DNA from: Marinigracilibium pacificum
GTDB lineage: Bacteria; Bacteroidota; Bacteroidia; Cytophagales; Cyclobacteriaceae
Reading direction: 5' to 3'
NCBI RefSeq assembly: GCF_012926615.1
Contig: NZ_JABBNU010000002.1
Span: 124,001-188,000 of the forward strand
Length of the DNA: 64,000 nt
Positions 1 through 64,000 of the stretch are shown here, piece after piece. Both the position numbers and the translations under genes were made by a program. The notes under the pieces are model-generated. The model had not been told where the DNA came from and did no database searches. It saw only the letters and a program-made list of their open reading frames with translations. Each line of letters opens with the position of its first letter. Positions within the stretch are counted from its first letter, which is position 1.

Positions 1-446
1 TCCATTACTCCGGTTTCGGATGATGAAATTGGAACGCTAAAATTTATTTTTTTGGTATTGTTAATGATTTTAATTGCCATTAAGGAAGCTTCCTGACTGT
101 ATTTGTTTGGTGGTAACAACTGTCCGATAGATACTTCAATATTATTTTTGTCTGCTATAGCATCAAGAGTTTGAAGTTTTCTAATATTATCATTTATGGA
201 TGATAACTCATAAAGATGAAAATTTTGAGTGGCTATTCTAATTGTTTGAACCTCATAGCCTGCAAGCGTGAATTTTTCTTTTGCTTTATTCAAAAATTCA
301 ATAGCTCTGTAAAAGGAAGCAGTATCATCAATATTTTCAAGGTTTATCCCAGCAGTAATGGTTCTGATTTTGACTCCAGATTCTGGATATTGAGCAAATA
401 AATTTAAGTAAAGCAGTGAAAGAAGAATAAACAGTGTGTTTTTCAT
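1..446 (-). CDS. DUF711 (UPF0210)-like protein with signal peptide, truncated by window edge
   Basis: The gene starts at the ATG complementary to 444-446 and runs off the left edge, leaving about 148 codons. My reverse translation begins with a hydrophobic signal peptide of about 19 residues ending in LNLFAQ. It is followed by VKIRTITAGINLENI, the N-terminal signature I associate with the DUF711/UPF0210 family. Family members are normally cytosolic and of unknown biochemistry, so an exported version is unusual. No partner gene is visible on the left. The next gene is divergent, 143 bases away. Family assignment rests on the N-terminal motif only; the rest of the protein is outside the window. 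Confidence 0.7.
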   Translation of the reverse strand, partial: MKNTLFILLSLLYLNLFAQYPESGVKIRTITAGINLENIDDTASFYRAIEFLNKAKEKFTLAGYEVQTIRIATQNFHLYELSSINDNIRKLQTLDAIADKNNIEVSIGQLLPPNKYSQEASLMAIKIINNTKKINFSVPISSSETGVM

Positions 447-589
447 GCGTTAATTATGATGGGTATGGAAATAATAATCTAAAATATGAGTGAAACTTAA
501 TTGAATTCTTCTAAAAGTTAAATAAAATAATGGAATTTACATGTAAAATGATATATTAATGAAAGTTAAGGTCGTATCGATATAATGCA

Positions 590-1204
590 ATGAAAGATAT
601 GTATTTTGAAATCACTGGTGGACTATACCTCATTTTGGATATTGATAATCATGAACAGAAATTATTTGATATGGTTAGTTCTGCAATGCTAGGAGGTGTT
701 GATGTTCTCGGGTTAAATATTTCTGGTTTTAAGGGAGATTTATATAAGTTGATAAATAAACTGAATAGTGAAGCAAGTAAATTTGATGTCCCTCTAATAG
801 TTATTGATGAATGGAAAGTGCTGAACGAGGCTCATTTTGATGGAGTTCATCTTTCACAAGGAAATTCAGAATACGAACAATTAATGGGACAGATAGAAGG
901 AGAATTCATCTTGGGAATGAATTGTACAAGACTGAAAGATGTAGAGTTTGCTAGTGAGTTTTTGCTGGATTATATCTCTATAAATGTTAACTCATTAACA
1001 AGGAATAAACTAGATTCAATTAATGAAAATATAGACCGCATTTTGTTTCTGGAAGGCATAAATAATCCGGATGAAATTTGTGACTATCAAGGAATATCTT
1101 TTGATGGTATTATCATTGATTTGGATTGTTTAGATAAAGAGAATATTTTAAAATCCATTGAAAAATATAAAACAGCATTGAGTTCGGTTCTTGAACATTA
1201 CTAA
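590..1204 (+). CDS. Degenerate ThiE/TenI-like TIM-barrel protein
   Basis: The protein has 204 residues, near the usual length of thiamine-phosphate synthase (ThiE). Family-like landmarks appear in order: GGLYLILD near residue 10, GGVDVLGLN near 36, the strand LIVIDEW near 70, FDGVHLSQ near 85, and ILGMNCTRLKDVEFA near 107. ThiE normally has a QLREK-type lysine motif, an NDR motif and a GPIFPT-TK pyrophosphate loop. All three are missing or altered here, so thiamine-phosphate synthase activity is doubtful. No other thi gene is nearby. It stands alone on the plus strand between a divergent DUF711 gene and a sensor kinase. A second ATG lies three codons downstream of the one used. Fold call is moderately secure; function is unknown. 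Confidence 0.6.
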   Translation: MKDMYFEITGGLYLILDIDNHEQKLFDMVSSAMLGGVDVLGLNISGFKGDLYKLINKLNSEASKFDVPLIVIDEWKVLNEAHFDGVHLSQGNSEYEQLMGQIEGEFILGMNCTRLKDVEFASEFLLDYISINVNSLTRNKLDSINENIDRILFLEGINNPDEICDYQGISFDGIIIDLDCLDKENILKSIEKYKTALSSVLEHY

Positions 1205-1304
1205 TTTTGATTGTTTTAGTTGTTTTTCACCCTATCTGCGGGATTGATTTTATTATGTTTCATCACAATTTTGATGCATATTTAATATTGAGAATTCTCA
1301 TAAA

Positions 1305-4283
1305 ATGCGCACTGTACAATTATTGATGTCACGGTTATTTAATCGTGTAAGCACAATTGTGCTATTACTTGTTATTTTTTTGACAGGGCAGGAGATTCTT
1401 ATTGCCCAAAAATTTGATATCAAACACATAGATTATTCCTACGGATTATCAAATAGTCAGGTAACTTCTCTAAAAAATGATCAGTTTGGTTTTATATGGA
1501 TTGGTACACAAGGAGGTGGTGTTTATAGATGGGATGGTGATGAACTTAAACCTCTGTCTGATTCTTTAAAATACCACAATATTATTGATGTTCTTCCCGT
1601 AGGCGATCATGGTATATGGGTGGCAACCTATGATGCTCTCAATCTGGTAAATAAGTTTTCTGAATTTATGATAATGGACTCACTTGTCAATCTACACGAT
1701 GATATGGTAGTTCATTTATATGAAACTGATTCAAGTGTAATAACTTTTTCTCAAAAAGGAAGTATCCATTCAATTTCTAAATCAAACCTGCGACCATTTG
1801 ACAATCTTGTACTTGATAGCTTAGGAAAAAGGGAATATAAAGTATTTCAAACTAATAATGTATTTCATGTTTTTGCAGGGGAACAATATTTTCAGGTAAA
1901 GGATAACGGAGGAAGGTTAATTCTCAATGAATCAATGTCTATTTCTGAGAAGTTTAACCTTGATTATCCGGTATCATATTATTCAATACATAAAGTAAGA
2001 TCTAAATGGTTGGTAAAGGATAAGGGCGTAGTTTATTTTTTTAATCGAGACTTTAAAAATCCTGTTAAAAGAAATATGCCATTGTCGAAATACGCTTTTT
2101 GTATTAATTATTTTAAAGGTTTTTGGTGGGTGAGCAATGCTGATGGGTTATTCAGGCTAAAACTAGATGAAAAAGGATTTGAAGTTGTTGAGAAGCACTT
2201 GTCAACACCATCAAAGCATAGTCTTGTGACAGATAAAAACCAATGGATTGGCGGGTTTAATGGTATTTATGAATTGACATTGCCAAAAATCCAACCTGTA
2301 CAAGATCCTCCATATGGAGTGCCGGGTTACTTTGCCTACACTAAAGTAAATGATAAAATATGGGCTGGAGGTGTCAACACGGGGATTGTTATTTATAATC
2401 AAAAAGGAAATATTGTTGATAGTATCAGATATGAGACTCATAACAGAAATGTAATCAGAGCATTTTTAGATAGAGGAGATTACCTGTTAGTATGTGCGGG
2501 AAATGAAGTTTTAAAGGTTGATAAATACACTCATCAAACTGAGACTTATGAAGGGATTAAAGATTATATTCTAGCTATAGCAGAATCTGAGTCCAAAGAA
2601 TTTACATATTATGGTTCTGCTAAGTCAGGTTTGCTTGTTCAACATAAGAATGAATTCACTTATTACAATGTTGAGGATGGAATGCCAGACAATAGAGTCT
2701 GGGCTTTACTTCCTTTTGATGAAGATGTGGTGATCGGAACCGAAAAAGGAGTTGCATTATTTCATAATGACACTATAACAAAATTAGACCTTGGGAAATC
2801 TTTTGAGGAGGTGCCTGTTACCTCTTTGGCAAGGGTAAATGAAAATGTAATTGCTATTGGCTTTGCTCAGTATGGATTGATATTATACGATCTTAAAACC
2901 AATGAAATCCAGTATTATTTGACTGATAAAAATGGTCTATCATCGAGTTATATTTATTTCTTGAAAATGATAGACGAAGAACTTTGGGTCGGAAGTAGCC
3001 TTGGTACTGATATAATTAATTTTAAGGAATCTGGTATAAATATCTTTCAATTAAGAGATATTGAAAAAGTAGGAGGGGCAGAAACATTTCTGAACGGTAT
3101 AATCGAATTAGAATCTGATATTTGGGTAAGTACAATTGCAGGTACAATATCTGTTCCTAAAGATATTGAAAGGATAGTTAAAAGATCTAAGTCTAACCCT
3201 GTGGTGATAGAAAAGTTAGCATCAATCACAATTAATGACCCTATATATTATACTTCCTTCTTTGATTTATCGGAAAATCAAAAAGTATTTGAATTACCAT
3301 ATAGTCATAACAGTTTGAAAATACTTTTTAATACAGCCGAGTACGAAAAGACACAAACCAGGTTTATGTATCAACTGGAGGGTTATGATCCTGCTCCTAC
3401 TGAGCCAACCAATTATAGATCTGCTGTTTATAAACAATTACCTCCTGGCCAATATACTTTTAAAGTATGGAGATATCCCGTGAGACCTGGTGAGGAAGTA
3501 GAAGCCGCTAGCGTAAAGGTTGTTATCGCCACTCCATTTTACATGACTGATGTTTTTAGAATATTTGCTTTACTAGCTCCAGTAGTCATAATTGTATATT
3601 TGATGTGGCTGAAATCTCAATCAAACATGCAAAAAGCTGTAAATGAGGAAAGGATTAGACAAGAAGCACAAGATGAATTAAGAAAAGAAATGGCTATTGA
3701 TTTTCATGATGAGATGGGAAATCACCTGGCAAAAATTATAAATTTTTCAGGGGTACTCAAAATGAAAGGTCTATCATATGATCAGTTACCAATTGTAAAT
3801 AAAATTGAACGGTCAGCTCAGGAGCTTTTCGTATCAACAAAAGATTTATTATGGTCATTAAAAAAAGGAAATAATAACCTTGAAGAAATATTCTTTCATA
3901 TAAAAGATTTTTCAGACAGACTATACGATAGAACTAACACACAGGTTCGATTAAATAAAAATACGGACGCTAGTCACATTTTATTAAACCCTAAAGCCAG
4001 TCGTGACTTAAGTTTGATTATTAAAGAAGCATTAACAAATATCTATAAGCATGCAGATGCAGAAAATGTATCCCTTGACGTAAATATCAATGGTAAAGAA
4101 TATGCCACGGTGTTAATTAAAGATGATGGAGGCGGGTTTGATTTTGGTGGTCTTAATGGACATAACGGGTTAAAAAATATGCAACAGCGGGCCGTAAGGT
4201 CAGGGTTTGAATTAAATATAAAGAGTGATCCTGGTATTGGGACCAATATCAATATTAAGATAAATAAAGAACAGGATGTTTAA
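1305..4283 (+). CDS. Sensor histidine kinase with beta-propeller (Reg_prop), Y_Y_Y and HisKA_3-type domains
   Basis: This 992-residue membrane sensor has a signal sequence (about residues 1-35). A long periplasmic region carries Reg_prop-like repeats such as FIWIGTQGGGVYRWDG and YGLSNSQVTSL. A Y_Y_Y-like domain sits near 690-735 and one membrane helix near 751-769. The cytoplasmic kinase core has a DFHDEMGNHLA box whose phospho-acceptor is His801. The ATP-binding domain shows an N box EALTNIYKHA near 908, DDGGGFD near 940 and a GLKNMQQRA motif. This architecture senses extracytoplasmic ligands in Bacteroidota. Unlike hybrid SusCD regulators it has no receiver or DNA-binding domain of its own. 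It overlaps the next gene, a LuxR-type regulator, by 8 bases, so the two form one two-component system. The ligand is unknown. Confidence 0.9.
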   Translation: MRTVQLLMSRLFNRVSTIVLLLVIFLTGQEILIAQKFDIKHIDYSYGLSNSQVTSLKNDQFGFIWIGTQGGGVYRWDGDELKPLSDSLKYHNIIDVLPVGDHGIWVATYDALNLVNKFSEFMIMDSLVNLHDDMVVHLYETDSSVITFSQKGSIHSISKSNLRPFDNLVLDSLGKREYKVFQTNNVFHVFAGEQYFQVKDNGGRLILNESMSISEKFNLDYPVSYYSIHKVRSKWLVKDKGVVYFFNRDFKNPVKRNMPLSKYAFCINYFKGFWWVSNADGLFRLKLDEKGFEVVEKHLSTPSKHSLVTDKNQWIGGFNGIYELTLPKIQPVQDPPYGVPGYFAYTKVNDKIWAGGVNTGIVIYNQKGNIVDSIRYETHNRNVIRAFLDRGDYLLVCAGNEVLKVDKYTHQTETYEGIKDYILAIAESESKEFTYYGSAKSGLLVQHKNEFTYYNVEDGMPDNRVWALLPFDEDVVIGTEKGVALFHNDTITKLDLGKSFEEVPVTSLARVNENVIAIGFAQYGLILYDLKTNEIQYYLTDKNGLSSSYIYFLKMIDEELWVGSSLGTDIINFKESGINIFQLRDIEKVGGAETFLNGIIELESDIWVSTIAGTISVPKDIERIVKRSKSNPVVIEKLASITINDPIYYTSFFDLSENQKVFELPYSHNSLKILFNTAEYEKTQTRFMYQLEGYDPAPTEPTNYRSAVYKQLPPGQYTFKVWRYPVRPGEEVEAASVKVVIATPFYMTDVFRIFALLAPVVIIVYLMWLKSQSNMQKAVNEERIRQEAQDELRKEMAIDFHDEMGNHLAKIINFSGVLKMKGLSYDQLPIVNKIERSAQELFVSTKDLLWSLKKGNNNLEEIFFHIKDFSDRLYDRTNTQVRLNKNTDASHILLNPKASRDLSLIIKEALTNIYKHADAENVSLDVNINGKEYATVLIKDDGGGFDFGGLNGHNGLKNMQQRAVRSGFELNIKSDPGIGTNINIKINKEQDV

Positions 4284-4899
4284 GAAGAAGGTTATTATCA
4301 TAGAAGATCAGGAAGATTTAAGGTATAGTTTTGAAGTTATAATTAATGGCTCAGATAAATTTTTTGTTCAGAGTACCTATCCTGATGCTGAAAAAGCGCT
4401 GAAAGATATAACCAGAGTTAAGCCGGATATCGCAATGGTAGATCTTGAACTACCAGGTATGAATGGTATAGAGGCAATTAAACATATCAAAGAGAAAAGT
4501 CCCAAAACAGAATGTGTGATAGTAACAGTATATGAAGATTCAGACCTTGTATTTGAAGGACTAAAAGCTGGAGCCGTTGGTTATATCATCAAAAATGCAA
4601 ACTATCTTGAAATCATAGGTGCTTTAGAAGAGCTGGTAAGAGGAGGGTCTCCAATGAGTTCTCAAATAGCACGAATGGTTATTCAAAATTTTCATATTAA
4701 CCCAAATTCTCCCTTGTCTTCACGAGAAACAGATGTATTGAAATTAATCGCTGAAGGAAAAAGCTATACACAAATTTCCGAAGAACTTTTCATTTCTAAA
4801 GAGACCGCCCGGTCACATATAAAAAATATCTATGTGAAGCTTAACGTCAATTCTAAGTCTGAGGCCATTTCCAAGGCTCGTAAAGATCACCTTATTTGA
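4276..4899 (+). CDS. NarL/FixJ-family response regulator (REC + LuxR HTH)
   Basis: This 207-residue cytoplasmic transcription regulator begins inside the end of the sensor kinase gene (8-base overlap), which indicates translational coupling. The N-terminal receiver domain has the acidic pair in IIIEDQED, the phospho-acceptor Asp56 in VDLELPGMNG, the conserved threonine/serine region VTVYED and a lysine in YIIKNAN. The C-terminal domain (about 145-205) is a LuxR-type helix-turn-helix with LSSRETDVLKLIAEGKSYTQISEEL and a recognition helix around SKETARSHIKNIYVKL. It should be phosphorylated by the upstream kinase. Its closest downstream target candidate is the SusC/SusD operon that follows after a terminator-like hairpin; that link is inferred from position. 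Confidence 0.93.
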   Translation: MFKKKVIIIEDQEDLRYSFEVIINGSDKFFVQSTYPDAEKALKDITRVKPDIAMVDLELPGMNGIEAIKHIKEKSPKTECVIVTVYEDSDLVFEGLKAGAVGYIIKNANYLEIIGALEELVRGGSPMSSQIARMVIQNFHINPNSPLSSRETDVLKLIAEGKSYTQISEELFISKETARSHIKNIYVKLNVNSKSEAISKARKDHLI

Positions 4900-4925
4900 G
4901 TGAAATAATATACTGGTTTTCAATT

Positions 4926-4977
4926 CCCATCCCCCAATATAGGGTATAAAGCTTATAAAATTAGGGGGCAAAGTGGG
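4926..4977 (+). promoter_or_regulatory. Imperfect inverted C/G-tract repeat upstream of the SusC gene
   Basis: In an otherwise AT-rich intergenic region, CCCATCCCCC (4926-4935) faces GGGGGCAAAGTGGG (4964-4977), with about 28 AT-rich bases between. The arms could form an imperfect hairpin or serve as a dyad operator for the adjacent response regulator. No T-run follows, so it does not look like a terminator. Function is inferred only. Confidence 0.3.
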
Positions 4978-5016
4978 TGAAAGAAATTAGCAATACAATG
5001 TTCATTTTTACTTACT

Positions 5017-5054
5017 AGGACCGAGTAGTCAATTTGACTGCCCAGTCCTTTTTG
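5017..5054 (+). terminator. Putative rho-independent terminator after the two-component genes
   Basis: AGGAC (5017-5021) pairs with GTCCT (5045-5049), and AGTCA (5027-5031) pairs with TGACT (5035-5039). The segment between has G-C and wobble pairs. The stem is followed by a run of T. It separates the response regulator from the SusC gene, so the Sus operon probably has its own promoter downstream of or around this hairpin. Confidence 0.55.
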
Positions 5055-5086
5055 TAAGTACTAATTGTAACTAAAACCATTCTTGT

Positions 5087-8000
5087 ATGAAGAAAATCTA
5101 CGTATTGCTAATTGTCCTGTTAGCATCTCTTCCTGGTTTTGCCCAGGATAGAGTAATTACAGGACGTGTGATAGATGATGATACCGGAGAAGCAATTCCG
5201 GGTGTAAATATCATTATCAAGGGAACTGGTACCGGGACAACTACTGATCTTGATGGTCAATATAGTTTGAGGGTATTGAGTAATGAGTCGGTTCTGGTGT
5301 TTTCATTTATTGGTATGCAACCAAAAGAGGAGGTAGTTGGTGTCAGGTCAACTATTGATGTGTCGTTAGCTCCGGATGTACAAACACTTGATGAAGTGGT
5401 TGTTACCGGTGTTGGTATTGAAAGACAATCCAGAGCTTTGGGATATGCTACTCAGACATTAAAAAGTGATGAAATAACTCAGACAGCTAATCCAAATCTA
5501 TTGTCTGGTCTACAAGGTAAAGTGGCTGGTGTCCAGATAAATCAGGCTACCGGATCTCTGGGGGGAGCCAGCAGAATTGTAGTTCGAGGTCCTACATCTT
5601 TAACTAACGGTAACCAGCCTTTATTTGTAATCGATGGTGTTCCTGTTGATAACACTCAACGACAAGGGCAAGGGTCAGATCTTCGTGATGGTGTCTCTTT
5701 TAGTAATACCGGTATAGATTTGAATCCGGATGACATCGAAAGTATGAATGTGTTGAAAGGTCCTTCAGCTGCTGCTTTGTATGGTTCAAGAGCTGCAAAT
5801 GGGGTGATTCTTATTACGACTAAGTCCGGAAAAGGATCCAAAAACAAAATGTCAATAACTGTTAACTCCAGTGCAACATGGGAAACTGTTTTAAAGTATC
5901 CGAGTTTTCAGGAAAAGTATGCGGGTGGTAGCAGAGGTGTTTACAATCCGGAAGGGTTTTTTGGTTGGGGACCAGAATTTGATGGTCAACTAGTTAGAAA
6001 CCCAAATAATGAATGGGAGGGTCAACCAGATTCAATTCCGTTAACTGTTAAAGATCAGTTTATTAAGCAGTTTTTACAGACCGGTAGAACGCTTAATAAT
6101 AATGTTGCTATACAGGGAGGAGATCAGGATCTTAATTATAGACTTTCATTCACCAATGCAAATTCAGAAGGGATAGTACCAAATACTGATCTTAACAGAA
6201 ATACTGTTTCATTAAGAGCGGGAGCTAAATTAGCTAATAATTTCAGGTCTGATTTCTCGGTTACGTATACTGCAACGTCCTCAGATAATTTGCCATTAGC
6301 AGGTTCATCACAACAATCATTTATGTGGCAGGCTCTTTATACTCCAATGGATTTGGATATCTCTCCATGGACAGAGTATGAGGCACCTGATGGTTCCCAG
6401 ATTGAATATGGTTCCGGTTTTTGGAATAACCCATATTGGGTAGCTTATAAAAACACAACATCTCAACGAAGAGATAGAATAAATGGACGAATAATGTTGG
6501 CCTATGAGTTTATGGAAGGGCTGGAATTAGTGACCAGAATTGGTACTGATGTTTATACTGATAACAGAAAATCGAGAACAGCCATTAATACCGTAGGTGA
6601 TACTGATGGAGGCTTCTATGAAGATCAATATAATTATGTTCAAACCAATACTGATGTATTTTTGAATATAAATCAGGATATAACTCAGGACTTTAATGTA
6701 ACTGCTATTGTTGGTTTTAATGATAATAGAAGACGATTAAAAAATATCTTCTCACAGGCAAATGCAATTGTTGTACCTAACCTTTACAATTTTTCGAATA
6801 TTGATGGACAACCAATTTCAGTAAACGATATTACGGAAAGAAGATTGTTTGGGGTTTACGGTGATGTTACAGTTGGATTCCGCAATTGGGCATTCCTAAC
6901 ACTGACAGCAAGAAATGACTGGTCTTCAACTTTACCTGAAGGAAATAACTCGTTCTTTTATCCAGCGGTTAATGGTTCGGTTGTTCTTACAGATGCAATT
7001 CCTGAATTACAAAGTAACTTAGTTTCCTATATTAAATTGAGAGGTAACTGGGGACAGGTAGGTAACGATGCTCAACCATATGTCCTTCAGTCAGTCTATG
7101 CACAAGCTCAGACTTTTGACGGATTATATGATGGTATAAACTTTCCTTTTAGAGGAGTAACCGGATTTAGAGCTGGAAATAGAATTGGGACTCCTGATTT
7201 ACAACCTGAGATTACAACATCATGGGAGATAGGGGCAAACATAGGGTTGTTTGACGATAGACTTACTTTAGACTTTAGTTACTTTAATAGTGAATCAGAA
7301 AACCAGATTTTTAATGTAAATATCGCACCTTCTTCCGGGTATACTTCGGTAACAAGAAATGCCGGATTAATGTCTAATACGGGTATCGAATTATTATTGA
7401 CAGGTACCCCGGTTAGTACAGCTTCAGGATTTAGATGGGATGTGTCATTTAATTACACTCAAATCGATAATGAAGTAAAAGAATTATTTGGTGACCTAGA
7501 ACAATTGAATATTGGTCGTGCTGGTTTCGTAAGTGTATCCTCATTAGCCTATTTAGGTCAATCGTACCCTATTATTTATGGAAGTCCTTATGAGCGAAGT
7601 CCTGATGGGCAAATTGTAGTAAACCCTGCAACAGGTGTGCCGGTAGCAGACCAACCACAGCCTGTGGCATCTGTTTTACCTGATTGGAACATGGGAATAA
7701 GAAATAACTTTTCTTATAAGGGGATTGATTTAAGCCTTTTGTTTGAAATACGAAAAGGTGGTCAGATTTATTCTGCATCAGTTGCTCACTGGAGATTAAA
7801 TGGATTTGCAGAAGAAACACTGAAAGGCAGAGAATCAGGACTTGTTTTTGAAGGAGTAAATAAGGTTGTTGGTGAAAATGGAGAGGTGTCATATGTTGAA
7901 AATACCACTGTCGTTGATAACCAGTCATTTTGGCAAGGCTTAGGATTGTTCAGAGATACCGAAGCAGGACTTATTGATGCATCTTTCTTAAAGTTAAGAG

Positions 8001-8221
8001 AAGTATCGCTTGGTTATAACCTTCCTAAATCACTATTGAGTAAGACTCCTTTTGGGCAAATATATGTCTCCGTTGTAGGAAGAAACTTGTGGATGGTAAC
8101 TCCAAATCCCTACATAGATCCTGAAGTAAGTATGTTTGGTGCTGCAGATAATACAGGGTATGAATTTGCCACTATTCCAACTACAAAAAGCTGGGGATTT
8201 AATCTCAAGTTTGGATTTTAA
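5087..8221 (+). CDS. SusC/RagA-family TonB-dependent outer-membrane receptor
   Basis: The protein has 1044 residues, the normal length of SusC-type receptors. It has a signal peptide ending at GFAQ (about residue 20). A carboxypeptidase-regulatory-like domain follows (VITGRVIDDDTGEAIPGVNI, about 23-105), then the LDEVVVTGVG segment typical of SusC. A plug domain contains SRIVVRGPTSL, LFVIDGVPVDN and MNVLKGPSAAALYGSRAANG. The rest is a 22-strand-type beta barrel ending in an aromatic residue (WGFNLKFGF). It works with the SusD-like lipoprotein 15 bases downstream to bind and import a macromolecular ligand in a TonB/ExbBD-dependent way. No glycoside hydrolase, sulfatase or peptidase sits in the operon, so the substrate cannot be deduced. 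Confidence 0.96.
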   Translation: MKKIYVLLIVLLASLPGFAQDRVITGRVIDDDTGEAIPGVNIIIKGTGTGTTTDLDGQYSLRVLSNESVLVFSFIGMQPKEEVVGVRSTIDVSLAPDVQTLDEVVVTGVGIERQSRALGYATQTLKSDEITQTANPNLLSGLQGKVAGVQINQATGSLGGASRIVVRGPTSLTNGNQPLFVIDGVPVDNTQRQGQGSDLRDGVSFSNTGIDLNPDDIESMNVLKGPSAAALYGSRAANGVILITTKSGKGSKNKMSITVNSSATWETVLKYPSFQEKYAGGSRGVYNPEGFFGWGPEFDGQLVRNPNNEWEGQPDSIPLTVKDQFIKQFLQTGRTLNNNVAIQGGDQDLNYRLSFTNANSEGIVPNTDLNRNTVSLRAGAKLANNFRSDFSVTYTATSSDNLPLAGSSQQSFMWQALYTPMDLDISPWTEYEAPDGSQIEYGSGFWNNPYWVAYKNTTSQRRDRINGRIMLAYEFMEGLELVTRIGTDVYTDNRKSRTAINTVGDTDGGFYEDQYNYVQTNTDVFLNINQDITQDFNVTAIVGFNDNRRRLKNIFSQANAIVVPNLYNFSNIDGQPISVNDITERRLFGVYGDVTVGFRNWAFLTLTARNDWSSTLPEGNNSFFYPAVNGSVVLTDAIPELQSNLVSYIKLRGNWGQVGNDAQPYVLQSVYAQAQTFDGLYDGINFPFRGVTGFRAGNRIGTPDLQPEITTSWEIGANIGLFDDRLTLDFSYFNSESENQIFNVNIAPSSGYTSVTRNAGLMSNTGIELLLTGTPVSTASGFRWDVSFNYTQIDNEVKELFGDLEQLNIGRAGFVSVSSLAYLGQSYPIIYGSPYERSPDGQIVVNPATGVPVADQPQPVASVLPDWNMGIRNNFSYKGIDLSLLFEIRKGGQIYSASVAHWRLNGFAEETLKGRESGLVFEGVNKVVGENGEVSYVENTTVVDNQSFWQGLGLFRDTEAGLIDASFLKLREVSLGYNLPKSLLSKTPFGQIYVSVVGRNLWMVTPNPYIDPEVSMFGAADNTGYEFATIPTTKSWGFNLKFGF

Positions 8222-8236
8222 TATAAATAATTCGAC

Positions 8237-9655
8237 ATGAAAAATAATCTATCATATATAAATAAGGGTATTCTGATGGGATTCATGGTTTTGTTATTCT
8301 TTTCTTGTGATGATATCACAGATTTGAATGAAAACCCAAACAATCCCATAGACGTTCCCTCAGAGTTTTTATTGCCATCAGCAATTGTGCAAGGCACATA
8401 TTATATGGGTGGAAGTTTTAATAGGGCAACATCATTTTGGGTACAACATTGGGCGACTACAGGAACTCAATATCAAAGACTTGACCGTTATGATGTTGAT
8501 TTAAATACATTCAATACAGATTGGGCACAGCTATATGCCGGAGCATTAACTGATTTGTCTATAATAATTGAAAAATCACGTGAATTGCCAAATTACCGGG
8601 CTCAGGCTAGAATATTGTATGTGTATTATTATCAAATGATAACTGATGTTTGGGGTGATGTGCCTTATACAGAAGCACTCAAGGGTCAACAGGGAAATAT
8701 TACCCCAGTATACGATAACCAATTAGTAGTATATGATTCTTTAATTAATCAGCTTGATAAAGCATTGAGTGAGATTGATCTAGATGACCAGGCAATTACT
8801 GATGAAGATGTACTTCTGGGAGGCGATATGGAGATGTGGCAAAAGTTTGGAAATTCATTAAAACTACGTCTTTATTTAAGGTTGAGTGAGGTAGATGAAA
8901 ATAAAGCACAGCAAGGTTTTCAGGAAGTATTTAATGGTGGGGCTACTTTGTTAGGTTCCGGAGAAAATGTTGAATTGATATTTGGAGAACGAACAGCTAC
9001 AAATGCTAACCCTCTTTTTCAGCAGGAATTTCAAAGACCAACAGATTATGGTGCTTCAAGTACTTTTGTAGCATTCATGGAACAGTATAATGATCCGAGA
9101 ATAGCCGCATATCTCAGACAAAATCAAAATGATGCATACTCAGGTGTTGATAATGGAAATCCTGATGACTTACCAACAGATGGTGATGGTAATGTAATTG
9201 TATCAAGGATTGGAGATGTTTATGTTCAGGAAGATTCGCCAATTCCATTGATGACTTATTATGATGTTAAGTTCATGGAAGCAGAGGCAAATATCAGGGG
9301 ATGGGTGAATACCGGAGATGCAAAGCAACTTTATGAAGAAGCAGTGAAAGCATCTTTTGATTACTATGGTGTAAATATTGGAACATATCTCGATGCCGGG
9401 CAACCTGCAGCATATGATAATGCTACCGCATTGGAAGACCTGATGCTTCAAAGGTACTTTTCGCTTTTTGCTAGAGGCACTGAAGCATGGAGTGAATGGA
9501 GAAGAACTAATATACCTTCGATTGACGTTCCTGCTGATGCAATCAAAACGGCAACTCCATTAAGATTCCCTTATGTGGATGCTGAAATAACTAATAATCC
9601 GGATAATGCGGAATTGGTTGAGGTTACTATTCCGGTAGCCTGGGATGTAAACTAA
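8237..9655 (+). CDS. SusD/RagB-like outer-membrane lipoprotein (SusD-like family 2)
   Basis: This 472-residue protein has a lipoprotein signal ending at FFSC, with Cys24 as the lipidated residue. NENPNNP just after the signal and the helical TPR-like body containing YYYQMITDVWGDVPYTEALKG are typical of the SusD-like_2 subgroup. Near the C-terminus, LEDLMLQRYFSLFARGTEAW SEWRR-type sequence matches the conserved end of this group. It would form the surface lid of the SusC channel and capture substrate. It starts 15 bases after the SusC stop and is followed after 13 bases by a small lipoprotein gene, giving a three-gene operon. Substrate unknown. Confidence 0.94.
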   Translation: MKNNLSYINKGILMGFMVLLFFSCDDITDLNENPNNPIDVPSEFLLPSAIVQGTYYMGGSFNRATSFWVQHWATTGTQYQRLDRYDVDLNTFNTDWAQLYAGALTDLSIIIEKSRELPNYRAQARILYVYYYQMITDVWGDVPYTEALKGQQGNITPVYDNQLVVYDSLINQLDKALSEIDLDDQAITDEDVLLGGDMEMWQKFGNSLKLRLYLRLSEVDENKAQQGFQEVFNGGATLLGSGENVELIFGERTATNANPLFQQEFQRPTDYGASSTFVAFMEQYNDPRIAAYLRQNQNDAYSGVDNGNPDDLPTDGDGNVIVSRIGDVYVQEDSPIPLMTYYDVKFMEAEANIRGWVNTGDAKQLYEEAVKASFDYYGVNIGTYLDAGQPAAYDNATALEDLMLQRYFSLFARGTEAWSEWRRTNIPSIDVPADAIKTATPLRFPYVDAEITNNPDNAELVEVTIPVAWDVN

Positions 9656-9668
9656 AAATTAAGAAGCA

Positions 9669-10133
9669 ATGAAAAATATATATAAATTTTCTTTACTCGG
9701 CCTAATTGTATTGGTGAGCAGCTGTTTTCTTGAGGAAGAGACATTTAGCGATAATCTGTCGGAGGCTGCAGATATTAGAATTGATGGAAGTGACTCTTAC
9801 ATAAAAGGAGAAACACAAGATGTAACATTAGATTTTGAGTTTTTGGAATCTTCATCTGCAAAAATAAGTGAGATTAAAGGTACAATACAATTGTCGACAT
9901 CTAATGGAAACTCTGATGTTGTTGATTTAGACCCTATTACTTCAGAAGGTGAGGTTGTATTTGGTCAACAAGAACTATTTAATGACCTTCCTGTAGATGG
10001 AGCTGTCCTAACAGAGGATGATTTGAATCCTGGTGATCAGTGGTTATTCAATTTTACAATTGTTATGGAAGATGGAAGAGTATTGAAATCAAGAATTTCA
10101 AATGCCTGGAATATTGACTTTGCAATTCCATAG
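9669..10133 (+). CDS. Small lipoprotein of the SusCD operon
   Basis: This 154-residue protein has a lipoprotein signal peptide and Cys19 in the lipobox VSSC. After the signal comes an acidic stretch (EEETFSDNLSEAADI), which resembles the acidic lipoprotein export signals that send lipoproteins to the surface in Bacteroidota. The rest is predicted beta-rich (TQDVTLDFEF, WLFNFTIVMEDGRVLKSRIS), suggesting an immunoglobulin-like fold. I do not recognise a named family. Third genes in SusCD operons often encode surface ligand-binding lipoproteins, so a SusE-like accessory role is a reasonable inference. It is followed by the operon terminator. Confidence 0.75.
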   Translation: MKNIYKFSLLGLIVLVSSCFLEEETFSDNLSEAADIRIDGSDSYIKGETQDVTLDFEFLESSSAKISEIKGTIQLSTSNGNSDVVDLDPITSEGEVVFGQQELFNDLPVDGAVLTEDDLNPGDQWLFNFTIVMEDGRVLKSRISNAWNIDFAIP

Positions 10134-10186
10134 AGCCACTTGATATTAATGAATAATATTGTTAGTTAGTTATATTATGATTCCAG

Positions 10187-10228
10187 AAGTGTCGGAGCCA
10201 TTTAATGGCTTCGACCTTCATTTTATTT
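10187..10228 (+). terminator. Rho-independent terminator of the SusC-SusD-lipoprotein operon
   Basis: GTCGGAGCCAT (10191-10201) pairs with ATGGCTTCGAC (10205-10215) around a TTA loop, with one G-T wobble. The flanking AAG/CTT extends the stem past a bulged T. The sequence then runs into TTCATTTTATTTT. Being a long GC-rich stem in AT-rich surroundings, it is convincing. It also shows that the in-frame ATG at 10205 lies inside a terminator and is not the start of the next gene. Confidence 0.85.
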
Positions 10229-10243
10229 TGTAAATTCATTGTC

Positions 10244-12298
10244 ATGAAATCATTACTATTACTTTGTGTGCTAACTGCAACTCCAATTTGTGCACAAGAT
10301 TATTATTCAATATACAAAGAGGCGTTAAAAGCAAGGGAGGAAAAAGATTACCCGGCTTTCCTGGAATTAATTCAAGCATCAAATTCATTAAGGCCTAATA
10401 ACCAAATGGTAATGTATTCATTAGCTGAAGCGCTGACATTGAATGAAGAATATGATAGTGCGATTTATTGTCTGAACAAGGTTGTTCAAATTGATGCGAT
10501 AAATTATTCAATTGACAAGGATATTTTTGAGCCATTAAAAGCTGTAAAAGGATATCAACAGTTGAATTATAACAAAGGAATCATGAATGCTGTGGAAGTC
10601 ACTTCGGATACAGCCTTGGTCATAAATGATCCTTTTTTGCATTTGGAGGATATCGAATATATACAAGGAAAGAATTTATTTATTGTAAGCAGTATTAATA
10701 AAAGACAATTATACAGTGTTACCAATGATGGTATTACTAAGCCAATAATGAAGAAACCATTTGATAGGTCTCCAACAGGAATTTGTTTAGATGATGAAGG
10801 TATGTTGTGGGTAGCAACTGCTGGATTTAAACAAGGAGGTGCTCAAAAGAAATTTCTTAATACCTCCGTAATCTATAAAATAGATCCTGAAAATGGGAAG
10901 GTATTAAAACAGTATAAGATTGCCGGGGAGTCACTGACAGGAGATTTATTTATTAATGATTCTGGTGAAATCATTATCACTGATAGTAAGAATAATTCAG
11001 TGCTTAAAATTGATGAAAAAGGTATTCAGGAGTTATTCTCTAGCAAAGAATTACTGTCTATTCAAGGTATAACTCAATACAATGACCTTTATATTTTTTC
11101 AGATTATGTTAAAGGTATTTTTAGTTGGAGCAATGAGCAAGGACTTCAGTTAATAGAGTCTCCTCAAAATGTTTCAATGAAAGGAATTGATGGTTTATAT
11201 GCTGTTGGAAACAAACTCATTGCAATTCAAAATGGTGTGCAGCCTAATCGGGTAACTGAATTTACTCTTGATTCAAAAGGAACTAAAATCATTGGATATA
11301 AATTTTATGATAAAGCACTACCTTCAATGGGAGAGCCAACATTGGGAACCTTTGTTGATAATGAATTTTATTATTTGGCAAATAGCTTTTGGGGATTAAA
11401 TAAGGAAGGAGTTATTCAGAATCCCAATGAGATTTTACCTGTTATACTTAAATTTTCTTTAGACCAACCCAGATATTCTATTGTTGTAGAGGAAAAAATA
11501 AAAGTATTAAATGGACACCTAGAAGAAGCAGAATATTTTTATGAAAATAATTGGGTGAAATTCAGGCAGGCTGCTCGATATAAGGGTATTGTAAATAGCT
11601 TTAGCGTTTCAAAGATAAGTAGAGGAGAAGATTTTTTAATTCTTAGAACTGTCTACCCTGATAGTGCCAATTATCAAAATGTAGAGGGATATTTTAATGA
11701 ATGGATAGCAAAAAACACCGGGCCTGATTTATTAAACCATTTGAGACCAAATGATTTTAGAAAATCAGTTAATACAGATATTAGTATTGAATTCATATCT
11801 GATCGATTTAATGATGAAAAATTATCTGCAACATGTCGAACAGTAGATCATCGAGCGTTTGATTTTTGGTTGGGAAACTGGAATGTTTATGATTCTTTGG
11901 GTAATTATCTGGGGCATAATAATGTTGAATTAGTACAGAATGGTTGCGTAATTAAAGAAAATTGGTTTTCGGGGGCTTCAAAATACACTGGTTCAAGTTA
12001 TAATTTTTATGATTCGAATTCAAAAAGTTGGCACCAGTCATGGATCGATAATGTTGGAGGGGTTTTACTGTTAAGCGGAGGGATCGTTGATGGTTCAATG
12101 GTGTTAATAAGTGATACAACCTCTATTGATCAAAATAGAATTACCTGGACACCTAAAAATGATGGATCGGTTACCCAATTATGGGAATCTTCAAATGATA
12201 AAGGGTCCAGCTGGGCCAAGTTATTTGAAGGAATATATATGCCCTCTAATTTTAAAAATGAAAAGATTGATGATGAAGAAGTTCAGGCTTCAAATTAA
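10244..12298 (+). CDS. Exported multidomain protein: TPR + NHL/SMP-30-like beta-propeller + C-terminal lipocalin-like domain
   Basis: About 684 residues from the ATG at 10244. That start gives a clean signal peptide (MKSLLLLCVLTATPICAQ), whereas an in-frame ATG at 10205 lies within the preceding terminator. After the signal comes a TPR-like helical segment (ALKAREEKDYPAFLELIQAS, to about residue 90). A six-bladed-propeller-like region follows with repeats such as SPTGICLDDEGMLWVAT, TGDLFINDSGEIIITDSKNN and GIDGLYAVGNKLIAIQNG. The last 140 residues contain FDFWLGNWNVYDSLG and KENWFSGASKYTGSS, similar to small beta-barrel (DUF1579/lipocalin-like) domains. Periplasmic or secreted. No catalytic residues recognised and no obvious operon partner. 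Confidence 0.7.
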   Translation: MKSLLLLCVLTATPICAQDYYSIYKEALKAREEKDYPAFLELIQASNSLRPNNQMVMYSLAEALTLNEEYDSAIYCLNKVVQIDAINYSIDKDIFEPLKAVKGYQQLNYNKGIMNAVEVTSDTALVINDPFLHLEDIEYIQGKNLFIVSSINKRQLYSVTNDGITKPIMKKPFDRSPTGICLDDEGMLWVATAGFKQGGAQKKFLNTSVIYKIDPENGKVLKQYKIAGESLTGDLFINDSGEIIITDSKNNSVLKIDEKGIQELFSSKELLSIQGITQYNDLYIFSDYVKGIFSWSNEQGLQLIESPQNVSMKGIDGLYAVGNKLIAIQNGVQPNRVTEFTLDSKGTKIIGYKFYDKALPSMGEPTLGTFVDNEFYYLANSFWGLNKEGVIQNPNEILPVILKFSLDQPRYSIVVEEKIKVLNGHLEEAEYFYENNWVKFRQAARYKGIVNSFSVSKISRGEDFLILRTVYPDSANYQNVEGYFNEWIAKNTGPDLLNHLRPNDFRKSVNTDISIEFISDRFNDEKLSATCRTVDHRAFDFWLGNWNVYDSLGNYLGHNNVELVQNGCVIKENWFSGASKYTGSSYNFYDSNSKSWHQSWIDNVGGVLLLSGGIVDGSMVLISDTTSIDQNRITWTPKNDGSVTQLWESSNDKGSSWAKLFEGIYMPSNFKNEKIDDEEVQASN

Positions 12299-12316
12299 TT
12301 TAATCATTAGCTGACT

Positions 12317-12841
12317 TTACTTTTCCAGAACGTAAGTGTGAACTACTATTTTATCTTCACTGACAGATTTCAGATGTTTAAAGCCTAATTTATTGATTAT
12401 TTTCTCCGAAGCTTTATTCTCATTTTCATATACTGCATAAATTTTATCAAAACTTTCGTTTGAAAGGAAGAAATCTTTGACTGTTTGAGCGCATTCATAA
12501 GCCAGACCTTGGCCTCTGAATTTTTCACTTATCATCCATCCAATTTGGAGGTTTTTTGTATTAGGGATTGGGGTAAGGTTTATTGCTCCAATAAACTCAT
12601 CGGTATCATTGCTTTTAACTATCCAATAAAAGCCTTCACCAGTCTGATTGTGGTTTAGTTTTGTATTGAGAAAATCAATTCTCTCTTCACGAGTTTTGTT
12701 TTTGTGTGGTGTTATGTATTGAAAGATGTTTTCTTCAGAGAAAAGATTTAAAATAGTATCAAAATCTATTTTTTCAAGTAGTTTGAAATAGGTTCTTTCG
12801 CTTTTCAGGTTGGTCTGGGCTAGATAGGCTTTATTATTCAT
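12317..12841 (-). CDS. GNAT-family N-acetyltransferase (RimJ/RimL type)
   Basis: This 174-residue protein has the layout of the Acetyltransf_3 group. N-terminal RTYFKLLEKIDFDTILNLFS is the substrate-side strand-helix. IGWMISEKFRGQGLAYECAQ is motif A with the acetyl-CoA pyrophosphate loop (R/Q-x-x-G-x-A type). ENKASEKIINKLGFKHLKSV is motif B, common to RimL-like enzymes. It probably acetylates an amine on a small molecule or protein N-terminus; the acceptor cannot be told. It is convergent with the upstream plus-strand gene (18 bases between stops) and lies 70 bases after a separate minus-strand hydrolase gene. Confidence 0.88.
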   Translation of the reverse strand: MNNKAYLAQTNLKSERTYFKLLEKIDFDTILNLFSEENIFQYITPHKNKTREERIDFLNTKLNHNQTGEGFYWIVKSNDTDEFIGAINLTPIPNTKNLQIGWMISEKFRGQGLAYECAQTVKDFFLSNESFDKIYAVYENENKASEKIINKLGFKHLKSVSEDKIVVHTYVLEK

Positions 12842-12911
12842 TTCAGGTTGTTTATTGAAAAAGAAATTAGTTTATGGAGTAAAGACAATCTTATTAAGAT
12901 AGAAAGTTAAT

Positions 12912-13826
12912 TTATTTTCTTTTCAACTCGGTCATAAATGAATCAATCACTTCAAAATAGTCGTTTGGATTTTCTAACCATCCGTAATGGCCACTTCCTT
13001 TAATAATAGAGACCGTTGAATTTTTAAACACATCTTTAAGCTTATACGCTACATCGGGTTTTAAAACATCAAACTCCCCCTGCAGAATTAATACGGGTTT
13101 GTCAAAAGAACTTAATTCTTTAGACAGATCATAATTTGACTCTCTTAACTCACTCCATACTATAGAATTGATTTGCATATTTGCCTGTCCTAATCTTTCG
13201 GCGATAGCATGTTCATATTTATTTCCATGTAAGTATGCCTTTGCAAGATAAAACCTTGACATATAGTCCGATTCTTCAGAACCTGTTTCTTTTGATTGGG
13301 CTCTCCAATAATTTAAAGAATCTATTTCAGTTGGAGTTAGTGAACTTTCAATTCCGTTTTGCTGTAAAAAATCCAGGTTAATCCCTGCTGATGATGAATG
13401 TATTAGCCCGGAAACTTTTTCAGGATATTTCACTGCATAATAATTAGCTAAAATTCCTCCAAACGACTGCCCTAAAATTGTCCACGATTCGATATTTAAT
13501 TTTTTTCTTATATCCTCAATGTCTTCTACCATCAAATCCATACTAATTGTTTCAGAAGAGATATTAGTCAATTTTGAATTTCCAGTTCCGCGTTGGTCAA
13601 ATAATATTGTATAATATTTTTTGCCCAGTTCTTGAGCTAACCCTTCAAAACCTCTGCTGTTCATTCCCGGCCCTCCATTAATAATTAATAGTGGCTGACC
13701 CTTACCATATGACTGGTAGTAAATATCACTATTTTTATAATTAATATAACCTTCTGATTTCTGTGAAAAACCAATAAAGGGTACTAAAAATAAAAATAAT
13801 TGTATTTGTAGAAAGAATCTGTTCAT
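12912..13826 (-). CDS. Alpha/beta hydrolase of the proline iminopeptidase type (S33), exported
   Basis: This 304-residue protein has an N-terminal signal peptide ending near GFSQ (residue 22). Family S33 landmarks are the oxyanion-hole INGGPGMNSRGF (GGPG at 51-54), LFDQRGTGNS near 76 and the nucleophile elbow GQSFGG with Ser121. A C-terminal acid follows in LQGEFDVLKP, and the catalytic histidine in GSGHYGWLENP. It is likely a periplasmic aminopeptidase or small-ester hydrolase. The family is broad, so substrate is not inferred. A second, cytoplasmic member of the same family lies at 14441-15313 on the other strand. Confidence 0.87.
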   Translation of the reverse strand: MNRFFLQIQLFLFLVPFIGFSQKSEGYINYKNSDIYYQSYGKGQPLLIINGGPGMNSRGFEGLAQELGKKYYTILFDQRGTGNSKLTNISSETISMDLMVEDIEDIRKKLNIESWTILGQSFGGILANYYAVKYPEKVSGLIHSSSAGINLDFLQQNGIESSLTPTEIDSLNYWRAQSKETGSEESDYMSRFYLAKAYLHGNKYEHAIAERLGQANMQINSIVWSELRESNYDLSKELSSFDKPVLILQGEFDVLKPDVAYKLKDVFKNSTVSIIKGSGHYGWLENPNDYFEVIDSFMTELKRK

Positions 13827-13930
13827 TCCTGTGTGAGTTTATTGTGTTTATCGAAAGTAGGATTAATCTGGGTTACAAGGTAGCTGTATTCAGGGATAAA
13901 TAATAAACAATTTTTTAAAAGAATTCAGTT

Positions 13931-14326
13931 ATGAAAACATTTTTTAATTTAATATTTGGTCTGGTTTTAGTTTTGGGATTTGTTGCTTGTAGTGATGAGG
14001 AAGTAACTCCATTAAAAGAAACAGTATGGGTAGAATCTAGATGGGTTGTTGAGAATTGTGATGATCCTAATGATGAATTTGTAGAAGAATCTGGTTGTAC
14101 AAATGATTACTGCTATAAAGTGATTTTTGGTGAAACTACTGTTGAGTTTATTGAATCTGATATGGAAGGTACTTATTCAAGTTCAACAGAGTACACTGAA
14201 GCAAATGGTACTATAACTATTGAAGGTAATGCAATAAGATATGAAATCAGAGGGAATAGGATGTTATGGTTCTTTTCTGATGAGAATGATCCATGTGATG
14301 TTTATTTAGAATTCACTGCTCAGTAA
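13931..14326 (+). CDS. Small Cys-rich lipoprotein, unrecognised
   Basis: This 131-residue protein has a lipoprotein signal (LVLGFVACSDEE, lipidated Cys at about residue 20) followed by acidic residues, consistent with a Bacteroidota outer-membrane lipoprotein. The mature part is beta-rich and ends with a lipocalin-like look (GTITIEGNAIRYEIRGNRML WFF). It carries several cysteines (ENCDDPNDE, SGCTNDYCYKV, DPCDVYL) that could form disulfides. I do not recognise a family. It is monocistronic, with a clear terminator directly downstream. Confidence 0.7.
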   Translation: MKTFFNLIFGLVLVLGFVACSDEEVTPLKETVWVESRWVVENCDDPNDEFVEESGCTNDYCYKVIFGETTVEFIESDMEGTYSSSTEYTEANGTITIEGNAIRYEIRGNRMLWFFSDENDPCDVYLEFTAQ

Positions 14327-14350
14327 GAGCAATTTTTTGATATGAATTGA

Positions 14351-14380
14351 AGTCCGGTTTTCGCCGGACTTTTTTTATTT
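14351..14380 (+). terminator. Rho-independent terminator
   Basis: AGTCCGG (14351-14357), loop TTTTCG, CCGGACT (14364-14370), then TTTTTTATTTTTTATT. A 7-bp GC-rich stem with a long T-run ends the small lipoprotein transcript 25 bases after its stop. Confidence 0.92.
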
Positions 14381-14440
14381 TTTATTATTAGGTATAAGTT
14401 CAGATTTTAATTTAGATTGGTGAATTATCAATCAAATCTG

Positions 14441-15313
14441 ATGAAGAAACCATTAAAAGCATCTGAAGGATATATTGATGCTGATGATCATAATCTTTAT
14501 TATAAAGTATTAGGTGAAGGTCCTTGCCTGTTGGTATTACATGGAGGACCTGCACTGGATCATTCATACTTGTTGGAACCATTTTTAGATTTAGCTAAAA
14601 CTTACAAACTGGTTTTTTTTGATCAAGTTGCATGTGGTAAATCGTCAATCCCTAAGAATACTGAAAACTATTCATTTGCCAATTTAGTAAATGATTTAAA
14701 CCTTGTTGTTGATTATTTAAATATTGATTCTTTTGGAATTATAGCCCACTCATGGGGTAGTTTATTAGCACTAGAATATGCAAAATCAAACTCTGATCTG
14801 GTAAAATCTATTATATTTTCAAATCCTATGTCATTATGCTGGGATGACTGGCAAATGGAACAGCAAATTTTGGATAGCAAAATTTTGAAAGCTGATTTGA
14901 TTAAAAGGAAGAAGATTCTACAATCAGATAAAATGAGGAAGAATCCATCTTTAATGGTGGGTAAACTCATGAGAATTTCTTTTAAACCGCATTTCTATAA
15001 TGAGGATTACATAAATGATCTTAATCTGAACATTCCTGATGATTATTTGCTAAGAAGTGAATTTTATGAAAGAATTATTTCTGAAAACCAAGGTTTTGAT
15101 CTATTTAAAAATACAGACTCATTATCAATTCCTTCCTTAATAATTTATGGGGAAATAGAAGCTGGTAAAGAGATTTCAGGAGACAAGTTTAGAGAGGTGT
15201 TAACAGATTCCACCTTGAAAGAGATAAAACATTCAGGTCATTTTCCATTTATTGAAAACCCAACAGCTTATTTCAAAGCCGTAGACAAGTTCCAAGCTAG
15301 ATTATTGCTTTAA
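14441..15313 (+). CDS. Alpha/beta hydrolase of the proline iminopeptidase type (S33), cytoplasmic
   Basis: About 290 residues from the ATG at 14441. An in-frame TTG lies 24 bases upstream but adds nothing conserved. Motifs are LVLHGGPALDHSYL (GGP near 35), VFFDQVACGKSS near 58 and the nucleophile elbow AHSWGS with Ser104. The likely acid is in IIYGEIEAGKE, where the usual Asp position carries Glu, and the histidine is in IKHSGHFPFIENP. No signal peptide. Likely an aminopeptidase or esterase. The gene lies between the lipoprotein terminator and a DoxX gene 77 bases downstream. It shares only family-level similarity with the exported hydrolase at 12912-13826. Confidence 0.86.
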   Translation: MKKPLKASEGYIDADDHNLYYKVLGEGPCLLVLHGGPALDHSYLLEPFLDLAKTYKLVFFDQVACGKSSIPKNTENYSFANLVNDLNLVVDYLNIDSFGIIAHSWGSLLALEYAKSNSDLVKSIIFSNPMSLCWDDWQMEQQILDSKILKADLIKRKKILQSDKMRKNPSLMVGKLMRISFKPHFYNEDYINDLNLNIPDDYLLRSEFYERIISENQGFDLFKNTDSLSIPSLIIYGEIEAGKEISGDKFREVLTDSTLKEIKHSGHFPFIENPTAYFKAVDKFQARLLL

Positions 15314-15390
15314 TTTTTTTTAAGTTCTAAAACCTTTATAATAATATTTGCGTAAACAAAATATGTTTAAACAAATATTAAGTTAAGGCA

Positions 15391-15765
15391 ATGAAAAATA
15401 AGATTCTTTTTGTAGTGAGTTTGTTGATTGGTCTTATGATGATCAATTCTGGGCTAAATAAATTTTTACAATATATGCCAATGCCGGAAATGAACGAATC
15501 GGCAGGCCAGCTTATGGCAGCGTTTGCTCAGGCAAGATGGCTGTTCCCATTAATTGCAATCGCTGAAATCGTCGGAGGTATACTACTGATAGTGCCTAAA
15601 ACCAGAGCTTTGGGAGCAATAGTTTTATTCCCTGTGATTGTTGGTATATTTCTGTTTCATGCAGTGTTAGACCCTTCAACAGTGATGATAAGTATAATAT
15701 TACTTTTATTGAACATATTGATTTTGTTCGATAACAGAAGTAAATACCTTCCAATGATAAGATAA
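15391..15765 (+). CDS. DoxX-like small membrane protein
   Basis: This 124-residue protein has four predicted membrane helices. The first contains GLMMINSGLNKFLQYMP, the F/Y-G-x-x-K-F-like signature of DoxX helix 1. The second contains FPLIAIAEIVGGILLIVPKTR, and the third and fourth are hydrophobic and end with FDNRSKYLPMI. DoxX proteins are integral membrane proteins with roles in redox homeostasis or unknown functions. The gene is followed 8 bases downstream by a terminator-like hairpin, suggesting a single-gene transcript or the end of one begun at the hydrolase gene. Confidence 0.82.
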   Translation: MKNKILFVVSLLIGLMMINSGLNKFLQYMPMPEMNESAGQLMAAFAQARWLFPLIAIAEIVGGILLIVPKTRALGAIVLFPVIVGIFLFHAVLDPSTVMISIILLLLNILILFDNRSKYLPMIR

Positions 15766-15773
15766 GAAAACAT

Positions 15774-15804
15774 ATACCCGATGAGTTGTATACTCTTCGG
15801 GTAT
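15774..15804 (+). terminator. Terminator-like hairpin after the DoxX gene
   Basis: ATACCCGA and GAG on the left pair with CTC and TCGGGTAT on the right around TTGTATA, with one T-T mismatch. The following sequence TATTATTTTGGG is only moderately T-rich. The hairpin covers the TTG at 15786 that opens the next reading frame, so that codon is unlikely to be the real start of the DUF5996 gene. Confidence 0.6.
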
Positions 15805-15863
15805 TATTTTGGGTTGTTTATTATGGTATTAGTAAATTTAGTATCCGACCAACCATAATAGAC

Positions 15864-16790
15864 ATGATCGATTCACATATTCCTGCCTGCTCAGGTCCCT
15901 GGCCTGAATTAATTTATGATAATTGGAAAGACACGCTTAAAACAGTTCATCAATGGACCCAAATTGTAGGTAAAATTAGGTTGAGAACAATGCCTTGGCA
16001 AAACCATTCATGGCATACATCTCTATATATTTCAACCAGAGGTTTATCTACGGGTAGCATACCTTATCATAATGGAGTCTTTGATATTACTTTTGATTTT
16101 GAAAATCACAAACTTCTAATCACATCTACTTTTTTCAAAGACAAAACACTTGATTTATACTCCAGATCTGTAGCTAGTTTTTATAATGAATTGTTCTCTT
16201 TATTAGAGGAAATAGGCATGGATATTGAAATTTATCCGAGACCAAATGAATTACCGGATAACACTCCTTTTTTCGATAATGAAAAAGATTGCACATACGA
16301 TGAGCAGGCTATGGTGAATTATTGGCAGATCGCAGTTAATACTTATAATATATTTTCCATCTTCCGAAGCGATTTTATAGGAAAGTGCAGCCCTGTTCAT
16401 TTCTTTTGGGGCGCATTTGATATTGCTGTCACCAGATTTTCAGGCCGATTGGCTCCTGAACATCCCGGGATAGCTCCAAATATGTCAAAAGAAGTTATGA
16501 AAGAAGCTTATAGCCAGGAAGTAAGTAGTGCAGGATTCTGGCCTGGTAGTGATGATTTTCCAAAACCTGTTTACTATTCTTATTGTTACCCAACTCCTAA
16601 AGATTTTGGTGCACAGAATGTATTTCCAAATGAGGCATTCTATAGTGATGATATGGGAGAATACTTTCTTCCTTATGAGAATGTAAGAGAATCAAAGGAC
16701 CCATCAAAAATGTTACTGGACTTTCTTCAAACTACATATGATGCTGCAGCCAATACAGGAAACTGGAATAGGTCGCAGCTTGAGAAATAA
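15864..16790 (+). CDS. DUF5996 family protein
   Basis: About 308 residues from the ATG at 15864 (MIDSHIPACSGPWPELIYDN). A longer reading frame opens with TTG at 15786 inside the DoxX terminator, so the ATG is preferred. Conserved family features are WKDTLKTVHQWTQIVGKI, NHSWHTSLYISTRGLSTG, GVFDITFDFENHKL, then HFFWGAFDIAVTRFSGR and EVSSAGFWPGSD toward the C-terminus. Histidines and tryptophans are conserved across the family, which might suggest a metal or cofactor site, but no biochemical function is established to my knowledge. Soluble, no signal peptide, and followed by a terminator, so it is probably transcribed alone. Confidence 0.85.
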   Translation: MIDSHIPACSGPWPELIYDNWKDTLKTVHQWTQIVGKIRLRTMPWQNHSWHTSLYISTRGLSTGSIPYHNGVFDITFDFENHKLLITSTFFKDKTLDLYSRSVASFYNELFSLLEEIGMDIEIYPRPNELPDNTPFFDNEKDCTYDEQAMVNYWQIAVNTYNIFSIFRSDFIGKCSPVHFFWGAFDIAVTRFSGRLAPEHPGIAPNMSKEVMKEAYSQEVSSAGFWPGSDDFPKPVYYSYCYPTPKDFGAQNVFPNEAFYSDDMGEYFLPYENVRESKDPSKMLLDFLQTTYDAAANTGNWNRSQLEK

Positions 16791-16873
16791 TTTTTATGAA
16801 ATGAAAACATTTCTTGCTCTTCGAAAGTTATAGCAGTAATAGTATAACCTTAGGGGCATGAGGTTTGTATGAA

Positions 16874-16899
16874 AGTCCTGACTCTGGTCAGGACTATTT
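16874..16899 (+). terminator. Rho-independent terminator between DUF5996 and cstA
   Basis: AGTCCTGAC (16874-16882), loop TCTG, GTCAGGACT (16887-16895), then ATTTTTATG. A perfect 9-bp stem. The T-run is on the plus strand, so it mainly ends the DUF5996 transcript. The cstA stop codon on the minus strand is at 16900, so it may also help end that gene. Confidence 0.85.
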
Positions 16900-18522
16900 T
16901 TATGTGGTGGTTTTTAATTCCTTTTTAAGACTTTGTCTAGCCAAATAAATCAGAACAATAGATAAAGCAAATAATAATCCTGCAATCAGTGATAAAATAT
17001 AAATTCCCTTATCGTAGTTGGCAATGGCAAAAAGTAACAAAGAAGTTAACGTTACGGCAAACATAAAATACATCGGAATTAATACAAATAGTGGTTTTAT
17101 ATTTTGCTTCATCAACCAAACCGATACTGCCAGAAGGGCAAGTGCTGCTAAGAGTTGATTTGCAGATCCGAATATTGGCCAAAGAGTCGTGAACTCACCT
17201 GAAAGTAATAATAAAACTGAAAGTACAACCACAATTGACGTTGCAAGGTGACGATTTTTTGAAGCTTTTTCTGCGGCTTTGTTGTCTACATCTTCGAAAA
17301 ATTCCTGAAAAGTAAATCTGGCCAATCGGGTGCAAGTATCTAGAGTAGTTAATGCAAAGGCAGAAACAGTTAGTGCTACAAATGTTATAGCAAATTCCTC
17401 AGTAACACCAAGATTGGCAATTACAGCCCCCATACCATTTGAAAACATTGCTACCGGACCTTCGACTGCCAGTTTTGCAGCATAATCTCCTTTAGACATG
17501 ATAATTACAGCGCCAACAGAAAGAATAGCAAGGAAAGATTCAATCAACATACCACCAAAACCAATTGTTTTGGCATCTTTTTCTTTATCAATCTGCTTTG
17601 AAGTTGTTCCTGAAGCAACAAGCGAGTGAAAACCACTGATCGCACCACAGGCAATAGTTACAAATAACACCGGAAACATGTAGCCTAAACTTTCTGATTT
17701 TAGAGTTATGGCCGTGTCCATTTTTATTTCAGGATTGCTAATCATTATTCCAATGACTGCAAAAAGGATCAACCCATAGAGCAGGAAGCTACTAAGGTAG
17801 TCTCTCGGTTGTAGTAAAAATGAAACTGGAGTCACTGATGCTATATAAGCATATGCCATCAAAATAATAACCCATACAGTATAACTTAAATTTATTGGAA
17901 TCAGAATACTAGTGAAAGCAGCAGTATACATGATAATAACTCCAATAGCTGAAAGAATTATAAACTTTGTTTTCGATTTGATTTGTTTATTAATTATTCC
18001 AAACCCAATTGCAATAATTATAAAAAGGAGAGAAGCCGTAGCGACACTGGGATTAGCAACAAAAGTTTTTGCGATAATGTCAACAAATACTGCAATGATC
18101 AATATTAATGTTGCGAAGCTAAAAATCAAGAATAGTCTTTTGCCATTAGTGCCTATATGTTGATGTATGATTACACCGATAGACTTTCCCTGATGTCTGA
18201 TTGAGGCCATCATGCTTGTAAGATCGTGAACAGCACCAAAAAATATTCCACCCACCAGTATCCATATAATTGCCGGAATCCAGCCAAAAGTAACTGCGAT
18301 AATTGGTCCGACAATTGGTCCGGCACCAGCAATAGAGGCAAAATGATGTCCCAGTACTACGGGTACTTTCTCTGGGACATAATCAATTCCATCCTTGTGA
18401 GTATGGGCTGGAGTCTCATTATCATTATTTATTTTCAGTTTTTTTGCTACAAAACTACCGTAAGTCCTGTATGCAAAAATCAGGATTATGGCAGAGACAA
18501 TTAAGATCGGTAACAGAGTCAT
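16900..18522 (-). CDS. cstA: Carbon starvation protein A family transporter
   Basis: This 540-residue polytopic inner-membrane protein has the CstA core motifs. They are DGIDYVPEKVPVVLGHHFASIAGAGPIVGPIIAV near residue 45-80, FGAVHDLTSMMASIRHQGKSIG, ACGAISGFHSLVASGTTSKQ near 290 and LTTLDTCTRLARF near 390. CstA proteins in other bacteria import peptides or pyruvate during carbon limitation. This is the shorter form, lacking the extra C-terminal region of E. coli CstA/BtsT (about 700 residues). Neighbours on the same strand are a sugar transporter and sugar kinase 238 bases upstream, so the area handles carbon acquisition. Substrate is inferred from family only. Confidence 0.93.
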   Translation of the reverse strand: MTLLPILIVSAIILIFAYRTYGSFVAKKLKINNDNETPAHTHKDGIDYVPEKVPVVLGHHFASIAGAGPIVGPIIAVTFGWIPAIIWILVGGIFFGAVHDLTSMMASIRHQGKSIGVIIHQHIGTNGKRLFLIFSFATLILIIAVFVDIIAKTFVANPSVATASLLFIIIAIGFGIINKQIKSKTKFIILSAIGVIIMYTAAFTSILIPINLSYTVWVIILMAYAYIASVTPVSFLLQPRDYLSSFLLYGLILFAVIGIMISNPEIKMDTAITLKSESLGYMFPVLFVTIACGAISGFHSLVASGTTSKQIDKEKDAKTIGFGGMLIESFLAILSVGAVIIMSKGDYAAKLAVEGPVAMFSNGMGAVIANLGVTEEFAITFVALTVSAFALTTLDTCTRLARFTFQEFFEDVDNKAAEKASKNRHLATSIVVVLSVLLLLSGEFTTLWPIFGSANQLLAALALLAVSVWLMKQNIKPLFVLIPMYFMFAVTLTSLLLFAIANYDKGIYILSLIAGLLFALSIVLIYLARQSLKKELKTTT

Positions 18523-18760
18523 GATATATTGGGTTTGCCTCCTAATTTAAAGAAAAATAATTGGTTTAAGTAAAATAAAGCAGGCATCAAATTCCAATCT
18601 TATAAATGTGGGCTTCTTCTCACTTTTCCTTATACTCATAAGGTATCTAAATTATAGTTCTAATATTATTCTTTAATTCAAACTTAGACTATGAGGATGC
18701 AGCTTTTATTTTTATTAGAAACTGGTAATTAATATTAAACTATTTGCTTGTTATTTAATT

Positions 18761-20131
18761 TTAATTAATAAGTACTTTCTCGTCTGGTTTGTATCCTTTA
18801 AAACCATAAAAACAAATATATAAATAGCAGATTAAAGGAATAATCAGGGATAATTGCCTGTCTCCGGTAGCATCAATAAAATAGCCCTGAATAGGAGGGA
18901 TTATTGCACCTCCGACAATTGCCATAACGAGTAAGGACGAAGCTTGACCAGTGTATTTTCCTAGACCTTTGATTGCTAAAGTGAAAATTGTAGGGAACAT
19001 AATCGAGTTAAATATTCCAATTGCGATAACACTCCAAAGTGCAATTGTCCCACTGGCAGTCATGCCAATCAAAAGCAAAGAGATAGTTGCTAATGCATAC
19101 CAGCCTAAAGTCTTATTAGGAATGAATGAACCGATAAATAAAATTATAATATTAAATGCTATTATACCCAGTGTAATTAATGCTTCATTTAATCCATATA
19201 TCGAATATACAGCAACGAATACAATTGATGCAATTCCGGCCAGCCAGAGGTATTTTTGAGAATTGTTTTCTGAATCTGACAGTGCAATTGCCCCGAAAAA
19301 TCTACCTACCATTGCTCCTCCCCAGTAAAATGCGAGGAAATAACTTGCCTCTTTTTCAGAAAAGCCACCGATTTCGGGTAATAAAGCAAATTCTATAAAA
19401 GAGCTCCCGATAGTTACTTCTGCACCAACATAAGTGAAAATAGCGATTACACCTAAAACAAGGTGCTTGTATTTGAGTGAGCCTGTTCCTGCCACTATTT
19501 CTTCGTTGTCTGTAAATTTTGGAAGATGAATTACCCTGAAAAATACGGCTAGCAATATCAGGATTACTGCGAGACTAAAATATGGGATTTTAACAGAGTC
19601 AGCACCAACAGTATTTTCAGCAGCATTAAATATCAGAATACCACCAATAACAGGTGCTATAGTTGTACCAAATGAGTTGAATGCTTGTGCCATATTTAAC
19701 CTTCCGGAAGCACCATCCGGATTTCCAAGTACTGCCACATAAGGGTTTGCCGCTATTTGTAAAATAGTGATGCCTGAAGCTAAAATAAATAAAGCGCCAA
19801 GGAAAAAGGTGAAACTTTCAAAGGAGGCAGCCGGAATAAAAAGTCCACAACCTATTGCCGAAACTACCAAGCCGATAATAATTCCATTTTTATATCCGAT
19901 ATTAGAAATTGGATCACCTTTTGATGCTGATATTAGAAAATATATTAATGAAATAACAAAATAGGCTCCAAAGAATGCTGTCTGGATTAACATAGCCTGC
20001 CATTCCAATAAATCAAATACCTGCTTAAGTTTAGGTATTAATATGTCATTCATGCAGGTAATAAAGCCCCACATAAAAAATAAAATGGTAATAATTACCA
20101 GTGGTCCACGAGTGTTTTGATGGTTATTCAT
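18761..20131 (-). CDS. FucP/GluP-type sugar:H+ symporter (MFS)
   Basis: This 456-residue protein has twelve predicted membrane helices. Motifs of the FucP branch are present: FFMWGFITCMNDILIPKLKQ near residue 18, ILQIAANPYVAVLG near 125, GRLNMAQAFNSFGTTIAP near 142, and YFLAFYWGGAMVGRF in the second half. The final helices have GGAIIPPIQGYFID, also typical of the glucose/galactose/fucose transporters. Its ATG overlaps the stop of the upstream ROK kinase gene (ATGA), so transporter and kinase are translationally coupled. The likely role is proton-driven uptake of a hexose or amino sugar that the kinase then phosphorylates. The exact sugar is not determined by sequence. Confidence 0.92.
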   Translation of the reverse strand: MNNHQNTRGPLVIITILFFMWGFITCMNDILIPKLKQVFDLLEWQAMLIQTAFFGAYFVISLIYFLISASKGDPISNIGYKNGIIIGLVVSAIGCGLFIPAASFESFTFFLGALFILASGITILQIAANPYVAVLGNPDGASGRLNMAQAFNSFGTTIAPVIGGILIFNAAENTVGADSVKIPYFSLAVILILLAVFFRVIHLPKFTDNEEIVAGTGSLKYKHLVLGVIAIFTYVGAEVTIGSSFIEFALLPEIGGFSEKEASYFLAFYWGGAMVGRFFGAIALSDSENNSQKYLWLAGIASIVFVAVYSIYGLNEALITLGIIAFNIIILFIGSFIPNKTLGWYALATISLLLIGMTASGTIALWSVIAIGIFNSIMFPTIFTLAIKGLGKYTGQASSLLVMAIVGGAIIPPIQGYFIDATGDRQLSLIIPLICYLYICFYGFKGYKPDEKVLIN

Positions 20132-21021
20132 TTCTTATAAAAATTTTCATTCCATAGGCATGCTGCTCCGATTAATGCTGAATTTTCCCCCAGTTTAGCA
20201 GGGTTTACTTTAATTTTTAATCCTGAATTTATCAGGTTGTCTTTTAGTCTTATTCCAAATAGATCGAAAGCTTTGCTAATGTTTCCACCGAGAATAACAT
20301 TTTCATATTCATTATTTGTGCATATCAATGAAATAAATCGGGATAGATTATCAGCATATTTATTAAATAAAAGGGTGGTCAATTCATTATCTGAATTCTC
20401 AATTATTTCTTTGACTCCTCTAATATCTTGTCCTGTTATTCTGTTGTATTCCCTAGTAAACCATCGTGTTACAAGATAATTTTCAGCAATAGATTCATCA
20501 AAAGGGGTATCCCATTTGTTAAGATCTCTTACATTGCCGTTGTGGTACTCACAAGAGCCTAGACCTGTACCCAGAGTAAGCCCTAATGTTTTATGGTTTG
20601 GTGAATCCGAACCATATAGTACTTCTCCTAACAGGAAGCAGGCTGCATCATTTTCAAACCTTATTTGTGATGAGTTTATTTGGAGTTGAGAAGCAAGCTC
20701 TTTTTTGATATTGACATTGTAAAGATTTTCAAATTTGCTTTGGCCTTTAATGAGCGAAATACCATTTTCATAATCAAACGGGCCTGGCATGGATATTCCT
20801 ATAGGTATTTGACTTTTAGCTTTTTGATAATCTTTTGATGTTAATTGGTAATTTAAAGCATTAGCTATTTCAGAAATTACTCTATCAGCAGGTTCGTTGG
20901 TGTCTACCGCTTTTCTGAAAATAGAATCATATGATAATCCGGTAGTTAAAGATACTATTCCTGTAGTAATATGAGAGCCACCTATATCAGCACAGATTAC
21001 ATTTTTAAATAACTCTTTGAT
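20128..21021 (-). CDS. ROK-family sugar kinase without a canonical start codon
   Basis: The ROK fold is clear. The N-terminal phosphate loop VICADIGGSHITTGIV is encoded near 20953-21000. GISMPGPFDYENG follows, then the catalytic Asp in FENDAACFLLGE, the second phosphate motif LGLTLGTGLGSCEYHNG, and ENVILGGNISKAF near the C-terminus. The usual ROK zinc-binding Cys/His cluster is missing. An ATG exists only at 20788-20790, which would delete the phosphate loop. The open frame continues upstream to the stop at 21040-21042 with no ATG, GTG or TTG. The codon at 21021 (ATC) gives IKELFKNVICADIGG and about 297 residues, the normal family length. So the gene uses a rare start or carries a start-codon or frameshift lesion. 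It overlaps the transporter gene by 4 bases and probably phosphorylates the sugar that transporter imports. Confidence 0.8.
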   Translation of the reverse strand: MKELFKNVICADIGGSHITTGIVSLTTGLSYDSIFRKAVDTNEPADRVISEIANALNYQLTSKDYQKAKSQIPIGISMPGPFDYENGISLIKGQSKFENLYNVNIKKELASQLQINSSQIRFENDAACFLLGEVLYGSDSPNHKTLGLTLGTGLGSCEYHNGNVRDLNKWDTPFDESIAENYLVTRWFTREYNRITGQDIRGVKEIIENSDNELTTLLFNKYADNLSRFISLICTNNEYENVILGGNISKAFDLFGIRLKDNLINSGLKIKVNPAKLGENSALIGAACLWNENFYKK

Positions 21022-21122
21022 AACTATTGATATTAAAAATTAATGAATTTGTTAAAATAGAAAATTTCCACCTAAGTAAATATTCTATAATGTGAAATAA
21101 TATGCTATCGAATTTCTTTAGA

Positions 21123-23405
21123 TTAATAATGGAAACCTATGCTTAAGGATGTTTGAATGCCTTTTCGATAGTGATCTTTTGCAAAAGAAAAGGAAATTGG
21201 TCCAATAGGCGACATATATCCTATCAGGCCTCCATACCCAATTCGATAAGATCTATCACCGGCAAGTGATGTTTTAATATCCGGAAAGATTGTTTTCATT
21301 GGGTATTTGGTATTGATATAATTAATTATTCCCTGAATAAATAGTTTTCGTAATACCTCAACCTGGACACCTGCCTGTGAATAGAAATAGTTGCTAAGTG
21401 CGAATTCTTTGATGCCTCCTCCCCAATACTGATATGAATTTTCTATTACCGGATTAAAACCTCCTACAAAATCATATTCACTCAGATTTAAAAAATCAGG
21501 ATCCTGATTCGAGAATTTTATTCGGTTTTTTAAAAAAATGGTAGTTTTTAATCCAACTGGAATATATGGATCGAAATCCAGCACTAACGAATTAATTGTT
21601 GATGTTTGAATAATCTCTACATTTTCATTATCCTCATCAATTTCAAGTGAATCGCCTATGATGAATTTTCCACTGGCTCCAACCGTTGAAGTGAAATTCG
21701 CTTTTGCTTTTATTCCTGAGGAAGGGAAGTATCTAGTATTGAGACTATTATAACTGTGGAAAATTTTAAATCGAGTATTGGAATATGTCGCTTTTGTAAG
21801 AAATCTAATACCTTCATTTACTATATCTGGTCTTAATTGAGTATGTGTCCATTCGATTCCCAAGCCATAAGTGCTATTTTTAAAAGAAGTTGATTGAAAA
21901 TGAATACCCCCAACTGTGTATCGATGAATAAATTGGTTAGTAACACTTCCTTCTTCATTATATATAGGTAATTCATTTTTAGAATGATGGGCACTGGCTC
22001 TAAACGCTATATTTTGTTTGTCTCCTAAATATTTAAAGTAATCAAATAAATATGAAGGTTGAGTAGCAAAGTTTGCTTCAAATATTAACCTGCTTTTATT
22101 GAGAACAACATTTCGAAATGTAGCATTGGCAACAATGCCACCACTGTTTTCTGTGTCATAATGGTAAGCAAATCGAAATTGTATCCTTGGGCGTTCAATT
22201 ACATCGATAATCAGTGTTGTTCTGTTATCTTCTACAATGGTCTCATACCATATTTTTTCAAAATATTGAGTGCCATAGATAAGACTTAGCCGATCTTCAA
22301 TTTCATCTATACTAACTTCTTCATTTTGCTCAATTCTCATTTTTCCAATAATGTATTCATCCGGAACAATAATGTTTCCTGAAACAACAATTGAATCAAA
22401 AATATACTTGTCCGGCAAATCTGGCTTTGAAATCACTCTAAAAGGACCATAAGCTTTCTGAATATCTGCAAGGCTATCAAACGAATTTTGATAATCATCA
22501 CCGGCTTGAATACCTTTTTCCAGAATTCCTGCTGCAGAATTAAAGCTTCCGGTGCTGTAATCTTTCAAGTCAGGGGTAATTAGAATATTGCATTTTTCCA
22601 TTTGCGCACGTGAATCAAATGCACTTTTGATGAAAGCTGATTGCGATAATATGGCAATTGCTGAATTGAGGTTTTCTTTTGGGTCCAGGTCGTTACTTAC
22701 AAATACGCCAATTACAATATCAGCCCCCATATTTAATACTTCATCAACGGGCATGTTTCTAACAAGTCCACCATCGACAAGTAACTTTCCATTTCTTTTT
22801 ACTGGAGTAAATATCGATGGTATTGCCATGCTTGCTCTCATGGCAGTAGCTAATGAGCCTGATCTCATCACGACTGGTTCACCAGTTTCTATATCAGTAG
22901 CTACACAAGCAAAAGGAATTGGGAAATCATTAAAATCATTAATTGTATGTACACCTCGGGTTAGGTATGAAAAATAGTCAAGTAGTGCTTCTCCTTCAAT
23001 TATCCCTTTCGGGTATATTATTTTTTTATTTTCATAGAAAAATTCAAGCAAGTAACGGCCATAATAAAGTTTCTCCTCGAAAGTGACATTGTATAGTGGC
23101 GTTTGATTTGATAGAAGAATATCCCAATTGGCAGTTAAAGCAATTTCCTCTAGTTCATCAGCGGTATACCCTATTGAGTATAGAGCTCCAATAATGCTGC
23201 CCATTGAAGTTCCGGTAACATAATCTGGAGTTATGCCGGCATTTTCCAATGCTTTGATAACACCAATATGGGCGATACCTTTAGCTCCGCCACCACTTAG
23301 CACCAGACCAATTTTAGGCCGCTCCTGTTGAGCAAAAAGAGAAAAAGATAATATTCCTGATAAAAGAATCAGTAATAATGGTCTGACAGATGTAATGATC
23401 ATCAT
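21123..23405 (-). CDS. Patatin-like phospholipase fused to POTRA and outer-membrane barrel (PlpD-like)
   Basis: This 760-residue protein has a signal peptide ending near SLFAQ (residue 25). The patatin domain (about 30-320) has the oxyanion loop VLSGGGAKGIAHIG (GGG at 38-40), the nucleophile elbow GTSMGS with Ser67 and the dyad aspartate in LLVDGGLVRNMP (Asp211). A POTRA-like segment follows near 335-410 (YIFDSIVVSGNIIVPDEYI, NRTTLIIDVIERP). The C-terminal 330 residues form a BamA/Omp85-type beta barrel ending in GIQTSLSIGFHY. This is the arrangement of type Vd autotransporters such as PlpD: a secreted or surface lipase exported by its own barrel. It is probably monocistronic. Confidence 0.92.
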   Translation of the reverse strand: MMIITSVRPLLLILLSGILSFSLFAQQERPKIGLVLSGGGAKGIAHIGVIKALENAGITPDYVTGTSMGSIIGALYSIGYTADELEEIALTANWDILLSNQTPLYNVTFEEKLYYGRYLLEFFYENKKIIYPKGIIEGEALLDYFSYLTRGVHTINDFNDFPIPFACVATDIETGEPVVMRSGSLATAMRASMAIPSIFTPVKRNGKLLVDGGLVRNMPVDEVLNMGADIVIGVFVSNDLDPKENLNSAIAILSQSAFIKSAFDSRAQMEKCNILITPDLKDYSTGSFNSAAGILEKGIQAGDDYQNSFDSLADIQKAYGPFRVISKPDLPDKYIFDSIVVSGNIIVPDEYIIGKMRIEQNEEVSIDEIEDRLSLIYGTQYFEKIWYETIVEDNRTTLIIDVIERPRIQFRFAYHYDTENSGGIVANATFRNVVLNKSRLIFEANFATQPSYLFDYFKYLGDKQNIAFRASAHHSKNELPIYNEEGSVTNQFIHRYTVGGIHFQSTSFKNSTYGLGIEWTHTQLRPDIVNEGIRFLTKATYSNTRFKIFHSYNSLNTRYFPSSGIKAKANFTSTVGASGKFIIGDSLEIDEDNENVEIIQTSTINSLVLDFDPYIPVGLKTTIFLKNRIKFSNQDPDFLNLSEYDFVGGFNPVIENSYQYWGGGIKEFALSNYFYSQAGVQVEVLRKLFIQGIINYINTKYPMKTIFPDIKTSLAGDRSYRIGYGGLIGYMSPIGPISFSFAKDHYRKGIQTSLSIGFHY

Positions 23406-23659
23406 AAAAATGATTGTAGGCTATGGAGCGAATAAATAAGCTATACTATTAAAATAGTTTATTCTTATTGCATATCATAGAAGAGTGTCAAAAAGGTAGA
23501 AGAAGAAATTAATGAGTGATCAATTGAGTTTTTTGTATGGTTTACAAATCCAACGAGAAGACCTCTAGGTGTTGTAAGCAGAAATCTTCTCATCGGATGA
23601 TTAAAGCAATTATTGCCCCACTAATTAAGCCAATTAATGTCTGTTATAATATTTCACAA

Positions 23660-24697
23660 CTATTTTTGACCAGGAACGAATATAATATTTAGTAAGAATG
23701 AATTGTTTTTCATCCTTTGTTTTAACCCATAATCGAATCCGTATTTTGCGTTAAGAAACAAATTGTCTTCAATTAGCCAATAACCTGCATTGAATAATAG
23801 TGAATTCTTTTTATCTAAGTATTTTTGGTCCCAGTATACATCATTCCCTGAATCTTCACTTATCTGCCAGTTATGTCCACCCATAATTCCTACTTCAAAT
23901 CTATTACTTAGATATTGACTAACTCCCCATTCAAGAGATAGCCTGTTACCAGGATTAACATCAATGTCCTTAATTTTACCATTTAACTCATATGTTAATC
24001 CGGCTGATAATGCTGTTGATTTATCACTTACAGGATAATAGTACATATAACCCTGGAATTGATTAGTCCAAAAACCAAGACCTATATTATCAGAGGCTCC
24101 AGATTCGTATCGTCCGGTTGGTGCATAAAAACCATATAAAAATGTGATATCCATTTTGTTAAATTCCCAGGATAGACCTAAAGGAGCTACAAACAAGTCT
24201 GTCAATCCGGAAACACGGTCTTCTGAGGTTCTTGTATATGTAGTATCAATGATTATACCAGGTCTTTCAGTAATTATGGAAAATTTAGCATTTGTATTAC
24301 CAAGAGAAACTCCTGCCATATATTTGGCTCCACCTAATATCTCAAAAGATGATGCCCAGAAGATTGTTGGAATCGTTGCATAAGCATTAATTTCCGGATC
24401 TACGGTTATGTTTTTCAGGTTTGGATTAATCTGATCTAACCTTATGCTTTCATATTTATGCCCATTTCTATCATAGTAAGAGTCTCCTGAAACAAATGCA
24501 TTATACCATAATATGAAAATACCTGAAGGAGGAGTTGCCATATCTCTATTATTTTTTATCCCAATAGAATAATGGCCGCCTTGAATTGGTGAAACAACTT
24601 GCGCATCAATTCCAATAGGAAATTGAAATGCTAGTGATAATATTACCCCCTTTAAAACATTACTTAAGAGGTTAAGTAAATAAGCTGGAGATTTCAT
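23660..24697 (-). CDS. SphA/MetA-pathway-type outer-membrane beta-barrel protein
   Basis: This 345-residue protein has a signal peptide (hydrophobic stretch about 12-32, ending near GIDAQ). The mature part has features of the Phenol_MetA_deg/SphA family: HYSIGIKNNRDMATPPSGIFIL, FVAPLGLSWEFNKMDITFLYGFYAPTGRY, and an even strand pattern ending in a beta barrel (NSFLLNIIFVPGQK). Such proteins are outer-membrane channels often linked to uptake of hydrophobic compounds; direct evidence is thin. It is encoded alone, 254 bases downstream in transcription from nothing obvious, and is followed on the same strand by the patatin-barrel gene. Substrate unknown. Confidence 0.8.
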   Translation of the reverse strand: MKSPAYLLNLLSNVLKGVILSLAFQFPIGIDAQVVSPIQGGHYSIGIKNNRDMATPPSGIFILWYNAFVSGDSYYDRNGHKYESIRLDQINPNLKNITVDPEINAYATIPTIFWASSFEILGGAKYMAGVSLGNTNAKFSIITERPGIIIDTTYTRTSEDRVSGLTDLFVAPLGLSWEFNKMDITFLYGFYAPTGRYESGASDNIGLGFWTNQFQGYMYYYPVSDKSTALSAGLTYELNGKIKDIDVNPGNRLSLEWGVSQYLSNRFEVGIMGGHNWQISEDSGNDVYWDQKYLDKKNSLLFNAGYWLIEDNLFLNAKYGFDYGLKQRMKNNSFLLNIIFVPGQK

Positions 24698-25352
24698 AGT
24701 TGCATTAATTATTCTTAAATACTGGTCTTTGTTTATCTTATATTCTTTAGAAAAATTGAGGCGAATAGTTTTTTCATCTAAAGAAAATTGCTTGGTAATT
24801 TTTTACCCTAATTTGATTTCATAACTGGCTTAACCCTATTAAAAATACTGTTATAATTATGTAATGCATCTGACAATTTAGATAATGAATTATGATTTTC
24901 ATCAATGCTTATTGGGCTGGTGATGAGTGATTTGAGATAGGTGGTTCTGGTTTTTGTTTTGGGAATAAAATTGGTTGCAGATCCAGGGATACGACTTCGG
25001 AATATTAAATCCTGAAGAACAAGATTTGTTGGTTGAATTAATGTAGGGAGACAGGAAAGACACCACACCAGTGAAAATAAGTGATGGTAATGGGTGAGTT
25101 TGAGATTGAGATTAGAGACACTTTTTCAATGAACTACTTTGTAATCTCAAACCTCGTTCTTCGTACTCTTAACTGCCTAAAGTGGAGATCTATTGTATTC
25201 AAGTGATTCATCTAGGTATTCTACGCACTCGCTTTTTTCTCTTGAAACTGTACTAGAGTGAGTTTGAGATTGAGTGCGAAGATTCAATTTCTTTCAATGT
25301 AACATTCGTAGACCACTCCACACTCACTCTCCGAACTCTTAACTGCCTAAAG
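24698..25352. other. Gene-poor interval beside tRNA-Arg with possible decayed coding remnant
   Basis: About 650 bases with no convincing gene. On the plus strand a short frame ending at the TAG near 25043 reads NWLQIQGYDFGILNPEEQ and continues a few residues. It looks like the C-terminus of a real protein but is preceded at once by a stop in frame. A minus-strand frame over the same bases (24808-25068, 86 codons) has no recognisable features. The right half (25094-25355) is two diverged copies of one module; see the repeats. The interval looks like decayed or inserted DNA next to a tRNA. Confidence 0.5.
25094..25185. repeat. Diverged direct repeat, copy 1 (tRNA-Arg flank module)
   Basis: Copy 1 begins with GTGAGTTTGAGATTGAG (25094-25110) and ends with a 21-base word (25165-25185: ACTCTTAACTGCC, then TAAAGTGG). 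Both end words recur exactly in copy 2, while the middle differs. The spacing between corresponding words is 164 and 170 bases. Confidence 0.75.
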
Positions 25353-25355
25353 TGG
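25258..25355. repeat. Diverged direct repeat, copy 2, overlapping the tRNA-Arg 3' end
   Basis: Copy 2 begins with GTGAGTTTGAGATTGAG (25258-25274) and ends with the same 21-base word at 25335-25355. The last three bases of the word are the tRNA discriminator and the two bases before it. A duplicated word at a tRNA 3' boundary is what an integration scar looks like, but the word shares only three bases with the tRNA itself, so a plain local duplication is equally possible. Confidence 0.75.
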
Positions 25356-25424
25356 CCCCGACAGGAATCGAACCTGTATCTAGAGTTTAGGAAACTCCTA
25401 TTCTATCCATTGAACTACGGGGCC
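25353..25424 (-). tRNA. tRNA-Arg (anticodon CCU)
   Basis: On the minus strand the sequence folds as a standard cloverleaf. The acceptor GGCCCCG pairs with CGGGGCC, and the D arm contains GTTCAATGGATAGAAT. The anticodon stem GGAGT/ACTCT has the loop TTCCTAA, giving anticodon CCT (reads AGG, Arg). The T arm is ACAGG-TTCGATT-CCTGT. The discriminator is A and no CCA is encoded. All stems pair, with one G-T at the top of the anticodon stem. Confidence 0.95.
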
Positions 25425-25495
25425 TGATATTTTGATATGCATTGCAAAATAATAAAACCATTGGCTTTTTGGCAAATGCATTAAAAAAAATGCAA

Positions 25496-26287
25496 TTACA
25501 TCGCTCTATGCTTTGATGTCCTCTTTTTTAAAACCTCAAAATTTTGCTTCGCCTTTTCATCAATTTTTAATGGGTCTTCAAAGTTCGTTTTAATGTCTTT
25601 AAGTCTCTGCTCACCACCAAAAACCACATTTAATTCCTTTTTAACTATTCCGTCAATGGAAACTTTTGCAACCATGTCAGGATCATCCATCTTACGATCC
25701 ATTTCAGCATTTTTCATCATTGGGGTGTCTGTTGCTGTAGGGTAGACAGTCATGAAATGTAAAGGATATTCATGATATTCTCTTCTCAAAGCATCAGTAA
25801 ACTGCCTGACTCCTGCCTTCGTAGCTGCATAAACACTGTAAAAAGGCATTGCAATATATCCTAGTCCGCTACTTATATTTACAACTGCTCCCTCATTACT
25901 TTTCTTCAATAAGGGCATCATCTTTTTAGTTAAAAGAATTAAACCGGTTAGGTTGATGTTGATTTGATTTATAATGTCTTCATCTGTGATTTCTTCAAGT
26001 GCTCCAGCGCTAACGACACCTGCATTATTGATCAGTAAGTCAGCGCCACCTAAATGATTTTTAACCATCAATACGATCCGTTCAATATCGCGTAAAGCAG
26101 AAACATCACCTTGAATTAACACAAAATTGACCTGTGGAAATTCCTTTGCTAATTTTTCTAACGGTTCTTCCCGCCGTCCAATAATTGCAAACTCTGTAGC
26201 TCCTCTTGCGATAAACTCTTTCAGAAATGACTTACCAATTCCGGCACTTCCCCCTGTAATCACGATTTTCTTGTTTGTTAATTCCAT
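25496..26287 (-). CDS. Short-chain dehydrogenase/reductase (classical SDR)
   Basis: About 263 residues from the ATG at 26287 (MELTNKKIVITGGSAGIG). An in-frame ATG at 26359 lies in the hflX terminator stem and is rejected. Classical SDR motifs are TGGSAGIG for NAD(P) binding near residue 10, NNAG near 88, the catalytic serine in VNISSGLG and YxxxK in YSVYAATKAG near 152-156. The C-terminal part (LRREYHEYPLHFMTVYPTATDTPMM) resembles DltE-like oxidoreductases. Substrate unknown. It is transcribed away from the tRNA toward nothing recognisable and separated from hflX by a terminator, so it is likely monocistronic. Confidence 0.9.
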   Translation of the reverse strand: MELTNKKIVITGGSAGIGKSFLKEFIARGATEFAIIGRREEPLEKLAKEFPQVNFVLIQGDVSALRDIERIVLMVKNHLGGADLLINNAGVVSAGALEEITDEDIINQININLTGLILLTKKMMPLLKKSNEGAVVNISSGLGYIAMPFYSVYAATKAGVRQFTDALRREYHEYPLHFMTVYPTATDTPMMKNAEMDRKMDDPDMVAKVSIDGIVKKELNVVFGGEQRLKDIKTNFEDPLKIDEKAKQNFEVLKKRTSKHRAM

Positions 26288-26317
26288 TTGTATTGATGAT
26301 CGGTTAGGTGAATTGTT

Positions 26318-26367
26318 ATTATAAACAAAACAGCCGGTATCGGATATTAAACCCCACATACCGGCTG
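26318..26367 (-). terminator. Rho-independent terminator of hflX
   Basis: On the minus strand, CAGCCGGTAT (26367-26358) pairs with ATACCGGCTG (26340-26331) around a 17-base loop and is followed by TTTTGTTTATAAT. It lies 26 bases after the hflX stop. The perfect 10-bp GC-rich stem is convincing. Confidence 0.85.
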
Positions 26368-26392
26368 CATTAATTATTTTAAAAACTTTTTA

Positions 26393-27619
26393 TCAATCTT
26401 CTTCATACTTACCGTAGTAATAATCCGGTATAAGGAAATTAGGATATATCTCAAGATAACGATCTTTGACCAGTTCAAATAGCTTATCTCTCATTTCTTC
26501 AATATTCTCCTTTTTAGCCGCAGAAATAAATACCGCAGAAGTGTTTTCCTTGTTCATGTAACTGTTTTTCAGGTACTCAAGGCTAACTGGTCTTGTCTCA
26601 CCATCACGATGATTATCATCTTCCCAGTGCTCAAGATGAGCTCGATACTGGTCGATTTTATTAAATACAATCAGCGTTTGTTTATCTTTTGCTTCTAGCT
26701 CTGCCAGTGTTTCATCAACTACCTTCATATGATCTTCAAATGACGGATGGCTTACATCAACCACATGCATAAGAATATCTGCTTCTTTAACTTCATCAAG
26801 GGTTGATTTAAATGATTCAATCAGGTTGTGAGGAAGTTTTCTTATAAAACCTACTGTGTCCGAAAGAAGAAAAGGGATATTATGAATTGCTATTTTTCGA
26901 ACTGTTGAGTCTACTGTTGCAAAAAGTTTGTCCTCAGCCAGTACATCAGCTTTGGTCAATAATCTCATAATAGTAGACTTGCCGACGTTGGTATAACCTA
27001 CAAGAGCAACCCTAACTTCATTTTCTCTTCTTTTACGTTGTGTTTCCCGTTGTTTTTCAATCTTCTCAAGTTTCTTTTTAAGAACATTGATCTGGTTACG
27101 GATCATACGGCGGTCAGTCTCAATCTCTTTCTCACCGGCACCACCACGAGTTCCGGTTCCACCACGCTGACGTTCAAGGTGAGTCCACATTCGGGTTAGT
27201 CGAGGAAGTAAATATTCATTTCTCGCTAATTCTACTTGAGTTTTTGCCTGTGCGGTTTGGGCTCTTTTCAGGAATATGTCCAGAATTAGTAAGCTTCGGT
27301 CATAGATCTTTACTTGAAGCTCTCTTTCAAGGTTTCTTAATTGAGATGGAGTTAAATCATCATCAAATATAACAATATCAATTTCTTCAGCTTTAACTGC
27401 CGTTTGAATCTCTTCCAGCTTACCCTTTCCAACAAAAGTTCTAATGTCTGGTTTTTCGAGTTTTTGGTAGAATTTATATTTGGTCTTGATATTTAGAGTT
27501 GAAGCAAGAAACTCTAACTCATCAAGATACTCAAAAGCATGTTCTTCATTATCTCGTTTATCTATAACTGCCACCAGTACGGCTGTTTGCTTTACTGGTT
27601 TTGTGGATAACATCTTCAT
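26393..27619 (-). CDS. hflX: GTPase HflX, ribosome-splitting/rescue factor
   Basis: The protein has 408 residues, typical for HflX. The N-terminal HflX domain has KPDIRTFVGKGKLEEIQ and VIFDDDLTPSQLRNLE near residue 55-95, and a glycine-rich linker with ERQRGGTGTRGGAGEKEIETDRR near 150. The G domain has G1 VGYTNVGKST near 215, switch region VDSTVRKI, G3 DTVGFIRKLPHNLIESFKSTL and G4 FNKID. HflX binds the 50S subunit and splits stalled or stress-inactivated ribosomes. The gene is divergent from the glycosyltransferase gene, 83 bases apart, and ends at its own terminator. Confidence 0.97.
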   Translation of the reverse strand: MKMLSTKPVKQTAVLVAVIDKRDNEEHAFEYLDELEFLASTLNIKTKYKFYQKLEKPDIRTFVGKGKLEEIQTAVKAEEIDIVIFDDDLTPSQLRNLERELQVKIYDRSLLILDIFLKRAQTAQAKTQVELARNEYLLPRLTRMWTHLERQRGGTGTRGGAGEKEIETDRRMIRNQINVLKKKLEKIEKQRETQRKRRENEVRVALVGYTNVGKSTIMRLLTKADVLAEDKLFATVDSTVRKIAIHNIPFLLSDTVGFIRKLPHNLIESFKSTLDEVKEADILMHVVDVSHPSFEDHMKVVDETLAELEAKDKQTLIVFNKIDQYRAHLEHWEDDNHRDGETRPVSLEYLKNSYMNKENTSAVFISAAKKENIEEMRDKLFELVKDRYLEIYPNFLIPDYYYGKYEED

Positions 27620-27702
27620 ATATCGAGTTCCTTAATATTTAAGCAAATATCCATAGAAATATTCTATATTTACACTTTTAACAGCGAGAATAGATATAAT
27701 AT

Positions 27703-28836
27703 ATGGGGTCTCCAGATCTCAAAGCCAAGCGTATAGGGATTGTAGTTAATTCTGCATGGAATGTAATCAACTTTAGGAAGGGTATAATCCTTAACCTGCT
27801 CGACCGGGGATGCCAGGTATTTGCCTTTGTTCCTGAGGATAATTACGCAGATGATTTAAGAAAGTTGGGTGTTGAGGTTATTAATACTCCATTAAGTTCT
27901 ACTGGCGTTAATCCGGTTAATGATCTCAGATACCTAAATACTCTTTATAAACAGTTTAAAGAGATTAAACCTGATGTCTTACTTCAATATACGATAAAGC
28001 CAAATATATATGGAGCAATAGCAGCTTCAAGGTTAGGAATTCCCGTAATAAATAATGTTTCGGGGCTAGGTACAATGTTCTTAGGACGGAAAGTATTTTC
28101 TTCAATAGCTTTTCAGCTTTATAAACAAGCTTTTAAGAATGTTCCTTTGGTATTTTTTCAAAATGAAAGCGATAGAAGGTTTTTTCTTATTAATAAAATG
28201 ACCTCAAGAGAAAGATCAATGGTTATACCAGGGTCTGGGGTAGATGTTAATTACTTTAAACCTTTAAGTAAGCCTGTCAAATCAAAGAGTCTGGTATTTT
28301 TAATGATTGCCAGGTTAATTATTGAAAAAGGGATTTATGAATTTGCATATGCAGCAAGAAGGTTGAAGGAAGAATATCCTAATGTTGAATTTCAAATTTT
28401 AGGTGCTTTCGATCCTTCTCATCCACGATCTGTAAAGTCTGAAGATTTAGAATATTGGGTTAAAAACAGTATATTGAACTATTATGAGCCGGTAAATGAT
28501 GTGCGGCCACATATAATGAATTGTGATGCAATTGTTTTACCATCTTACAGAGAGGGAACATCAAAAACGTTGCTTGAAGGAGCCTCAATGGGGAGGCCAT
28601 TGATTGCTACTGATGTCCCGGGGTGCAGAGAAGTAGTAAGAAATAATACAAACGGACTTTTGTGTAAGGCTGGGGATTCTGAAAGTTTATATTTTACCTT
28701 AAAACAATTTATTGAACTTTCTTCAGCTGAAAGAGAGCAAATGGGGATAGAATCAAGGAAGTTTGTAGAAGGTCATTATAGTGAAGATCTGGTAATTAAT
28801 ACTTATTTGTCGGCAATTGATAGGCTTACTTCGTAA
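27703..28836 (+). CDS. Glycosyltransferase family 4 (GT-B fold), PglA-like
   Basis: This 377-residue cytoplasmic or membrane-associated enzyme has an N-terminal half of GT-B acceptor-side type (RIGIVVNSAWNVINFRKGI, VLLQYTIKPNIYGAIAASRLG, NNVSGLGTMFLG). The latter resemble PglA/WbpX-like transferases that act on undecaprenyl-diphospho-sugars. The C-terminal half has LVFLMIARLIIEKGIYEFA near residue 200 and the family-4 E-x7-E motif in SYREGTSKTLLEGASMG near 290. It probably adds a hexose or HexNAc to a lipid-linked glycan. It opens a plus-strand run with polysaccharide export genes, starting 2 or 62 bases before the Wza-like gene. Donor and acceptor unknown. Confidence 0.92.
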   Translation: MGSPDLKAKRIGIVVNSAWNVINFRKGIILNLLDRGCQVFAFVPEDNYADDLRKLGVEVINTPLSSTGVNPVNDLRYLNTLYKQFKEIKPDVLLQYTIKPNIYGAIAASRLGIPVINNVSGLGTMFLGRKVFSSIAFQLYKQAFKNVPLVFFQNESDRRFFLINKMTSRERSMVIPGSGVDVNYFKPLSKPVKSKSLVFLMIARLIIEKGIYEFAYAARRLKEEYPNVEFQILGAFDPSHPRSVKSEDLEYWVKNSILNYYEPVNDVRPHIMNCDAIVLPSYREGTSKTLLEGASMGRPLIATDVPGCREVVRNNTNGLLCKAGDSESLYFTLKQFIELSSAEREQMGIESRKFVEGHYSEDLVINTYLSAIDRLTS

Positions 28837-28898
28837 TTATGTTAATAAAATTTCTTAATCGGAAAACACTTTTTATTTTTACGCATAATATTTTTTCA

Positions 28899-29669
28899 AT
28901 GCATAGATTGTTATTTTTATTTCTAGTGGTGATTTCACTGAGCTCGTGTGGCTACAAGTCACATATTATGTTTAGTGACATAAGTGCGGATGAATCATCT
29001 CCATATTTGAAGCTACAGGCAAATAATACGATTAGTCAATATCGGCTTGAAGCCTTCGACAGAATAACAGTCGATGTATATACAAATGAGGGCGAAAGGA
29101 TTATTGATCCAGATCTCGAACTTATTCCTGAAACTGCCGGACAAGGCATTCAATCAAAGCCAAGACCTGAATATGTGGTGCAATCCGACGGTTACGTTAG
29201 GTTACCAATGATAGGAAGAGTTTATGCGCTAGGGTTAACGTTGGAAGAATTAAATCAACTACTTGCAGACGAATATAGTGAGTTTTATTTTGAACCTTAT
29301 GTGCTGTCATCATATGCAAACAAGAGAGTTGTGGTTTTAGGTGCACCAGGAGGACAAGTAGTTCCTCTTCTTAATGAAAACACGAATCTTCTTGAAATTT
29401 TAGCCTTGGCAGGAGGGATTTCTAGTGATATGAGAGCTGATAATATCAGGCTCATCCGGGGTGACCTTAATAATCCTGAAGTGTTTTTAATTGATCTTTC
29501 AACAATTGAAGGGATGACAAAAGCTCAAACACGGGTAGAATCGGGAGATATTATCTATATTGAACCAGTAGTCAGACCAGCAAACAGAGCATTTAGAGAT
29601 GCAGCTCCATTCGTGGGGACAATTTCAGGTATTTTGACAATTATATTGATATTTACGACCAACCTTTGA
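28899..29669 (+). CDS. Wza-like polysaccharide export outer-membrane lipoprotein
   Basis: About 256 residues from the ATG at 28899, which gives a proper lipoprotein signal (LFLVVISLSSCGYKS, lipidated Cys17). An in-frame ATG at 28839 would place 20 extra polar residues before it. The Poly_export domain (YRLEAFDRITVDVYTN, YVVQSDGYVRLPMIGRVYALGLTLEEL) is followed by an SLBB-like domain (KRVVVLGAPGGQVVPLLNENTNLLEILALAGG). A C-terminal hydrophobic helix (TISGILTIILIFT) could span the outer membrane as in Wza. Its TGA overlaps the TTG start of the Wzc-like kinase. It forms the outer-membrane channel for capsule or exopolysaccharide. Confidence 0.93.
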   Translation: MHRLLFLFLVVISLSSCGYKSHIMFSDISADESSPYLKLQANNTISQYRLEAFDRITVDVYTNEGERIIDPDLELIPETAGQGIQSKPRPEYVVQSDGYVRLPMIGRVYALGLTLEELNQLLADEYSEFYFEPYVLSSYANKRVVVLGAPGGQVVPLLNENTNLLEILALAGGISSDMRADNIRLIRGDLNNPEVFLIDLSTIEGMTKAQTRVESGDIIYIEPVVRPANRAFRDAAPFVGTISGILTIILIFTTNL

Positions 29670-32068
29670 GAGATAAAAATTACGATATCGGAGTGAGATC
29701 ATCAGGATTGGGTGATGAAGAGAGAAGTACAGGTGTTGATTGGGAAAAATTTCTGACTATTTTCCGCAAGTCGATTCCTTTTGTGATACTAATTATTGCG
29801 TTGGCTGTATCTGCCGCTGTGTTTTATGTCAGATATATTCCTCCATTATTTGAATCTTCTTCAGAGCTTAAACTTGATGTTAAGGAAGAGACTGCTGTAA
29901 TAGGTTTTGGAATTGATCCGCAAAAAAATAATATGAATGCTCTATCGGGTGAGATGGAGCTGCTAAGGTCAAAAGTGTTTTTTTCCAGACTTATCGATAG
30001 CTTAGATATTGATGTAACTATAAGAACCACTTTCGGTAATTTTAAAAACGAAGAAAGATATAAAAACAAGCCTTTTAAGGTAGCCTATAAAGCTTCGGGA
30101 AGCGAAATCTTTAACAGGCTATTTAATGTTCACATTTCCTCGATGACAAATTATGAATTGTCATATGATTTAGGTGGGGTCTCTCAAAAGTTTAATGGAG
30201 TTTTTGGTAAGCCTTTAGTTATAAATAGTGGTGTTATTACTCTTACTCTAACAGAGAATTATGCTAAAGGTGAAGGTTTTGATGATTATAGCTTTATTAT
30301 TAATAGTCGTGAATCTCAGATTGGTTACATTCAGAATAGCTTAAAGGTTGAAGCTCAATCCTTAGCTGCAAATACAATTAAAATTACATTTACAGATAAT
30401 GATAAGTATAAGGCTTACGATGTTGTAAATGCAATTGATTCGTTGTATTTGGAGTATTCCAGAGAGCAGAAAATGCAAGCAAATAAACAGAAGATTGCAT
30501 TTTTAGAAGAACAGATGAGTAATACAGCTCAGAATCTGGAAAATTATGAGAATTACTTTGAGAACTTCACTATTGAAAATCAAACAGTTGATCTTCAGCA
30601 AGATATGTCAAAGGCTATCGGGTTTCTAAATGAACTGGATAGTCAGAAAAGAGCACTCAGAATCTATAAAATAAAAATAGATAAAGTTCAGTCTCAATTA
30701 GAAAATGATGACCAATTGGAGATAGGCTCCTTAACCCTTGAGAATTTCCCGAAAACTATTACTGAGCTTATTATCAATATCAATACCCTTGAGAACGAAA
30801 GACTACAGTTGCTGGAGAAATACAATGAAAATACCTACGCAGTAAGGAAGCTTAATAATGAACTTAATGTTTATAGAGGAGAGTTAAATGATCAGCTGGC
30901 CTACCTTGAAAAGAATGTCAATGAAGAATTAAGTCGAATTCAGTCTCAAAAATCTAATCTTGGAGGCGACTTTAAGTCAATGCCATCCAAGGGAACTCAG
31001 TATAACAAGGCTAAAAGATTTTATGAGTTACAAGAGGAAATTTATTTGACTCTGGCTCAAAATAAAATGGAGTTTGAAATTGCTCAGGCTGGTACTATTC
31101 CTGAATTCACAATATTATCGAGTGCTACATTACCAGTTAGTCCAATAAGACCTAACCCATTGCTTGCTTATGCGATAGCTGTTGTAAGCGCAATGTTTTT
31201 GTCTTTAGTGTTTATTGCTTCCAGATATATCCTTCATGATAAGATTACAAGTCAAAGCGAATTAGAGCGTTTGACAACTACACCGGTGTTAGGAGTTATT
31301 CCAAAATATAAGAAGGAAAAGCTTGAAAACACAAGATTGATAGTAAATGATAACCCCAGGTCAATGGTCAGTGAATCATTGAGGTCCATTCGGACAAATA
31401 TGGACTTTTTACATCAAAGCTCGGGGCATAGGGTTATAACTGTTTCATCAACTGTTAGTGGTGAAGGAAAAACATTCGTATCGGTTAACCTAGGAGGAAT
31501 AATTGCTATGTCTGGGTTCAAAGTAATTGTGCTTGATCTGGATATGAGGAAGCCAAAGGTTAATTTAGCTTTTGATGAGGAGTTTATGACTACTGGCATG
31601 AGTACCTTACTAATAGGTAAGCATGATTTGGATCAAACAATACGAAGTACTAAGCAGGAAAATTTATATTATATACCTTCTGGTCCTACACCTCCAAATC
31701 CATCAGAATTATTGATGGGTGAGTCATTTAAAGAGGTAATTAGAAAGCTTAGGTCTCAATTTGATGTTGTAATTCTCGATACACCTCCTGTCGGAATAGT
31801 TTCAGATGGGGTGATGGCAATGAAACTTTCAGATCTTTCAGTTTATGTAGTGAGAGCTGATTATAGTAAGAGGAAATTTATCAAAACTCTAAATCGCTTA
31901 AAACATATAAACAGATTTAAGAATATCTCAGTTATAATAAATGACTTAAGTTTGCATTCTATTAATAAAGGTTATGGTTATAACTACGGCTATGGATATT
32001 ATGCAGAAGATGAAGAATCTGGTATCAAGCCGAAGAAGATATTGCGATTTTTAAAAAAGGAAGGATAA
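29666..32068 (+). CDS. Wzc-like chain-length regulator / BY-type tyrosine autokinase
   Basis: This 800-residue inner-membrane protein has an N-terminal Wzz domain with a membrane helix near 31-50 (FVILIIALAVSAAVFYV), a long periplasmic coiled-coil region and a second membrane helix near 500. The C-terminal BY-kinase domain has Walker A TVSGEGKTFVSVN near residue 600, Walker A' VIVLDLDMRKPKVN and Walker B VVILDTPPVG. A Tyr/Gly tail (YGYNYGYGYYAEDEE) provides autophosphorylation sites. No ATG is available near the start. The TTG at 29666 overlaps the upstream stop (TTGA), and a GTG lies at 29693. It controls polymer length and export with the Wza-like protein. The adjacent CpsB-like phosphatase should dephosphorylate its tail. 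Confidence 0.94.
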   Translation: MRDKNYDIGVRSSGLGDEERSTGVDWEKFLTIFRKSIPFVILIIALAVSAAVFYVRYIPPLFESSSELKLDVKEETAVIGFGIDPQKNNMNALSGEMELLRSKVFFSRLIDSLDIDVTIRTTFGNFKNEERYKNKPFKVAYKASGSEIFNRLFNVHISSMTNYELSYDLGGVSQKFNGVFGKPLVINSGVITLTLTENYAKGEGFDDYSFIINSRESQIGYIQNSLKVEAQSLAANTIKITFTDNDKYKAYDVVNAIDSLYLEYSREQKMQANKQKIAFLEEQMSNTAQNLENYENYFENFTIENQTVDLQQDMSKAIGFLNELDSQKRALRIYKIKIDKVQSQLENDDQLEIGSLTLENFPKTITELIININTLENERLQLLEKYNENTYAVRKLNNELNVYRGELNDQLAYLEKNVNEELSRIQSQKSNLGGDFKSMPSKGTQYNKAKRFYELQEEIYLTLAQNKMEFEIAQAGTIPEFTILSSATLPVSPIRPNPLLAYAIAVVSAMFLSLVFIASRYILHDKITSQSELERLTTTPVLGVIPKYKKEKLENTRLIVNDNPRSMVSESLRSIRTNMDFLHQSSGHRVITVSSTVSGEGKTFVSVNLGGIIAMSGFKVIVLDLDMRKPKVNLAFDEEFMTTGMSTLLIGKHDLDQTIRSTKQENLYYIPSGPTPPNPSELLMGESFKEVIRKLRSQFDVVILDTPPVGIVSDGVMAMKLSDLSVYVVRADYSKRKFIKTLNRLKHINRFKNISVIINDLSLHSINKGYGYNYGYGYYAEDEESGIKPKKILRFLKKEG

Positions 32069-32797
32069 TTGGTGTTTTCACTTTTCAGGTCGACAAAGAA
32101 GGTTAAACAGCTACCCTTCAAAGTAGATATGCACTCTCACATTCTGCCAGGGATTGATGATGGAGTGAAGACTGTAGAAGAAGGGGTAGAAGTTGTAAAG
32201 AAATTTCAAGCTCTGGGCTATGAGAAATTGATAGCTACTCCTCATATAATGAGTGATTTTTATAAAAATACTCCTGTTACTATCAGTAATGCCTATCATG
32301 AGTTAACTAAAGCACTAGATAAGGAAGGTGTTAATATAGAAATAGAATATGCCGCTGAGTATTATTTGGATGATTCTTTTTCAGAAAAAGTTGAAAATGA
32401 TGAGCAATTATTAACATTTGGAGATAACTATTTGTTGTTTGAAACATCTTATATTAATCCTCCGGTTAACATTGAAGAAGTTATATTTCTACTATTTTCA
32501 AAAGGAATAAGACCTGTTTGGGCTCATCCGGAGAGATATCCCTATTTATTTGAGAGGAAATTATATGAGAGAATGAAGCAAAGAGGGGTTCTGTTTCAGC
32601 TTAATGCAAATAGTTTGGGTGGATACTATTCTCCACAGGCAAAAAAACATGCTGAGAGGTTGGTGAAAGAAAAAGCAATTGACTTTGTCGGTTCTGATTG
32701 CCATAAGCTAAAACACCTAAATTACCTTGAAGACCTAATGAATAAGAAGGTTTTTAAGGCATTATTAGAAAAAAAGTATTTGAATCAGTCATTATGA
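32069..32797 (+). CDS. PHP-family manganese-dependent tyrosine phosphatase (CpsB/YwqE-like)
   Basis: This 242-residue protein has PHP-domain metal motifs: DMHSHILPGIDDG (His22 and His24), IATPHIMSDFY, a glutamate in EYAAEYYLDD, PVWAHPERYPYL and VGSDCHKL. These match CpsB/YwqE, which dephosphorylate BY-kinases, and the substrate kinase is encoded immediately upstream with no gap between stop and start. The only start codons before the first metal motif are TTG (32069) and GTG (32072). The first in-frame ATG is Met21 inside the HxH motif and cannot be the start. The last codons overlap the next gene by four bases. The CpsB/BY-kinase pairing is well known; the specific pairing here is from position. 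Confidence 0.93.
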   Translation: MVFSLFRSTKKVKQLPFKVDMHSHILPGIDDGVKTVEEGVEVVKKFQALGYEKLIATPHIMSDFYKNTPVTISNAYHELTKALDKEGVNIEIEYAAEYYLDDSFSEKVENDEQLLTFGDNYLLFETSYINPPVNIEEVIFLLFSKGIRPVWAHPERYPYLFERKLYERMKQRGVLFQLNANSLGGYYSPQAKKHAERLVKEKAIDFVGSDCHKLKHLNYLEDLMNKKVFKALLEKKYLNQSL

Positions 32798-33762
32798 TTT
32801 TGATAACAGGAAGTAGTGGATTGCTAGGTAGGTATATTACAGAGAAGTTTTCTGTTGAAGGACATGAGGTTGTTGCTACTTACAATAAAAACAGACCTGA
32901 TAAGGACTATCTTTCAAATCCTGCAAATGTTACATATGAGCAATGTTGCTTGAGTGATTATGATAAGCTTTCGGAACTTATTAAAAAAGCTGATTATGTA
33001 ATACATGCAGCTGCTCTGGTATCCTTTAATCCTGGTAAAAAGGACAAAATGTTTTATACCAATGTAAAAGGCACTGAAAACATTGTAAATATTTGTCTCA
33101 AGCAGGGTAATAAACCGCTAATGTATGTGTCTTCTGTTGCAGCTTTAGGAAGAAATAAAAATACTTCTGTTATTGATGAAAATAATAAGTGGGAAGATTC
33201 GAGTCTTAATAGCAATTATGCGGTTAGTAAATATTTAGCTGAACAGGAAGTCTGGAGAGGGTCAATGGAAGGATTGCCTGTCACAATAGTTAATCCGTCA
33301 ACAGTTTTAGGTGTTTCTGAAACAGATACGAGTTCTATGCAGTTTGTAAAAATGTTAAAAGATGGTAGTGTCTTTTATCCCGGAGGTATGATGAACTGGG
33401 TTGATGTTAGAGATGTAGCAGAAAAAATCTATCAACTGTTTGAAAAGAAAATTACCGATCAGCGATTTATTTTGAATGCCGGGTCAGCAACTTATCAACA
33501 TTTATTCAAGGAAGCATCTTTGATATCAGGGCAAAGTTCTCCAAAAATAAAGGTAGGCAAACCTGTTTTGTCAGTTGCCTCTTTTTTTGATATGATAAAA
33601 TCAGCTATTACAGGCTCAGATAGGGTAGTGACTAGCGAAACTATCAGGATATCAGGGGCTAAGATCGAATACTCATCAGAGAAAATAAAACAAACCTTGA
33701 AGTCAGATTTCCGTTCATTGCAAGAGACGTTGAAATGGATTTTAACTGTTGATCAAAAGTAA
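32794..33762 (+). CDS. Extended SDR, NAD-dependent epimerase/dehydratase-like
   Basis: This 322-residue protein has the N-terminal dinucleotide fold MILITGSSGLLGRYI, the HAAALVSF motif near 70, the catalytic serine in MYVSSVAALG and YxxxK in NYAVSKYLAEQEV near 144-148. VNPSTVLGVSE and WVDVRDVAEKIYQLF follow. This is the pattern of extended SDRs similar to dihydroflavonol-reductase or UDP-sugar-epimerase relatives. It overlaps the phosphatase gene by 4 bases (ATGA), so it belongs to the export transcript. It could modify a nucleotide sugar or a lipid intermediate, but nothing in the sequence settles the substrate. Confidence 0.88.
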   Translation: MILITGSSGLLGRYITEKFSVEGHEVVATYNKNRPDKDYLSNPANVTYEQCCLSDYDKLSELIKKADYVIHAAALVSFNPGKKDKMFYTNVKGTENIVNICLKQGNKPLMYVSSVAALGRNKNTSVIDENNKWEDSSLNSNYAVSKYLAEQEVWRGSMEGLPVTIVNPSTVLGVSETDTSSMQFVKMLKDGSVFYPGGMMNWVDVRDVAEKIYQLFEKKITDQRFILNAGSATYQHLFKEASLISGQSSPKIKVGKPVLSVASFFDMIKSAITGSDRVVTSETIRISGAKIEYSSEKIKQTLKSDFRSLQETLKWILTVDQK

Positions 33763-33825
33763 TTGAAAAGTCGTATTTAAATTTCGTCTTTTTTCTTATC
33801 TTAAAATCATTAACAATGATATCCT

Positions 33826-35235
33826 ATGGGAGAATATTCACGATTGAACCGTGAAGAGAGGGAGTTACTCAAATGGTTTGAAGAAAGTCTGGTCAATGAC
33901 CGGATGTTATTTATAGATGTTGAGCAATTTGAAGACATCATTGAGCTTTACATCGAAATGGAAAAGTACAGTAAAGCATTAAAAGCTTGTGATACTGCAC
34001 TTGCTCAATATCCGTTTTCAGTCGATATCATGTTATTAAAGTCTAAAGTCTACACAAGGACTGACAGACTTGAAGAAGCATTAGAAATGCTTGATTCTGC
34101 CTCTAATTTTCAACCTGGGGATATTGAAATCGCCATGTTGAGAGGAAATATCTGTTCATTACAAGGTGAGTATGATAGAGCCATAGAAATTTACGAGGAA
34201 GCAATTGAGCGCGCTGAAGAAAAGGACGAGCTTTATTATAACTTAGGTCTAACATATCAGACTATCGGCAGGTTTGACCATGCCATAGATGTTTATAAGC
34301 AATGCATTGAACTTAATATGTATCATGAAAATGCATTGTATGAATTAGCCTATTGTCTGGATGTGACAGGCAAACTCGAATCTAGCGTTGATTATTATCA
34401 AAAATTCATTGATTCTGATCCATATTCGGCAGTTGCCTGGTATAACCTAGGTATAGTTTATAGTAAGCTTAAAAAGTTTGATAAAGCGATTGATGCTTAT
34501 CAATATGCAGTATATATCGATGATGACTTTGCGTCAGCGTGGTATAATCTGGGGAATTCATATATGACAACCGATGAGTTTGAGAAAGCTCATGAAGCGT
34601 ATGAAAAAACTCTTGATATAGAAGGGCCTAGTGCAGAGGTATATTGTAGTCTTGGAAATGCTTACGAAAAGCTTGAAGATTATAAGTCAGCTCTTAAATA
34701 CTACCATAAAGCAATAAAAAAGGATAAATTATATCATGAGGCTTTATTTAGCCTTGCTTTATGCTTAAACAAACAAGATAAAAACTTTGAAGCATTACAT
34801 TTTATAAATAAGGCTATTGAAATTGAACCTATGAATGCAGACTATCTGGTTGCATTAGGTCAGATTGAATATAAAGCCGGAAATTATAAAGAAAGTATAG
34901 AAGCTTTTGAAAATGCATGTAATCATGCTCCTTTAAATGCAGACATCTGGTTAGACTGGTCATTTATATATTATGACCTTCAAGAGTTTGACGAAGCAAG
35001 TAATGTAATATCAGAAGCAATAGAAGAGTTGCCTGAGGAGGCAGAGCTCTATTACAGGATGACAATTTACTTGTTTTGCGAAGGTAAATACCAGGAAGCA
35101 TTTAATTATCTTGAAAATGCATTAGTTTTGGACTTCGAAAAACATACGGTGCTTTATGAGTTCTTTCCAAAAGTAGAAACTCAAAAGGCATTGTTTAAAA
35201 TAATTGAGCAGTTTAGAAATAACGATACTGAATGA
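33826..35235 (+). CDS. TPR-repeat protein
   Basis: This 469-residue soluble protein is built almost entirely of tetratricopeptide repeats. Examples are YSKALKACDTALAQYPFS near 50, EYDRAIEIYEEAIERA, GRFDHAIDVYKQCIEL, YNLGIVYSKLKKFDKAID, WYNLGNSYMTTDEFEKAHEAY and NYKESIEAFENACNHAP. Roughly eleven repeats are recognisable from about residue 40 to 440. No signal peptide or membrane segment. TPR proteins are scaffolds. Its stop overlaps the start of the phosphosulfolactate synthase gene by 4 bases, so the two are translationally coupled. The 63-base gap after the SDR gene may hold a weak internal promoter but I see no clear one. Confidence 0.92.
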   Translation: MGEYSRLNREERELLKWFEESLVNDRMLFIDVEQFEDIIELYIEMEKYSKALKACDTALAQYPFSVDIMLLKSKVYTRTDRLEEALEMLDSASNFQPGDIEIAMLRGNICSLQGEYDRAIEIYEEAIERAEEKDELYYNLGLTYQTIGRFDHAIDVYKQCIELNMYHENALYELAYCLDVTGKLESSVDYYQKFIDSDPYSAVAWYNLGIVYSKLKKFDKAIDAYQYAVYIDDDFASAWYNLGNSYMTTDEFEKAHEAYEKTLDIEGPSAEVYCSLGNAYEKLEDYKSALKYYHKAIKKDKLYHEALFSLALCLNKQDKNFEALHFINKAIEIEPMNADYLVALGQIEYKAGNYKESIEAFENACNHAPLNADIWLDWSFIYYDLQEFDEASNVISEAIEELPEEAELYYRMTIYLFCEGKYQEAFNYLENALVLDFEKHTVLYEFFPKVETQKALFKIIEQFRNNDTE

Positions 35236-36014
35236 ACTACGATTTGAATAACCTTCCTAAGAGAACTGAAAAGCCAAGACAATATGGTTTTACCATGGCT
35301 ATGGACAAAGGTTTAAGTCTTAGAGAAGTAGAGGATTTTATTGAAACGTCAGGACCATATACAGATATTGTGAAGCTAGGATGGGCGACGTCATTTGTAA
35401 CTCCAAATCTTAAAGAAAAGATAAAACTATACAAGGAAGCAGACATCCCTGTTTATTTCGGGGGGACTCTATTTGAAGCTTTTATTGTAAGAAACCAATT
35501 TGATGACTATAGAAAAACTATAGATAAGTATGGTCTTGAATATGCTGAAGTTTCAGACGGAAGTATAGAGCTTGATCATGATATCAAATGTGATTTTATC
35601 AATAAACTGTCAGATCAGGTGACGGTTCTTTCTGAGGTTGGGTCCAAAGATGATCAAAAGATTATTCCTCCATATAAATGGATTACTTTAATGCAGGCTG
35701 AGTTAGATGCCGGTTCTTGGAAAGTAATTGGTGAGGCTCGTGAATCGGGAAATGTCGGTTTATTCCGTTCATCCGGTGAAGTAAGAAGTGGTTTGGTTGA
35801 AGAAATCTTAACAAAAATTCCTTTTGAAAAGATTATTTGGGAAGCACCTCAAAAAGCACAGCAGGTTTGGTTTATAAAGCTTTTAGGAGCAAATGTTAAT
35901 TTAGGAAATATAGCACCTAATGAAGTTATTTCTCTTGAAACAATCCGATTAGGATTAAGAGGGGATACTTTCACGCATTTTATAGGTGAAGATGCTGCCA
36001 TAATAGGAAAATAA
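35232..36014 (+). CDS. comA: Phosphosulfolactate synthase (ComA family)
   Basis: The protein has 260 residues, the usual length of ComA. Conserved parts are FTMAMDKGLSLREVEDF, YTDIVKLGWATSFV near 45, IPVYFGGTLFEAF near 72, YAEVSDGSIEL near 104, VLSEVGSKD, GEARESGNVGLFRSSGEVR and IIWEAPQKAQQVWFI. The enzyme adds sulfite to phosphoenolpyruvate to make (R)-phosphosulfolactate. This is step one of coenzyme M synthesis in methanogens and of sulfolactate formation in some bacteria. No ComB, ComC or coenzyme M gene is nearby. Many Cytophagales make sulfonolipids, so supplying a C3-sulfonate is a plausible role, but that is inference. It is the last gene of the run and is followed by a terminator. 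Confidence 0.92.
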   Translation: MNYDLNNLPKRTEKPRQYGFTMAMDKGLSLREVEDFIETSGPYTDIVKLGWATSFVTPNLKEKIKLYKEADIPVYFGGTLFEAFIVRNQFDDYRKTIDKYGLEYAEVSDGSIELDHDIKCDFINKLSDQVTVLSEVGSKDDQKIIPPYKWITLMQAELDAGSWKVIGEARESGNVGLFRSSGEVRSGLVEEILTKIPFEKIIWEAPQKAQQVWFIKLLGANVNLGNIAPNEVISLETIRLGLRGDTFTHFIGEDAAIIGK

Positions 36015-36035
36015 TTAATTTTAATAGAATCAATT

Positions 36036-36077
36036 TCCCGAAGTAATACATAGATATTGCTTCGGGATTTTTATTTT
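36036..36077 (+). terminator. Rho-independent terminator ending the export/comA transcript
   Basis: TCCCGAAG (36036-36043) pairs with CTTCGGGA (36060-36067) around a 16-base loop and is followed by TTTTTATTTT. It lies 22 bases after the comA stop. Confidence 0.88.
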
Positions 36078-36112
36078 AGCGATTTGATAATCAATCATTA
36101 ATAAATTTATCA

Positions 36113-37051
36113 ATGAAAAGCCTGAAGGAGTCATTTATTTTATTTTTAAAAGGTTTGGGAATGGGAAGTGCGGATGTTGTTCCTGGAGTTTCCGGAGGAA
36201 CCATCGCTTTTATTACTGGTATTTACGATCAATTATTAGAAAGCATCAATTCTTTAAACGGTGATGCTTTCAGGCTAATATTGAAAGGTGATTTTAAAGG
36301 ATTCTGGGATCACGTCAATGGCGGTTTTCTTCTACCTTTATTCATTGGTATTGGTGCGTCGATATTTACATTTGCTAATTTCATAGAGCATTGGCTGGAA
36401 GTTTATCCTATCTATGTTTGGTCCTTTTTCTTCGGCTTAATAATTGTATCTGCATATCTTGTATGGAAGAACCTTAAAAGCAAAAGTGCCGGTGTTTATA
36501 TAGCTTTTGTCATAGGTGTGATTGTAGCTTATTTGATTACAACATTTACTCCTGCGACTACTCCTGAATCTTATTGGTTTGTATTTTTATCGGGATGTAT
36601 AGCAATCTGTGCAATGATTTTACCTGGGATTTCAGGTAGTTTTATTTTGCTTATTTTAGGCAAATATATCTTTATAATGGACTCGATTAAGTCTTTAAAG
36701 CTTGACATAATTGCAGTGTTTGGGTTAGGTTGTATTATAGGAATAACTTCTTTTTCAAGGGTAGTTAGCTGGTGTCTGGATAAATATCATGATATTACTG
36801 TTGGTGTACTTGCCGGGTTTATGATTGGCTCTCTCAATAAAGTGTGGCCATGGAAGAGGGTTGAAGATTTTATGTTAAATGCCAAAGGAGAAGAGGTAGT
36901 TTTAAAGGAAACAAATCTTTCTCCAATGACTTACCAGCAAGAGATTGGTGATCCTCAATTAGGATATGCAATCCTTTTTATGATAATTGCCGTGCTGTTT
37001 GTTTTAGGACTTGAAAAACTTGCTGATCATTTAAATAAAAATGAACAATGA
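36113..37051 (+). CDS. DUF368 membrane protein (polyprenyl-phosphate translocase family)
   Basis: This 312-residue polytopic inner-membrane protein has the family signatures GMGSADVVPGVSGGTIAFITGIYDQLLESI at 17-46, the repeat ICAMILPGISGSFILLILGKY near 168 and VSWCLDKYHDITVGVLAGFMIGSL. The internal repeat of a PGxSG motif is typical. DUF368 proteins have been linked in other bacteria to recycling undecaprenyl phosphate across the membrane (PopT). That role would suit a site next to polysaccharide and cell-wall genes. It has its own transcript after the terminator and overlaps aroE by 4 bases. Confidence 0.9.
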   Translation: MKSLKESFILFLKGLGMGSADVVPGVSGGTIAFITGIYDQLLESINSLNGDAFRLILKGDFKGFWDHVNGGFLLPLFIGIGASIFTFANFIEHWLEVYPIYVWSFFFGLIIVSAYLVWKNLKSKSAGVYIAFVIGVIVAYLITTFTPATTPESYWFVFLSGCIAICAMILPGISGSFILLILGKYIFIMDSIKSLKLDIIAVFGLGCIIGITSFSRVVSWCLDKYHDITVGVLAGFMIGSLNKVWPWKRVEDFMLNAKGEEVVLKETNLSPMTYQQEIGDPQLGYAILFMIIAVLFVLGLEKLADHLNKNEQ

Positions 37052-37788
37052 GAAAATTTGGCTTAATAGGATTTCCATTATCACATTCTTTTTCAAAAAA
37101 GTACTTCACTGAAAAGTTCACCAAGGGAGGTATTAAAAATGCTTCTTATGAACTTTACCCTATTGAAAAAGCTTCAGAGTTTTTAAAGTTATTCCAAAGT
37201 AACCCTGAATTAGAGGGGATAAATGTGACAATACCTCACAAAGAAACTGTGGTTCAGTATTTAGACGAACTGGACGACAGCGCTAAGAAGGTTGGTGCAG
37301 TTAATGTAATTAGAAAAGAAGGAGATAAACTAGTTGGTTATAATTCGGATTTTTATGGGTTTTCTCAAAGTCTTGAAGACTTTACCGACGGTAAAATCCC
37401 GGAAAGAGCCCTTGTTTTAGGTACAGGTGGAGCCTCAAAAGCGGTTGTTGCAGCCTTAAAAATGATGAATTGCAAGGTTACTTTAGTGAGCAGGGCTAAG
37501 TCAAAGGAAGTTTTAACTTATGAGGAGTTAAAGAAGAATCCTGATTTCGTTAAGGAAAATCTATTAATTGTCAATACTACTCCTTTAGGAATGAGTCCTA
37601 ATGTGGAATCAAAACCAGATCTTGATTACAGTTTGATTTCCAGCGACCATATTTTATTTGATTTAGTTTATAACCCTTCTGAAAGTACATTTATGAAGGA
37701 AGGAAAAGCACAGGGAGCAAAGGTTAAGAATGGATATCAAATGTTGGTAATGCAAGCAGAAAGAGCCTGGGAAATCTGGAATAACTGA
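37048..37788 (+). CDS. aroE: Shikimate dehydrogenase
   Basis: The protein has 246 residues, slightly short for AroE but with all motifs: FPLSHSFSKKYF at 9-20, GINVTIPHKETVVQYLDEL with the catalytic Lys near 66, AKKVGAVNVI near 86, NSDFYGF, the NADP-binding LVLGTGGASKAVVAAL near 126, VNTTPLGMSPN and GYQMLVMQAERAWEIW. It reduces 3-dehydroshikimate with NADPH in the cytoplasm. It overlaps the DUF368 gene by 4 bases (ATGA), giving an unusual coupling of a lipid-carrier transporter with aromatic amino acid synthesis. It is convergent with the coiled-coil gene, 9 bases between stops. Confidence 0.96.
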   Translation: MRKFGLIGFPLSHSFSKKYFTEKFTKGGIKNASYELYPIEKASEFLKLFQSNPELEGINVTIPHKETVVQYLDELDDSAKKVGAVNVIRKEGDKLVGYNSDFYGFSQSLEDFTDGKIPERALVLGTGGASKAVVAALKMMNCKVTLVSRAKSKEVLTYEELKKNPDFVKENLLIVNTTPLGMSPNVESKPDLDYSLISSDHILFDLVYNPSESTFMKEGKAQGAKVKNGYQMLVMQAERAWEIWNN

Positions 37789-37797
37789 ATGAAGTTA

Positions 37798-38184
37798 TTA
37801 AACCGAAGAAGTCATATCTGCGATATTCTTTTTCTGTAAGAATATATTCTTCTTTAATTTTCGGTAGGTATCCTTGAAATTTTTGATGTGCACACGCATT
37901 TTGATGTGTTCATCATGTTCAATTTCTTCTGCTGAAATTTCATCTTCCATCATTTGATGAAAGAAAGTCTCATGAGAAACGATTTTGTCTTTCAAACTTT
38001 TGATCATGCGTTTATGATGGGCCAACTCATTAAGGAGTTTTGCAACATCTCCATTTCTTCCGGATCCTGAAATCATCTCACATAGTGATGTCAGAAATCG
38101 TAACTCTTCTTCCCAAAATGCAATGTCACCGAGCCACACCTGGTGTTCCTTATGCATGTGTTCTATTTCCGTCAGCACTGTCAT
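37798..38184 (-). CDS. Small helical coiled-coil protein, unrecognised
   Basis: This 128-residue protein is almost wholly helical with heptad-like stretches (EHMHKEHQVWLGDIAFWEEEL, LLNELAHHKRMIKSLKDKI, KDTYRKLKKNIFLQKKNIADM) and is rich in His, Lys and Glu. No signal peptide, no membrane segment, no family I recognise. It lies 39 bases after the ilvA stop on the same strand and could be the last gene of the ilv transcript or independent. It might be a hemerythrin-like or DUF-type helical bundle, but the expected metal-ligand spacing is not evident. Confidence 0.65.
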   Translation of the reverse strand: MTVLTEIEHMHKEHQVWLGDIAFWEEELRFLTSLCEMISGSGRNGDVAKLLNELAHHKRMIKSLKDKIVSHETFFHQMMEDEISAEEIEHDEHIKMRVHIKNFKDTYRKLKKNIFLQKKNIADMTSSV

Positions 38185-38223
38185 GATCGTTCATTTAGTA
38201 TATCAATTTACTAAAATCACGCC

Positions 38224-39495
38224 TCATATCAAATACTGAAATAAATCTTGTTTCTCATTTAGGTACTCATAAGTGATATTATATGAGTCCATTCTCTTTA
38301 AAAGTCCATTAAAATCACTTGCCTGCTTCAATTCCAGGCCTACTAATGCCGGACCTTGCTCTCTATTGTTTTTCTTAGAGTATTCAAAGTGAACGATGTC
38401 ATCTCCTGGGCCAAGTACATTGGTCAGGAACTCGCGTAATGCTCCTGCACGTTGTGGAAATCGCACAATGAAATAATGCATCAAGCCTTCATATAATAAG
38501 GCTCTTTCCTTGATTTCTTCGGTTCTGGTAATATCATTATTGCTTCCCGAGATTACTGCAACTACTGTCTTGCCTTTGATTTCATCTTTTAATTGTTCTA
38601 GAGCAGCAACAGTTAAAGCACCAGCTGGTTCGACAATGATTGCGTCATCATTATAAAGATTTAAGATCGTAGAACATATTTGTCCTTCCGGTACGGTGAT
38701 GACTCTGTCGATTTTATCTTTCAGGATTTCAAAATTCAGGCTGCCGATTTGTTTCACTGCAGCACCATCAACAAACTTATCGATTTTATCCAGAGTGACA
38801 ACTTCACCTTCTTCGATCGATTTTGTTAGTGAAGGAGCGCCCAGCGGTTCAACTCCTATAACTTTTGTTTTTGGAGAAAGCGTTTTGAAAACTGTAGTGA
38901 TTCCCGCTGCCAGTCCTCCGCCGCCAACAGGAACTAGTAAGTAGTCTATTTCCTCCGGACTATCCTGAAGTATCTCAAGTCCGATTGTTCCCTGGCCTTC
39001 GATGATTTCTTTGTGATCGAAAGGAGGGATAAACGTCATGTTGTTTTGGTCACAGTAATGACGGGCATGTTTATATGCGTCATCAAAAGTATCTCCGGTG
39101 AGAAATAGTTCGACATTATCTTTGCCAAACATTTTAACCTGGTTTACTTTTTGTCCTGGAGTTGGTTCAGGCATAAATATGGCTGCTTTAATGCCCAGTT
39201 GTGAACAAGACATTGCAACACCCTGTGCATGATTACCAGCACTGGCACAAACAACACCCGATTTTTGCTGTTCTTCATCAAGCTGCGAAATCATATTGTA
39301 AGCACCCCTGATTTTATACGATCTAACAGTTTGAAGATCTTCTCTCTTTAGCATGATTTTACAATCATATCTTTCATTTAGCCTGATACTATCAGTTAAA
39401 GGTGTTTCTTTAACTACAGCTTTCAATCTAAATGAGGCTGTTTTTATATTTGACAGGGATACTTGTGAATTTTTGACTTCCGCTTCCATGGCCAT
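38224..39495 (-). CDS. ilvA: Threonine ammonia-lyase (threonine dehydratase)
   Basis: About 423 residues from the ATG at 39495 (MAMEAEVKNSQ). A frame-open ATG at 39531 adds 12 non-conserved residues. The PLP fold has the cofactor lysine in VRSYKIRGAYN, CASAGNHAQGVA, the glycine loop in VPVGGGGLAAGI and AVISGSNND. A single ACT-like regulatory region sits at the C-terminus (HYFIVRFPQRAGALREFLTNVLGPGDD), as in the shorter isoleucine-sensitive or biosynthetic forms. It converts threonine to 2-oxobutanoate, the committed step to isoleucine. It is last in the ilvE-D-B-N-C-A operon, about 80 bases after ilvC. Confidence 0.96.
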   Translation of the reverse strand: MAMEAEVKNSQVSLSNIKTASFRLKAVVKETPLTDSIRLNERYDCKIMLKREDLQTVRSYKIRGAYNMISQLDEEQQKSGVVCASAGNHAQGVAMSCSQLGIKAAIFMPEPTPGQKVNQVKMFGKDNVELFLTGDTFDDAYKHARHYCDQNNMTFIPPFDHKEIIEGQGTIGLEILQDSPEEIDYLLVPVGGGGLAAGITTVFKTLSPKTKVIGVEPLGAPSLTKSIEEGEVVTLDKIDKFVDGAAVKQIGSLNFEILKDKIDRVITVPEGQICSTILNLYNDDAIIVEPAGALTVAALEQLKDEIKGKTVVAVISGSNNDITRTEEIKERALLYEGLMHYFIVRFPQRAGALREFLTNVLGPGDDIVHFEYSKKNNREQGPALVGLELKQASDFNGLLKRMDSYNITYEYLNEKQDLFQYLI

Positions 39496-39575
39496 TCTGT
39501 TAAAAGAATAGAGTGCTACTGATATGGTCAATTGACCTTACAGCAGGCACCCTATATGAGGAAATTTGAAAATAA

Positions 39576-40640
39576 TTAAGATTCTACTGGTTGTTGTGCG
39601 TTTTCAGGTCTCAGCTTTCTTACTTCTGCACCTGCCTGCCACATTTCAGAGTTATGAAGCTCTGATAATTCTTCTTCAAGCTTTTCACGATAATCAGGCT
39701 GACTGTTTGAGTCGATTGATCGTTGTGCTTCTTCACCTGAAGCTACGCTATCATATAATTGATTGAATACCGGTTTTACTGCATCTCTGAATTTGTCTTT
39801 CCAGTCAAGAGCTCCTCTCTGAGCAGTGGTGCTACAGTTAGCATACATCCAGTCCATACCATTTTCAGCAATTAGTGGCATCAATGATTGAGTGAACTCC
39901 TCTACTGTTTCATTAAATGCTTCAGAAGGAGAGTGTCCTCTTTCACGAAGTACTGTAAACTGTGCTTCAAATAGCCCCTGGATAGCACCCATCAACGAAC
40001 CTCTTTCACCAGTAAGATCGCTATATACTTCTTTTTTGAATGTGGTTTCAAAAAGATATCCCGAACCAACCGCAATTCCTAGTGCGTGTGCTTTACTATA
40101 AGCATTGCCAGTTGCGTCCTGATGTACAGCGTAGCTTGAGTTCAACCCTTTTCCTTCTACGAAAAGTCTGCGAAGGCTGGTTCCCGAACCTTTAGGGGCT
40201 ACAAGGATAACGTCAACATCTTTTGGAGGGATAATATTAGTTCTGTCACTATAAGTTACGGCAAATCCGTGAGAGAAATAAAGTGTTTTTCCAGGTGACA
40301 GATTTTCTTTTATTGTAGGCCATACTGCTATCTGGGCAGCATCTGACAACAAGTAACAGATAATTGTTCCTTTTTGAACTGCTTCTTCAATTGAGAAAAG
40401 GTCAACACCGGGAATGAACCCGTCTTCAACTGCCTTGTCCCAGCTTTTACTTGGTTGTCTTTGACCAACGATAACTTTGATGCCATTATCTTTCATGTTA
40501 AGTGCCTGGCCAGGCCCTTGTACACCATACCCGATAACTGCAACAGTCTCGTCTTTTAATACTTCCTGTGCTTTTTCCAAAGGAAATTCTTCCCTTGTTA
40601 CAACCTGTTCTTCTACTCCGCCAAAATTGATTTTAGCCAT
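39576..40640 (-). CDS. ilvC: Ketol-acid reductoisomerase
   Basis: The protein has 354 residues, the short form found in Cytophagales and Bacteroides rather than the long E. coli form. The NADPH fold has VAVIGYGVQGPGQALNMKDNG near 34, HGFAVTYSDR, then VAPKGSGTSLRRLFVEGKG. The knotted helical domain has DLTGERGSLMGAIQGLFEAQF with the metal-binding acidic residues, ESFNETVEE-type sequence and YANCSTTAQRGALDW. It isomerises and reduces 2-acetolactate and 2-aceto-2-hydroxybutyrate. Gene position is fifth in the operon, 34 bases after ilvN. The low start-codon ambiguity makes the call firm. Confidence 0.97.
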   Translation of the reverse strand: MAKINFGGVEEQVVTREEFPLEKAQEVLKDETVAVIGYGVQGPGQALNMKDNGIKVIVGQRQPSKSWDKAVEDGFIPGVDLFSIEEAVQKGTIICYLLSDAAQIAVWPTIKENLSPGKTLYFSHGFAVTYSDRTNIIPPKDVDVILVAPKGSGTSLRRLFVEGKGLNSSYAVHQDATGNAYSKAHALGIAVGSGYLFETTFKKEVYSDLTGERGSLMGAIQGLFEAQFTVLRERGHSPSEAFNETVEEFTQSLMPLIAENGMDWMYANCSTTAQRGALDWKDKFRDAVKPVFNQLYDSVASGEEAQRSIDSNSQPDYREKLEEELSELHNSEMWQAGAEVRKLRPENAQQPVES

Positions 40641-40674
40641 GATATTTCCGATTTAATTTAATGATTCTATTTTA

Positions 40675-41223
40675 TTATGATACCAGGCTTAACGCTTCAA
40701 GCTCTTCAAGGAATGAAACGGTTTGCCTTTTTGATTTTGATATTGCTATTCGGCCGGATTTGACAAATTCCTGTACGCCAAATGGTTTTAATTGATCAAA
40801 CAGGTTTAGTATTTCATGACTGTGACCTGTTTTTTCGATGATTGTATATTCTTCTCCAACTGTCAATACCCGGGCGCCACTACTCCTTACAAGGTTTTCA
40901 ATATGATTACTCGATGTGATCATCTTTGTAGGGAGTTTATACAAAGCGATTTCCTGATAATGGATTTCGCTGTCGTCATATAAAAATGCTCCGAGGACTT
41001 CAATTATTTTTTTAATTTGCTTGGTTACTTTTTCAAGCTTTTCACGGGTACTCTTCACAACGATTGTAAATCGGCTTACACCATGTACTTCAGTTTCAGA
41101 TACATTGATAGCCTCAATATTGATCTTTCTTCGAGTGAATATGATGGTAATCCTGTTTAACAAACCTGATTTGTTTTCAGTAAGGATCGATAAGGTGAAT
41201 TCTCTGGTTTCTTCCGTGTTCAT
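40675..41223 (-). CDS. ilvN: Acetolactate synthase small (regulatory) subunit
   Basis: This 182-residue protein has an N-terminal ACT domain (FTLSILTENKSGLLNRITIIFTRRKINIEAINV) that binds valine at the subunit interface for feedback inhibition. A second ACT-like C-terminal half follows (ITSSNHIENLVRSSGARVLTVGEEYTIIEKTG). It lies 3 bases after ilvB, so large and small subunits are made from adjacent coupled genes. Length fits IlvN/IlvH of about 160-185 residues. Confidence 0.96.
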   Translation of the reverse strand: MNTEETREFTLSILTENKSGLLNRITIIFTRRKINIEAINVSETEVHGVSRFTIVVKSTREKLEKVTKQIKKIIEVLGAFLYDDSEIHYQEIALYKLPTKMITSSNHIENLVRSSGARVLTVGEEYTIIEKTGHSHEILNLFDQLKPFGVQEFVKSGRIAISKSKRQTVSFLEELEALSLVS

Positions 41224-41226
41224 AGC

Positions 41227-42966
41227 TTAACCAAGTAATATGTTTGAAACTGATTCTCCTGTAGGGATCATCGGGAAAACGTTTTCTTCTTTCTCTACTT
41301 CTATTTCAAGTAGATAGGGGCCATCATGATTTAACATGGTGCTTATAGCTGTTGACAAGTCTTCGCGTTCTGAAATTTTTTGACCTTGAATACTGTATCC
41401 CTCAGCAATTTTTATAAAATCCGGGTTGACCATTTCGGTACTGCTGTATCGTTTGTCAAAAAACAGCTGCTGCCATTGTCTAACCATGCCTAAAAAGTTA
41501 TTATTCAGGATGATGATTTTTACTGGTATTTTGTACTGGAAAATGGTTCCAAGCTCTTGAATTGACATCTGAACTCCACCATCTCCAATAACCGCTACCA
41601 CTTCACGATCATCTTCGCCCAGTCTGGCGCCTATTGCTGCCGGAAGAGCAAAACCCATTGTGCCAAGGCCTCCTGAGGTTATGTTACTTCTCTTGCTTCG
41701 GAACTTATAATATCTGGTTGTAACCATCTGATGCTGTCCTACATCAGTAACAACAACGGCATTGCCTTCAGTTTGCTGAGATAAGTTTTCGATTACCTCG
41801 GCCATTTTTATCTGTCCTGTGGAAGGGAACTTTTCTTTTTGAGCTATTTTCTCGTCTTCGATTTTTTCACATTCACGAAATTCCTGAAGCCATTCGGCAT
41901 GCATTTTTGGCTTTACATGTTCCGTCAATGCTTGAAGCGCCTCTTTTGCATCAGCGTGAATAGCTATGTCTGTTTTTACATTTTTATCGATCTCTGCTTC
42001 GTCAATTTCTATATGGATTACTTTAGCCTGTTTGGCATACCTGTTCAGATCACCGGTTACACGGTCATCGAAGCGCATTCCAACAGCAATCAAAACGTCG
42101 CACTCGTTAGTTTTTATATTAGGACCATAGTTACCATGCATTCCAAGATATCCTACATAAAGCGGATGATCCGGAGGGAAAGCAGAAAGTCCTAATAAAG
42201 TGCTTGCTGCAGGTATTTGAGCCTTTTCTGCAAATGCCAAAAGTTCTTCCTGTGCATCAGAAATAATTACTCCATGACCGAAAACGATATAAGGTTTTTT
42301 TGCTTCATTGATTATAGCAGAAGCAGCCAGAATATCTTTTGGCTTGATTACCGGTTTAGGATGGTAACTTCTGATGTTTATGCATTTTTTATATTCATAA
42401 ACAAATTTATTTACCTGAGCATCTTTGGTAATATCTATAAGTACTGGTCCCGGACGACCGCTTTTTGCTATATAAAATGCTTTTGCAATTATTTCAGGGA
42501 TTTCTGATGCATCAGTAATCTGATAGTTCCATTTTGTAACAGGCATTGAAATTCCTACCACATCAGTTTCCTGAAAAGCATCAGTTCCTAATAGGGGTGA
42601 GAAAACCTGTCCTGTTATACATACAATTGGAGTTGAATCAATCTGGGCATCTGCTATACCTGTGATCAGGTTAGTAGCACCGGGACCAGATGTTGCCAGG
42701 CAAACTCCGGTTTTTCCGGATACTCTGGAATATCCCTGTGCAGCATGAACTGCTCCTTGTTCGTGTCTTACAAGGTAATGTTTAAATGTATCCTGAAAAT
42801 CATAAAGTGCATCATAAACAGGCATAATGGCTCCACCCGGATACCCAAATACGGTATCCACACCTTCATTAATTAATGATAGGATTAAAGCCTGGGCACC
42901 TGATATTTCAGTGCCTTCTAAGTTTTTTGGTGTTTCCTGTTTGGCGGTTTCCGTAGCTGTTTCCAT
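41227..42966 (-). CDS. ilvB: Acetolactate synthase large (catalytic) subunit
   Basis: This 579-residue ThDP/FAD enzyme has the N-terminal Pyr domain with VFGYPGGAIMPVYDAL near 38 and the catalytic glutamate in RHEQGAVHAAQGY. The central FAD-type domain contains FGHGVIISDAQ and GMRFDDRVTGDL. The C-terminal PP domain has the metal-binding IGDGGVQMSIQELGTI and NNNFLGMVRQWQQLFF. It condenses two pyruvates, or pyruvate with 2-oxobutanoate, for valine/leucine and isoleucine. It is 4 bases after ilvD and 3 before ilvN. Confidence 0.97.
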   Translation of the reverse strand: METATETAKQETPKNLEGTEISGAQALILSLINEGVDTVFGYPGGAIMPVYDALYDFQDTFKHYLVRHEQGAVHAAQGYSRVSGKTGVCLATSGPGATNLITGIADAQIDSTPIVCITGQVFSPLLGTDAFQETDVVGISMPVTKWNYQITDASEIPEIIAKAFYIAKSGRPGPVLIDITKDAQVNKFVYEYKKCINIRSYHPKPVIKPKDILAASAIINEAKKPYIVFGHGVIISDAQEELLAFAEKAQIPAASTLLGLSAFPPDHPLYVGYLGMHGNYGPNIKTNECDVLIAVGMRFDDRVTGDLNRYAKQAKVIHIEIDEAEIDKNVKTDIAIHADAKEALQALTEHVKPKMHAEWLQEFRECEKIEDEKIAQKEKFPSTGQIKMAEVIENLSQQTEGNAVVVTDVGQHQMVTTRYYKFRSKRSNITSGGLGTMGFALPAAIGARLGEDDREVVAVIGDGGVQMSIQELGTIFQYKIPVKIIILNNNFLGMVRQWQQLFFDKRYSSTEMVNPDFIKIAEGYSIQGQKISEREDLSTAISTMLNHDGPYLLEIEVEKEENVFPMIPTGESVSNILLG

Positions 42967-42970
42967 ATTT

Positions 42971-44644
42971 TTAACTGTCGGTTACGCAGCCCTGATCTGC
43001 AGGTGCTACACTTTTAGCATATTTGTATAATATTCCTGATGTCTTTTTTAAAGGTGGAGCCTGCCACTTGGCTTTTCTCCTGTTTATTTCATCTTCAGAT
43101 AGATGAGCAGTAATTTCTTTACTAATCCCATCAATGGTAATCTTGTCACCATCTTCAAGCAGGGCAATTAATCCGCCCTCCTGAGCTTCGGGTGTTATAT
43201 GCCCGACGACAAAGCCATGAGTACCACCTGAGAAACGACCGTCGGTAATTAGTGCTACTTCATTACCAAGACCTGCACCCATAATCGCAGAGGTCGGTTT
43301 AAGCATTTCGGGCATTCCTGGTCCACCTTTTGGACCTTCATATCTGATGACTACTACATCGCCTGCTTTTACTTTTCCTTCACGAATGCCATCATTTGCA
43401 GCATATTCCCCATTAAATACTCTTGCAGTTCCGGTGAATTGTTCTCCTTCCTTACCCGTGATTTTTGCTACCGCTCCTTTTTCAGCCAGGTTGCCATATA
43501 AAATCGCCAGATGTCCTTCCTTTTTAACTGGATTGCTCAGTGGCTTTATTATCTCCTGTCCAGCTTGTAGTGAAGGGACAGATTCAAGGTTTTCTTTTAT
43601 TGTTTTGCCTGTTACTGTTAAGCAATCTCCGATAAACAGGCCTTCTTCAATAAGCATTTTCATAACCGCAGGAGTTCCTCCCACATGATGCAAGTCTTCC
43701 ATTACATATTTGCCACTTGGCTTTAAGTCGGCAATGAAAGGTGTTTTTGCATTTATTTCTTTTATATCATTCAGAGTAAAAGGTATCTCAAATGCTTTTG
43801 CCACAGCAATCATATGTAGCACTGCATTAGTAGAACCACCAAGAGCAATAATTAACCTGAAAGCATTTTCAAAAGATTCTCTGGAAACGATATCTCTCGG
43901 TTTTAAATCTTTTTCAAGTAAAAGTTTCAACGCTTTACCAGCATTAACACATTCAGCAATTTTAACATCTCCTTCAGCAGGGTTTGATGAAGAAAAGGGT
44001 AGAGTTAATCCCATTGCTTCCATAGCAGAAGCCATGGTGTTTGCTGTGTACATACCGCCACAAGCACCAGGGCCTGGGCATGCATTCATTACAACACCTT
44101 TGAAATCTTCTTCGTTGATAGTGCCGGCAAACTTTTGCCCCAGTGCCTCAAAAGCAGAAACGACGTCAAGCTTTTTACTTTTATAACATCCGGGTTTGAT
44201 TGTTCCTCCATATACCAGAACAGCAGGTCTGTTTAATCTACCAGCCGCAATCATTGCACCAGGCATATTTTTATCACATCCGACTACAGCGGCAAATCCA
44301 TCGTAATTCATTCCGGATACAACAGTCTCAATACTGTCAGCAATAATGTCTCTGCTCGGAAGTGAATATCTCATACCATCCGTGCCCATTGAGATCCCAT
44401 CAGATACTCCAATAGTGTTGAAAATTAAGCCAACAAGGTCTTCACTTAAAGTTCCTTTCTTTACCTCTTTGGCCAGGTCGTTAAGATGCATGTTACAAGG
44501 GTTTCCTTCGTACCCTGTACTTACAATACCTACCTGTGGTTTTTGAAGGTCTTCCGGACTCAAGCCGATCGCATGAAGCATGGCTTGAGCTGCCGGTTGC
44601 GTTGGATCTTGCGTAACCGCTTTACTGTATTTATTTAAAGTCAT
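42971..44644 (-). CDS. ilvD: Dihydroxy-acid dehydratase
   Basis: This 557-residue Fe-S enzyme has cluster ligands in [25 protein letters not shown] and [17 protein letters not shown]. Also present are [14 protein letters not shown], the [30 protein letters not shown] region and [10 protein letters not shown]. It dehydrates 2,3-dihydroxy-3-methyl(valerate) intermediates to the keto acids. It lies 6 bases after ilvE and 4 before ilvB. A 158-codon frame on the opposite strand inside this gene is a coding shadow. Confidence 0.97.
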
Positions 44645-44650
44645 GTGTGA

Positions 44651-45541
44651 TTATACCAGATTAAATGCTGTAAGATGATCTTTCGTTACTTTTCGACGAT
44701 ACATTAAAAAGAGGCTGTATCCGATGCTTTCTTCCCAAGGGATATGCATCTTTTTGCCTTCGATAGATTTAATTCCTGTGACCTCTATCGCAGTCCCGGT
44801 AAAGAATGCACTATCCGCATCCAGGACCTCTTCTGGCTTGATGTCTTTTTCAACAATCTTAAAACCAGTTTCGTTGGCAAGATCAATAATAGTCTGTCGG
44901 GTGATACCCGGCATGATGTATCCTTTTTTAGGGGTATAAAGTACTTCGTCTTTTTCGTAGAAGAAATTAGCAGCTGGTCCTTGGGCAATAAACCCATTCA
45001 TGTCTAGCATTAATGCTTCGTCAAACCCTCGGTCTCTGGCATCATTAGAAGCAAGAATAGAGTTTACATAATTGCCAACAACTTTTGATTCGATATGTGC
45101 TCCTGCAGGGTTAAGTTTTTCATACTTGCTAATATGAATGTCAAGCGGGTCTTCTCCAAGGTAGTTGTTCCATTCCCATGCAGCCATTAAAAAATGTGCG
45201 GCAGGGGCAGTTCTCAAGCCCATATAAGGTCCTGCATAAACTAGTGGACGGATATATGCATTTTGAAGATTATTTTTTTTAAGCAATTCATAAGCTAGCT
45301 CGGTAAGTTCGTTTTCAGAAAACGGTAAATTGAGTCTGTGCTTTTTAGCTGAATTAATTAATCTTTCGAAATGTCTGTTGGGTTTGAAAATTTTTGGGCC
45401 TTCATCAGTTTTGTATGCACGCATTCCTTCGAATACACCAAGGCCATAGTGCATAGTCTGATTGTAAAGACTTACTTCGGCATCTGCTGCTTTTCGCCAC
45501 TCGCCGTCAAATAGAACGATGCTTTTTTTAGAGAAGTACAT
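44651..45541 (-). CDS. ilvE: Branched-chain amino acid aminotransferase (class IV)
   Basis: This 296-residue fold-type IV PLP enzyme has the motifs HYGLGVFEGMRAY, NAYIRPLVYAGPYMGLR and the cofactor lysine in HIESKVVGNYVNSILA. FDEALMLDMNGFIAQGPAANFFY and GIMPGITRQTI-type sequence follow (here YIMPGITRQTIIDLA), then FFTGTAIEVTGIKSIEGKK. It transaminates the keto acids to Ile, Val and Leu. It is the first structural gene of the operon and sits about 35 bases downstream of the attenuator terminator, so its expression should be the most directly controlled. Confidence 0.96.
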   Translation of the reverse strand: MYFSKKSIVLFDGEWRKAADAEVSLYNQTMHYGLGVFEGMRAYKTDEGPKIFKPNRHFERLINSAKKHRLNLPFSENELTELAYELLKKNNLQNAYIRPLVYAGPYMGLRTAPAAHFLMAAWEWNNYLGEDPLDIHISKYEKLNPAGAHIESKVVGNYVNSILASNDARDRGFDEALMLDMNGFIAQGPAANFFYEKDEVLYTPKKGYIMPGITRQTIIDLANETGFKIVEKDIKPEEVLDADSAFFTGTAIEVTGIKSIEGKKMHIPWEESIGYSLFLMYRRKVTKDHLTAFNLV

Positions 45542-45571
45542 ATATCGGTTGCTTATTTAGATTACAAATTT

Positions 45572-45612
45572 TATTAAAGAAAAAAGCCGTCTCTTATGGG
45601 AGAACGGCTTTT
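45572..45612 (-). terminator. Attenuator terminator of the ilv operon
   Basis: Minus-strand reading: AAAAGCCGT, a bulged T, CTC, loop CCATAA, GAG, ACGGCTTTT, then TTCTTTAATAA. The arms are 45604-45612 plus 45600-45602 against 45582-45590 plus 45591-45593. It stands between the leader peptide and ilvE, not after a gene. TCTCCC in the 5' arm and loop (45603-45598) is complementary to GGGAGA at 45633-45628, giving a competing antiterminator. Confidence 0.85.
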
Positions 45613-45636
45613 GATACGGCAATAACATCTCCCTGG

Positions 45637-45702
45637 TCAATGTCCGATGACAATGATCACGATATTAATCAGGATAATTACGATGTTACTTGCTTTCATC
45701 AT
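45637..45702 (-). CDS. ilv operon leader peptide (Ile/Val/Leu-rich, 21 codons)
   Basis: A minus-strand frame of 21 codons starts with two consecutive ATG codons (45702-45697) and ends with TGA at 45639-45637. The peptide begins MMKASN and then runs IVIILINIVIIVIGH: 8 Ile, 3 Val and 1 Leu in 21 residues, with Ile coded by both ATC and ATT. The terminator arm begins 24 bases after the stop, and ilvE follows. This is the arrangement of a classical ribosome-mediated attenuator, in which stalling on scarce Ile- or Val-tRNA prevents terminator formation. The peptide is also simply hydrophobic, so a short membrane peptide is an alternative, though the position argues against it. Confidence 0.85.
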   Translation of the reverse strand: MMKASNIVIILINIVIIVIGH

Positions 45703-45727
45703 TTCAATTTAACCTTTATGCTTATTA

Positions 45728-45758
45728 CAATATTAGTTCTTGTGATTTTAGGTTACAA
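45728..45758 (-). promoter_or_regulatory. Candidate promoter of the ilv operon
   Basis: On the minus strand a TTG (45758-45756) is followed after 20 bases by TAATATTG (45735-45728), seven of eight matching the Bacteroidota -7 consensus TAnnTTTG. Initiation would fall near 45722, about 20 bases before the leader ATG, a suitable distance for an attenuated operon. The stretch from here to 45979 holds nothing else I can identify. Confidence 0.45.
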
Positions 45759-45979
45759 GCAAAATATTAATTTTTTATTTTTAAAATATGCAAAATAATC
45801 ATTTACTAACGGTTGTTAGTGGAGAATATAATTTTACATTTATAATTAACTGTAGAATTTATTAAGAGATTGTTAATCAGCTGTGGGATATGATGATTAG
45901 AATTGTAATATATGTAAAAAAACGACTATTTAATAATCGTTTTGATACTTATGAGGCTAACGAGTGTTAAATATGTAAA

Positions 45980-46693
45980 TTATGAGTGATTTTCTGTCAA
46001 TTTAGCAACAGGAAATGTTTTCTTTTCTTCGTGACCGCAATATCTGCACTTATACGTTTTGATAAGTTTACCTTCTGTAGATAGGCTTGGAGGTTTGATA
46101 AGGTCTTCTTTTTCTACTTTGAATGTATTGTAGTTGCATTCCGGACATCTGGAGGCAATCATATGTCCCTGATACTTTTCAATAATGGTGTATCCAGTGG
46201 CTTCATCAATCCAGACGTCATAGTCTACTGAATAGACATTTTCTTCAGTCTGCATTCCTTCATCAAGGTAGACATCTTCTTCCTCTTCGCTTAGCAGTTT
46301 CATTTTTCTGCCGGTTTTTGGAGAAACTCTTGGCTTATATCTTAGCCTTTTAAGTCTTTTTTCCAGATGAAACGGGTAATAGTATTTCAGGTAGGATTTG
46401 ATAACGATGCTTAGGATTAATCCGGCCATTACTGTCAGGAAGATTCTAACAAGCCACCATAATAATTTTGAATCGGGGAAAAGTGTATTGATAAAAAAAG
46501 CACCGGCAATAATTAAAGCATAAGAACCAAACTCAAGTGTACGGACCTCATATCTGCTTATATACTCATAAGCCTTTTTTGGAGACAGGAAAAAATTAAC
46601 TTTTATAACATGATATCCAATGATAATTGCAGATACAGTTAAAAATATTAATCCACTAATCATTAAAAAATCGGTCCACTCTTCAAACATCAT
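45980..46693 (-). CDS. Membrane protein with C-terminal zinc ribbon, unrecognised
   Basis: About 237 residues from the ATG at 46693 (MMFEEWTDFLM). A longer frame opens at 46741 inside the terminator of the neighbouring peptidase and is rejected. Three hydrophobic helices are visible (MISGLIFLTVSAIIIGYHV, FGSYALIIAGAFFINTLF, WWLVRIFLTVMAGLILSIV). A basic cytoplasmic segment (EKRLKRLRYKPRVSPKTGRK) and a zinc ribbon near the end (SRCPECNY ... YKCRYCGHEEKK) follow. Function unknown. It is on the minus strand downstream of the S9 peptidase terminator and upstream of the ilv promoter region, transcribed alone. Confidence 0.7.
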   Translation of the reverse strand: MMFEEWTDFLMISGLIFLTVSAIIIGYHVIKVNFFLSPKKAYEYISRYEVRTLEFGSYALIIAGAFFINTLFPDSKLLWWLVRIFLTVMAGLILSIVIKSYLKYYYPFHLEKRLKRLRYKPRVSPKTGRKMKLLSEEEEDVYLDEGMQTEENVYSVDYDVWIDEATGYTIIEKYQGHMIASRCPECNYNTFKVEKEDLIKPPSLSTEGKLIKTYKCRYCGHEEKKTFPVAKLTENHS

Positions 46694-46731
46694 TACAATT
46701 TTTGATTTCCACAATTCGACCGAAAATAGTA

Positions 46732-46773
46732 AAAAAAACAATAGCGGGAAAGAATTTTCTTAAACCCGCTATT
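46732..46773 (-). terminator. Rho-independent terminator of the S9 peptidase gene
   Basis: Minus-strand AATAGCGGG (46773-46765) pairs with CCCGCTATT (46748-46740) around a 16-base loop and is followed by GTTTTTTTTACT. It lies 14 bases after the peptidase stop. T-rich sequence on the plus-strand side makes it potentially bidirectional. Confidence 0.9.
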
Positions 46774-46786
46774 ATTTTTTGAAATC

Positions 46787-49012
46787 TTATTGACCAGAAG
46801 TATAATCTTTTGTTTTGTTATCTTCTGCTTTTAAATTGTTATCCAGATATTTAGTGATCAGGGTAAAAAGATGAAGTCTTGTATTACCACCATAGATACC
46901 ATGATTTTTATTTGGGTAATAAAATGAATCAAAATGCTTACCCTGGTTTATTAGTTCCGTTTGAAGATCAACAGCATTTTGAAAGTGAACATTGTCATCT
47001 GCAGTACCATGGATTAAAAGGAAGTTTCCTTCAAGTTTCGCAGCATGTGTAATCGGACTGTTTTCATCATATCCTTCCGGATTATCCTGTGGTCTCTGTA
47101 GATATCTTTCTGTATAAATGGTGTCATAATATCTCCATGTAGTAACAGGAGCAACAGCCACTGCTGTACTGAACACATCATTACCAATAAACAGACAGTT
47201 TGATGACATGTATCCACCATAACTCCATCCGAAGATACCAATCCTTGAAGCGTCAACATAATCTTTTGTCACAAGATATTTAGCTGCAGAAATTTGATCT
47301 TGAACTTCGTATTTACCCAGGTTTTTATATGTTACATGCTTGAATTCTTTGCCTCGTCCACCTGTGCCACGGTTGTCAACACTTACAACTATGTAGCCTT
47401 GCTGAGCAAGATAATGGAACCATTTTTCTCTTGATCCACCTGCTCTGTTCATTACAGTCTGGCTTCCAGGACCTCCGTAAACATACATTAATACAGGATA
47501 TTTTTTGGAAGGGTCAAAATCAGCAGGAAGTATTTCATAACCATTAAGTTCAATTCCTTCAGGAGTTGTAAATGAGAAGAAGGAATGCTTTCCTTGATAA
47601 TAGTTTTCAATAGTTTCTATTAGTTTGGCATTATCTTCTAAAACTGCCATTTCAGTTTTTTGTCCTGACTTATAAAGCCTGTAAAGCCCCGGGTGTTCTA
47701 CAGAAGAATAATTTGCAATGTAGTATTTGAAGTCGGTGCTGAAATTTGCTCCATGCCAGCCACTTTCAGTGGTTAGCTGCTTTTTGCTTTTACCGTTAAT
47801 TTTGATGCTATAAAGATGATTCTCTAATGGCGAAACTTCTCTTGATGAGAAATACAATGTTTTAGAATCTGCATCATATCCGTAAAGACTTGATACTTCC
47901 CAATCTCCATCTGTTATTTGCTTTACTAATGACCCATCAATGTTGTAAAGGTAAATATGCTTGAATCCTGAAATTTCACTTGTTTTTATGAATTTTTTTC
48001 CATTATCAATAAAAATCAACTCATCAGTAAACTCAACATCAACATAAGTATCACTTTTTTCTTCAAGGATAGATGTTGCTTTACCATTTTCATCTGCTAT
48101 CATCAGATTCATATGGTTTTGAAGTCTGTTCAATTTTGTGAACACTAATTTCGAATCCGGAGTCCAGTAAAAACGAGGAACATAGATATCCTTTTCAGAT
48201 CCAAGATCTACATTGGTTTTATTACCATTCGCAACATCGTATACTGTTAATGATATTTCGCTGTTTTTTTCTCCCGCTTTAGGGTATTTGAACTTGTAAT
48301 CCTGAGGATATAATTCTCCCCATATTTGCATATTATACTCTTTAACGTCTTCTTCGTCGAAGCTTAAAAATGCTATGCTTTTACTGTCAGAAGACCATTT
48401 GAAAGCCTTGGCAAAACCAAATTCTTCCTCATAAACCCAATCTGCAGCTCCATGAATCAATTTATTGAATTCACCATCGTTGGTAATAGGAGTAGTTGAT
48501 TTTGAGGCGATATCATAGATATACAGGTTATTTTCTTTTACATACGCCACTTTGTTTCCATCAGGCGAATATGTAGCATAACTTATCTTCTCACCTTCTT
48601 CAAGTGGAATAAGAGCCTTCGTTTCTCTGTCGTATAAGTAATATTCAGCCTTATAAGATCTTCTGTATATAGATTCTCTATTTGCCTGAAGAAGAAGCTT
48701 AGATTCATCAGCACTGAAAGAATAGCTTTCAAAGTTTAATGGATTTCCATCTGATAATTTTAAATCTTTGCTATCAACGATTGTTTCTATCTCTTTATCA
48801 GTAAGGATATCGGACTTAATTACTTTTTGACTTCCTTTATCAAAAGTCATTTTTGAATAGTAACGTCCATCATTCATCCAATTAATACCATAAACACCTT
48901 GAGCAGAAAATTTTCTACTGTTGTGGATGTCTTCAAGATTAAGAGGCTGGACTTGTGCACCTATGGTGTAAGTCAATAGAATGAAAAATAAGTACAGAGG
49001 GTTATGCTTCAT
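46787..49012 (-). CDS. Dipeptidyl-peptidase IV-type serine peptidase (S9B)
   Basis: This 741-residue exported enzyme has a signal peptide ending at TYTIGAQ (about residue 20). The N-terminal beta-propeller (about 40-480) contains YATYSPDGNKVAYVKENNLYIYD and the DPP IV glutamate motif in AADWVYEEEFGFAKAFKWS. The C-terminal alpha/beta hydrolase domain has PVLMYVYGGPGSQTV, the nucleophile GWSYGGYMS (Ser597), the acid in LIHGTADDNVHFQN and the histidine in YPNKNHGIYGG. It removes Xaa-Pro/Ala dipeptides from peptides, normally in the periplasm. It is flanked by its own terminator and by a truncated haemoglobin gene 112 bases upstream. Confidence 0.95.
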   Translation of the reverse strand: MKHNPLYLFFILLTYTIGAQVQPLNLEDIHNSRKFSAQGVYGINWMNDGRYYSKMTFDKGSQKVIKSDILTDKEIETIVDSKDLKLSDGNPLNFESYSFSADESKLLLQANRESIYRRSYKAEYYLYDRETKALIPLEEGEKISYATYSPDGNKVAYVKENNLYIYDIASKSTTPITNDGEFNKLIHGAADWVYEEEFGFAKAFKWSSDSKSIAFLSFDEEDVKEYNMQIWGELYPQDYKFKYPKAGEKNSEISLTVYDVANGNKTNVDLGSEKDIYVPRFYWTPDSKLVFTKLNRLQNHMNLMIADENGKATSILEEKSDTYVDVEFTDELIFIDNGKKFIKTSEISGFKHIYLYNIDGSLVKQITDGDWEVSSLYGYDADSKTLYFSSREVSPLENHLYSIKINGKSKKQLTTESGWHGANFSTDFKYYIANYSSVEHPGLYRLYKSGQKTEMAVLEDNAKLIETIENYYQGKHSFFSFTTPEGIELNGYEILPADFDPSKKYPVLMYVYGGPGSQTVMNRAGGSREKWFHYLAQQGYIVVSVDNRGTGGRGKEFKHVTYKNLGKYEVQDQISAAKYLVTKDYVDASRIGIFGWSYGGYMSSNCLFIGNDVFSTAVAVAPVTTWRYYDTIYTERYLQRPQDNPEGYDENSPITHAAKLEGNFLLIHGTADDNVHFQNAVDLQTELINQGKHFDSFYYPNKNHGIYGGNTRLHLFTLITKYLDNNLKAEDNKTKDYTSGQ

Positions 49013-49124
49013 AATAAATTTATATTGTGTCTAAAAATTGTATTATTTCTATATTTAACAACTCAGTAAAATACTTAAAAAGAGGTTTTTTATCAATATT
49101 TTTAGAGTGGTTTATTGACTGTGT

Positions 49125-49508
49125 TTAATTGTTTAGGCCAATGATTTTAAACTGCATTAACCCTGCTATTTGTTTAGCCCTTGAAATTGCCTCATTTGCT
49201 TTTGGTCCTTCAAAATGATTGCGTATAGTTTGTTCCCATAATTTAATCCAACGCTCAAAATGTGTTTCTTTTAAAGATTCTTTTTCATGTAAATTAAAGT
49301 GGGGTGTCATTGGATTGCCTGAATAGTTTCGTCCTCCTAATAAAACAGACTCCCAGAAATCATACATTATTGGCATATGATGATCAAAATCGAGTTTCAC
49401 AACCTCAGTAAATAGATAACCAATGACATCATCGTTCAGAACTTCTTTATAAAATGAAGAAACCATTAATTCTATGTCTTTTCTTTCAGAGATATCTTTT
49501 TTTGCCAT
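49125..49508 (-). CDS. Truncated haemoglobin, group III-like
   Basis: About 127 residues from the ATG at 49508 (MAKKDISERKDIELMV). A frame-open upstream ATG at 49574 lies inside the Mut7-C gene and is not preferred. Features are FYKEVLNDDVIGYLFTEVVKLDFDHHMPIMYDFWESVLLGG, where HHMPIMYDFW carries the helix-E distal pocket residues, and HFNLHEKESLKETHFERWIKLWEQTI with the proximal histidine region (H-F-x-R-W). These match TrHb3 proteins, which bind oxygen or react with NO or sulfide. Its ATG shares one base with the stop of the upstream Mut7-C gene (TAATG), so the two are translationally coupled. Confidence 0.85.
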   Translation of the reverse strand: MAKKDISERKDIELMVSSFYKEVLNDDVIGYLFTEVVKLDFDHHMPIMYDFWESVLLGGRNYSGNPMTPHFNLHEKESLKETHFERWIKLWEQTIRNHFEGPKANEAISRAKQIAGLMQFKIIGLNN

Positions 49509-50233
49509 TAGCTCTTTTGTGATATGAGATCCATTATTAACTTTTCCATGCGCATAAAATGTGTTCCCTTCCAAAACACTTTATCGCACTCTTTACAAAG
49601 ATAGAACTCATTGAAATGTTGTGCGATACCTTCGTCAATTTTGTTAATTATTAAATCTTTCTCGATTCTGATTAACTCTTCATTACAGGTCATACACCTG
49701 GTGAATGGATTGAAATATTTTCTTAAGTCTAATAGGTTTACGATCTCTATTAATTGGTTGTGCTTTTTGATAGAACGAACAAAGTAATAATTAGGGTCAG
49801 GAGTATTCTTTAATAATTTATCGCGGGTAAGAACAAAACGATTTTCATGTGAAGCTATATTTCTTATTTCTTCATCCTTAAAGTTATTTTTATATAAAGT
49901 ATCAAACCCTAGCATTCTAAGGTATTTGGCAAGTTTGCCTAAATGTGAATCAAGAATGAAGTTAGGTGCCTTATCACCATTAACGTTAATAATATTTCTA
50001 AAGTGAGGGAAAACACTAATTCTATCACCTTCGGAAAGTTCTTCGTTTAAGAATGCGTCATTATTATTGAGTAAAATTTTGCCTATTTCATAAATGGGAA
50101 TTCGAAAAGCCATTAAACATTCTCTGATTGTAGTTGGGGTTTTGAAAGCGAAATCAAAATCAGCCTGCTTTTGATTATCATGAAGGAAGTCGTTCAGTAT
50201 TGAATAAAACCTGAAAGTAAAGACTTTTTTCAT
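49508..50233 (-). CDS. Mut7-C RNase-domain protein with N-terminal ubiquitin-like domain and C-terminal zinc ribbon
   Basis: This 241-residue protein has three parts. The N-terminal region (1-80, FTFRFYSILNDFLHDNQKQ ... GDRISVFPHFR) looks like the Ub-Mut7C ubiquitin/ThiS-like fold. PNFILDSHLGKLAKYLRMLGFDTLYKN near 90-116 opens the PIN-like Mut7-C domain with the conserved Asp, and RFVLTRDKLL near 132 supplies another acidic residue. A zinc ribbon (RCMTCNEELI ... YLCKECDKVFWKGTHFMRM) ends it. Such proteins are predicted RNases of unknown target. It is coupled to a truncated haemoglobin gene. Confidence 0.87.
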   Translation of the reverse strand: MKKVFTFRFYSILNDFLHDNQKQADFDFAFKTPTTIRECLMAFRIPIYEIGKILLNNNDAFLNEELSEGDRISVFPHFRNIINVNGDKAPNFILDSHLGKLAKYLRMLGFDTLYKNNFKDEEIRNIASHENRFVLTRDKLLKNTPDPNYYFVRSIKKHNQLIEIVNLLDLRKYFNPFTRCMTCNEELIRIEKDLIINKIDEGIAQHFNEFYLCKECDKVFWKGTHFMRMEKLIMDLISQKS

Positions 50234-50280
50234 GATGGTAGTTATTATTGGTTCTGATTAAAAGAAGTTAACAGATATAA

Positions 50281-50310
50281 AAAAAAAAGCACGAGGAGAA
50301 CCCGTGCTTT
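50281..50310 (-). terminator. Rho-independent terminator after the DUF805 pair
   Basis: Minus-strand AAAGCAC (50310-50304) pairs with GTGCTTT (50292-50286), extended by further G-C pairs past one bulge, and is followed by TTTTTT. It lies 23 bases after the stop of the downstream DUF805 gene. Confidence 0.85.
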
Positions 50311-50332
50311 AGTATTATTCTGTTTCTTATAA

Positions 50333-50740
50333 TTAAACATCTGCAACTAAATTGTCTGCAGCTGAGAATGATTCTGGTGATTTAGGATCCTGTCCATATT
50401 GATTTTCACCTCTTTCACCTTCTGTAGCTAGCCATACTAATAAAATGATTCCGCCTACTAAGGGAATAAGACCTATGAAATAATACCAGCCTGACTTTCC
50501 TATATCATGAAGTCTTCTGACTAATACTGCAATAGAAGGGATTATAGTAGCAAGAGTAAATAATCCATAAAGCGCAAATCCGCCAAAAAATTCAAATTTT
50601 AAAGCTAGTGTAATGCCAATACCGTATAGTACTAAAGCGAAAATAGTCTGGAAAAGAACGTACATCCAGTATTCCTGGCGTCTGGCTCTTCCGTTGAAAT
50701 TTGCATAGTTTTTAGTTAAAACATGTAAATACCAATTCAT
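50333..50740 (-). CDS. DUF805 membrane protein, copy 2
   Basis: This 135-residue inner-membrane protein has the DUF805 layout: MNWYLHVLTKNYANFNGRARRQEYWMYVLF at the N-terminus with the conserved F-x-GRxxRxEYW motif, then three or four hydrophobic helices. The SIAVLVRRLHDIGKSGWYYFIGLIPLVGGII block follows near 75 with the RRLHD(I/T)GKSG signature, and an acidic C-terminus (GENQYGQDPKSPES) ends it. It is a tandem paralogue of the gene at 50834-51241, 93 bases apart on the same strand. DUF805 proteins are of unknown function (YhaH-like). Confidence 0.92.
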   Translation of the reverse strand: MNWYLHVLTKNYANFNGRARRQEYWMYVLFQTIFALVLYGIGITLALKFEFFGGFALYGLFTLATIIPSIAVLVRRLHDIGKSGWYYFIGLIPLVGGIILLVWLATEGERGENQYGQDPKSPESFSAADNLVADV

Positions 50741-50833
50741 AATAAAAAATGTATTAAAAATTATTCCTACTCGTTTGGCTTTTCAGATTCGCCCCGTTTT
50801 TGATGGTTTCCGGACTCCATTAATATTATGTTC

Positions 50834-51241
50834 CTAATTTGTTGAAACTAAATTGTCATAGGCTCCAAAGCTTTTTGGTGCTTTTGGGTCTTCTCCATAT
50901 TTATTGCGGCCACGATCTCCTTCCAAAACCATTAATATAAGGAATATTATTCCGCCTATTGCAGGAATAAATTTAACAAAATATGCTGCGCCAGATTTTC
51001 CAGTATCGTGTAATCTTCTAACCGCTAGAGCAATAGTTGGAATTATAGTAGCAAAATAATAAATGCCTAGTATATAATAGGGGAATTGAATGTCGAATAA
51101 TGATTCCATATATATCCCACCAAACAACAATGCTAAAATGATTGTTATTTGAAATAAGAGAAACAACCAATACTCTTGTCTTCTAGCTCTACCATTAAAA
51201 TTTGCGTAGTTTTTCGTTATAACATCTAAATACCAATTCAT
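50834..51241 (-). CDS. DUF805 membrane protein, copy 1
   Basis: This 135-residue protein has the same length and layout as the next copy. MNWYLDVITKNYANFNGRARRQEYWLF shares most residues with it, and TIALAVRRLHDTGKSGAAYFVKFIPAIGG and GDRGRNKYGEDPKAPKSF follow. The central helices differ more than the ends. The two copies arose by tandem duplication. The first gene in transcription order has no terminator before the second, so they are probably co-transcribed. Membrane protein, function unknown. Confidence 0.92.
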   Translation of the reverse strand: MNWYLDVITKNYANFNGRARRQEYWLFLLFQITIILALLFGGIYMESLFDIQFPYYILGIYYFATIIPTIALAVRRLHDTGKSGAAYFVKFIPAIGGIIFLILMVLEGDRGRNKYGEDPKAPKSFGAYDNLVSTN

Positions 51242-51458
51242 AATAAATAAATTAAAAAGTAATCCCGTTAGTCTAGTTTTTATTTACAACCGTTTGTATA
51301 AACTACTTGGCTGTATAAAAAAAAATTAGGTTGAATATATTTCTAAGGATTATGAAAGTCAAATCATGACAGGTAAATAGTGATGATTGTTACGTACCAA
51401 TTATTACAGAAATGATATTTTTGCAAATCTTTTAATTATAAAAAGTAACTCATTTAAA

Positions 51459-52664
51459 GTGGAAAAAAAGTTAGTGCATGGCTTAAAAGCTAATTTGCCT
51501 CAGTTTTTAACATTGGTTCTGGTAAATGCTTTCGTCGGGGGGATGATTGGTCTTGAACGTACCATTTTTCCTGAATATGCTGAAAAGCAATTTGGCATTG
51601 AATCAAGTACAGCTTTTTTGACCTTTATTATTGCCTTTGGAATCACAAAAGCAATAGCAAACTATTTTACCGGTAGGCTATCAAATAAGTTAGGTAGAAA
51701 GAAACTGTTAATTATTGGTTGGCTATTTGCTATCCCGGTTCCTTTAATGCTTATCTATGCTAACCATTGGTATTTTGTTGTGTTAGCAAATGTTTTTTTA
51801 GGGATAAATCAAGGGCTAGCATGGAGCAGTACTGTCATAATGAAGATTGATCTGGTTGGTCAAAAGGAAAGAGGGCTGGCAATGGGGTTTAATGAAGCTG
51901 CAGGATATCTTGCTGTTGGAGTTATTGCGTTTTTTACAGGTTATATAGCTTCGGAATATGGAGTTACACCTTATCCGTTTTATCTTGGAGTAGTTATTTC
52001 ATTATCAGGGTTAATATTGTCTGTTTTTTTTGTTAGGGATACAACACAATATAGTGAGATAGAAAAAATAGATCAAGATACCTCTCACCAGGAAAATATT
52101 TTTCTTGAAACCTCATTTAAAGATAAAACTCTAAGTTCTGTAACTCAGGCCGGTCTGGTAAATAACCTCAATGATGGAATGATATGGGGACTAATACCAG
52201 CATTGCTTTTTTCATTAAAATACGAAAGTGCTCAAATAGGAATTGTTACAGCATTGTATCCGGCAATTTGGGGTATTGGTCAACTTGCCACTGGTCGAAT
52301 GGCTGATATTTATTCAAGAAAAGCAATGCTTACCTATGGGATGGTGTTGCAAGGAGTAGTAATTATCCTTTTTTCGCTAGTTTCGTCTTTTTCATTATTT
52401 ATCGTATTATCTATTCTTCTTGGTGTTGGAACCGCCTTAGTTTACCCTACGTTTTTAACTACTATTGCAAATAATACCAGGCCGCTTCAGCGTGCAGAGT
52501 CAGTTGGTGTTTTTCGTCTTTGGAGAGATATGGGCTATGCAGCTGGAGCCTTACTCTCAGGAATAATTTCAGATTTGCTTGGGATGCATTATGCAATTTT
52601 ATCGATTGGGATCTTAACAGTAGTTTCCGGGCTTATAATTAAGTTCAGGATGCCTAACCAGTGA
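51459..52664 (+). CDS. Major facilitator superfamily transporter
   Basis: About 401 residues from a GTG at 51459 (VEKKLVHGLKANLPQFLTL). The reading frame also extends to a TTG at 51387, but the extra residues (NYYRNDIFANLLIIKSNSF) are not membrane-like or conserved, so the GTG is preferred. Twelve helices are predicted. Motif A-like sequence FTGRLSNKLGRKKLLIIGWL follows helix 2, and AWSSTVIMKIDLVGQKERGLAMGFNEAAGYLAVG resembles MFS helices 4-5. ATGRMADIYSRKAMLTYGMV is the repeat in the second half. It resembles drug or metabolite exporters; substrate unknown. Confidence 0.85.
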   Translation: MEKKLVHGLKANLPQFLTLVLVNAFVGGMIGLERTIFPEYAEKQFGIESSTAFLTFIIAFGITKAIANYFTGRLSNKLGRKKLLIIGWLFAIPVPLMLIYANHWYFVVLANVFLGINQGLAWSSTVIMKIDLVGQKERGLAMGFNEAAGYLAVGVIAFFTGYIASEYGVTPYPFYLGVVISLSGLILSVFFVRDTTQYSEIEKIDQDTSHQENIFLETSFKDKTLSSVTQAGLVNNLNDGMIWGLIPALLFSLKYESAQIGIVTALYPAIWGIGQLATGRMADIYSRKAMLTYGMVLQGVVIILFSLVSSFSLFIVLSILLGVGTALVYPTFLTTIANNTRPLQRAESVGVFRLWRDMGYAAGALLSGIISDLLGMHYAILSIGILTVVSGLIIKFRMPNQ

Positions 52665-52740
52665 TTCATCTAATACTTATTATTATTCGAGATTATGTTG
52701 GTTGAAATTGTTAAATTTTATATGTAAAAAATCATATAAT

Positions 52741-53232
52741 ATGAAGACACATATCAACATTGTTACTGTATTGATCTTTTTTGTATTGACGGCATGCTCT
52801 CCAAGTGATGCAGATATCAAAAAAGCTGTGGAATCAGCCCTTAAGTCAACTCCGGAATTAAATTCTGTAATGGTTGAAGTTGATAAGGGAGTTGTCAGAT
52901 TAACTGGTGAAGTACCTTCTGAAGAAATGAAAAAGAATGCTCAGGATTTGATTTCAAATGTCAGCGGACTTAAAGAGGTTAATAATTCTATTGCAGTAGT
53001 ACCTCCGGGTCCTACTCCTGAAGAATTGGCTCAAAAAGCAGACGATAACCTTAAGCAGAAGGTAATGGAAAATTTCCAAACCTATGAAGTGGAGGGAGTG
53101 AATGTTTCAGTTTCAAATGGTACAGTTGTTTTAACTGGTGAAGTAAAAAGAGATAATCTTGAACAAGTTATGCAGGCTGCAATGGAATCTGGAGCCGCGA
53201 AGGTAGATAATCAACTGACAATTGTAGATTAA
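52741..53232 (+). CDS. Lipoprotein with two BON domains
   Basis: About 163 residues from the ATG at 52741, chosen because it opens a lipoprotein signal (INIVTVLIFFVLTACSP). An in-frame ATG at 52702 would put 13 residues in front. Two BON domains follow: DADIKKAVESALKSTPELNSVMVEVDKGVVRLTGEVPSEEMKK at about 20-85 and NLKQKVMENFQTYEVEGVNVSVSNGTVVLTGEVKR at about 100-155. BON domains bind phospholipid or membrane surfaces and occur in envelope-stress proteins. It is 11 bases upstream of a BON-like/LysM protein gene, suggesting a two-gene envelope unit. Confidence 0.88.
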   Translation: MKTHINIVTVLIFFVLTACSPSDADIKKAVESALKSTPELNSVMVEVDKGVVRLTGEVPSEEMKKNAQDLISNVSGLKEVNNSIAVVPPGPTPEELAQKADDNLKQKVMENFQTYEVEGVNVSVSNGTVVLTGEVKRDNLEQVMQAAMESGAAKVDNQLTIVD

Positions 53233-53243
53233 ATTTTGAAGCG

Positions 53244-53603
53244 ATGGAATTAAAGCAAAAATATAAATCAGTAATAGATATAGCTGAAGGAACCGTTCAA
53301 GATCTTTCTATTGAAGAAAATGGTAATGTATTGAAAATTACTGGTAAAGCACAGGAAGAAGATAAACAAAGAATGTGGGATGCTTATAAGTCTATTGATC
53401 CTGATATGAGAGCAGGAGATTTTATTCTTAATGTTGAAGCTACGGATTTTGATGAAGTTTATGAGATTCAACCAGGTGATAGTTTGAGTAAAATTGGTAA
53501 AAAATATGGAGTGTCCTGGCAGGAGATATATGAAATGAATAAGGATACGATTAAAGATCCTGATGTGATTTTTCCAGGTCAGAAAATTAAAATACCTAAA
53601 TGA
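53244..53603 (+). CDS. BON-LysM protein (Kbp/YgaU-like)
   Basis: This 119-residue protein has an N-terminal BON-like region (IAEGTVQDLSIEENGNVLKITGKAQEEDKQRMWDAYKSID) and a C-terminal LysM domain (YEIQPGDSLSKIGKKYGVSWQEIYEMNKDTIKDPDVIFPGQKIKIPK). The LysM part is near full length. E. coli Kbp/YgaU has the same BON-LysM order and binds potassium. No signal peptide is visible, so like Kbp it is probably cytoplasmic. It follows the BON lipoprotein gene by 11 bases and a strong terminator follows it. Confidence 0.9.
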   Translation: MELKQKYKSVIDIAEGTVQDLSIEENGNVLKITGKAQEEDKQRMWDAYKSIDPDMRAGDFILNVEATDFDEVYEIQPGDSLSKIGKKYGVSWQEIYEMNKDTIKDPDVIFPGQKIKIPK

Positions 53604-53607
53604 TATT

Positions 53608-53645
53608 AAAAGAGGCCTTGTTAGATAAACAAGGCCTCTTTCCTT
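53608..53645. terminator. Bidirectional rho-independent terminator
   Basis: AAAGAGGCCTTGTT (from about 53608) pairs with AACAAGGCCTCTTT (53628-53641) around a short loop, with T-rich tracts on both sides (CTCTTTCCTTT on plus, TTTTAAT on minus). It lies between the convergent LysM gene and the zinc-ribbon gene and serves both. Confidence 0.93.
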
Positions 53646-53648
53646 TAA

Positions 53649-54251
53649 TTATCTTTTAATGTCAATTATTTTATTATCTCTATATTTATCTTGAAGATCA
53701 CTAAGAGCCATTTTGATTTCCATGGTAGTATAGTTATTTTCTTTATCTATAGAGTAAATTTTTGTTCTGCTTTCTATCAGGTAATCATTTAGTAGCAGGC
53801 TGATACTATCTCCTTCTATAGCTGATACTTTCATTGTTGAGTATTCTCCATCACCCATGTCGTAGTAATAAACATCATTTACTGCAGGAGATTGAATATA
53901 CAAGGCTTCATTTTCCTTATCAGCAGCACTAGTGAAAATGCCCCACACAACTAAAGCAGCAATTAATACTAATCCGGAAAATTGCCAGATAGGTCCTTTA
54001 GATTCAGATTTAAGTCTGTGGTATTCACTTTTAACATTATCAGGCATTTCACTTGACTTTAATGTTGCCTTACAATGTTGACACTGAGAAACCCCTGTTT
54101 TTCCAAGTGGGAATAAAGGAATCCAGAAAATATGTGCATGACGTCTGAAAACGCTGATAACAGTAGATTCGCGAGTTCCACAAGAAGGACAGGTTACATT
54201 TTTTGATTGTGCTGATTTTAGGTGTGCAGCACGCATTCCGTAAATGATCAT
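53649..54251 (-). CDS. Zinc-ribbon membrane protein, unrecognised
   Basis: This 200-residue protein has an N-terminal zinc ribbon with CPSCGTRES near 21 and CQHCKATL near 57, a single hydrophobic helix (FSGLVLIAALVVWGIF) near 91-106 and a beta-rich C-terminal domain (VNDVYYYDMGDGEYSTMKV, ISLLLNDYLIESRTKIYSI). The ribbon faces the cytoplasm and the C-terminal part the periplasm, or the reverse. A named family is not recognised. It is convergent with the LysM gene, separated by the bidirectional terminator, and it lies alone on the minus strand. Confidence 0.72.
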   Translation of the reverse strand: MIIYGMRAAHLKSAQSKNVTCPSCGTRESTVISVFRRHAHIFWIPLFPLGKTGVSQCQHCKATLKSSEMPDNVKSEYHRLKSESKGPIWQFSGLVLIAALVVWGIFTSAADKENEALYIQSPAVNDVYYYDMGDGEYSTMKVSAIEGDSISLLLNDYLIESRTKIYSIDKENNYTTMEIKMALSDLQDKYRDNKIIDIKR

Positions 54252-54345
54252 GATTGAAAAAATTAAACAGTTAAATAATAGTTTGGTAAAAGATTCTACA
54301 AACTATTAATAACTTCAAATAATTAAAAGTAACCTACGCAAAATT

Positions 54346-54368
54346 AAAACGAGGGCTGTGGGCCCTCG
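54346..54368 (-). terminator. Rho-independent terminator of the SDR gene
   Basis: CGAGGGC (54350-54356) and GCCCTCG (54362-54368) form a 7-bp stem with loop TGTGG. On the minus strand the stem is followed by TTTTAATTTTGCG. It begins 6 bases past the SDR stop. Confidence 0.85.
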
Positions 54369-54374
54369 AGTATA

Positions 54375-55088
54375 TTATTTTGCCGATGGAGGTGTTGTCG
54401 GTCTGACTTCAATTTTACTTGGGAGTGTTCTGTGATCCATTTTTAGAAGATCAGTTACCATTTGCCCCAGGTCTTCTGGTTGGATCTTCCAGTCATCATC
54501 CGAATTTGGAGTATGGTTATTAAAATGGCTAGTAACTGATCCAGGCATAATGGTAGTCACTTTTATTCCATGTTTTCTTAAATCTAGCATTACTGCTTGA
54601 GTAAACCCGACAAGGCCAAACTTACTTGCATTGTACGCAGATCCAGCAGCAAAGAAGTTTGTTCCAGCCAAGCTGGCAATTGTTATGAAATATCCTTTGC
54701 TTTCTTTTAATGCTTCAACAGATGACTTTATTGTATAAAATACTCCTGTTAGATTAATATCAATGGTGTCATTCCATTGCTCTGCGGTAAGATCTTCAAT
54801 TGATGCAAAATGACCAACTCCGGCATTAGCTATCACTACATCAAGTTGCCCCCATTTCTCTAATATGGCCTGAACCACCTTTTGTTGCGATTCGAAATTT
54901 CTAACATCGGACTCTAAAGCCAGGATATTTTCTCCACCTAGAGATTCAGCCGCTTCATCTGCCGCTTCTTGTGATCGACTGGTAATCGCAACCTTTAGTC
55001 CACTTTGTAATAATGCTTGAGCTATACCATAGCCTATTCCTTTACTTCCTCCGGTAACCAGAGCAACTTTACCTGTTAAGTCTTCCAT
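54375..55088 (-). CDS. Short-chain dehydrogenase/reductase (FabG-like)
   Basis: This 237-residue cytoplasmic oxidoreductase has TGGSKGIGYGIA at about 12-23 for NAD(P) binding, the acidic pair of the cofactor pocket in ITSRSQEA, NAGVGHF near 88, the catalytic serine in TIASLAGTNF and YxxxK in YNASKFGLVG near 152-156. It resembles FabG and 3-ketoacyl reductases and sugar or ketone reductases with the same fold. The C-terminus (TLPSKIEVRPTTPPSAK) is typical of a Bacteroidota SDR subgroup annotated only as oxidoreductase. Monocistronic with its own terminator. Confidence 0.92.
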   Translation of the reverse strand: MEDLTGKVALVTGGSKGIGYGIAQALLQSGLKVAITSRSQEAADEAAESLGGENILALESDVRNFESQQKVVQAILEKWGQLDVVIANAGVGHFASIEDLTAEQWNDTIDINLTGVFYTIKSSVEALKESKGYFITIASLAGTNFFAAGSAYNASKFGLVGFTQAVMLDLRKHGIKVTTIMPGSVTSHFNNHTPNSDDDWKIQPEDLGQMVTDLLKMDHRTLPSKIEVRPTTPPSAK

Positions 55089-55174
55089 AAAATGTTGATC
55101 GTTTTTTGGTTATAATTCTTGTATTGAAAACGGATATTGATGATGATAGTTTAATATTAAATTGAAAAGAACCA

Positions 55175-55204
55175 TAAAAAAAGCTGAGTGTTAATTACTC
55201 AGCT
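55175..55204 (-). terminator. Rho-independent terminator of the scramblase-like gene
   Basis: AGCTGAGT (55182-55189) pairs with ACTCAGCT (55197-55204) around GTTAATT. On the minus strand it is followed by TTTTTTTATGG. It lies 22 bases past the stop of the gene at 55227. Confidence 0.9.
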
Positions 55205-55226
55205 ATAATAATTAAAAACAGAAAAA

Positions 55227-55814
55227 TTATTCTTTTAATACCATGTCAATGCACATTACTGCAGCAAGGATTAATAACCTGATTTTATTGTCTTGAGGTA
55301 CGCTCACGTTGATTTTTAGTACATAATTATCCGCTGAAGTAAAAAGTTCTTTTCCTAATCCAGCCCATTTCTTGGATACATGAGCAAATTCATAATTATC
55401 TTTTACAAATTTAAAATCCCAAGAAGTCCATTTACCTTTAAGGCTGCATAAATAATTATCATTTGGGTCAAGGACATCAAATTTACCCCCTATCGAAAAA
55501 AGCTTTTGTTTAAATTTCCCTATCATTTCATCATTTTCATCATATACTTCTACTGTCGAAAGTAATATTGAAATCCCCCTTTTGATAGATACAACTTTAT
55601 TACCCTGTGGAGTTTTAATAGTAATGTTAAATGGAGTCATTCGTTTGTAATCCGTAAAACGGAAAAGTTTTGTGAAAAAACCAAGGTCTTCTTCTCGGCA
55701 ATTCAGTGTTAGCTCATGACTCTCCGGGTTAAAAATGTCATAATTGTTGGCAGCTTTGAACATGCCTAAATGTTCTTTTACCAAAAAAGTGTTTTGACTA
55801 AGTGCTGTGTTCAT
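55227..55814 (-). CDS. Scramblase/LURP-one-like protein
   Basis: This 195-residue protein has the twelve-stranded barrel pattern of the phospholipid scramblase/Tubby-like superfamily: TFLVKEHLGMFKAANNYDIFNP, GNKVVSIKRGISILLSTVEVYDENDEMIGKFKQKL, GKFDVLDPNDNYLCSLKGKWTSWDFKFVKDNYEFAHVSKKWAGLGKELFTSADNYVLKI. A C-terminal hydrophobic helix (IRLLILAAVMCIDMVLKE) matches the buried central helix of this fold. Bacterial members are of unknown function. No signal peptide. Isolated, with its own terminator. Confidence 0.83.
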   Translation of the reverse strand: MNTALSQNTFLVKEHLGMFKAANNYDIFNPESHELTLNCREEDLGFFTKLFRFTDYKRMTPFNITIKTPQGNKVVSIKRGISILLSTVEVYDENDEMIGKFKQKLFSIGGKFDVLDPNDNYLCSLKGKWTSWDFKFVKDNYEFAHVSKKWAGLGKELFTSADNYVLKINVSVPQDNKIRLLILAAVMCIDMVLKE

Positions 55815-56019
55815 TGAATATATTTTTAAAAAAAATAAATGCTTTTCAGAAAAAAAATATCGCTTTAAAATCCAGTGCTAACTATAGATAAATAATAAGA
55901 TTATTAAGGATTCTTTGATTAACATGTTTATCCATAAGTTATACATATGTTTTTTATCAAAAACATTAATTTTCATATATGAATTAAACCCGGTTATTTT
56001 GCATAAAAACTAACAGGGT

Positions 56020-57450
56020 ATGCAGAAAATTACAATAGCCAAAGGTGACGGGATTGGTCCTGAAATAATGGATGCTACATTAAAAATTCTTAAGGCGGCA
56101 AAGGCTAGACTTGAATATGATGAAATCCAGATTGGAGAAAAGGTTTATCTGTCAGGTAATACCAGTGGAATTAGTGATGAAGCGTGGAAAAGTATCCGTG
56201 AAAACAAGGTGTTCTTAAAAGCGCCTATTACAACACCTCAGGGAGGAGGATATAAGAGTTTAAATGTTACAATGAGAAAGACTTTAGGGCTTTATGCTAA
56301 TATTCGACCCTGCCAGAGTTTTTATCCATATGTAAGAACAAAGCATCCGGAAATGGATGTAGTGATAATCAGAGAGAATGAAGAAGATTTATATGCCGGT
56401 ATTGAGCATCAGCAAACTGATGAGGTAGTTCAGTGTTTAAAGTTGATAACCAGACCGGGATGTGAGAAAATTATCAGATATGCATTTGAATATGCGCGAA
56501 AGTATAATCGCAAAAAAGTTAGTTGCTTTACAAAGGATAATATAATGAAGCAGACTGATGGTCTTTTTCATAAGGTTTTTAATGAGATTTCGGCTGAATA
56601 TTTGGACATTGAAACTGACCATTGGATAATCGATATCGGAGCTGCAAGATTAGCTGATACACCGGAGATATTCGATGTTATTGTAATGCCGAATTTATAC
56701 GGTGATGTATTGTCTGATATAGCAGCGCAGATTTCTGGGTCGGTAGGACTTGCCGGGTCAGCAAATATCGGAAGCCGGTGCGCGATGTTTGAAGCAATTC
56801 ATGGTTCAGCTCCTACAATTGCAGGGCAAAATGTTGCTAACCCTTCCGGCCTAATCAGAGCTTCAGTTATGATGCTCACTCACCTGGGGCAGTCTGATAT
56901 TGCTGAAAAAATAAACAACGCCTGGTTAAGAACTCTCGAACAGGGAATACATACGGAAGAAATTTATAGAGAAGGTGAAAGCACCAAAAAGGTTAGCACC
57001 TCTGAATTTGCTGATGCTGTTATTGAAAATCTTGGTCAAAAACCGAAGAAACTAAAAGCAGTCGAATTTAATGGAAGGATTCAATTTGAAATACCTGAAT
57101 ATCAAAGGCCGGCAAGTAGAAAGAAAGAGTTAAATGGTGTAGATGTTTTCGTTGACTGGAAAGGTTCTGATCCGGAAAAGCTTGCAGAGAAACTGCAAAA
57201 ATTGAATGGTGATGTGAATCTTTCGATGATCACTAACAGGGGAGTGAAGGTTTGGCCGAATGGTTTTGAAGAGACTTTTTGCACGGATCACTGGAGGTGT
57301 AGATATGAAAGAAATGGCCACCCCATTACAAACAAAGAAATAGCTGAATTGTTGGCAAAAGCTTATGTTGAAAATGTGGATGTGATTAAAACAGAGAATC
57401 TATATCAGTTTGATGGTGAAAGAGGGTATTCTTTGGGACAAGGTCAATAA
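56020..57450 (+). CDS. icd: NADP-dependent isocitrate dehydrogenase (Thermus-type)
   Basis: This 476-residue enzyme has the family profile of the longer Thermus/Rickettsia-type IDH rather than the 416-residue E. coli form. It begins ITIAKGDGIGPEIMDATLKIL and contains NVTMRKTLGLYANIRP, REN-E-DLYAGIEHQQ, RKKVSCFTKDNIMK, VMPNLYGDVLSDIAAQISG near 225 with the metal-binding acidic residues, EAIHGSAPTIAGQNVANPS and a long C-terminal extension (VDVFVDWKGSDPEKLAEKLQ) typical of the Thermus type. It oxidatively decarboxylates isocitrate to 2-oxoglutarate. It is followed after 5 bases by a DUF6671 gene, apparently one transcript. Confidence 0.93.
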   Translation: MQKITIAKGDGIGPEIMDATLKILKAAKARLEYDEIQIGEKVYLSGNTSGISDEAWKSIRENKVFLKAPITTPQGGGYKSLNVTMRKTLGLYANIRPCQSFYPYVRTKHPEMDVVIIRENEEDLYAGIEHQQTDEVVQCLKLITRPGCEKIIRYAFEYARKYNRKKVSCFTKDNIMKQTDGLFHKVFNEISAEYLDIETDHWIIDIGAARLADTPEIFDVIVMPNLYGDVLSDIAAQISGSVGLAGSANIGSRCAMFEAIHGSAPTIAGQNVANPSGLIRASVMMLTHLGQSDIAEKINNAWLRTLEQGIHTEEIYREGESTKKVSTSEFADAVIENLGQKPKKLKAVEFNGRIQFEIPEYQRPASRKKELNGVDVFVDWKGSDPEKLAEKLQKLNGDVNLSMITNRGVKVWPNGFEETFCTDHWRCRYERNGHPITNKEIAELLAKAYVENVDVIKTENLYQFDGERGYSLGQGQ

Positions 57451-57455
57451 TTAAT

Positions 57456-58283
57456 ATGGATTTATTTAAGGGGAGAGTAGTTACTATTGCTACTAAACAT
57501 AAAAAGGAGCGGGTCATTGGTCCGCTCCTTAATCGTTACTTAAAAACTGAATATGTAGTTCCTCATAATTTTGATACAGATATATTCGGGACTTTTTCAG
57601 GTAAAGTTGAACGTCAGCATTCTAGTCTTGATACTGCAAGGAATAAATGCTTAGAAGCGATAAGATTCACAGGATGTGAAATCGCTATTGCAAGTGAAGG
57701 ATCATTTGGTATACATTCATCATTGCCATTTGTTACTAGTAATGAGGAATTGGTAATGTTTATGGATATCAAAAACGGGTTGGAAGTATATGAAAGTGAA
57801 ATTTCTACCTCGACAAATCATGCTTTTAGTGTCATTAGAAATATTAGTAATCTTGAAGAATTTGCGAAAAGAGTAATGTTTCCTTCTCATGGGGTAATTA
57901 TCAAAGCTGGTCAGGAAATTATAAAAGGAATTAATGACTGGACTAAGTTGAAATCTACTTTTCAACGGTTGAATTCAGAATATGAAATTGTAGAAGTATC
58001 AACCGATATGAGAGCCAATTATAATCCATCAAGAATGGAAGTTATTGGCAAGGCAGCTGATAAATTAATGTTGCGATTAACTAATCTATGCCCTGAATGT
58101 AGATCTCCTGGTTTTGGTATTATTGGAATTGAAAAAGGTTTGCCATGCTTACAGTGTAATATGCCTACCACTGGAATAAAAACACAAATATATGGTTGCG
58201 TCAATTGCGATTATAAACATGAAAAAGTCGATGAGCGATATAAATATGAAGATCCACAATATTGTTCATATTGTAATCCGTAA
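57456..58283 (+). CDS. DUF6671 family protein with C-terminal zinc ribbon
   Basis: This 275-residue protein opens with RVVTIATKHKKERVIGPLLNRYL and has VPHNFDTDIFGTFSGKVERQHSSLDTARNKC near 36 and EIAIASEGSFGIHSSLPFVTSNEEL near 76. Then come FPSHGVIIKAGQEIIKGIND and a cysteine-rich end (LCPECRSPGFGIIGIEKGLPCLQCNMPT, YGCVNCDYKHEKV, CSYCNP) typical of the DUF6671 family. No signal peptide. Function is unknown. Its tight linkage to isocitrate dehydrogenase (5 bases) is the only contextual clue. Confidence 0.85.
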   Translation: MDLFKGRVVTIATKHKKERVIGPLLNRYLKTEYVVPHNFDTDIFGTFSGKVERQHSSLDTARNKCLEAIRFTGCEIAIASEGSFGIHSSLPFVTSNEELVMFMDIKNGLEVYESEISTSTNHAFSVIRNISNLEEFAKRVMFPSHGVIIKAGQEIIKGINDWTKLKSTFQRLNSEYEIVEVSTDMRANYNPSRMEVIGKAADKLMLRLTNLCPECRSPGFGIIGIEKGLPCLQCNMPTTGIKTQIYGCVNCDYKHEKVDERYKYEDPQYCSYCNP

Positions 58284-58287
58284 TTAA

Positions 58288-59637
58288 CTAAATCAAGATT
58301 GTTAATTTTTCTTTTAAAGAATTTGAGGGAGAAGGTAAATCAGGGTTGATTATTTTTCCATCAGGACCTATAAGAATATATCTTGGAATTGATGGGATAA
58401 AAAATTGGTCTCTAAAATTATCAATATCATCAGCGGGGATTTTTACATCAATAACGTTTTCAGGATTATCTTTTGTGGTAATGTATTTCTTCCATTTATT
58501 TTCATTTTTATCTACTGAAGCCAAAAGAAAAACAATGTTTTTACCCTTCATTTCTTCTGCCATCTTAATCAAATTAGGTCTTTGACTGATACATGGCCCA
58601 CACCAGGAGGCCCAGGTATCTATAAAAACATATTTTCCTTTAAAATCTGAAAGCATTATCTGGTTATTGTTCTGGTCATATGCTTTAAAGTTATAAGCAG
58701 GCTTTCCTTTCTTAGTTAAGGAAATGGATTCATTAGTATTTTGTAATAGAGAGAAATAATAATTGCCTGATTCCCGGGCAATCATTTCGTCAAATCCGGG
58801 TTTGTCGAGGAGGGTCTGGTGTTTTTTCCAGTAAGAAGGTGATTCAACTATACCTTTTAAGTAAATGACACGATACAAGTCTCTTACCAGTGAAGAAACG
58901 GTTCTGTGGTCAATATAGTCCAGAAATCTGGATATGTCTTTTATTTCTCCGTGTTCACGCAAATATTCAATCTCGAATTTATAGATTGAGTTATTTGGAC
59001 CAGAGATATTATAAATTGATTCATGGTCAATAGAATTTTGAAAACTATAAAACTCGGAATTGGGTTCAATATTTTTAAGATTTCTACCGTAATAATACAA
59101 AAATGAATATGCCCTGAATCTGTTTTGGTTTTTTAACAAGTTAATTCCATCCTTATCAATTTGGTGATTGTACTGTATAATGATACCATCTCTTGCCACG
59201 ATCAGGCTATCAAATAAGGACTTGACTTGTTCGGGAGTGCTTGAATTAAAAATTAGTTCCCCGTGAGTTCCAAACATCTCATTTGTTGATTTCCATAGGT
59301 ATTCTGATAGTGAATCAATTGGTGAATTTATTGATCTGAATTCTTGATTGTCCAGTTGATAAATTTTGTTTACACCATTTTTCAAGGCACTAACCAGTGT
59401 GTTTTCAGTGTGACTTGAGCTCACCGAGAATAATTGATAGTAATTATATGGAATATTAATATTAAGAACGGTGTCACAATAACAAGCTTTTGCCAATATC
59501 CGTTCAGTAATTAGCTCCTTTATGAAAATGGAATCATTTACAGCTTCTTCTTTTACTTTTATTTGAATTGTTGCTTTTTCAGGATTATTACAAGATGTTA
59601 TAGAGGCAAAAAGAAAAAGAAATATTATGATTCGCAT
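58288..59637 (-). CDS. TlpA-like thioredoxin-fold lipoprotein
   Basis: About 449 residues from the ATG at 59637, which gives a lipoprotein signal (IIIFLFLFASITSCNN, lipidated Cys16). An upstream in-frame ATG at 59658 adds 7 residues. The N-terminal 300 residues are predicted helical and not recognised. The C-terminal domain begins KGKPAYNFKAYDQNNNQIMLSDFKGKYVFIDTWASWCGPC and carries the CGPC redox motif, then SVDKNENKWKKYI and GPDGKIINPDLPSP, matching TlpA/AhpC-TSA redoxins. It probably reduces disulfides in the periplasm. Many Bacteroidota encode such large TlpA-like lipoproteins. It is convergent with the DUF6671 gene, 4 bases apart. Confidence 0.88.
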   Translation of the reverse strand: MRIIIFLFLFASITSCNNPEKATIQIKVKEEAVNDSIFIKELITERILAKACYCDTVLNINIPYNYYQLFSVSSSHTENTLVSALKNGVNKIYQLDNQEFRSINSPIDSLSEYLWKSTNEMFGTHGELIFNSSTPEQVKSLFDSLIVARDGIIIQYNHQIDKDGINLLKNQNRFRAYSFLYYYGRNLKNIEPNSEFYSFQNSIDHESIYNISGPNNSIYKFEIEYLREHGEIKDISRFLDYIDHRTVSSLVRDLYRVIYLKGIVESPSYWKKHQTLLDKPGFDEMIARESGNYYFSLLQNTNESISLTKKGKPAYNFKAYDQNNNQIMLSDFKGKYVFIDTWASWCGPCISQRPNLIKMAEEMKGKNIVFLLASVDKNENKWKKYITTKDNPENVIDVKIPADDIDNFRDQFFIPSIPRYILIGPDGKIINPDLPSPSNSLKEKLTILI

Positions 59638-59721
59638 GATGGGAAAATTAGTTATCATGCTATATAACTAAAATAATAGTTAATTAAAAGTAGTCTCCCG
59701 ATAAACTTTAAAATTGATGAA

Positions 59722-60507
59722 TTATTCTGTTTTCAATGATTCTGCTCGTTGCAGGAAGCCTTTAATGAAGTGTTCAGTTTCAGCTTTTCGTTCATACATA
59801 CCCATGTGACAAGTGTTGTCTAACAGTACGCAATTATCGGCATGTAGTTCTTCAATCTGATTTTCACTATGCATTCTAGGGACAGCACTATCTTCAGCAC
59901 CAGCAATAAACAAAATAGGGTTTTTGAAATTTCTTAAAACATAACGACGATCAACACGATCGCGCATAGCTTCAGTATATTCAATTAATACATCTTCATC
60001 AACCTGTTTGCCAATTTCAATCATGGAAGATATGATATCTTTTAAATCAGATCGGTTAGAATAGTGAAAAAGAGGTGATACAAATGATGATATGAATTTT
60101 TGGACACCATTATTTCTTACAAAAGAGATAACGTTATCGCGTGTTCCTTTTTTTTCAATTGTGTCGGCGTAAGCAGTTGAGTGGAATAGGCCTAATGAAG
60201 CCAGCGCTTCAGGATATTTATCTGCAAGTGCCAATGCGACATAACCACCAAGAGAATGACCAATAAGATGAACATCGTTTAAGTGATGATGGTCCATCCA
60301 AGCCTTAATAACATCGGCTACCCTTTCGATAGAAACTTTGTCTTCAAGAGGGTTAGATTTACCAAATCCTGGAAGGTCAGGTGCCAATACACGATAATCG
60401 TGTGCTAAAGCATCAATTAACCCATTCCAGAGACTGTTGTCCTCACAAAAACCATGTAATAATACTACTGCCGGCCCCTGGCCAGCTTCCTGGTGATAAA
60501 TCGTCAT
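59722..60507 (-). CDS. Alpha/beta hydrolase
   Basis: This 261-residue cytoplasmic protein has an oxyanion segment VVLLHGFCEDNSLWNG near 14, VLAPDLPGFGKSNP near 39, the nucleophile elbow in HLIGHSLGGYVAL near 82, an acid in LFIAGAEDSAVP near 205 and a histidine in DNTCHMGMYE near 237. This pattern fits MhpC/BioH-like esterases. The gene begins 19 bases downstream of the dxs stop on the same strand and may be co-transcribed, but nothing in the sequence ties it to isoprenoid synthesis. Confidence 0.88.
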   Translation of the reverse strand: MTIYHQEAGQGPAVVLLHGFCEDNSLWNGLIDALAHDYRVLAPDLPGFGKSNPLEDKVSIERVADVIKAWMDHHHLNDVHLIGHSLGGYVALALADKYPEALASLGLFHSTAYADTIEKKGTRDNVISFVRNNGVQKFISSFVSPLFHYSNRSDLKDIISSMIEIGKQVDEDVLIEYTEAMRDRVDRRYVLRNFKNPILFIAGAEDSAVPRMHSENQIEELHADNCVLLDNTCHMGMYERKAETEHFIKGFLQRAESLKTE

Positions 60508-60526
60508 GCCAATATAACGTGATCGA

Positions 60527-62449
60527 TTAAGCTTTTGGTACAGTAATTTCTAATTGCTCCAGACAAGTTTGGTAAATGCTTTCCGGATCATAGCCACATT
60601 CCGCATGCAATTCCTCTTGTTCGCCATGCTCTACCAGTCTGTCTGGCATACCAAGTCGTTTTACTTTAGCTGAATAACCATGATCAGCCATAAATTCCAG
60701 AATTGCAGAACCGAATCCTCCAGGTAAGCACCCATCCTCAACGGTTATGACTTTTTCATAATTTTTGAAAATATCATGTAATAGCTCTTCATCCAATGGC
60801 TTGACGAATCTCATGTCATAATGACCAACGTCAATACCTTCTTCAGACAATCTGTTTGTTACTTCAACAGCATAGTTACCTATATGTCCAATAGTTAGAA
60901 TCGCTAAATCTCTTCCTTGTTTAATGCATCTGCCAGTGCCAACTTTCATTTCTTCCATTGGTGTTTGCCATTCAGGCATTACACCTTTTCCTCTAGGGTA
61001 CCTTATTGTAAAGGCTCCTTCTCTTGGAAGTTGAGCTGTGTACATCATATTGCGAAGCTCTGCCTCATTCATTGGAGCAGCAACAACGTTATTAGGTATA
61101 CATCTCATGAACGCAAGATCGTAAGCGCCATGGTGAGTTGCTCCGTCAGCTCCCGCAATTCCTGCTCTGTCTAGACAGAATACAACATGTAGATTTTGTA
61201 TACACACATCATGAATAACCTGATCGTATGCGCGTTGCATGAAGCTTGAGTAAATATTACAGAAAGGCACCTTTCCTTGAGTTGCTAAACCAGCTGAAAA
61301 GGTTACCGCATGCTGTTCGGCAATATCAACATCAAACGCCCTGTCCGGAATTTCTTCCATCATGATTTTCATGCTGCTACCCGATGGCATAGCCGGTGTG
61401 ATTCCTACAATATCTTTATTTTTTTCAGCCAGCTCTACCAGAGTATGTCCAAAAACATCCTGATATTTTGGAGGCTGAGGTTTTTCATTAACTTTTTTAT
61501 GAATTTCTCCTGTAATCTTATCAAAAGTACCCGGAGCATGCCAGGTAGTTTGATTTCCATTTTCAGCAGGCTTATATCCTTTACCTTTTCTGGTAACTAT
61601 ATGAAGGATTTTTGGTCCCGGAATATCCTTTAGGTCATTAAAGATTTCAACCAGATGGTCAACATCATGGCCATCAACTGGCCCGAAATATCTTAAATTA
61701 AATGATTCGAAAAGGTTACTTTGCTTTAATAGGAAAGATTTTATGCTAGTTTCAAGCTTGGAAACAATCTCTCTTGCATTTGGTCCGAATTTACTAACCT
61801 TTCCAAGGAGATTCCAGACATCGTCTTTAACCTTATTGTAAGTATGTGAAGTAGTAATGTCAGTTAAATAATCCTTCAGTGCACCTACATTTGGGTCAAT
61901 CGACATGCAGTTATCATTAAGAACAATTGTCAGGTTGGAATTTAATACTCCTGCCTGATTCATTCCTTCAAATGCAATACCTCCAGTCATGGCACCATCA
62001 CCTATAACTGCAATATGCTGCCTTGATTTATCATCATTAAGCTTTGAAGCAACAGACATCCCTAATGCTGCAGAAATAGAAGTTGAACTATGCCCAACGC
62101 CAAAGGCATCATATTCACTTTCTTTGATTTTTGGGAACCCGGATAATCCGCCATACTTACGGTTTGTATGAAACTGATCTCTTCGCCCGGTAATAATTTT
62201 ATGCCCATAAGCCTGATGACCTACATCCCAGACAAGTTGATCATATGGAGTATTATAAACATAATGTAGTGCAGTAGTAAGTTCAACAACTCCTAAGCTT
62301 GCTCCAAAATGTCCACCATATACTGATACGTTATCGATTATATACTGACGTAGCTCATCACAAAAGGCTTTCAGCTGTGACTTGTCTAGTTTTTTCAGAT
62401 CGTCAGGGCTGTCTACCTGCGCCAGTAATTTGCCGGGTTTGATTAACAT
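60527..62449 (-). CDS. dxs: 1-deoxy-D-xylulose-5-phosphate synthase
   Basis: The protein has 640 residues, the standard length. Motifs are NVSVYGGHFGASLGVVELTTALHYVYNTPYDQLVWDVGHQAYGHKI near 40-85, the ThDP-binding AVIGDGAMTGGIAFEGMNQAG with LTIVLNDNCMSI near 150-185, LRYFGPVDGHDVDHLVEI near 250, DIAEQHAVTFSAGLATQG near 370 and GADGATHHGAYDL near 425. It condenses pyruvate and glyceraldehyde 3-phosphate as the first step of the MEP pathway to isoprenoids, which include undecaprenyl carrier lipid. It leads a two-gene unit with an alpha/beta hydrolase. The scpA gene is divergent. Confidence 0.97.
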   Translation of the reverse strand: MLIKPGKLLAQVDSPDDLKKLDKSQLKAFCDELRQYIIDNVSVYGGHFGASLGVVELTTALHYVYNTPYDQLVWDVGHQAYGHKIITGRRDQFHTNRKYGGLSGFPKIKESEYDAFGVGHSSTSISAALGMSVASKLNDDKSRQHIAVIGDGAMTGGIAFEGMNQAGVLNSNLTIVLNDNCMSIDPNVGALKDYLTDITTSHTYNKVKDDVWNLLGKVSKFGPNAREIVSKLETSIKSFLLKQSNLFESFNLRYFGPVDGHDVDHLVEIFNDLKDIPGPKILHIVTRKGKGYKPAENGNQTTWHAPGTFDKITGEIHKKVNEKPQPPKYQDVFGHTLVELAEKNKDIVGITPAMPSGSSMKIMMEEIPDRAFDVDIAEQHAVTFSAGLATQGKVPFCNIYSSFMQRAYDQVIHDVCIQNLHVVFCLDRAGIAGADGATHHGAYDLAFMRCIPNNVVAAPMNEAELRNMMYTAQLPREGAFTIRYPRGKGVMPEWQTPMEEMKVGTGRCIKQGRDLAILTIGHIGNYAVEVTNRLSEEGIDVGHYDMRFVKPLDEELLHDIFKNYEKVITVEDGCLPGGFGSAILEFMADHGYSAKVKRLGMPDRLVEHGEQEELHAECGYDPESIYQTCLEQLEITVPKA

Positions 62450-62566
62450 AGGGCTTTTAAAATATTTACAGCTACTTTAACAGCTGCTAATTTATAATGT
62501 TTATAATTTTAAAGATAAACTTTTTCTTATCTACTGCAAAATTATATATTTTTTGGATACCAATGG

Positions 62567-62574
62567 TATATTTG
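62567..62574 (+). promoter_or_regulatory. Candidate -7 element of scpA
   Basis: TATATTTG is a perfect match to the Bacteroidota consensus TAnnTTTG, about 55 bases before the TTG start of scpA in the divergent region shared with dxs. I see no TTTG at the expected -33 spacing, so only the -7 element is supported. Confidence 0.4.
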
Positions 62575-62628
62575 TAATGCAACTTGAATCGTAAATGGTA
62601 CATTGTTACCAGTTAAAAATCTATAAAT

Positions 62629-63375
62629 TTGAGCTTTGAGATTAAACTTCCCCTATTTGAAGGTCCTTTTGACCTGCTGCTCTTTTTCATTGAAAGAGAT
62701 GAGTTGGATATTTATGATATTCCGATAAGTAAAATAACGCTTGATTTTTTAGATTATCTGAAGCATCTCGAACAGATGAATATAGAGGTTGCCAGTGAGT
62801 TTATCCTGGTTGCATCAACATTAATGCGTATCAAATCAAAAATGTTACTGCCTCGCCCGGAATTAGATGAACTAGGAAATGAGATTGACCCCCGTGAAGA
62901 ATTAGTAAAACACCTTCTGGAATACAAGAAATATAAATCAGTTATTAAGGAATTGGCTGAGATGGAGGGTGAAAGGATAACTCGTGAGAAAAGAGGTAAC
63001 ATAACCAAAGAGTTGCGTAAATTATCCGAAAGTACAAATGTTGAAGCCGAACTTCAGGATATAGATTTATTTAAGCTGTTAAAAGTTTACAGAAAAGTAC
63101 TTGAAAAATACGAGATTGAGCAATCCAGGCCTCGACATCAGGTCGTGCAATACCCATATACGATTGATGGTCAGAAACAGCGAATTCTTAATTGGTTATC
63201 AGATAAGCCAAGAGTGAGTTTTGAAGAAGTGATTTCAAAACAACCTGATAAAATAGCTGTAATATTTAATTTTTTGTCTATACTGGAACTTCTCCAGCTC
63301 AACTTAGTTACATTACATATCGGGGAAGGTTTTAATAATTTTTGGATCGAAAAAATCACAATGCAAGAAGCATAG
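62629..63375 (+). CDS. scpA: Segregation and condensation protein A (kleisin subunit of condensin)
   Basis: This 248-residue protein begins SFEIKLPLFEGPFDLLLFFIERDELDIYDIPISKIT, the highly conserved ScpA N-terminus. ASEFILVASTLMRIKSKMLLPRPE and DPREELVKHLLEYKKYKS follow, and the C-terminal winged-helix region (FEEVISKQPDKIAVIFNFLSILELLQLNLV) binds the Smc head. It joins ScpB and Smc in chromosome condensation. The start is TTG at 62629: a stop lies 15 bases upstream in frame, and no ATG or GTG occurs before the conserved N-terminus. It is followed 6 bases downstream by a membrane protein gene. Confidence 0.95.
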   Translation: MSFEIKLPLFEGPFDLLLFFIERDELDIYDIPISKITLDFLDYLKHLEQMNIEVASEFILVASTLMRIKSKMLLPRPELDELGNEIDPREELVKHLLEYKKYKSVIKELAEMEGERITREKRGNITKELRKLSESTNVEAELQDIDLFKLLKVYRKVLEKYEIEQSRPRHQVVQYPYTIDGQKQRILNWLSDKPRVSFEEVISKQPDKIAVIFNFLSILELLQLNLVTLHIGEGFNNFWIEKITMQEA

Positions 63376-63381
63376 TATTTC

Positions 63382-64000
63382 ATGGAAATAAATGCCAAGA
63401 AAGCTTTTGAGACATTAAATCCCAGGAAAGTATGGATTCCTGTGGCTATAGGTTTGGCTATAGTTGTTTATTTATTTTGGTCTGATCCGGATATGACTGT
63501 TTCAGATATATCAAATATTCTAAATGCTAAGCTTCTACCTTTACTTCTAGCCGTTCTTGTTTTGGTGGCAAGAGATTTTGGATACATGTATCGAATCAGA
63601 GCTCTTACTAATCATGAAATTGAATGGGGCAGTGCATTTTATGTGATCATTTTATGGGAGTTTGCCTCAGCGGTTACACCTTCCGTTGTTGGAGGTACAG
63701 CAGTTGCTGTATTTATACTAATGATGGAAAGAATGTCATTTGGACGATCGCTTTCTTTCGTTATGTTGACTGCCATTTTTGATAATCTTTATTTCCTTAC
63801 AGTAGCTCCTTTGGTAATATTTTTTACTGCTGGAAATATTTTTCCTGAATTGACTCAATCTTTTACTGTTTTTGGATTTGACTTTAATGTTGATAAAGGA
63901 CTTGAGAATTTATTTTGGATAAGTTTTTCATTGATTTTGCTTTATACCTGCATAATGAGCTATGCCCTATTTTTCAGGCCAAGAGCATTTAAATGGATCT
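63382..64000 (+). CDS. Lysylphosphatidylglycerol-synthase-type (UPF0104) membrane protein, truncated by window edge
   Basis: The gene starts at the ATG at 63382, 6 bases after scpA, and runs off the right edge, leaving about 206 codons. My translation begins MEINAKKAFETLNPRKVW, then alternates hydrophobic helices: IPVAIGLAIVVYLFW, LLPLLLAVLVLVARDFGYMYRIRALTNHEIEW, FYVIILWEFASAVTPSVVGGTAVAVFILMMERM and FLTVAPLVIFFTAG. The EFASAVTPSVVGG segment is characteristic of the LPG_synthase_TM/UPF0104 family (flippase-like domain of MprF-type proteins). Function may be lipid transport. Only the N-terminal half is in view. Confidence 0.8.
   Translation, partial: MEINAKKAFETLNPRKVWIPVAIGLAIVVYLFWSDPDMTVSDISNILNAKLLPLLLAVLVLVARDFGYMYRIRALTNHEIEWGSAFYVIILWEFASAVTPSVVGGTAVAVFILMMERMSFGRSLSFVMLTAIFDNLYFLTVAPLVIFFTAGNIFPELTQSFTVFGFDFNVDKGLENLFWISFSLILLYTCIMSYALFFRPRAFKWI

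What the first reader, a model, noticed from the sequence alone, without database searches (positions are those of the whole stretch)
45572..45758. Ile/Val-rich leader peptide with terminator and antiterminator: a classical attenuator controlling a Bacteroidota ilv operon
Seen directly: a 21-codon frame (45702-45637, minus) with 12 of 21 residues Ile, Val or Leu. It is followed after 24 bases by a GC-rich hairpin with a T-run, then ilvE and the five other ilv genes. GGGAGA at 45633-45628 can pair with TCTCCC in the terminator's 5' arm and loop, so the two structures exclude each other. Established: ribosome-mediated attenuation by BCAA-rich leader peptides controls ilv/leu operons in Proteobacteria. 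Inference: the same logic works here, in a phylum that initiates translation mostly without Shine-Dalgarno pairing. I do not know whether this instance has been described. A region 1 that would sequester the antiterminator was not clearly seen.
Basis: partly seen in the sequence, partly recalled or inferred. Interest (0 to 1): 0.75.

Follow-up and report, generated by a model that had tools for sequence, protein, structure and literature searches.

The report
Ribosome-sensing switch before ilv genes
A tiny Ile/Val-rich reading frame and a terminator hairpin sit before the genes that make branched-chain amino acids; comparison with relatives indicates that a ribosome stalled for lack of those amino acids turns the genes on, a classic kind of switch that turns out to be common, and sometimes doubled, in this bacterial phylum.

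Summary
The minus strand carries MMKASNIVIILINIVIIVIGH* (45702-45637; 12 of 21 residues Ile, Val or Leu), then 24 nt, then a terminator hairpin, then ilvE-ilvD-ilvB-ilvN-ilvC-ilvA. The same arrangement lies upstream of ilvE in 101 of 119 regions (window included), against 21 of 504 and 25 of 1234 control tiles. It is present in 70 of 74 ilvE genes followed by ilvD and in 0 of 8 that are not.

In 131 units the terminator's 5' arm pairs better with its own antiterminator strand than with foreign strands (mean -14.2 versus -9.4 kcal/mol). The last Ile/Val codon lies 12-17 nt before that helix in 65% of units (null 16%), wherever the stop codon is: about where a ribosome stalled on a starved codon would just leave the helix free. 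In the window this edge is codon 19. A candidate region 1 exists but is weakly supported.

Ribosome-mediated attenuation is a known kind, already inferred in a flavobacterium (PMC9723704). Additions here: wide extent in the phylum, the footprint-like edge, a five-fold bias to the Val codon GTC, and two units in tandem in 16 of 115 loci. No expression data were available.

The parts
45805..45820 (.). perfect inverted repeat ACTAAC-N4-GTTAGT, possible operator upstream of the promoter; function unknown
   Evidence: conserved in two congeners, in one of them with a changed loop; 0.08 expected per window (one mismatch allowed); single exact match of the extended pattern in the genome
45728..45758 (-). 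candidate promoter: TTG 45758-45756, 20 nt, TAATATTG 45735-45728 (5 of the 6 near-invariant bases of the F. johnsoniae -7 box)
   Evidence: both boxes invariant in three Mangrovivirga genomes around a diverged spacer of equal length; predicted start near 45723 is inference
45637..45702 (-). leader reading frame MMKASNIVIILINIVIIVIGH*
45646..45684 (-). run of control codons (codons 7-19; Ile/Val/Leu with one Asn); codon 19 begins 15 nt before the antiterminator helix
45682..45693 (-). candidate region 1 (GCAAGTAACATC), pairs with 45629-45619 in the full-length fold
   Evidence: weak: among congeners one pair-preserving change (G-C to G-U) and one change at a bulged base
45619..45633 (-). region 2: GGGAGA 45633-45628 (antiterminator strand) overlapping GATGTTATTGC 45629-45619 (partner of region 1)
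   Evidence: GGGGGA in one congener keeps the pair as G-U
45598..45612 (-). region 3: terminator 5' arm and start of loop, containing TCTCCC 45603-45598 that pairs with GGGAGA
45580..45593 (-). region 4: terminator 3' arm GAGACGGC and T-run
44651..45541 (-). ilvE, first structural gene
38224..44644 (-). ilvD, ilvB, ilvN, ilvC, ilvA, all on the same strand

Best explanation
It is a ribosome-mediated transcription attenuator of the ilvEDBNCA operon. Shown by sequence: a promoter-like element, a short Ile/Val-rich frame, a region 2 just after its stop codon, and a terminator whose 5' arm can pair either with region 2 (antiterminator) or with its own 3' arm (terminator). Inferred working: when Ile- and Val-tRNAs are charged, the ribosome runs to the stop codon, covers GGGAGA and the terminator forms. 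When the ribosome stalls at a control codon up to codon 19, GGGAGA stays free, pairs with TCTCCC as soon as that is transcribed, the terminator cannot form in time, and RNA polymerase goes on into ilvE. What happens without translation is open: a region 1 candidate would favour termination in the full RNA, but the partial RNA folds as antiterminator. The sensing step, the response to amino acids and the coupling of ribosome and polymerase are inferred, not measured.
For: Conservation with drift: 101 of 119 ilvE-upstream regions carry leader plus terminator (119 excludes 2 regions with under 150 nt upstream, includes the window itself and some genomes fetched twice). 70 of 74 ilvE genes followed by ilvD have it (64 distinct sequences) and 0 of 8 not followed by ilvD do; 4 more with too little sequence downstream have it. 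131 distinct units: antiterminator helix -14.2 kcal/mol with the cognate arm against -9.4 for foreign pairs, 95% at or better than the median foreign strand, 46% in the best 5%; similar in 64 non-redundant units (95% and 48%). Ile/Val codon share rises from 0.04 at 3-5 nt to 0.72 at 15-17 nt before the helix. The last Ile/Val codon lies at a median of 14, 14 and 13 nt whether the helix starts inside the frame, spans the stop or lies at or after it (48, 44 and 39 units); 65% at 12-17 nt against 16% for shuffled tails, KS p about 1e-22; 59% against 14% in the non-redundant set. Window simulation with an assumed 13-nt reach: antiterminator forms with the ribosome at codons 5-19, not at 20-22; the Ile/Val run ends at 19. 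Control codons: GTC is 5.0 times and CTA 2.7 times commoner than in genes of the same loci, GTC raised in 74 of 79 units.
Against: No RNA or expression data. In the window alone the antiterminator is only moderately specific: 8.8% of foreign strands pair as well by contiguous helix and 36% by duplex energy; in congener L065 the finder preferred another helix. The terminator (-14.6) is more stable than the antiterminator (-11.3), and once the 3' arm is present the terminator is the minimum-energy fold at each ribosome position tried, so the switch must be kinetic. Without a ribosome the RNA up to the terminator loop folds as antiterminator, which does not favour default termination. Region 1:2 pairing is weak across units (24% in the best 5%, 72% at or below the median). 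18% of units have the last Ile/Val codon nearer than 12 nt (null 24%). 4 of 74 ilvE-ilvD operons lack a detected unit. The -7 box is one base off consensus. The simple terminator scan missed the hairpin. The window's own leader has no GTC bias (GTA, GTG and GTC once each).
Confidence: 0.88

Rival explanations
1. The frame encodes a functional small hydrophobic (membrane) protein, and the hairpin merely terminates or tunes its transcript.
For: Ile/Val-rich segments resemble a transmembrane helix; the frame is conserved in position.
Against: Peptide sequences share composition but little else between genera; uncommon synonymous codons are chosen; Ile/Val codons stop at a fixed distance from the RNA helix irrespective of the stop codon; recurrent C-terminal residues are those that the antiterminator strand encodes.
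Confidence: 0.04
2. The hairpin is a metabolite- or tRNA-sensing element (riboswitch or T-box) or a protein-binding attenuator, and the frame is incidental.
For: Structured 5' regions of other kinds occur; window fold z -2.64.
Against: No Rfam family reaches its gathering score in the leader, and no T-box or leader family is among the 7 weak matches up to E 10; spacer sequences differ between genera while the codon run is kept.
Confidence: 0.03
3. The operon is controlled mainly at initiation by a regulator binding the inverted repeat at 45805-45820; the leader is vestigial.
For: Perfect palindrome conserved in three Mangrovivirga genomes, once with a changed loop.
Against: Exact repeat found in 6 of 229 loci, all from three genomes of this genus including the window's own, whereas leader and terminator are kept widely; this could be an added layer, not an alternative.
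Confidence: 0.05

Closest known systems
Leader-peptide attenuators of ilvGMEDA, ilvBN and leu in Escherichia coli and Salmonella (named in PMC1183508, passages read; structural details recalled)
   Same: short frame rich in codons of the regulated amino acids, terminator, mutually exclusive antiterminator, biased control codons (CUA in leu)
   Different: compact layout with one spacer of about 23 nt, no Shine-Dalgarno enrichment, Bacteroidota-type promoter box, Val codon bias to GTC across the set, sometimes two units in a row; no Rfam leader family matches
Leader-peptide attenuation inferred upstream of amino-acid operons in Flavobacterium psychrophilum (PMC9723704, section 19 and passages read)
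   Same: same phylum, same proposed mechanism, from transcript maps and RNA structure
   Different: the main-text passages seen give no antiterminator geometry, codon analysis or ilv example; supplements not read
Bacteroid-trp motif RF01692 (table row seen in PMC2864571; its role as a trp attenuator is recalled)
   Same: cis-regulatory RNA of an amino-acid pathway in Bacteroidetes
   Different: other operon; no match in this window
ilvBNC attenuators of Corynebacterium (PMC11857589, PMC10272879; search listing and start of abstract only)
   Same: leader frame controlling an ilv operon
   Different: Actinobacteria; different operon
Tandem attenuators of Salmonella mgtCBR (PMC3641672; search listing and start of abstract only)
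   Same: two leader frames in one leader
   Different: other genes; here both units look alike and carry the same amino acids

Membership tests
ribosome-mediated (leader-peptide) transcription attenuator | short frame rich in codons for the operon's product | tested here: met
   12 of 21 residues; conserved in 101 of 119 regions
ribosome-mediated (leader-peptide) transcription attenuator | intrinsic terminator between frame and first gene | tested here: met
   -14.6 kcal/mol plus T-run; a simple bulge-free scan missed it
ribosome-mediated (leader-peptide) transcription attenuator | antiterminator that excludes the terminator | tested here: met
   cognate arms pair better than foreign ones across the set; moderate in the window alone (8.8% and 36% of foreign strands do as well)
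ribosome-mediated (leader-peptide) transcription attenuator | control codons placed so that a stalled ribosome frees, and a finishing one masks, the antiterminator | tested here: met
   12-17 nt edge; window simulation with an assumed 13-nt reach
ribosome-mediated (leader-peptide) transcription attenuator | region 1 that sequesters region 2 without translation | tested here: inconclusive
   present in the full-length window fold, absent from the partial one; weak support across units
ribosome-mediated (leader-peptide) transcription attenuator | operon makes the sensed amino acids | tested here: met
   ilvE, D, B, N, C, A
ribosome-mediated (leader-peptide) transcription attenuator | transcription starts upstream of the leader | tested here: inconclusive
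   promoter-like boxes upstream, enriched across leaders; no transcript data
ribosome-mediated (leader-peptide) transcription attenuator | read-through rises on starvation | not testable with these tools
   needs experiment
Rfam leader families and T-box | match to the covariance model | tested here: not met
   none at the gathering score; none among the 7 matches up to E 10 in 45500-46000

The most novel reading that the evidence does not exclude
In much of Bacteroidota, a phylum that starts translation mostly without Shine-Dalgarno pairing, ilv operons are governed by a compact attenuator in which regulatory codons end one ribosome half-footprint (12-17 nt) before an antiterminator strand that may be coded inside the leader peptide itself, Val is sensed largely through the codon GTC, and about one locus in seven carries two such attenuators in series. 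This would imply tight coupling of translation and transcription in the phylum.
Probability: 0.65. Interest if true: 0.65.

Novelty: new member of a known kind. Interest (0 to 1): 0.52.

Why it matters
Ribosome-mediated attenuation only works if the ribosome keeps pace with RNA polymerase. Its wide conservation in a phylum that hardly uses Shine-Dalgarno sequences makes coupling there directly testable with a natural reporter. The 12-17 nt edge gives an evolutionary estimate of the downstream reach of the Bacteroidota ribosome. The GTC and CTA bias would extend the selective-charging idea, worked out for E. coli, to a distant phylum.

Tried and rejected
Looking for the antiterminator only between the stop codon and the terminator gave at least 4 linking pairs in 87 of 131 units; 44 had fewer. 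Extending the search into the end of the reading frame found a complementary strand there for many of the rest, which also explains the recurrent C-termini such as GDR, GEW, PPG and KPAGA.

Other amino-acid operons of the same genome: trpE has a Trp-rich short frame (MTTMNIHNAWYWWYIER) before a terminator. hisG, the three HMGL-family genes (leuA type) and the two homoserine dehydrogenase genes gave nothing convincing in the 1.5 kb upstream of the match that I had; a miss there is weak.

The plasmid search with the first 104 residues of IlvE found 74 records, each below 60% identity, and was not used.

The idea that tandem units sense different amino acids was looked at and not supported: both members carry Ile and Val, though the first units of L068 and L069 are richer in Val and Leu. 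Some second units are weak: L066 scores only 6, and L080 (second), L162 and L184 have antiterminator ranks of 0.29-0.40.

The 7 Rfam hits (MicF, RcsR1 and others) are far below their gathering scores and were discarded.

A structural rather than tRNA reason for GTC is not excluded: Val before Ile uses GTC in 120 of 164 cases.

Full report
What is there. On the minus strand, between a gene without a confident family (45980-46741) and ilvE, lie in order: a perfect inverted repeat (45820-45805), a promoter-like pair of boxes (45758-45728), a 21-codon frame (45702-45637), a 24-nt spacer, and a hairpin with T-run (45612-45580). ilvE starts at 45541 and is followed by ilvD, ilvB, ilvN, ilvC and ilvA on the same strand. 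The organism is a close relative of Mangrovivirga halotolerans (ilvE 93% identical). No Rfam family reaches its gathering score in the leader.

Is it more than chance? I wrote a detector for a short frame with an Ile/Val/Leu-rich stretch followed by a hairpin and T-run, and ran it on DNA upstream of ilvE: 121 regions, of which 2 with under 150 nt upstream were left out; the window itself is among the 119, and some genomes occur twice, under both collections. At a score of 6 or more, 101 of 119 regions have it, against 21 of 504 tiles of the window, 25 of 1234 tiles elsewhere in the loci and 10 of 595 shuffles; at 8 or more, 72 of 119 against 6, 3 and 2. The tiles are mostly coding DNA. An internal control: among the 86 usable loci of L005-L092, ilvE followed by ilvD has the unit in 70 of 74 (64 distinct sequences among the 70), ilvE not followed by ilvD in 0 of 8, and 4 more with too little sequence downstream have it.

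How far does it reach? Of 247 phylum genomes at least 90% complete, 177 have an ilvD match. From the listed places I took DNA upstream of ilvD in 60 genomes, chosen for spread, mostly one per genus. 27 of the 60 have a unit scoring 7 or more directly upstream of ilvD or of a preceding ilvE (placement of ilvE); a few of these (L126, L128, L131, L152, L160) have long or odd peptides and may be chance. In family f23, which lies in another class of the phylum, 6 of the 9 genera taken have it. Of 6 genomes with ilvD only 43-46% identical, one (L160) has a candidate.

The antiterminator. For 131 distinct units I looked for pairing between the terminator's 5' arm and the DNA around the leader stop codon. 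The best strand may follow the stop, as in the window (GGGAGA four to nine bases after it), span it (for instance TGAGAAAGG with CCTTTCTCA), or lie in the last codons of the frame (for instance GGGGATGG-like strands with CCATCCCC). Cognate pairing averages -14.2 kcal/mol against -9.4 for foreign strands; 95% of units do at least as well as the median foreign strand and 46% are in the best 5%. In 64 non-redundant units the figures are -14.7, -9.5, 95% and 48%. Reversed arms give -9.9, and the true arm is better in 89%. The coded version explains why leader peptides of different genera end in similar residues (GDR, GEW, PPG, KPAGA): the RNA is constrained rather than the peptide.

The ribosome edge. 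Measured from the first base of each codon to the start of this helix, the share of Ile or Val codons is 0.04 at 3-5 nt, 0.10 at 6-8, 0.18 at 9-11, 0.45 at 12-14 and 0.72 at 15-17, then 0.5-0.8 out to 38 nt. The edge is at the same place in the three architectures (medians 14, 14 and 13 nt), although the stop codon shifts by up to about 20 nt between them. Shuffling the DNA between the last dense Ile/Val codon and the terminator spreads the distance: 65% observed against 16% at 12-17 nt, with 18% observed below 12 nt (null 24%); 59% against 14% after removing redundancy. With the starved codon in the A site this is about where the front edge of the ribosome would be (general knowledge from toeprinting, recalled). 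I regard this as the strongest evidence for the mechanism, because the helix search did not use the codons. Caveat: Ile and Val codons pair poorly with the arm, so their absence within the helix is trivial; the gap before it is not.

The window in particular. With 13 nt assumed between the A-site codon's first base and free RNA, RNA made up to the terminator loop forms the antiterminator when codons 5-19 are in the A site and not at codons 20-22, where GGGAGA is wholly or partly covered; the Ile/Val run ends at codon 19, 15 nt before the helix. Taken alone the window's helix is moderately specific: 8.8% of foreign strands do as well by contiguous helix and 36% by duplex energy. One congener keeps the helix with a G-U pair (GGGGGA), though there the finder chose another helix. 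With the 3' arm included the terminator is the best fold at each position tried; terminator -14.6, antiterminator -11.3, so the choice must be made during transcription.

Region 1. In the full leader without a ribosome, codons 4-7 (GCAAGTAACATC) pair with GATGTTATTGC and the terminator forms. But the RNA that ends at the terminator loop folds as antiterminator instead. Among congeners one change keeps a pair (G-C to G-U) and another falls on a bulged base. Across units, pairing of the leader's start with region 2 is better than foreign pairing on average (-15.3 against -12.1; 24% in the best 5%, 72% at or below the median). I leave region 1 open.

Translation and promoter. Among 62 non-redundant leaders with enough upstream DNA, 2 have a Shine-Dalgarno-like 4-mer (2.1 in shuffles) and 34 have A at -3, the base that PMC6847099 (passages, abstract among them) links to initiation in Flavobacterium johnsoniae. 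TAHHTTTG, the -7 consensus of that paper (passage), occurs within 120 nt upstream in 19 of 62 (shuffles mean 4.9, maximum 12), 15 of these within 26 nt of the start codon, and in 1 of 47 stretches between terminator and gene, which are shorter (mean 68 nt). In the window the box is TAATATTG, one base off.

Codon choice. Val codons in leaders are GTC in 54% against 8% in ilvE genes. Against genes of the same loci GTC is 5.0-fold, CTA 2.7-fold and ATT 1.5-fold over-represented, and GTC is raised in 74 of 79 units with enough data. The window's own leader is not an example: GTA, GTG and GTC occur once each. The genome has tRNA-Val with anticodons TAC and GAC. PMC1183508 (passages) reports that control codons in E. 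coli leaders are those whose translation is most sensitive to starvation, CUA being the most suitable for leu. GTC may play the same part here; a structural reason is not excluded.

Tandem units. 16 of 115 loci with a unit have two in series, some in two species of a genus (L068/L069, L077/L080, L186/L187), so they are fewer than 16 independent cases, and a few second units are weak (L066, L080, L162, L184). A detector hit by chance is expected in 2-4% of tiles at this score. Both members carry Ile and Val, so a series gate that lowers leakage is likelier than two specificities. The window has one unit.

Literature. Leader-peptide attenuation upstream of amino-acid operons was inferred in F. 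psychrophilum (PMC9723704, section 19). PMC7366714 (passages) mentions leader-peptide-like small frames in Bacteroides thetaiotaomicron. PMC2965389 (passages) stated in 2010 that, besides its own Firmicutes case, no leader-peptide system was known to its authors outside Proteobacteria and Actinobacteria. PMC2864571 (table row) lists a Bacteroid-trp RNA. Two papers that probably treat Bacteroidetes (PubMed 15135544 and 20198868) are not held; from recall, the abstract of the first names Bacteroidetes/Chlorobi. In the rows listed by searches I saw no study of ilv attenuation, of the edge or of tandem attenuators of branched-chain amino acid operons in this phylum; only an open-licence library was searched.

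Verdict. A real attenuator, ordinary in kind, supported far better by its relatives than by the window alone, and a member of a widespread set with some regularities I have not seen reported.

Noticed in passing
45805-45820: Perfect inverted repeat ACTAAC-N4-GTTAGT upstream of the ilv promoter, conserved in three Mangrovivirga genomes, once with a changed loop, and with a single exact match of the extended pattern in the genome.
   Followed up: partly
L100:1306-1360: Trp-rich short frame MTTMNIHNAWYWWYIER followed by a strong terminator upstream of trpE in the same genome: a second likely leader-peptide attenuator.
   Followed up: partly
L014, L016, L066, L068, L069, L077, L080, L108, L117, L134, L162, L169, L184, L185, L186, L187: Two leader-plus-terminator units in tandem upstream of the ilv operon; the second units of L066 and L080 and both of L162 and L184 are weaker.
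   Followed up: partly
leaders of 131 units: Val control codons are mostly GTC, the rarest Val codon in the ilvE genes of these loci; CTA is enriched among Leu codons.
   Followed up: partly
50760-50825: DUF805 RNA (RF03081) on the minus strand, well above threshold.
   Followed up: no
L195:1864-1942: tRNA-like gene downstream of tRNA-Val(TAC) for which ARAGORN reports a four-base anticodon (aata) and no identity; may be a degenerate tRNA.
   Followed up: no
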